Shown here one piece after another: positions 1-20,578 of a DNA stretch of 20,578 nt. How positions within the stretch are numbered: the stretch's first letter is position 1; each line of letters begins with the position of its first letter. This DNA comes from a virus. The stretch is from IMG/VR virus record IMGVR_UViG_3300030102_003028, positions 14,191-34,768 of that record. The stretch is one strand, 5' to 3'. The position numbers and the translations under genes were made by a program. The notes beneath the pieces were generated by a model. It did not search any database and was not told the origin of the DNA. It worked only from the letters and a program-made list of their open reading frames with translations.

Positions 1-1
1 T

Positions 2-1735
2 ATTCGCTTGAACTGTTGAGGTAATACTTCCGTCTGTGTTAGATGATGTAGTACCACCATTGGCTTTCCACTGCCATGCTACATAAGTATCACCAGATTG
101 ATTCCAAGAATTTGCAGTGCCTAAAGTAAAACCATCTGTATCAAAAGATTGTACTGTGTTCCCTGACGCAGTTGCTTCAGCATTAGTATTACTTGGGTGT
201 AAATATTTTAGACTTCCTCTAGTTGAATCTTGAATTGAGCCATGAGACGCATTGTTTCTTTCTTTAATCCATAAAAAATCTGGTTGAAAATCACCTGCAT
301 TGGCATCATTGGTAATAGAATGTCCGTCACTACCATTACCAGAATAAAGTTGTGTATGGAAATAAGCACTACCATCATCAATCGTAGGGGATAAGGCAGT
401 TGCTAGGTTTTTAGTACATAGTGCTAGATAGCCAGAGGGTGGTGCGTAGTAGAAATCACCAAAACCATTATCATCTGCATTTCCTTGTGCAGTTTCTGTT
501 CCTGCAAAACTTCCATTATTTCCAAAATTGAGTATGCCACCACCTGCGTAGGCATCTGAGCCATCACGAAATATTGGGCTATAAGTTCCACTATCTATTG
601 ATGTGACTGTATCTTGTAATGTTCCATTTTTATAAAAAGCAACTGTGTTGTCGTCTAAATTAAAGGCTACCCCTATTTTATCATTATTACCAAATGTAGC
701 TTGTGTGCTAAAAAGACTATCTCCTTTAAGAACATGACCATATCTACTATAATAATGAACTGCCTTAGTAGTATCTGTAAGAGTTGCTTCTGATAATGCT
801 ATACCTACTGCTTCCCTAACATTACTAGTTGTAATTTTTGTTTCAAAATACCATTTGCCTTGTGATACAGCAAATGTAGACCTTGTAAATCCTTGTTGTG
901 ATGTATTGGTATCAATTTTAAGATTTCCTTCAGAAAAGGTACTTCCCGAAGGTGTATCAAGAGGATTGAGGGTACACCAGTTATTAGTCGGTGTATCTGT
1001 TGTTTGGTCAGTAGATGCTAAATTAGTAGGAGTAAAGTTATTACCATTACCAGATTGGTCAGTGCCTAAACTTCCACTGTTTTCAAAATCTAAATAAAAA
1101 CCATTCGTGCCATATGTACCCTCATATTCAATCGGTTTCCATATACCACTATCAGAATCAAATTCACCAAAGTCGGTAGGGGATTTTGCAGTTCCATCAA
1201 TGAAATGAACTTCTGCCATATATCCATCAAAAGATTCACCTGAACCAGTTCCATCATCTCCAGAAACTTGAACTGCACCATGATTAAAATATGTATCGTA
1301 ATTTTGTGATGGATATGTTTCTGTATCAAAGTCAGTAATCTGTACACCATTAATATACATTTTTACTCTATCTGATGCAGTTGATTGAGTAGTATCACAA
1401 GAAACGATTAGGTGGTAAAATGCTGAGGTATCTCGTAATAATGGTGATGCTACTAAATCTAAATCAACTGTTGCTCCTGTGCTTGACCTAAATCTAAATT
1501 GGTCACTACTGTTGAATCTTATAAAAGTTTGATTAGAGCCTACATAATATGAGAATAATCTTCTATTAGAGTCAAGAACAGTATTTTTAAACCATCCACT
1601 AAAAGTCCAAGTTTTTCTATTCCCAGAACTTTGTGTTGCTGTTAATTTAGGTGTATCGCCATCATTAAATCTTAGGGAATTATCAATGCTATAACCTGCG
1701 ACTGCACCATTCCCACCTAGAATAGGGAAAGTCAT
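2..1735 (-). CDS. Large LamG/SPRY tail (receptor-binding) protein, partial
   Basis: This reading frame is open for 578 codons from an ATG at 1735 to the left edge, so the C-terminus lies outside the window. The ATG directly abuts the TAA of the preceding gene. Residues about 18-235 resemble a laminin-G/concanavalin-like jelly roll: a WTFSGWFK strand, the segment KMYINGVQI, and a closing FYLDFENSGSLG...DQSGNGNNFT. Residues about 292-405 look like a SPRY domain (GKWYFETKI, KIGVAFNLDDNTVAFYKNG). The segment after about 430 (GYLALCTKNL, DFQPDFLWIKERN, YVAWQWKANGG) matches a module often seen in marine phage tail proteins. LamG and SPRY folds usually bind carbohydrate or protein, so a role in host recognition at the tail tip is inferred. 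The domain calls come from motif reading only. It is the last visible gene of the leftward late unit. Confidence 0.82.
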   Translation of the reverse strand, partial: MTFPILGGNGAVAGYSIDNSLRFNDGDTPKLTATQSSGNRKTWTFSGWFKNTVLDSNRRLFSYYVGSNQTFIRFNSSDQFRFRSSTGATVDLDLVASPLLRDTSAFYHLIVSCDTTQSTASDRVKMYINGVQITDFDTETYPSQNYDTYFNHGAVQVSGDDGTGSGESFDGYMAEVHFIDGTAKSPTDFGEFDSDSGIWKPIEYEGTYGTNGFYLDFENSGSLGTDQSGNGNNFTPTNLASTDQTTDTPTNNWCTLNPLDTPSGSTFSEGNLKIDTNTSQQGFTRSTFAVSQGKWYFETKITTSNVREAVGIALSEATLTDTTKAVHYYSRYGHVLKGDSLFSTQATFGNNDKIGVAFNLDDNTVAFYKNGTLQDTVTSIDSGTYSPIFRDGSDAYAGGGILNFGNNGSFAGTETAQGNADDNGFGDFYYAPPSGYLALCTKNLATALSPTIDDGSAYFHTQLYSGNGSDGHSITNDANAGDFQPDFLWIKERNNASHGSIQDSTRGSLKYLHPSNTNAEATASGNTVQSFDTDGFTLGTANSWNQSGDTYVAWQWKANGGTTSSNTDGSITSTVQAN

Positions 1736-2347
1736 TTAGAGTTCCTCTGGAAAACTAGCTAGAGGTCTTGTGATATTACCTTCAGCATCTTCAGTCCAAG
1801 TAAATAAAGTTTTTAAAGCATCAACATCAGAACAGGCATTTATTTGTGTTTCCATTTCATTTGATTTTGCTCTTACATTTGCTCTGTAAGTTGCAATATC
1901 ACTAGGAACATTATAATCAGATACTTCAGTTGCTTTGACTACATACCAATCTGTAGGGGATAGTAGTCCACTTGCTTGTGCTTTAATTTTTTTTATTTCT
2001 AATCCTTTTAATCCGTATGATTTGATATCGCCTACTGAAACATCACTAGGCATATCTTCATCACCATCTGCCCATAAAACATTATCTAAAGGTTTTGCAG
2101 TGGCAGTTCCATAACTTCCTGTGACAGTACCACTAGAATAGGCATAACTAACATCAGTATTGATATAATAATTTTCATCTTTTTTATTAGTTGTATCCAT
2201 GACCACTTCATATATGCCAATCGCTTCTCTTTCAGCATTTGACCATAACGTAAAGATTGTTTTCGGATATTGATTATCACCGATAGTAATTCCTTTGTTG
2301 GAGTTTACTATTCTAACAAATTGATTGTTTTCTATTAATGCGTACAT
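1736..2347 (-). CDS. Tail fibre assembly/chaperone-like protein
   Basis: A 203-residue protein. The second half carries a pattern widespread in phage proteins next to tail fibres: ASGLLSPTDWYVVKATE (about 125-141) followed by VPSDIATYRANVR (about 147-159) and a short C-terminal helical part. This resembles DUF4376/tail-fibre-assembly proteins, which in some phages help a fibre to trimerise. Its place between two tail proteins fits that role, but chaperone activity is an inference. The N-terminus (MYALIENNQFVRI) is typical of such accessory proteins. A good Shine-Dalgarno (GGAGTAAAAT before ATG) supports the start. There is no signal peptide or membrane segment. Confidence 0.72.
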   Translation of the reverse strand: MYALIENNQFVRIVNSNKGITIGDNQYPKTIFTLWSNAEREAIGIYEVVMDTTNKKDENYYINTDVSYAYSSGTVTGSYGTATAKPLDNVLWADGDEDMPSDVSVGDIKSYGLKGLEIKKIKAQASGLLSPTDWYVVKATEVSDYNVPSDIATYRANVRAKSNEMETQINACSDVDALKTLFTWTEDAEGNITRPLASFPEEL

Positions 2348-2356
2348 ATTTTACTC

Positions 2357-3265
2357 CTACGATAAGGTTAGGTTCAAGTTACGACCTACCTCTAACCATT
2401 TACTACCATTATATCTAAATACAAACAAATCTCCTTGACTAGCAGTTGTTGTCAATGTGGGTGCTGTATCTGATGCAAATTCATAAGCTGCGTTCCATGT
2501 AAGGGTACGAGAGCCTGTGCCATCTTGGATGACTAACAAAGACACGAACTGTCCAGCTTGGCCATTAGAAGCGGCACCTAAGGTTCTGTTACCACCGAGA
2601 GTTACTTTAGCAACAGGATCAGTAGAAGCATCCCAAGAGATAGTAGCTCCGTCTGTTAATGTTGATTCTGCGTTATAAGCACCTACATTCAAAAGTAAGT
2701 TTGCAGTTTTGAAAGAAGCAACATCAGTACCACCCGCTTTAATATCTATTTGATCGTCAGTATCAGCAGTAATGGAACTATCAGCATCAGCGTCTAAGAT
2801 TAACTCATTACCATTAATATCTACTGTTTGATTAAGGACTGGAATACCACTGTTAGTGGAGTTAAGAATAGAGAGAGCAATAGTAAGACTTTCGTTAGAT
2901 AGTGAACCACTATCCCATGTGACGTTTACTGTTGTGTTTGTAGAGAAAGAAGAAGAAGAAATAGTACCATAAATTGTACCTGTTGAACTTCCTACTGCTC
3001 TTACTCTTCTACCAGCATGATAGATAGATGTGACATCTATTCCATTAACAGTAAAGGATGTACCACTCGCATAAGCGATTGTGAATGATCCATCACCATC
3101 TCCATATTCAAACCAGTTAGCATCGTTCCATTGGGAACGAGAATCTGCTAATACCTGGCGTATTGCATTGTTAATACCACTGGGAGCACAACCCTCACTA
3201 ATATCAATAGAATTGATAGTAGAGTTGTTACCTGCCGTAGTATCATACTCTTTTATTCCAGCCAT
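2357..3265 (-). CDS. Tail fibre/stalk structural protein
   Basis: A 302-residue, Ser/Thr/Asn/Asp-rich beta protein. The N-terminal segment (about 17-46) contains SIDISEGCAPSGINNAIRQV, a pattern common at the start of phage tail-fibre and stalk proteins, where it probably anchors to the tail. Around residues 155-175 is the pattern ELILDADADSSITADTDDQI, typical of fibre shafts in marine phages. The C-terminal 90 residues (VTLGGNRTLGAASNGQAGQF ... FRYNGSKWLEVGRNLNLTLS) form a compact domain found at the tips of many phage structural proteins. The gene has an AAGGAG site upstream and sits between the large ejection-type protein and the tail assembly-like gene. The role is inferred from pattern and context; the exact position in the virion is unknown. 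Confidence 0.75.
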   Translation of the reverse strand: MAGIKEYDTTAGNNSTINSIDISEGCAPSGINNAIRQVLADSRSQWNDANWFEYGDGDGSFTIAYASGTSFTVNGIDVTSIYHAGRRVRAVGSSTGTIYGTISSSSFSTNTTVNVTWDSGSLSNESLTIALSILNSTNSGIPVLNQTVDINGNELILDADADSSITADTDDQIDIKAGGTDVASFKTANLLLNVGAYNAESTLTDGATISWDASTDPVAKVTLGGNRTLGAASNGQAGQFVSLLVIQDGTGSRTLTWNAAYEFASDTAPTLTTTASQGDLFVFRYNGSKWLEVGRNLNLTLS

Positions 3266-3303
3266 TTTCTTTATTGTTCTCCTTTTAAGTTATTATACAA
3301 CAT

Positions 3304-6234
3304 CTACTGTTGTTCTTGTTGTTGACTAATTGCTTTGTCTATAAATTCTGCTGGTTCTCTACTTAAATCAGCTAGAACATTATTTAATATGTAAGTTCTA
3401 AACCATTTACTTAGTGGTTCAGCGTTTTTAGGTAAATCCTCTTGTAACATCTTAACAGCTAATTCGGGATCTAGCATTGCATCTACCAGTATTTTTTCTG
3501 CCACCTCTGTCGGATTAAAACCTAATGTTTTAGATATCCAATTAGATATAGCAAAAACACCTCTTCCTTTAACAATACCATACCAACTAGCTAAAACTAT
3601 TCTTAATCTATTATTGGCTTCTTGTAAGGGTTGAGTGGGAGATCCAGAAATAACTTGAGCATTAATAGCATCAAAAAATATTAATTGATCTATTACTTTT
3701 TTCATAGTCTTTATTTCTTCAGGTGAATAAATTAACTCCAAAGCCTCTCGAGTAGAGGGATTATTATATAAAGCCTCAACTCCACTTTTTTTAATGTAAT
3801 ATCCATCTATATCTCCAGGCAAAGATTTACCTCTTGTAGATTGGTCTATATATTCTGATATAGCTTTTTTAAAACCTTGAACTGCATCTCCTGTTTTATC
3901 TTGTTTTAAGAAAGATAATGTTTCTTGCATTAATTGTTTAGGATTAGGTGAAGAAAATACAGCAGCTACAGCTTGAACAGGATTTCTGTTCAAAAATAAT
4001 TCAGCAGCAGTTAATTGTCTTAATCTTGTCTTATCTGATAACAAACCTCTTGCACTATCAAACTTTTTTTGAAACTCTTTTAGGGCTTTTACTTTTTGAC
4101 CAAACTTGTTTTTATATTCAACTATCTCTTTTTTGATAGAAGGGAATCTATTTAGTATTTCTTGGTAATTGTCTATAAATTTATCTATTCTACTAGGAAT
4201 TAGTTGTCCTTTAGTTCCTGTAATATAATTAGCCAAATCGGTTATTAGATAGTCTCTTACAGCGGCAACAGCAGTTACTTCATTCTCTGAACCATCAATA
4301 ATCTTCTTTAAGTTCTCAGCAGCTTCTAATGCACCACCTTTATTGGGATAGATAAATTTACTTGCTAATTGGCTTTCAGGAATGGCGGTTGCACCTTGTT
4401 GATATTTTTTAGCAAACTCATTACCAACACTTGTTCTAAATTTAGGAACAAATGTATTCTTATAGAAATCAAAGGCTCTTTTGGCTCTTTGCCCAAAAGC
4501 ATCATTTCTTTTGGCTACTTCTTCAACAAGACCATCAATAACCTCTTTTAATTGACTTAATCTTTCAGCAACAGCACCACCTAATTTAATATCTTTCCTT
4601 GCTTCTCTTATTGCATCAGACAGATATGGTCTAATGTTTTGTAGATCACCATAAGATAATTGTCTTTCTTTTTGAGGTTTTAATCTTTTTTGGACAGGCA
4701 CAAATCCAATAACTTTATTCTTTGGTATCTTATCTCCTTTTAAATACTTCTCCAAATCTCTAATAAAACCTAAAGATTTAATTCTTGCTGGTGTTGGATC
4801 TACTTTTCCTTTTTTAGAGGTAATATCTTTTAATACTTCTTTTAAGGATTTTTCAAAACCTTGAACTTCTACTTTTAAGTTAGGATCTATCTTTAACTCC
4901 AAATTAGGATCAATAGCCTTATAGAGATCGTTTTTTTGATTAGTCACTCTAACTAACTCGTCAGAAATACTTTTACTTAATTTAATAGAGGCTTGGGCCT
5001 TAATACCAGACGGATAAGAGTTTTCTAAGTCATTAATAATTTCTGCTAAATCATCTTGTGCTTCTCTAATCTTTATGTCTTTTTCTTTCAAAGTGGCTTG
5101 AACAAAATCTTGAGAAGAGATAGAAGCACCAGGTTTAATTCTTAGTTTGTCTAATTCTTGATTTAATGTTTTGATATTTGATATTTTTCTATCTAGAAAA
5201 AAACCACTAGTTTCTGCTTTTGATGCTAATGATTTTTCTAATCCCACTAAACCAATATTTTTAGAGATAGTTCCTGTTGTGGGTTTAACACCAATTTCTT
5301 GTGCTCTAATAATGTTTTCTTGAAGAGTGTTGACTAAATTATCTCTAGCTGCCTCATCAACAAAAAACTTACCATCTTCTTTCTTTAAGACGTTAGCTTC
5401 TTTAGCAATATTAGCAGCTACATTCTCTTGCATTTTAGATTTAGAGAATGGGGTTCTTATTTGGTCTAAAACTTTACCAGTAAAAGAAACTGCTGGTTGA
5501 ACAACATTGGCTAAAACGGCATCAGCAACAGGCCCAGCCACTAGGGTTTCTGCACCTACTTTAGCTCTTTTTTTAATGTTAGAATCGGCTTCTTCAATAT
5601 CTGTTGGGCCTCCGATTAAGTCTCCTAAAGAGGCAGCATCTTGAGGATTAGTTACAACAAAATCTGCTAGGGCAGCACCTGTAAGACCTGTAATATATTC
5701 TAGTATCTTTTGAGGTTTTCCTTTTAACTTATTAAGAATAGGAACTGCTTCTTTTAATTTTTTAGATTGTACTAGTAATTGACCAGCTTTAAATGCTTGT
5801 GTTGCTGGTAATCCATATTGAACTAAAACAGAAGAAAGTTCTTGTACTCCAGGTAATGTTTCTCCGACTTTTATTTCTGGAATAGTTTCATCAATTTTTT
5901 TAGAAACTTCTTCTTTCCCCATAAGGTCAGAAGGAATCTGTAATAATCCTGATAGAATATCTCTTGCTCCTTTAAATAAAGGAACATTTACATCTAATGT
6001 TCTTAGAGCAAATTTCTTTAACGGATCTCCTTGAGTGGCAGCTTTAATATCAATTTCTAATTGCCCACTATCTGGTTTTTGTTGAACAACTTTAGTTGGG
6101 CCTAAGAACTTATATTCAAATTCTTCTTTAGATACTTTGTCTGAATAAAACTTATTATACAAACTATCAGATAATTTTTGATCATCTATTTTGTCGTATT
6201 GTGGATATTTTTGTCTAAACTGATTAATGTCCAT
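3304..6234 (-). CDS. Large internal virion (DNA ejection) protein
   Basis: The longest gene here, 976 residues. The first 45 residues (MDINQFRQKYPQYDKIDDQK ... KEEFEYKFLG) match a short N-terminal signature seen on many large phage virion proteins, often ahead of lytic transglycosylase or ejection modules. I see no convincing catalytic motif in this copy. The rest is lysine-rich and mostly helical, with small-residue hydrophobic stretches at about 177-195 and 200-210 and coiled-coil-like segments around 310-420. The C-terminus is glutamine-rich (SQQQEQQ). It is the third of three consecutive genes that look like the ejection-protein set of P22-type phages, which enter the cell with the DNA and line a channel through the envelope. 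The ATG directly follows the TAA of the preceding gene, indicating coupled translation. A DarB-like or polyvalent protein is an alternative. Confidence 0.7.
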   Translation of the reverse strand: MDINQFRQKYPQYDKIDDQKLSDSLYNKFYSDKVSKEEFEYKFLGPTKVVQQKPDSGQLEIDIKAATQGDPLKKFALRTLDVNVPLFKGARDILSGLLQIPSDLMGKEEVSKKIDETIPEIKVGETLPGVQELSSVLVQYGLPATQAFKAGQLLVQSKKLKEAVPILNKLKGKPQKILEYITGLTGAALADFVVTNPQDAASLGDLIGGPTDIEEADSNIKKRAKVGAETLVAGPVADAVLANVVQPAVSFTGKVLDQIRTPFSKSKMQENVAANIAKEANVLKKEDGKFFVDEAARDNLVNTLQENIIRAQEIGVKPTTGTISKNIGLVGLEKSLASKAETSGFFLDRKISNIKTLNQELDKLRIKPGASISSQDFVQATLKEKDIKIREAQDDLAEIINDLENSYPSGIKAQASIKLSKSISDELVRVTNQKNDLYKAIDPNLELKIDPNLKVEVQGFEKSLKEVLKDITSKKGKVDPTPARIKSLGFIRDLEKYLKGDKIPKNKVIGFVPVQKRLKPQKERQLSYGDLQNIRPYLSDAIREARKDIKLGGAVAERLSQLKEVIDGLVEEVAKRNDAFGQRAKRAFDFYKNTFVPKFRTSVGNEFAKKYQQGATAIPESQLASKFIYPNKGGALEAAENLKKIIDGSENEVTAVAAVRDYLITDLANYITGTKGQLIPSRIDKFIDNYQEILNRFPSIKKEIVEYKNKFGQKVKALKEFQKKFDSARGLLSDKTRLRQLTAAELFLNRNPVQAVAAVFSSPNPKQLMQETLSFLKQDKTGDAVQGFKKAISEYIDQSTRGKSLPGDIDGYYIKKSGVEALYNNPSTREALELIYSPEEIKTMKKVIDQLIFFDAINAQVISGSPTQPLQEANNRLRIVLASWYGIVKGRGVFAISNWISKTLGFNPTEVAEKILVDAMLDPELAVKMLQEDLPKNAEPLSKWFRTYILNNVLADLSREPAEFIDKAISQQQEQQ

Positions 6235-7272
6235 TTATTCAAAAGTTAAACCTAAGGGGTTTTCAAGTTCTAATTGTTGATCATAATCATAAGGTGTAAT
6301 GCCTAGATCAAAGATACTAGTGGGAAGTCCAGAGTTCGGATTAATTTTATTAAAGAAATTTAAATTGGATTGAGCTCTCTCCTCTGCTCTTTTTCTATAC
6401 ATTTCTAAAAGACTAATCATATTTTGAGGGCTGTTTGAAATTCCTTTTATTTGATCTAAAGCAGCTCTAAAGTCAGCATCAGTAATTCTTCCGTCTGGGT
6501 TATTTGCTTTTGCTATAGAGTAAGCAATAGTTGTGTACAAAGATCTTTTTTTGTCACTTTGACCAGCAATCTCTTCTAACAAGTCTTTGTTTTTTCTTAA
6601 AAACTCACTTTCACTAATTTGGTCACCATCACTTGATAAAAATGTTAAATTTAATGTTTGGCCTATTGTATTTCTAATATTATCAATAGCTGTAACTGTT
6701 GCAGATGGTATATCTGCTGTTAGGGTTTTTGGATCTTTTAAAACATCTACTAATAGATCAATATCTTCTAACAAATTTCCAGTATCTCTTAGTTGAGTTA
6801 CAATTTCTGTTTCTATTTTTTGACCACCTATCTCACTAGGAGTACCAGATATTTGTACTCTCTTTAATTGAGATCTGGTTTCTATTGGTAATGCAGCAAA
6901 TTCTTGTGTTGTTAATGTTTGAGTAGTTCCGTCTGGTAGTGAAAAAGTTATAATGTCAGAGGCAGATAATTCTGGTGGTCTAGTTGCTTCATACAAAGTA
7001 GTTCCTAGTTCTAATCCTTGTAAGGCTCTAGCCAAGTCAGATTGTTCTTTTTGTTGAATCCCTGCTTGAGCACCAGTACCCGCAGCTAAAAGAACCTCTC
7101 CTAATCCAACAGGTCTATCTCTCACTCCCATTAAAGGAAGAACACCTGAGGAAGCACCTAATAGTCCAGCTTGGAGTCTTGTTTGTTGAGGAGATAATAA
7201 ACTTTGTAATTGCTTTGGATCTGGCATTAGTTGAGGAATTAAACCAGCATATTTTTCATATATGTTGGCCAT
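6235..7272 (-). CDS. Probable internal virion (ejection) protein
   Basis: A 345-residue protein I cannot assign to a named family. Residues about 33-72 form an alanine/glycine-rich, weakly hydrophobic helix (LQAGLLGASSGVLPLMG, LLAAGTGAQAG) of the type found in proteins that insert into membranes during DNA ejection. The remainder is helical and charged, with a conserved-looking ANNPDGRITDADFRAALDQI segment near residues 262-281 that is frequent in marine phage virion proteins. It overlaps the upstream gene by one base (TAATG) and is followed directly by the 976-residue gene. The three are therefore probably translated as a coupled set. The role is inferred from position and composition. Confidence 0.62.
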   Translation of the reverse strand: MANIYEKYAGLIPQLMPDPKQLQSLLSPQQTRLQAGLLGASSGVLPLMGVRDRPVGLGEVLLAAGTGAQAGIQQKEQSDLARALQGLELGTTLYEATRPPELSASDIITFSLPDGTTQTLTTQEFAALPIETRSQLKRVQISGTPSEIGGQKIETEIVTQLRDTGNLLEDIDLLVDVLKDPKTLTADIPSATVTAIDNIRNTIGQTLNLTFLSSDGDQISESEFLRKNKDLLEEIAGQSDKKRSLYTTIAYSIAKANNPDGRITDADFRAALDQIKGISNSPQNMISLLEMYRKRAEERAQSNLNFFNKINPNSGLPTSIFDLGITPYDYDQQLELENPLGLTFE

Positions 7273-8096
7273 TAAAAGAATCCTCCTAATAATCCTCCAA
7301 TACCAGCAGCACCTAGGGTACCTGCTGTGCTTAATCCAGCTAAACTACCTAACTGAGCACCACCTAATGCACCACCTAATAAGTTAGCACCTAAGTTTCT
7401 GTAAATAGGTTGTTGTGATACTGTTTGTTGAGATGTCGGAGCACCAATCGATGCTAGGTATTCTCTGAGTTTAGTGTAAGGTTTTTGTTGTTCGAATTGG
7501 AATCGTTGCATTGCATCAGCTAATCTAGCTTCTTCCATTGCTTCTCTTTGTTGACCTACTTGTGCTAGTCTGGAAATATCTGCGTAATCTTGTTGTGCCA
7601 TTTGAGGAGCTAATTGGGCAGCTTGTAATTGTCTTGCACGTTCTTGTTGATATGCTCCACCATAGATTTGAGAGGCAATATCACCCATTCTTCTTCCAGC
7701 AGTTTCTGCCATTGCACCCGAACCATAACGACCACCTTTAGCAAACATAGAACCTAATTGACTTTGAACGTCACCAGCAGCTCTTTGGAATGTTTGTTGT
7801 AGATAAGGATTGGTAGCGGGATCTAGATATTGACCAGTTAAAATGTTTTGAATTTCTGTTTGTGCTGCACCTAATAATGGACTCCCAGCGAGAGCTCTTT
7901 GTTCTTGTAGTTGTAGTGCAGCTTCTGTTTGACCTGAAAAAGGTACATACGTAGCCTCAGGAAAGTATTGAGGTACATCTGATTGATATAACTGTTGTGC
8001 TTGTTGTAGAGCTTCTTGATAATATGGTCTAGTAAACTCAGAAGGTTCTGCTGTTACTGTAGTTGCTTGTTGTGTTGGTTGTGATCCTTTACTCAT
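7272..8096 (-). CDS. Probable ejection protein with glycine-zipper C-terminus
   Basis: A 274-residue, glutamine/alanine-rich, helical protein. The central part has NPYLQQTFQRAAGDVQSQLG (about 96-115) followed by FAKGGRYGSGAMAETAGRR (about 118-136), a pattern shared by many phage tail or ejection proteins. The last 40 residues (about 235-274) are almost entirely Gly, Leu and Ala with GxxxG spacings (ANLLGGALGGAQLG ... GGLLGGFF), resembling membrane-inserting glycine zippers. This is consistent with a small ejection protein like the first of the P22 trio, though no direct family match is claimed. The start is supported by TAAAGGAAATAAA before ATG, and the ATGA overlap couples it to the GNAT-like gene upstream. 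Confidence 0.65.
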   Translation of the reverse strand: MSKGSQPTQQATTVTAEPSEFTRPYYQEALQQAQQLYQSDVPQYFPEATYVPFSGQTEAALQLQEQRALAGSPLLGAAQTEIQNILTGQYLDPATNPYLQQTFQRAAGDVQSQLGSMFAKGGRYGSGAMAETAGRRMGDIASQIYGGAYQQERARQLQAAQLAPQMAQQDYADISRLAQVGQQREAMEEARLADAMQRFQFEQQKPYTKLREYLASIGAPTSQQTVSQQPIYRNLGANLLGGALGGAQLGSLAGLSTAGTLGAAGIGGLLGGFF

Positions 8097-8521
8097 TTTA
8101 TTTCCTTTACAAAGTATACTGCTTGAGGTTCATAGTCTCTCAAAACTTTTGTCCATCCTTTCCGACCAACAATCTCTAATCGTTGGCAATTATTTCTTTT
8201 AGCCCATGCCTCTACTTTTTCTGTAAGAGGTTTGAGCCATGATTCCATATTAGAACCACCAGCGAGAACCCATCTCATTACCCTCATTTGAGGATAATCG
8301 CATACTTCTGTAACAAAGGAGGCTTCTATACCATCGTTCCAACTAATCCATAGTTGCATCCGATTTTCCTTTATATAGTTAAGTATATCATAACTAGAGT
8401 ATGATCCATCGAGGGCTTTCTCTAACTGGGCCTTTACTTGTGGCCAAATAAACTCTAAATCTTCTACGGGTACTTGTGTTACGACTCTACCCAATGATGA
8501 CATATTTGTATGTTCTAACAT
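8093..8521 (-). CDS. GNAT-like phage structural-cluster protein
   Basis: A 142-residue protein resembling GNAT-fold proteins often encoded among podovirus tail genes: QLWISWNDGIEASFVTEV (about 56-73) gives the beta strands, and WAKRNNCQRLEIVGRKGW (about 106-123) the later helix and strand. The usual acetyl-CoA loop (Q/RxxGxG/A) is not evident, so catalytic activity is doubtful. It may be a structural or assembly protein that reuses the fold. The start is uncertain. The ATG at 8521 lies 35 bases inside the upstream gene and has no clear Shine-Dalgarno. The in-frame ATG at 8503 (MSSLGRVV...) fits the look of related proteins better. It overlaps the next gene by four bases. Confidence 0.72.
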   Translation of the reverse strand: MLEHTNMSSLGRVVTQVPVEDLEFIWPQVKAQLEKALDGSYSSYDILNYIKENRMQLWISWNDGIEASFVTEVCDYPQMRVMRWVLAGGSNMESWLKPLTEKVEAWAKRNNCQRLEIVGRKGWTKVLRDYEPQAVYFVKEIK

Positions 8522-8810
8522 GGGAATTATGAGTATGATTTACTGTGGCAGTACCATCTCCCAAACCTGTGAAGTAAATATTATCCATATCTTCCGCTGC
8601 TTTTACTGTAGTGGGCATCAACAAAATAACACTATTGACACCGATACGAGCATCTGTGATTGTTGTTGTTGTACCAACCGTTCCTAATGTCAAACTCCCT
8701 GTAGAGTTTAATTTACCATCTAGAATGTTATTAATAGCATTAGCAGTTAATCTATTTTGTTCGTCTTGATTATCCGTAAATGTAGGAACTTTAAGAAAGT
8801 TTTGCGTCAT
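8487..8810 (-). CDS. Small tail protein with conserved C-terminal domain and HxH
   Basis: A 107-residue protein. Residues about 51-66 (ITDARIGVNSVILLMP) and the ending RTYKYVIIG match a short beta domain found at the C-terminus of many podovirus tail or head-fibre proteins, usually encoded right after the gp10-like gene. The N-terminal 35 residues are helical. The segment HTHNSH (92-97) holds three histidines that could bind a metal ion as in trimeric phage spikes, but this is inferred. AAGGAAAACG before ATG supports the start, and the gene overlaps its upstream neighbour by four bases (ATGA). It is likely an attachment or tip component of the tail; no enzymatic role is seen. Confidence 0.7.
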   Translation of the reverse strand: MTQNFLKVPTFTDNQDEQNRLTANAINNILDGKLNSTGSLTLGTVGTTTTITDARIGVNSVILLMPTTVKAAEDMDNIYFTGLGDGTATVNHTHNSHVRTYKYVIIG

Positions 8811-10243
8811 CGTTTTCCTTCAGTAACTAATTCTGCATCAAATCCTAAACAATCGTCAAAATCACCTGTAATATTTAATTTAACTTTATGATAACGACCA
8901 TTACTTCTCACAGGAGCATCTCCACTGCTTGTTAAAGTAATAGCACTTCCAAAGGTTTCTGTATCTCCTTGTCGAGAAATAGAAGCCATTTGAACAGTGG
9001 TTGTTCCACCACTCACAATAGGTCGAATATTTCTAACAATAGATCTTCTCCCTTCTATCTCTAGCTGATTAGAAACTAAATTAGCAGTACCTGGTGTTCC
9101 AGAAAAAGTACATAGTTTTTTATCAGTATTAAACGCAGATAAGAATAATCGAGAACCCGACCAAAAAGGTGAGTCTAAAGATAAATTTAAATCGTCTATA
9201 CTTGAACTAATAGCATCTAGTTCTTCTAAAGTATAACCAGGAGTTTGTGCTTGTCCTAAAATTTGAGTGTCGACTTCTCCTGTTGACCAGCGTTGAGTTA
9301 GATAGTTATACATAATAACTTTATCTAATTCTCCAGATGAACTTTGAGAAGGATAGGCCCAAACAATTAATTGATTACGAGGATCAACCGAACCTGATAT
9401 TCTATCTAAGTAAGTATTAGACAAATCATTAAAGAAAAACTTGTTTATTTTATTTGCACCAATCGGAACAGCACTTCTACCATTAAACATATAGAAACCA
9501 TCTTCTGCTAAAAAGTAATAAACATTTCCATATTGAACAACACTGCCTGATTTCATTACTCCGATATTCGAATCTACTTTCGTGAATTGAAAAATTAATG
9601 GAGTTCCCACGTAATCTCCACGATAAATAGCTCGTTCCATAAAGGCAACTAAGTATTCTCCGCCTTTAATCATTTGGAGTTGTCCATGATCACCAACTAA
9701 ATCTTGGAAATCAGATTGAGTTGTTTGAGATACAGTGAAGTCTGTAGGATCGTTAATAGCCGACCAACGAACACGTTGTGATTGATCTGCGTTAAATCCT
9801 GTTACTAAGAAATCTCTAACAGTGGTAACATACTTTGTTTGTAAAGATACGAGATCAGAAAAGACAGTATCTGTACCAATAATAAAAGACTGAATATTTT
9901 GTCCGATAGCCGAAGCAATAATACGATTACCAAATATGGTAAAAGACCATTGACCTAAACTAGATACTGTATATCCACCTAATTTAGAGACATCATCAAA
10001 AGAAGAACCATCTAATAAATATAACTTAGAACTATCTCCCGCTACAACTCGAATTGTACCATCGGTTGATCTTAATACCGCTAGTCCTTGTGCTCGATTT
10101 GTTAACGCATCAGAAACAATATTTAAACTAGGAAGAGGTTTATATCCATCTCCATAGGGAATTACATTGTTTGCTTCTAGACATCCAGGATTACGATAAT
10201 CAGGTAAGTCTTTTAACAATTCTCCAAATTTTACAAATGTCAT
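8807..10243 (-). CDS. Packaged DNA stabilization protein, P22 gp10-like
   Basis: A 478-residue protein with the layout of the phage stabilization (P22 gp10-like) family. The N-terminus DYRNPGCLEANNVIPYGDGY (15-34) is followed by repeated beta-propeller-like blades (GNRIIASAIGQNI, TTVRDFLVTGF, FMERAIYRGDYVGTPLIFQF, VVQYGNVYYFLAEDGFYMFNG, MYNYLTQRWS). In P22 the hexameric gp10 sits below the gp4 adaptor, closes the portal after packaging and forms the hub for spikes. The length is close to the P22 protein (about 470). Residues 338-361 hold an LDxxxxSIDDLxLSLDSxxW motif also found twice in the neighbouring repeat protein. AAAGGATAAATA before ATG supports the start. It lies 10 bases downstream of the repeat gene. 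Confidence 0.85.
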   Translation of the reverse strand: MTFVKFGELLKDLPDYRNPGCLEANNVIPYGDGYKPLPSLNIVSDALTNRAQGLAVLRSTDGTIRVVAGDSSKLYLLDGSSFDDVSKLGGYTVSSLGQWSFTIFGNRIIASAIGQNIQSFIIGTDTVFSDLVSLQTKYVTTVRDFLVTGFNADQSQRVRWSAINDPTDFTVSQTTQSDFQDLVGDHGQLQMIKGGEYLVAFMERAIYRGDYVGTPLIFQFTKVDSNIGVMKSGSVVQYGNVYYFLAEDGFYMFNGRSAVPIGANKINKFFFNDLSNTYLDRISGSVDPRNQLIVWAYPSQSSSGELDKVIMYNYLTQRWSTGEVDTQILGQAQTPGYTLEELDAISSSIDDLNLSLDSPFWSGSRLFLSAFNTDKKLCTFSGTPGTANLVSNQLEIEGRRSIVRNIRPIVSGGTTTVQMASISRQGDTETFGSAITLTSSGDAPVRSNGRYHKVKLNITGDFDDCLGFDAELVTEGKR

Positions 10244-10253
10244 TATTTATCCT

Positions 10254-11234
10254 TTATGCCGCTTCCCATGTTTCGCTATTATTATTTGTTACTTCTGACC
10301 ATGTTTCTGTATTGCTAGATGTTAAAGCAGTCCATGTTTCTGTATTACTAGATGATATCACAGACCAATTAAATCCAATCGGAGAAGCAATCGATGTTGT
10401 TGTTACTTGTGCTGTTGTTGTTAACACTGGTGAGAATATAGCACTCGGATCGGCAGTTGTCGATACAGTGGTTGTAACATTATCAGGTTGAGCTTGAACT
10501 TCAAAAGCACCATTAGCTGTACTTGTTGCTGTTGTGTTAATACTAGCATCGTTGAGTCTTGTCACTAGTAAATCAACATCAGCAATGGTTACAGAAGTTG
10601 ATACTGAATCGGGTGTTGCAGGGCGAACACGAGCACTATTAATGGTATCAATAGTTGATACTGTGCTAATAGAACTATCACCAAACTTTGTTACTTGAGC
10701 AACAAAACTATCTATAGTCGCAATAGTTGATACCGAAGAATCAGTAAGTCTAACTCTCGTAGCATCGACATTTGCTATTGTCGAAACAGTAATAACCGCA
10801 GAAGGACTGCCTGTTTCAATAACTGTAGGATCAACATCGGCAATGGTAGCACTCGCAGATATACTTGCATCATTAAATCGAGTAACAAGAACATCAACAG
10901 TTCCAATAGATACAGAAGTTGATACCGAAGCATCATTGGTAATTAAGAGTCCACCAGTGCTTGTAACTGTAGCATTAGTAGAAATACTACCCCCATTTTC
11001 TCTTAGGGTAGTTGTTGCATAATTAGCAGAGTCTAATGAAAAAGGTAAACTGTCTAAATCACCTAGTAAGACTAAGTTATCAATACTTGTACCGACATTA
11101 CCATAGTCAAAAAAACCACTGCCATCATAGGCAGTTTTTGTACTAGTCCATACAGTAGAGTCTAAACTTACAGGTAAGCTATCAAGCGTACCGAAGTTAT
11201 CTAATTGCTCTAATGTTAATGGGCCAGAGGGCAT
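10254..11234 (-). CDS. Ser/Thr-rich repeat virion protein
   Basis: A 326-residue protein without a recognised enzyme fold. Three repeat systems are visible. First, an LDSLP(V/F)SLDS motif occurs at about 18-27 and 60-69. Second, roughly eight to nine degenerate units of 20-23 residues fill about 80-265, each with a DxSxSTxxTI-like strand followed by a V/D-V-T-R turn. Third, three 10-11-residue units SSNTETWTALT / SSNTETWSEVT / NNNSETWEAA end the protein. Its composition and periodicity suggest an elongated beta structure such as a fibre shaft, or a decoration with Ig-like features. The ATG overlaps the stop of the preceding tail-fibre-like gene by one base, and the gp10-like gene follows. A virion role is inferred from context. 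Confidence 0.72.
   Translation of the reverse strand: MPSGPLTLEQLDNFGTLDSLPVSLDSTVWTSTKTAYDGSGFFDYGNVGTSIDNLVLLGDLDSLPFSLDSANYATTTLRENGGSISTNATVTSTGGLLITNDASVSTSVSIGTVDVLVTRFNDASISASATIADVDPTVIETGSPSAVITVSTIANVDATRVRLTDSSVSTIATIDSFVAQVTKFGDSSISTVSTIDTINSARVRPATPDSVSTSVTIADVDLLVTRLNDASINTTATSTANGAFEVQAQPDNVTTTVSTTADPSAIFSPVLTTTAQVTTTSIASPIGFNWSVISSSNTETWTALTSSNTETWSEVTNNNSETWEAA
10257..10354 (-). repeat. 33-bp tandem repeats encoding ETW units
   Basis: On the plus strand the word ccatgtttc recurs at 10266, 10299 and 10332, exactly 33 bases apart. The copies at 10299-10321 and 10332-10354 are 23-mers differing at one base. They encode the C-terminal (S/N)N(T/S)ETW units in frame, so the near-identity reflects recent tandem duplication. 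Confidence 0.85.
10485..10994 (-). repeat. Degenerate ~21-residue tandem protein repeats
   Basis: Within the repeat protein, residues about 81-250 align in steps of 20-23 residues: DASVSTSVSIGTVDVLVTRF, DASISASATIADVDPTVIE, DSSVSTIATIDSFVAQVTKF, DSSISTVSTIDTINSARVR, DSVSTSVTIADVDLLVTRL and DASINTTATS. The steps are about 63 bases at the DNA level, with much synonymous and conservative divergence. This points to old duplication rather than recent slippage. Confidence 0.7.
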
Positions 11235-11629
11235 TAGGCAGCTGTGATTGTTAGATCACCAGATGATACTTTAAATACGTCTCCCGCTTCAATAGTTTTA
11301 GATGAAGTAAATGCTCCGTAAAATAGCAAGTTACCAGCTGAAGAAGCATCAAAGATACCAAAGTGTGATACTGTACCAAAGCCACTTCCTGTTGCTTGAT
11401 CAAAAGTAACATCGGCATTACTAGAAATAGATCCGCTAGAAGCAGAACCAAAAGTTAATGCTTTTCTTGTATAGGCAGTTCCAGAAGTAGAAACTTCTGT
11501 ACCACTTGCATCGTCTGCGGGATTACTTGTAAACAGGGCTAAGTACACAGCTGCTGGAGCAGATGTACTAGCAGTTCCTGTAAAGTGATCGAGAAATTTA
11601 TTCTCTAAATAGTCTGACATTGCTGACAT
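11234..11629 (-). CDS. Phage tail fibre-like/decoration protein
   Basis: A 131-residue protein matching a small family common in phage structural clusters. It has the start MSDYLENKFLDHFTG, then AAVYLALFTSNPADDASGTE, then AYTRKALTF, then ATGSGFGTVSHFGIFDASSA, then a GDVFKVSSGDLTI end. These proteins are usually annotated as tail-fibre-like or minor tail proteins; the exact location in the virion is not known. The pattern covers the whole length, so the gene appears complete. AAAGGAG seven bases before the ATG supports starting at 11629 rather than at the internal ATG at 11620. The gene follows the adaptor gene and overlaps the repeat protein gene by one base, suggesting co-translation and possibly assembly together. 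Confidence 0.78.
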   Translation of the reverse strand: MSAMSDYLENKFLDHFTGTASTSAPAAVYLALFTSNPADDASGTEVSTSGTAYTRKALTFGSASSGSISSNADVTFDQATGSGFGTVSHFGIFDASSAGNLLFYGAFTSSKTIEAGDVFKVSSGDLTITAA

Positions 11630-11642
11630 TTTTTATTCTCCT

Positions 11643-12272
11643 TTATGGGTTAGCTGCGTCTGACTTCATGGCAAATGCTGTTCTTCCAGAATATCTGCCT
11701 TGTTCGTCATCACGATTAATTAATTGAATTGCCTCATTGTATAAGGTCATCCAAACTTGTATTCTCTCATCATTCAAAATATAAGGTTGTGCCTCTAAAA
11801 GAGAACCATACAAATAAACTTGAGGATAATTAGAAAGTATATAGTTAGTTGTGGTACTGTCGGAAAGAGTAGGAATCTCACTAAAGTAAGTTAATTTTAA
11901 CGTATAAACAGAATCAGGAATAGGGTTTAATTTAATCTCATTACCAATAATACTATATTGTTGAGGAGTACCACTAGTATCTCGTAAATTGTCTAATTCA
12001 ATTTCTGTAGGATTGACATAGTCTAAAACAACATTAGGGTTACTATCAACAAAGAATTGAACCATCTCTAAAAAGTCACTAGGTAAATCAACAAATTCAT
12101 CGTTAGCAACAGTAGTTGTGGAAACTCTTTTTTGCATTACCCGTAATCTCAAGACTCTATTCATTTTAGCTTCTGCTAAAGTGATAAAATCAGGTATAAC
12201 AGAACTTAAATCTGATCTATTCAGATAATTCGCAATACTTGTTTTCAATTCTGTGTATGATGTTAATGCCAT
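11643..12272 (-). CDS. Head-tail adaptor protein (gp4/SU10 adaptor-like)
   Basis: A 209-residue protein with the hallmarks of podovirus adaptor proteins: a helical N-terminus YTELKTSIANYLNRSDLSS followed by IPDFITLAEAKMNRVLRLR (about 25-43), then VANDEFVDLPSDFLEM, YSIIGNEIKLNPIP, and a helical C-terminal part with YLYGSLLEAQPYI. In SU10 and P22-like virions, twelve copies bind under the portal and link it to the tail nozzle. The location between the head genes and the gp10-like gene agrees. The ATG overlaps the preceding stop by one base. I am confident of the family type, less so of the exact number of copies or partners. Confidence 0.82.
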   Translation of the reverse strand: MALTSYTELKTSIANYLNRSDLSSVIPDFITLAEAKMNRVLRLRVMQKRVSTTTVANDEFVDLPSDFLEMVQFFVDSNPNVVLDYVNPTEIELDNLRDTSGTPQQYSIIGNEIKLNPIPDSVYTLKLTYFSEIPTLSDSTTTNYILSNYPQVYLYGSLLEAQPYILNDERIQVWMTLYNEAIQLINRDDEQGRYSGRTAFAMKSDAANP

Positions 12273-12595
12273 TAGATTTTCTTATCTGTTACCTTTAAAT
12301 ATTTATTGTCTGAATCATTTAAGAATCTAGCAAAAGCTACTCTATCTTGAACTTTACCAGTCTTAGAAATAATCCCTTGTTTTTGCATATTATAAAAAAC
12401 TGTTAAAGGAATACTAGCAACATATTTAAAATCTCTATGTTTATTAAGATCGTGTTTTTGTAGTTCCTTATTGCGTTCTATAATGGGTTTTGCATCAATC
12501 TTATCTTCGATGTAATATTTATCAGCAGCTTCATCAATATAGAAGTTACTTTCAATTACATCTCCAGGATTGGATAGTTTTAATTTTTTAGCCAT
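12272..12595 (-). CDS. Conserved hypothetical head-region protein
   Basis: A 107-residue basic protein of unknown function. The C-terminal half (FKYVASIPLTVFYNMQKQGI ... RVAFARFLNDSDNKYLKVTD) resembles a short family found next to capsid genes in marine and other podoviruses, usually ending in a W/FLND-x-(D/E)N-(R/K) motif. No enzyme motif, signal peptide or membrane segment is visible. It overlaps the upstream small gene by eight bases and the adaptor gene by one, so it is embedded in the head operon. A head completion or decoration role is possible but only inferred from location. Confidence 0.65.
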   Translation of the reverse strand: MAKKLKLSNPGDVIESNFYIDEAADKYYIEDKIDAKPIIERNKELQKHDLNKHRDFKYVASIPLTVFYNMQKQGIISKTGKVQDRVAFARFLNDSDNKYLKVTDKKI

Positions 12596-12782
12596 TGATT
12601 GCTTTGTTGATCATATCTTGGATAGGATCTTTTTGGTTGCCTTTTGTAATCATCATTTTGTTAGCACCAGGTGTATTTCTTTTACTAACTTTGGCTTTAC
12701 CACCTTTATAAGGGCCGTCTTGCATCACAGCAGATTTCTTAGAACCTTTTGTGTAAGATGCACCTTTATCAAATACTTTCAT
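12588..12782 (-). CDS. Small basic protein after the capsid gene
   Basis: A 64-residue protein rich in lysine and glycine (YTKGSKKSAVMQDGPYKGGK, KVSKRNTPGANKMM) with a short helical C-terminus. An AAAGGAG site about seven bases before the ATG is strong, and it comes straight after the GC-rich stem-loop that follows the coat gene. The gene fits tightly between the coat and the 107-residue gene, which argues for a real gene despite its size. I do not recognise the family. Its basic character would suit a minor capsid or nucleic-acid-contacting protein; this is a guess. Confidence 0.6.
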   Translation of the reverse strand: MKVFDKGASYTKGSKKSAVMQDGPYKGGKAKVSKRNTPGANKMMITKGNQKDPIQDMINKAING

Positions 12783-12804
12783 TTATTGCTCCTTTGTTTT
12801 TAGT

Positions 12805-12830
12805 AGGGTGGGGGAATATCCCCCTACCCT
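12805..12830 (-). terminator. GC-rich stem-loop after the coat gene (partial terminator or mRNA end)
   Basis: The plus strand reads agggtggggg, aatat, ccccctaccct: a 10-bp stem with one bulged base (12825) and a 5-base loop. It lies between the coat stop and the next gene's ribosome binding site. In the leftward transcript no U-run follows the stem (ACUAAAAAC instead), so it is not a classic intrinsic terminator. It may pause transcription or protect the 3' end of coat mRNA, comparable in position to the terminator after gene 10 in T7. Confidence 0.5.
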
Positions 12831-12848
12831 TTGATTATACTATATTAC

Positions 12849-13808
12849 TTATGAAGTTGTACAGTCTGCAACTAAACCAGAAGAGTCAGCGTTTCTAGCA
12901 ACAAGAGTGTACTCAGCTAAGAGTAGTCTCTTATCGTTATCACCAGAAGATGCTAGATCTTTGGTCTGGAAAGGGCGAAGAAAAGCACATTCGAACATGT
13001 CGGATTGCAATACAAACGCATCTCTTTCTCTTTGGAATCTGTTAGGTACTACCGCTAACTCACCAAAGTCTGATACGTAGATATCAGCAGTTGCAACAAT
13101 AGTTCTATCTTCTACGTTCTTGTACTTAGTAGCAGAACCTGTGAAGCCTGAGAACTTTTGCTTGTTGAATGGGCCAACCATGATCATATCTGGATCGCCA
13201 CCATCTTGGTAACACTCTAGGATAACTGCTTTTAAGTTATCTTCTGAGAAAGCAACCAATAAGTCAGAGTCAGTTGCAGTATCTGAACCATCACCAGTTG
13301 GATCAGCACCCGCTGTTGATGTTCCAGCAGAACGTACTGCGTTTGTTAACCATGCAGGTAGACCAGCAAGTGCTCTTGCAGCAGAAGCACTACCAGCAGA
13401 AGCTGCTTGGTTGTTTGTTAGGATTGACTCCATGTCTCTCTTTAGCTCTTTACCCATTTTAGCGAGTTGATAAGCTAATTCGTCATTTCGACCAGCTGAG
13501 TTAACAGCACTGTTTGTACCAGATACTACGACAGTCTTTCTTGAGATCTGACAGTAGTTTTGTACTCTGGTTGTTGCGGCTCTTGAATCAAAAGTACCGA
13601 CATCATCACCTTCGATTTGTGCGTTAGATGTTGATGCAGCAGCTAGTGAATCTTTCTGCCATTCGTGTTTTACTTGATCCGCTGTTCCTTTAGCAATGTT
13701 AGTCATAAAAGGAGTTTCTGTTGGAGAAATCGAATAAATTACATCCTCTAGATCTTCTCTTATGCCAACTCTGTTATGGGCGGACACTGTATTTGTTGGT
13801 ACAGCCAT
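12849..13808 (-). CDS. Major capsid protein (SU10/DUF5309-like HK97 fold)
   Basis: A 319-residue protein resembling the DUF5309/SU10-type coat family. The N-terminal arm includes GIREDLEDVIYSISPTETPF (15-34), the signature of this group. It is followed by HEWQKDSLAAAS (48-59), a helix with AYQLAKMGKELKRDMES (112-128, spine helix), a variable region rich in Ser/Gly/Thr (135-180), MIMVGPFNKQKFSGF (208-222), and the C-terminal strands DIYVSDFGELAVVPNRF and DKRLLLAEYTLVARN. In this fold several hundred copies form the icosahedral shell around a scaffold. The gene follows the scaffold gene, has an AAAGGA site, and is followed by a stem-loop that may help raise its expression. No protease domain is visible. 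Confidence 0.88.
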   Translation of the reverse strand: MAVPTNTVSAHNRVGIREDLEDVIYSISPTETPFMTNIAKGTADQVKHEWQKDSLAAASTSNAQIEGDDVGTFDSRAATTRVQNYCQISRKTVVVSGTNSAVNSAGRNDELAYQLAKMGKELKRDMESILTNNQAASAGSASAARALAGLPAWLTNAVRSAGTSTAGADPTGDGSDTATDSDLLVAFSEDNLKAVILECYQDGGDPDMIMVGPFNKQKFSGFTGSATKYKNVEDRTIVATADIYVSDFGELAVVPNRFQRERDAFVLQSDMFECAFLRPFQTKDLASSGDNDKRLLLAEYTLVARNADSSGLVADCTTS

Positions 13809-13830
13809 TTTATTTTCCTTTCGTTAGTTG

Positions 13831-14835
13831 TTATAAGAATTGCTTTAAAACATTAGCAGCATCTCTCATCGATCCTGTTTGTTTTAAGCGAGATTTTAAC
13901 GACTTGGCTTGTTGACTGTCTTTGTTGATTGTTTTTGTTGTTCCACTGCGAACCATTTTAGGCACAGGTTTGGACTGTTTAGCAGAGACTTTTGAGTTCA
14001 TCATCTTATCATAAAGCATCGCTTTCTTGGCAATCACGAATGATCGATGATCTACCATCATGTTCAACTCTTGATCTGAGTAGCCTTCTTTTTTAAGATA
14101 ACTCGTCATATCTTTGCGTAAGCCTTCACCTTTCACAGGATCAACATACTCGGGCTCTTTTTCAGCAAGGAGTTTTTTTTGTTGTTCCAAGTATTGATTG
14201 AATACTTTGGTCTGCTCTTGCTGTTGCTCTTCTAAAGCACGTTGACGTTCTGCCTTAATGGTTTCTAACGCTTTGGATTTATTCTCAACTTCAATCTTTT
14301 TGCGATGATATTCATCGGGATCAGTTTCATATAACTTTGCCCAATCAATATTCGCATCAGGTTGCATTGAGTTTTCAATCTCACCTAGACGTGTCGCATA
14401 GTCTTGTCGTAGTTTTGCCACCGCATCGGACTCGGACTTCGCTTTATTGACTTCCTCTTCTAAGAGTCGTCTTTCATCAGCTAGTTCCATCGTCTTTCTT
14501 CGATAGTCTGAATCTCGTTGATAACCAGACATTAGTTCATCGAGGGTAACTTCAACAGGTTTGCCATTTACTTTAATTTGATATTTGGCTTCCTCTTCTT
14601 GTGCCTCTTCACTAACCTCATCAGTTAGATCTTCGGATTGACTTTGTTCTTCAACTTCCGCAGTTTCTACTTCACTCTCGGTAACCTCTTGAGGTTCGTC
14701 TTGTGTTGTTTCGACTGGTTCTGTTGTCTGCTCTTGGCTCTCGTCTGTGGCGTTCAACAAGTTAGCAAATGCAGATTGTGCTTGGTCTACAGTATTGTAG
14801 ACAGGTGTAGATTCCCCATTGGGATTGTCTGACAT
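13831..14835 (-). CDS. Capsid scaffolding protein
   Basis: A 334-residue protein with a very acidic first quarter (Glu/Thr/Gln-rich, about 30-83). It is followed by the motif YQIKVNGKPVEVTLDELMSG (85-104) and YQRDSDYRRKTMELADERR (105-123), then a long charged coiled coil (about 115-225) and a basic C-terminal tail (about 280-334). This layout is typical of podovirus scaffolds. By analogy with P22, the basic C-terminal helices would bind coat protein, and the acidic part leaves as DNA enters. It sits immediately upstream of the coat gene, as expected. The TAAAAGAAAGG site supports the ATG at 14835. No protease motif is visible. Confidence 0.85.
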   Translation of the reverse strand: MSDNPNGESTPVYNTVDQAQSAFANLLNATDESQEQTTEPVETTQDEPQEVTESEVETAEVEEQSQSEDLTDEVSEEAQEEEAKYQIKVNGKPVEVTLDELMSGYQRDSDYRRKTMELADERRLLEEEVNKAKSESDAVAKLRQDYATRLGEIENSMQPDANIDWAKLYETDPDEYHRKKIEVENKSKALETIKAERQRALEEQQQEQTKVFNQYLEQQKKLLAEKEPEYVDPVKGEGLRKDMTSYLKKEGYSDQELNMMVDHRSFVIAKKAMLYDKMMNSKVSAKQSKPVPKMVRSGTTKTINKDSQQAKSLKSRLKQTGSMRDAANVLKQFL

Positions 14836-14861
14836 GGTATATTACCTTTCTTTTATGATTA

Positions 14862-15104
14862 TTATTTGAGTTGTTCTGAAGCTAGTTTTCCAGTTTCCAT
14901 TTCTGAAATTAACATGGCCTCAAACTCATCAATAGCCTTGACGAGGAAGAATATTTTTTCACGACCTTCAACGTCTCTCAGGGGTGAGTTCTTCCATTCA
15001 GTGTCAAGTTTATTCCTGATTGCTTTCAAGGAATCTTGTAATAGAGGATTTTCTAAAATGTCTTTAGCTTGTTGTCCTCTAGAAATTTGTTTATTTAGAT
15101 CCAA
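14862..15104 (-). CDS. Small helical protein between portal and scaffold, TTG start
   Basis: An 80-residue, probably all-helical protein (LNKQISRGQQAKDILENPLL, then EGREKIFFLVKAIDEFEAML, then METGKLASEQLK). The family is a recurrent hypothetical protein in podovirus head operons; its function is unknown to me. The start codon is TTG, directly after the TAA of the preceding gene. The next in-frame Met is residue 63, so TTG must be the start, and AGAGGTGG seven bases upstream supports it. The C-terminal K-L-A-x-x-Q-L ending is typical for the family. It could assist portal or scaffold assembly, judged only by position. Confidence 0.72.
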   Translation of the reverse strand: MDLNKQISRGQQAKDILENPLLQDSLKAIRNKLDTEWKNSPLRDVEGREKIFFLVKAIDEFEAMLISEMETGKLASEQLK

Positions 15105-15932
15105 TTAGATACCACCTCTAATTCGACCACCAGCAATAGATTTACCAGCCTTCTTAGGTTCAAAACCAGTTCCTTTTATAGGTTTTCTATCTTTACCAAC
15201 TGTAAATGAACCAGCACCTTGTGCTCTAGCTCTTTCAGCTTGTGTCTGTGCGTCTATTAAATCTCTAGTCATCTCTGCTCTTAATTGTTGTCCTTCTCTT
15301 TTAGCAGCAGCTTGAGCGGCTTGTTCAGCAGCAACAGCATCTAAGATAGATTGTCTAGGAGTAACTGTTTGAGTTAAAGGTTGACCAAGACCAGCTAAAG
15401 GATCAAAACCTCCTCCTGTAAACCTAGGAGTTACTGTTTCTGTATAACTAGGGCCTAAACCAAAAGCATTTAACAATCCTACAACTGGAGAAAACTGCAT
15501 ACCTTTTCTAAAGAGGTCTCCTATAGTACTTCCTATAGTAGGTTGATATTCTTCTTGTGCAGCAAATCTTCTTAGTTCAGTGTTAATAGGATCATTAGCC
15601 ATTGGTGTATATATATCACCTAAGTATGGGCTTTCAAACTCTGTTCTTTGTCCACCATCTCCACCTTGTTGAAACATTGTATCGGGTTGGCACACACCAT
15701 CAATTAATTGATAACCTGGAGGACAAGGATCAAATGTTTCTTCAACAGGAGTTTCAGTAGGGGTTGTGTCTAGTTGTGGTCGAGGAAATCTTGCACCTTC
15801 GGGTAACTCACCCGCTTCGATTTGTTCTCTACGAATATCATAAATAGGGTTGTATTGGGGTGCGGTAGATGCTAATTCACCCGCTCTATAAGCATCAATG
15901 ATTGCTTGGTATCTAGGATCACTTCCGATCAT
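15105..15932 (-). CDS. Unknown protein with CPPGY motif, between portal and scaffold
   Basis: A 275-residue protein of unknown function. The N-terminal part (MIGSDPRYQAIIDAYRAGEL) looks helical. Residues 68-83 hold DPCPPGYQLIDGVCQP, a C-x10-C motif that recurs in proteins of marine phages. The middle is low-complexity and proline/glycine-rich. The region about 205-240 is an Ala/Gln/Arg helix (AAEQAAQAAAKREGQQLRAE), and the end is basic and glycine-rich (KKAGKSIAGGRIRGG). ATGA couples it to the portal gene. A virion or assembly protein is plausible from the location. The two cysteines could form a disulfide or bind metal, which is speculative. Confidence 0.65.
   Translation of the reverse strand: MIGSDPRYQAIIDAYRAGELASTAPQYNPIYDIRREQIEAGELPEGARFPRPQLDTTPTETPVEETFDPCPPGYQLIDGVCQPDTMFQQGGDGGQRTEFESPYLGDIYTPMANDPINTELRRFAAQEEYQPTIGSTIGDLFRKGMQFSPVVGLLNAFGLGPSYTETVTPRFTGGGFDPLAGLGQPLTQTVTPRQSILDAVAAEQAAQAAAKREGQQLRAEMTRDLIDAQTQAERARAQGAGSFTVGKDRKPIKGTGFEPKKAGKSIAGGRIRGGI
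15112..15119 (-). promoter_or_regulatory. Shine-Dalgarno that fixes the TTG start
   Basis: The leftward strand reads AGAGGTGG, a near-complete anti-SD match, seven bases before TTG at 15104. It lies inside the last codons of the upstream gene and accounts for initiation at a non-ATG codon. Confidence 0.7.
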
Positions 15933-17923
15933 CTCATTCCTCTCTTAATTAAGGCTTCTTGTATGTCGCCTTCGTTTTTAATTCTTTCTTTCTCTAAGTC
16001 AGCCATAATCTTTTCTCTCTTCAGAGCGATGTCAGCTTCTAACTTTTGTTGTTGGAGTTGGATATCCGCCATTGCTTTTTGGCGTTCTAACTCTAGTTCT
16101 TGCATTGCCACTCCTACCAATGGATTACTTTCTTGTCTTGGTTGAGGTGGTCTTGGGGGTACGTTAGCAGGATTGATAAAGAATTGTTCGGGTGATTTGT
16201 AACCCGCTACTTCGACTATCTTAGAAATGGTATTGTAAATTTTATTTTGATCTACCAGTGTTCCCATTCCACCCGCTTGAATTAATTTTTCTTGGATTGC
16301 TAATATCTGAGCAAGAGCAGCATATCGTTGTTCTGGATCTGCATTACCTAATCCAACAGTAATTGTTAAATCCATGTTTGATACCCATGAACGAGGATCA
16401 ATAGGAATATATTTTCCTCTGAGTCTTACAATACGTGCAGCATCTTGATACTTTACTACGTTAGCATAAATTAGTTTAAACATATCTTTTACACCCGTCT
16501 CTGCAAAGACACGTGCAATCATTTCAATACGTTGTGTTGCAGCGTTCATTAACGCTCTTGTAGAAGCAGCAGTAGTATGTGACTTCTGAATAAGATCTGG
16601 ATCTGCACCCATTTGTGTTCTTGAAACACCAGTGCGTTGTTCTTTAATCTGATCTACTTTCTCCATCATTCCTAAACCTTGATTTAAGAAGTTCGGAGTG
16701 GGGAAAGGTTGAACTGCATTAGGGGATTTGACACGAACAATACCACCAGGTCGTGAAGTCAGTAAGTCGTCTAAGTTCACTTGTCCATCCGTTACAATAG
16801 TACGTGCATTATTTTGTAAGTACATATTGTCGAGTGTTTGTCTTAACACTGTAGTTTTAATTAACTGTAAATCTGCTGTTAAGTCAGTAAGGGATAGACC
16901 AAAAAATCTGTGTGGCATGGGAATAGGAGTTAATGTAGCAAAAGGAACGTGGTCGATTTCTACATTATCTAAGATTTCATAACCTTGACCAGCTACTGTA
17001 ATCTTTCTTAATTCTGCTACTCCGTCATCATCAGAGTCTACTCGCATATAACATTCAGTAACCATGACCTCTTCCATTGTGGGATCAGCATTACTCTGTT
17101 CATAAGGAGCTTGATCATCATAAATTCTTCTTGAAGTTTTTTCTTCGTTGTAAACTTGTTCGTCAAACGCAGGTAATCCCATAATGATATCACGATCAAA
17201 ACCTTCTCTTACTAATTGTGATCTTGTTTTGGTAACTCTGTGTGCAATGAAGTCTGCTGTTTGTAAATCTTTTGCTTCTCTCGAGATAAGCATCTCTTCG
17301 GGTGGTACGTTTTCTATTTGAACTTTACCGACAGTCTTTTTTCTTTTGACTTCACAATCATAAAATACTTGTTGGGATAATTGAACATCTCCCATTTCAT
17401 CAATGATTTCTTTTTCCATGACGTTTTCTGTTTTAGAAACAAGTTCTACATCGTCATTAGCAAGAAGTGATTGATATTCTATCTCTGTTAAATTTTCATA
17501 CGTTTCTTTTTTCTCTTCAATCGCTTCATTCCAAAATACTTTAATAAAACCATTCTTCTGAATCAGTGCATCTTTGAACCAAGTGTGCAAGGTCATAAAA
17601 CCAGGATTATCTTTCATCAAAATATGATTACAATAATCGGTTGCTTGTTCTGCTGTTTCGATATCTTCAGGGCCAACAGGAGTAAACTCAACAATGGATT
17701 CACCCGCAGTAAAAATTCTCATTAAAGAAGGCAGCACACTCTCCACAACCTCTAAGGTATCTTGAGAAGTAACTTGAGATCTACCTTCAACCTCATTCCC
17801 ATAAGGTTCGCCTAAGTAGTATTCTAAAAACTTTCTTCTTTGTTCTGTAAGTTTGCCACCATAATATCCCAGAGAGTTATCGATCTCTTGAGAGATCATC
17901 GCTTTTAATTTAAATTCATCCAT
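15929..17923 (-). CDS. Portal protein, P22-like
   Basis: A 664-residue portal of the P22 type (P22: 725). Family features include YYGGKLTEQRRKFLEYYLGE near the N-terminus (about 20-39), the segment SQVTSQDTLEVVESVLPSLM (about 49-68) followed by RIFTAG, FKDALIQKNGFIKVFW, PHRFFGLSLTDLTADLQLIK, NARTIVTDGQVNLDDLL, and HTTAASTRALMNAATQRIEM. The last 58 residues are a continuous charged helix, equivalent to the P22 portal barrel. Twelve copies form the ring at one capsid vertex through which DNA is packaged by the terminase encoded just upstream and later ejected. The ATG overlaps the terminase TAA by one base (TAATG), with AGGAATT as ribosome binding site. Confidence 0.92.
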   Translation of the reverse strand: MDEFKLKAMISQEIDNSLGYYGGKLTEQRRKFLEYYLGEPYGNEVEGRSQVTSQDTLEVVESVLPSLMRIFTAGESIVEFTPVGPEDIETAEQATDYCNHILMKDNPGFMTLHTWFKDALIQKNGFIKVFWNEAIEEKKETYENLTEIEYQSLLANDDVELVSKTENVMEKEIIDEMGDVQLSQQVFYDCEVKRKKTVGKVQIENVPPEEMLISREAKDLQTADFIAHRVTKTRSQLVREGFDRDIIMGLPAFDEQVYNEEKTSRRIYDDQAPYEQSNADPTMEEVMVTECYMRVDSDDDGVAELRKITVAGQGYEILDNVEIDHVPFATLTPIPMPHRFFGLSLTDLTADLQLIKTTVLRQTLDNMYLQNNARTIVTDGQVNLDDLLTSRPGGIVRVKSPNAVQPFPTPNFLNQGLGMMEKVDQIKEQRTGVSRTQMGADPDLIQKSHTTAASTRALMNAATQRIEMIARVFAETGVKDMFKLIYANVVKYQDAARIVRLRGKYIPIDPRSWVSNMDLTITVGLGNADPEQRYAALAQILAIQEKLIQAGGMGTLVDQNKIYNTISKIVEVAGYKSPEQFFINPANVPPRPPQPRQESNPLVGVAMQELELERQKAMADIQLQQQKLEADIALKREKIMADLEKERIKNEGDIQEALIKRGMR

Positions 17924-19176
17924 TATACAATTCCTATTTGGTTATACTCGATCTTTCTGCTCCATTGTTTTGTTTCGTTTAAACCGACTGCCATATAACG
18001 AAAAGCATCTGCTGCGTGAGATGTCCAATCGTGTTGTGGTCTGTTCTTGGTTTCTCCTTTATCGTTTGTTGCCCATCGATATTGTCTCAAGGCATCTAAT
18101 CCATCTTTTGTTGTTTCGTAATTAAAGTAACATCTAGATAATATCATACGTACTGCATTAATTCCGTCATCTACCGACATTTTCGGTACAACAGAGGTCG
18201 TCAGTCCGAGTGATTGAGCTATCTCTAATCTTGATTTACCTGTTCCGAGTTCTCTGACAGAGGCATCGTGAGGGAAGTAGTGGGTATCATAATTGTATCC
18301 CTTGTCTCTCAAGATTGTTGCATAATATTCTAAACTTTCTCCCGAGTCCTCAAAATAGTCAATAACGTGTATTGCATGGCCCTTCTGTTGAACGAACCAA
18401 ATTGCTGTTTTATCAGCCATCCCCAAATCCCAAAAAGTATCAACAGGTAAAGTGCTATCATACGGAATCTTGGTTACTCTACTTTCATCATCGCATTTTG
18501 CTAATCCTTGAGAGTAAATCGCTCCTATAGCATTAGATTCAAAACTACATTCATATTCTGCCTCATAGATCTCTGGAGGCATCATCTTCTTCGCTTCTTC
18601 TAGTTCCGAAGGTTTGATAATTCCTGTCTCTGAGGCTTTGTAAAGACCAGTAAACCACCCATCAGTGTGTTTACCATGATCATATAACTGGTAAAAGGCA
18701 TTATGGCCTGTAGGTGTACCGATAGCAATCATCCAGCCCTCACGATCTGATAAGGCAGGTCTAATGACTTCAGTCCAGATCTTCGGTGGCATTTGAGCAA
18801 CCTCGTCTAGGATCACACCATCAATATAGAGTCCTTTAAGGGTATTTGGTCTTTCACAACCCAATAACTGGATTCTACCCCCATTAGGTAAATCAGCTCT
18901 TAATTCGGTCTCGTGGTACTCCATATTGGGTAAGACAGAGGTATAATACTTGAGATAATCCCAAGCGATTCTTTTTGCCATACTGTACGTAGGAGCAATA
19001 TAATAATATCGTGGTCTTGGTAGTTGATTTTGCAGACACTTCTTGATCAGTTCATTAATGGTCAGAACTGTCTTACCAAATCTTCGATGACAAACTAAAA
19101 CATTAAATCGTTGCATCCCCTTGTGAATCTGTTGTTGCAGTTCACGAGGTTTATACGGAATTGTTATTTTTTTCAC
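17923..19176 (-). CDS. terL: Terminase large subunit (DNA packaging ATPase/nuclease)
   Basis: A 417-residue protein with all expected motor and nuclease elements: Walker A CHRRFGKT (29-36), Walker B VILDE (121-125, with D124 and catalytic E125), and coupling motif IGTPTG (152-157). The RNase H-like nuclease acidic residues are D250 (WDLGMADKTA), D304 (FPHDAS) and D390 (SHAADAFRY). The enzyme pumps DNA into the prohead using ATP and cuts it at the end of packaging. The start codon is GTG in a GTGA overlap with the small gene upstream. The next in-frame ATG (residue 21) would lie only eight residues before Walker A and lose conserved sequence. There is no good Shine-Dalgarno, so translation is probably coupled. 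The length is slightly short but complete. Confidence 0.95.
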   Translation of the reverse strand: MKKITIPYKPRELQQQIHKGMQRFNVLVCHRRFGKTVLTINELIKKCLQNQLPRPRYYYIAPTYSMAKRIAWDYLKYYTSVLPNMEYHETELRADLPNGGRIQLLGCERPNTLKGLYIDGVILDEVAQMPPKIWTEVIRPALSDREGWMIAIGTPTGHNAFYQLYDHGKHTDGWFTGLYKASETGIIKPSELEEAKKMMPPEIYEAEYECSFESNAIGAIYSQGLAKCDDESRVTKIPYDSTLPVDTFWDLGMADKTAIWFVQQKGHAIHVIDYFEDSGESLEYYATILRDKGYNYDTHYFPHDASVRELGTGKSRLEIAQSLGLTTSVVPKMSVDDGINAVRMILSRCYFNYETTKDGLDALRQYRWATNDKGETKNRPQHDWTSHAADAFRYMAVGLNETKQWSRKIEYNQIGIV

Positions 19177-19340
19177 TTGTTATCTAGATAGTCATTAATT
19201 CGATCTATATCTATTCCTTTGACCTGGCCACGCCCTTTGGTGTCCGATGTCGGCTTTTTGAAGGATATCTCCTCAAAATAGTTCAAGATTGTTTTCTTTT
19301 CTTGTTTTTTTGCTGGTTTCTTTGTTTGTTTCTTTGCCAT
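19173..19340 (-). CDS. Small lysine-rich protein upstream of terminase
   Basis: A 55-residue protein from ATG 19340, with a strongly basic start (MAKKQTKKPAKKQEKKTILN) and a more ordinary C-terminus (KGIDIDRINDYLDNK). A TTG at 19358 could add six residues but ATG is preferred. GGAAAA before the ATG is a weak ribosome binding site. It overlaps the zinc-binding gene by 68 bases in another frame and the terminase start by four, so at least the end is probably translated for coupling. The position is where a small terminase subunit would be, but it is far too short and shows no clear DNA-binding helix-turn-helix. I therefore leave the function open. Confidence 0.55.
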   Translation of the reverse strand: MAKKQTKKPAKKQEKKTILNYFEEISFKKPTSDTKGRGQVKGIDIDRINDYLDNK

Positions 19341-19524
19341 AATGTTTTCCACATACAAAATAGTATGCTCCTTTGTCGTTTATACCAAAACTACCATATT
19401 TATCGCAAATATGACATCTTCTGTACTTCACGTTTTCTTCGTGATTCCAGTTAAATACTTGATCACTGTTATATCTCTTCAAAATACCCCCAAAAATCCA
19501 TTTTAAAGCCCATACAGCATACAT
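19273..19524 (-). CDS. Small zinc-finger protein, start uncertain
   Basis: Up to 83 residues with a probable zinc site C37-x2-C40-x17-C58-x2-H61 (CHICDKYGSFGINDKGAYYF followed by VCGKHYGKE) and a Lys/Glu-rich tail. The CxxC-x(K/R)(Y/F)GSFG pattern resembles small zinc proteins seen in AT-rich marine phages. The ATG at 19524 has no ribosome binding site and lies in a duplicated noncoding-looking segment. A GTG at 19431 preceded by GAAGAAAAC would give 52 residues starting just before the zinc site, and TTG at 19482 after GGGGG is a third choice. It is the first gene of the leftward unit. A regulatory or nucleic-acid-binding role is possible but unproven. Confidence 0.55.
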   Translation of the reverse strand: MYAVWALKWIFGGILKRYNSDQVFNWNHEENVKYRRCHICDKYGSFGINDKGAYYFVCGKHYGKETNKETSKKTRKENNLELF

Positions 19525-19605
19525 ATATCAAAAACCATAGAGAATTACTACCCCCCTATTTTAAAACCCCATACAAAGTGCCTGTGCTTAAAACCCGTAG
19601 AGAAT
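19485..19605. repeat. Two degenerate ~60-bp tandem units
   Basis: Unit one (19485-19545) and unit two (19549-19605) share four blocks in the same order: taccccc; ttttaaa(g/a)c followed by ccataca; aaaac(c/cc); and tagagaat. The spacing varies by a few bases. The units lie at the head of the leftward gene block, so they may be paired binding sites for a regulator. Confidence 0.5.
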
Positions 19606-20173
19606 GAGTTTTGTGTTGAAGTGTGATGTATATATATAAATATATCTGCGTTGGGGGTGTCTGCCTGCGTCAGAAGTGTACAAAAGTTTGCATAATCTAT
19701 ATTATAGGATACAAAAAAGACTGATAAATATAGGATTTTACTAATTTAGACTATCTATTTTAGTTATTATACTGTTATTGATAAGGATTTATTATTGATA
19801 GAGGCTTGTTTGATAACTCTTATATAGGTTTGATGTCTATATTTGAGTTTAATATATATCCTATATTATTTTAAAACAATATCAACCCTTTTTTAAATAT
19901 CTGGATTTAATACCCTAATATCTTTTATAATAGATCTCTATTAGTTCTATATAGTATTAATCTATTTATATATTCTTTTATATCTATTTTTGTAATATTT
20001 GGCTTTGAAGAAACAGAGCTTTATTTTTCTAATATCCTTTTATATCTCTAATAGAAGAACTAGCCCAGTCCGAACAGTTAGGATTGAATTAACTAGATGC
20101 GTCAAAAGGTTACTTTTTTTTATTGACATAGATTTCATTATTTAATAATTTATTTATTGAAAGGACTAAGAAT
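19525..20173. other. AT-rich divergent intergenic region, possible control region or origin
   Basis: About 650 bases with no supportable gene on either strand. The region separates the leftward virion genes from the rightward early-type genes, so it should hold promoters for both. It contains part of the 60-bp repeats, an alternating TA run (about 19628-19645) next to a G-rich patch (ttgggggtgt, 19651-19660), and repeated words TATAGGAT (19703 and 19729, inverted at 19858) and TTATTGATA (19775 and 19792). A less AT-rich stretch lies at 20058-20105. A replication origin is possible given the strand switch and AT-richness, but is not shown. Confidence 0.5.
20123..20151 (+). promoter_or_regulatory. 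Sigma-70-like promoter for the rightward genes
   Basis: A perfect -35 TTGACA (20123-20128) is followed after 17 bases by TAATTT (20146-20151) as a weak -10; the sequence between and after is nearly all A/T. It lies about 22 bases before the ATG of the first rightward gene, which has AAAGGA as ribosome binding site. This would suit early transcription by host polymerase. Confidence 0.5.
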
Positions 20174-20467
20174 ATGAAAGACACAATTACACAATATCAA
20201 TTCGTCAATGAAATGGCAAAAGAAGAGCATGGTTTTAGCCGACTAGGAGCTTTTGCTTTGTTTGACTATTTAACAGAACTTGAAGAAAGTTGCGACACTG
20301 AACTAGAGTTCGATCCTATTGCGTTTAGATGCGATTTTGATGAGTATGACACTCTCGAAGAATGTTTGGATCAATACGACAGCGTTAACAGCTTAGAAGA
20401 ATTACAAGAGCGTACCACTGTTATTGAAGTGCCAAACAGTGAAGCAATAATTATTCAAGCGTTTTAG
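20174..20467 (+). CDS. Small acidic conserved phage protein, first early gene
   Basis: A 97-residue, strongly acidic protein. The pattern GAFALFDYLTELEESCDTEL, then EFDPIAFRCDFDEYDTLEEC, then TTVIEVPNSEAIIIQAF matches a recurring hypothetical family in phages and plasmids (a helical start, an F/L-D-P/V-I-A-x-x-C-x-F/Y-x-E/D-Y core, and a V-I-x-x-P...IIQ-F end). Its function is not known to me. Very acidic small early proteins can mimic DNA or bind host proteins, but there is no direct evidence here. An AAAGGA site nine bases before the ATG and the TTGACA promoter support the start. It is the only complete gene of the rightward unit in the window. Confidence 0.8.
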   Translation: MKDTITQYQFVNEMAKEEHGFSRLGAFALFDYLTELEESCDTELEFDPIAFRCDFDEYDTLEECLDQYDSVNSLEELQERTTVIEVPNSEAIIIQAF

Positions 20468-20482
20468 AAAGGTAGTTAAATA

Positions 20483-20578
20483 ATGCAAGGACTAGACGGG
20501 TTAGACCTAATTTTATTGGTAGCGTTCTTTTATGTATCTTATAAACTTTATAAGAGAGCTAAGAAAGAAAAAGACAAT
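20483..20578 (+). CDS. Small membrane protein, partial
   Basis: The frame is open for 32 codons from ATG 20483 to the right edge, with no stop seen. AAAGG (20468-20472) precedes the ATG by about ten bases, and the gene follows the acidic protein by 15 bases. The visible part has one hydrophobic segment (LDLILLVAFFYVSYKLY, about residues 7-23) followed by a very basic stretch (KRAKKEKDN). This is the look of a small single-span inner-membrane protein with its positive end in the cytoplasm. The function and full length are unknown. Confidence 0.6.
   Translation, partial: MQGLDGLDLILLVAFFYVSYKLYKRAKKEKDN

Follow-up and report, generated by a model that had tools for sequence, protein, structure and literature searches.

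The window analysed here is a 20,578-nucleotide stretch of DNA comprising positions 14191-34768 of the 34.8-kb IMG/VR record IMGVR_UViG_3300030102_003028. Its minus strand carries, in this order, genes for a terminase, an SU10-type portal (PF23899, Pfam 7e-217), a scaffold, an SU10-type capsid protein (Pfam 3.2e-93), an SU10-type adaptor, a PF23140 protein, the 326-residue protein that is the subject of this analysis, a nozzle (hub), further tail or ejection proteins and a fibre (Table 1). The initial annotation had the neighbours of the gene right. The P22-type frame in which it set them does not apply, as the portal, capsid protein and adaptor are of SU10 type and the best structural matches of the nozzle are the nozzles of Pa223, VP1 and SU10, with P22 gp10 ranking eighth. 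The nozzle model (mean pLDDT 88) has as its top fold matches 9nwi_Y (TM 0.86), 8zkk_O and the SU10 entries 7z47/7z4b/7z4f. The phage is a short-tailed marine phage of the SU10/LUZ24/GP4 type and not of the P22 type in the narrow sense.

The PF23140 gene product matches chain a of the GP4 structure (PDB 8jou, E-value 1.2e-22). Relatives of this collar-like protein occur in 223 phage records, 142 of these being Mycobacterium phages, and also in the Gram-positive Sporosarcina phage Lietuvens, there beside baseplate J genes, so that the protein spans tail types. Elsewhere in the window, a large minus-strand gene at 1-1735 (record 14180-15925) may encode an adhesin of LamG/ConA-like type; this candidate receptor-binding gene is interrupted by an assembly gap, entering a short run of N near the window start. 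A small protein near the nozzle (window 8093-8521) resembles phiM5 gp26 by eye, and acetyltransferase-labelled genes near the nozzle are a recurring companion, being found in JC1, KLEP18-1 and phage OH also.

Table 1. Features of the tail region of the window (feature, position in the window, strand, basis).
SU10-type adaptor	11643..12272	minus	PF24175, 4.3e-38
Collar-like protein, relative of GP4 'fiber I' gp80 (PF23140)	11234..11629	minus	Pfam, 2.4e-43
Gene under study, 326 aa, stop within coordinates	10254..11234	minus	ORF; plus-strand frame has stops
Dock-like motif 1, residues 7-26 TLEQLDNFGTLDSLPVSLDS, hydrophobic-acidic units LE / LD / LD	11157..11216	minus	
Dock-like motif 2, residues 50-69 SIDNLVLLGDLDSLPFSLDS	11028..11087	minus	DNA direct repeat D5, 129-nt spacing
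Middle array, residues ~78-285, 21-residue beta-type repeats	10380..11003	minus	periodicity
C-terminal Trp array, residues ~288-326, W290/W301/W312/W323, period 11	10257..10373	minus	
Nozzle (hub) protein, 478 aa	8807..10243	minus	phrog_3287, 2e-83
Nozzle loop, residues 338-361, YTLEELDAISSSIDDLNLSLDSPFW region, placed like the SU10 fibre-dock loop	9161..9232	minus	alignment
Candidate trimeric fibre, widespread N-terminus ...INSIDISEGCAPSGINNAIR...	2357..3265	minus	phrog_9017 tail fiber, 7.8e-05

Size and position of the reading frame stand as first annotated, with the strand now assigned as minus. The three repeat systems described for the protein are present, although they lie in series and are not nested. 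The two N-terminal LDSLPxSLDS segments align to each other with a local score of 57, a value reached in 0/2000 shuffles. The middle array shows periodicities of 21 residues (z = 4.4) and 43 residues (z = 5.6), with 0/500 shuffles reaching these values, and forms short alternating strands in a low-confidence AlphaFold2 model. The C-terminus has an 11-residue period (z = 7.3, 0/2000 shuffles), visible at the DNA level as three 36-nt copies at a spacing of 33 nt; the array thus agrees with the earlier description but its count does not, as four Trp stand in register (FNW followed by three ETW) instead of three.

No match to the protein was found in Pfam, PHROGs or the PDB, tblastn gave no direct hit in 50,697 phage records, and profile searches of the PDB returned low-complexity matches only (eL29, Spt20-like). 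The searches place it in no known family, in keeping with the initial annotation, and gave no confident match to a characterised repeat-free one. It is not a member of the GP4 collar family PF23140 by Pfam, in which its neighbour is matched. The monomer structure prediction that had been suggested was run with AlphaFold2, using 44 relatives, and yielded no confident model (mean pLDDT 49.7, pTM 0.31), which was too poor for a fold search and was left out of it.

Six distant members, when aligned, varied too much to serve in a scan of the collection, and relatives were gathered through the nozzle alignment instead. Among the best 80 further loci, a sample biased to nozzles like that of this phage through this manner of collection, an ORF with a Trp ladder lies upstream of the nozzle in 60. 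Co-occurrence was assessed in 75 loci having both adaptor and nozzle, with close relatives left out: the protein sits between the PF23140 gene and the nozzle in 60 of the 61 loci with a PF23140 gene, whereas a Trp-ladder protein occurs in just two of the 14 loci without one (L028 and L043, unlike the rest; Fisher p 4.4e-11). The place of the gene between the collar-like gene and the nozzle is invariant, in keeping with the earlier assignment to the tail module. Far from being exceptional, as first supposed, genes of this type, which have no assigned function, are found widely in uncultured phages and are common in the SU10/LUZ24/GP4 group, and the same arrangement is found in the cultured phages Venkman, phiM5, Ochrobactrum phage OH and C72C1. 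In these two of the loci lacking the collar gene, the ladder behaves as if it were an independent module: at L028:6196-7485 an unrelated 429-aa protein with repeats terminates in a 10-residue Trp ladder, and at L043:7727-7924 there is a nearly stand-alone 65-aa ORF with six Trp, both lying upstream of the nozzle. It is worth mentioning that public records label members as 'putative E3 ubiquitin-protein ligase HERC6' or 'serine-rich adhesin' (L016:8467-9183, L015:6389-7219, L019:18802-19578), for which the sequences give no support.

Of 61 distinct relatives, 52 have a middle array that repeats best at 20 residues, eight at 21 and one at 16; z exceeds 4 in 50. The C-terminal aromatic spacing in relatives is 10 residues, the clade of the protein studied here being a 21/11 variant, and the ladder period is thus half of that of the middle array. 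Both ends of the protein are conserved and the middle varies, length ranging from 187 to 442 aa with repeat number; in L059, eight copies keep a 60-nt register in the DNA. The proposal that length changes by gain and loss of repeats therefore holds across the family, but not among close relatives, as nine of 11 homologues at 75-93% identity, found in viral contigs, have 326 aa and two (L010, L011) have 332 aa. L020, whose nozzle is closest to that of this phage (83% identity), encodes a protein of 191 aa that is only about 27% identical to the one studied here.

The ladder has four Trp in 41, six in 16 and three in four of the 61 distinct members, and these counts of four or six rule out a Trp ladder that is strictly three-fold in the manner of SU10. 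A ladder of five Trp was not seen in any member, the fifth W in L035 being a trailing WNW only, while by eye the ladder of L010 has five positions, one of them Ile. The six-Trp group requires five changes on the nozzle tree, at least four of which are forced by well-supported branches; for this tree L021, L025, L026, L062, L077 and L096, where a Trp is replaced by an aromatic, were scored as four. Ladder units seem to be gained and lost two at a time, consistent with a 20-residue unit of two strands, although change by two is not a rule, as some degenerate members have Phe for Trp or just two or three units.

The N-terminal segments resemble a loop of the neighbouring nozzle. The LDS segment aligns to residues 338-361 of the phage's own nozzle with a score of 56, a modest result given that 5/2000 shuffles score as high, and this loop is the sole low-confidence stretch of the nozzle model (pLDDT 55-71). 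A triple pattern of hydrophobic-acidic units, written after the sequences had been seen and its rates therefore describing the likeness and not testing it, is present once or twice in 52/55 distinct family N-termini (0.8% in shuffles) and in 37/39 nozzles (one or two copies), is absent from family proteins outside the N-terminus and, in 640 other reading frames, has a frequency of 0.023 per 100 aa. An LDS segment is altogether lacking in L016 and L019, and L020 is missed by the pattern. Independent support comes from a nozzle HMM, which by sequence matches 11 family members (E-values 5e-8 to 5e-4), in every case from nozzle columns 339-343. Nevertheless, the recurrence of a single small motif may have other causes.

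In phage SU10, the fibre dock loop of gp17 presents three Trp related by pseudo-threefold symmetry, and each chain of the trimeric short fibre is contacted at its Ile24 by one of them (PMC9509320). The loop considered here coincides with it in position. Against the Pa223 nozzle (9nwi_Y), the nozzle profile aligns with an E-value of 1.6e-25 and runs across the loop, placing 'tleeL.dnisssiDalttsLDs' over '..NLWDDDPNPWDTYTSVWGEG', with the three hydrophobic-D units on three W (NLWDDDPNPWDTYTSVW). SU10 gp17 aligns to the nozzle up to residue 820, which sets W839, W847 and W857 in the interval that the loop occupies ahead of the C-terminal domain; the equivalence is by alignment of the flanks, whole-length hhalign being weak (E-value 0.0027, probability 11%). 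From this position and pattern we infer that the LDS segment is a fibre dock of Leu/Ile type, and by analogy the loop at residues 338-361 of the nozzle probably holds the fibres of the phage.

The candidate fibre of the phage has an N-terminus which recurs in 26 loci, and an HMM of such N-termini gave no match to the SU10 short fibre gp16. All four loci with two INNAIR-type fibre genes have two docks in the protein studied here, which is a hint only, since numbers are small and most loci are short. Most dock-bearing loci show no INNAIR fibre within the stretch examined, and the record of this phage has one fibre of that type.

Taking these features together, the most likely role of the protein, at a probability of about 0.45, is that of a modular short-tail linker which supplies the tail with additional fibre sockets. 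In this reading the N-terminal LDS segments would each duplicate the dock loop of the adjacent nozzle protein, and the three hydrophobic-acidic units of a segment would hold the three chains of a trimeric tail fibre, one chain per unit, so that the N-terminal docks might hold one or two such fibres. The 20/21-residue beta repeats may serve as a spacer arm of adjustable length, and the Trp ladder with its step of 10-11 residues as a second binding element, either for the collar protein of the adjacent gene or for another appendage. These sockets would supplement those on the six nozzle subunits. The presence of the protein in the virion and its orientation there we likewise infer. The initial annotation had suggested a new type of fibre or collar, which is probably not the best reading, as the collar is the PF23140 neighbour and the N-terminus resembles a fibre socket. 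It is a more tentative proposition that marine podoviruses encode a detachable multi-socket protein of duplicated dock loops and an aromatic ladder, by which the fibres on one six-fold tail, or their kinds, could outnumber the docks of the nozzle, with socket number and arm length evolving by repeat duplication.

The protein might instead be a fibril between collar and adhesin, as reported for chain g of GP4 (8JOU, a dimer), in which case the LDS and Trp elements would be its anchoring ends; according to PMC13243795, one GP4 protein joins collar and adhesin in this way. The neighbouring gene does belong to the GP4 collar family, Bcep22-like phages have a protein of 22-residue repeats in the same place, that of BcepIL02 (gp56) being called virion-associated, and the even count of Trp units would go well with a partner of two strands. 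However, a family profile matched no chain of 8jou at E-values up to 10, nor did the Bcep22-like repeat proteins show such a match, the profile comparison of the family with these proteins is unconvincing, and the nozzle-loop copy at the N-terminus is left unexplained. A fibril is judged less likely than the linker, though it has some support, and one protein could be both fibril and dock-bearing linker. It is improbable that the protein is a receptor-binding fibre or adhesin in its own right with phase-variable length, for although the divergence from L020, the repeat-rich beta sequence and the range of lengths would all suit an adhesin, searches of Pfam, PHROGs and the PDB gave no tail-fibre, tailspike, lectin or depolymerase match, length is kept identical among close relatives, and conserved ends around a variable middle fit a linker better than a receptor-binding tip.

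Virion annotations of relatives disagree. In the phiM5 record many tail proteins, the collar relative among them, carry a mark of detection in that phage's particle proteome, whereas gp18, a family member by its place and Trp ladder, carries none. This would fit an assembly factor or a chaperone serving fibre attachment, absent or scarce in mature particles, whose docks hold fibres until they are handed over to the nozzle, and the likeness to the nozzle loop would suit such a place-holder. We regard this as quite improbable, given the strict co-occurrence with a structural collar gene and the annotation of BcepIL02 gp56 in the same place as virion-associated (its relationship being unproven); poor detectability, from few tryptic sites, is a simpler reason for the missing gp18 peptides.

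The question at issue is how short-tailed phages of abundant uncultured marine bacteria attach several fibre types. The gene adjoins the nozzle in most of the relatives examined, yet its public labels are misleading or absent. If the linker does carry fibre docks, a short motif of three Leu/Ile/Trp-Asp/Glu units would predict fibre sockets from sequence alone and open fibre number and exchange to testing, for which SU10 and Pa223 could serve as structural references. A separate multi-dock protein was not described in the open-licence papers searched and is new as far as the searched libraries show, whereas a tail-appendage linker or dock is as a kind already known in outline.

Proteins located after the collar gene in phiM5 (gp18), Ochrobactrum phage OH (p46), Venkman (gp51, 'HERC6'), C72C1 (WJE88089), MW202462 and MW202481 ('serine-rich adhesin') have a C-terminal aromatic ladder with a step of 10 residues. 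Their N-termini differ, with LDS docks in C72C1 and MW202462 and FGxxxFSQxPFSSL-like sequences in Venkman and MW202481. The Bcep22-like set, namely BcepIL02 gp56, JC1 54 and DC1 54, together with Itty13, POI1126 gp16 and PBC5 orf12, has its proteins in the same place after the collar gene and is similar in repeat length and beta-type pattern, but lacks the LDS dock and the Trp ladder; a link to the family is unproven (profile probability 1.4%). In the Zobellviridae MEP401 and CRP-4 (L111:3671-4794, L102:2447-3208), the gene products that follow the collar protein have at their C-termini three 'VKxxGxWK'-like units with a step of 13-14 residues, which are perhaps another kind of aromatic dock. 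GP4 shares the collar-family gene directly before and, according to PMC13243795, has a protein linking collar and adhesin, while the family has no detected sequence similarity to any 8jou chain. With the dock loops of SU10 and Pa223 there is likeness in the three regularly spaced hydrophobic units and in their place in the nozzle; the units are Trp in those phages and Leu/Ile-Asp/Glu here, and unlike in SU10 and Pa223 the motif also begins a separate protein, in which it stands once or twice.
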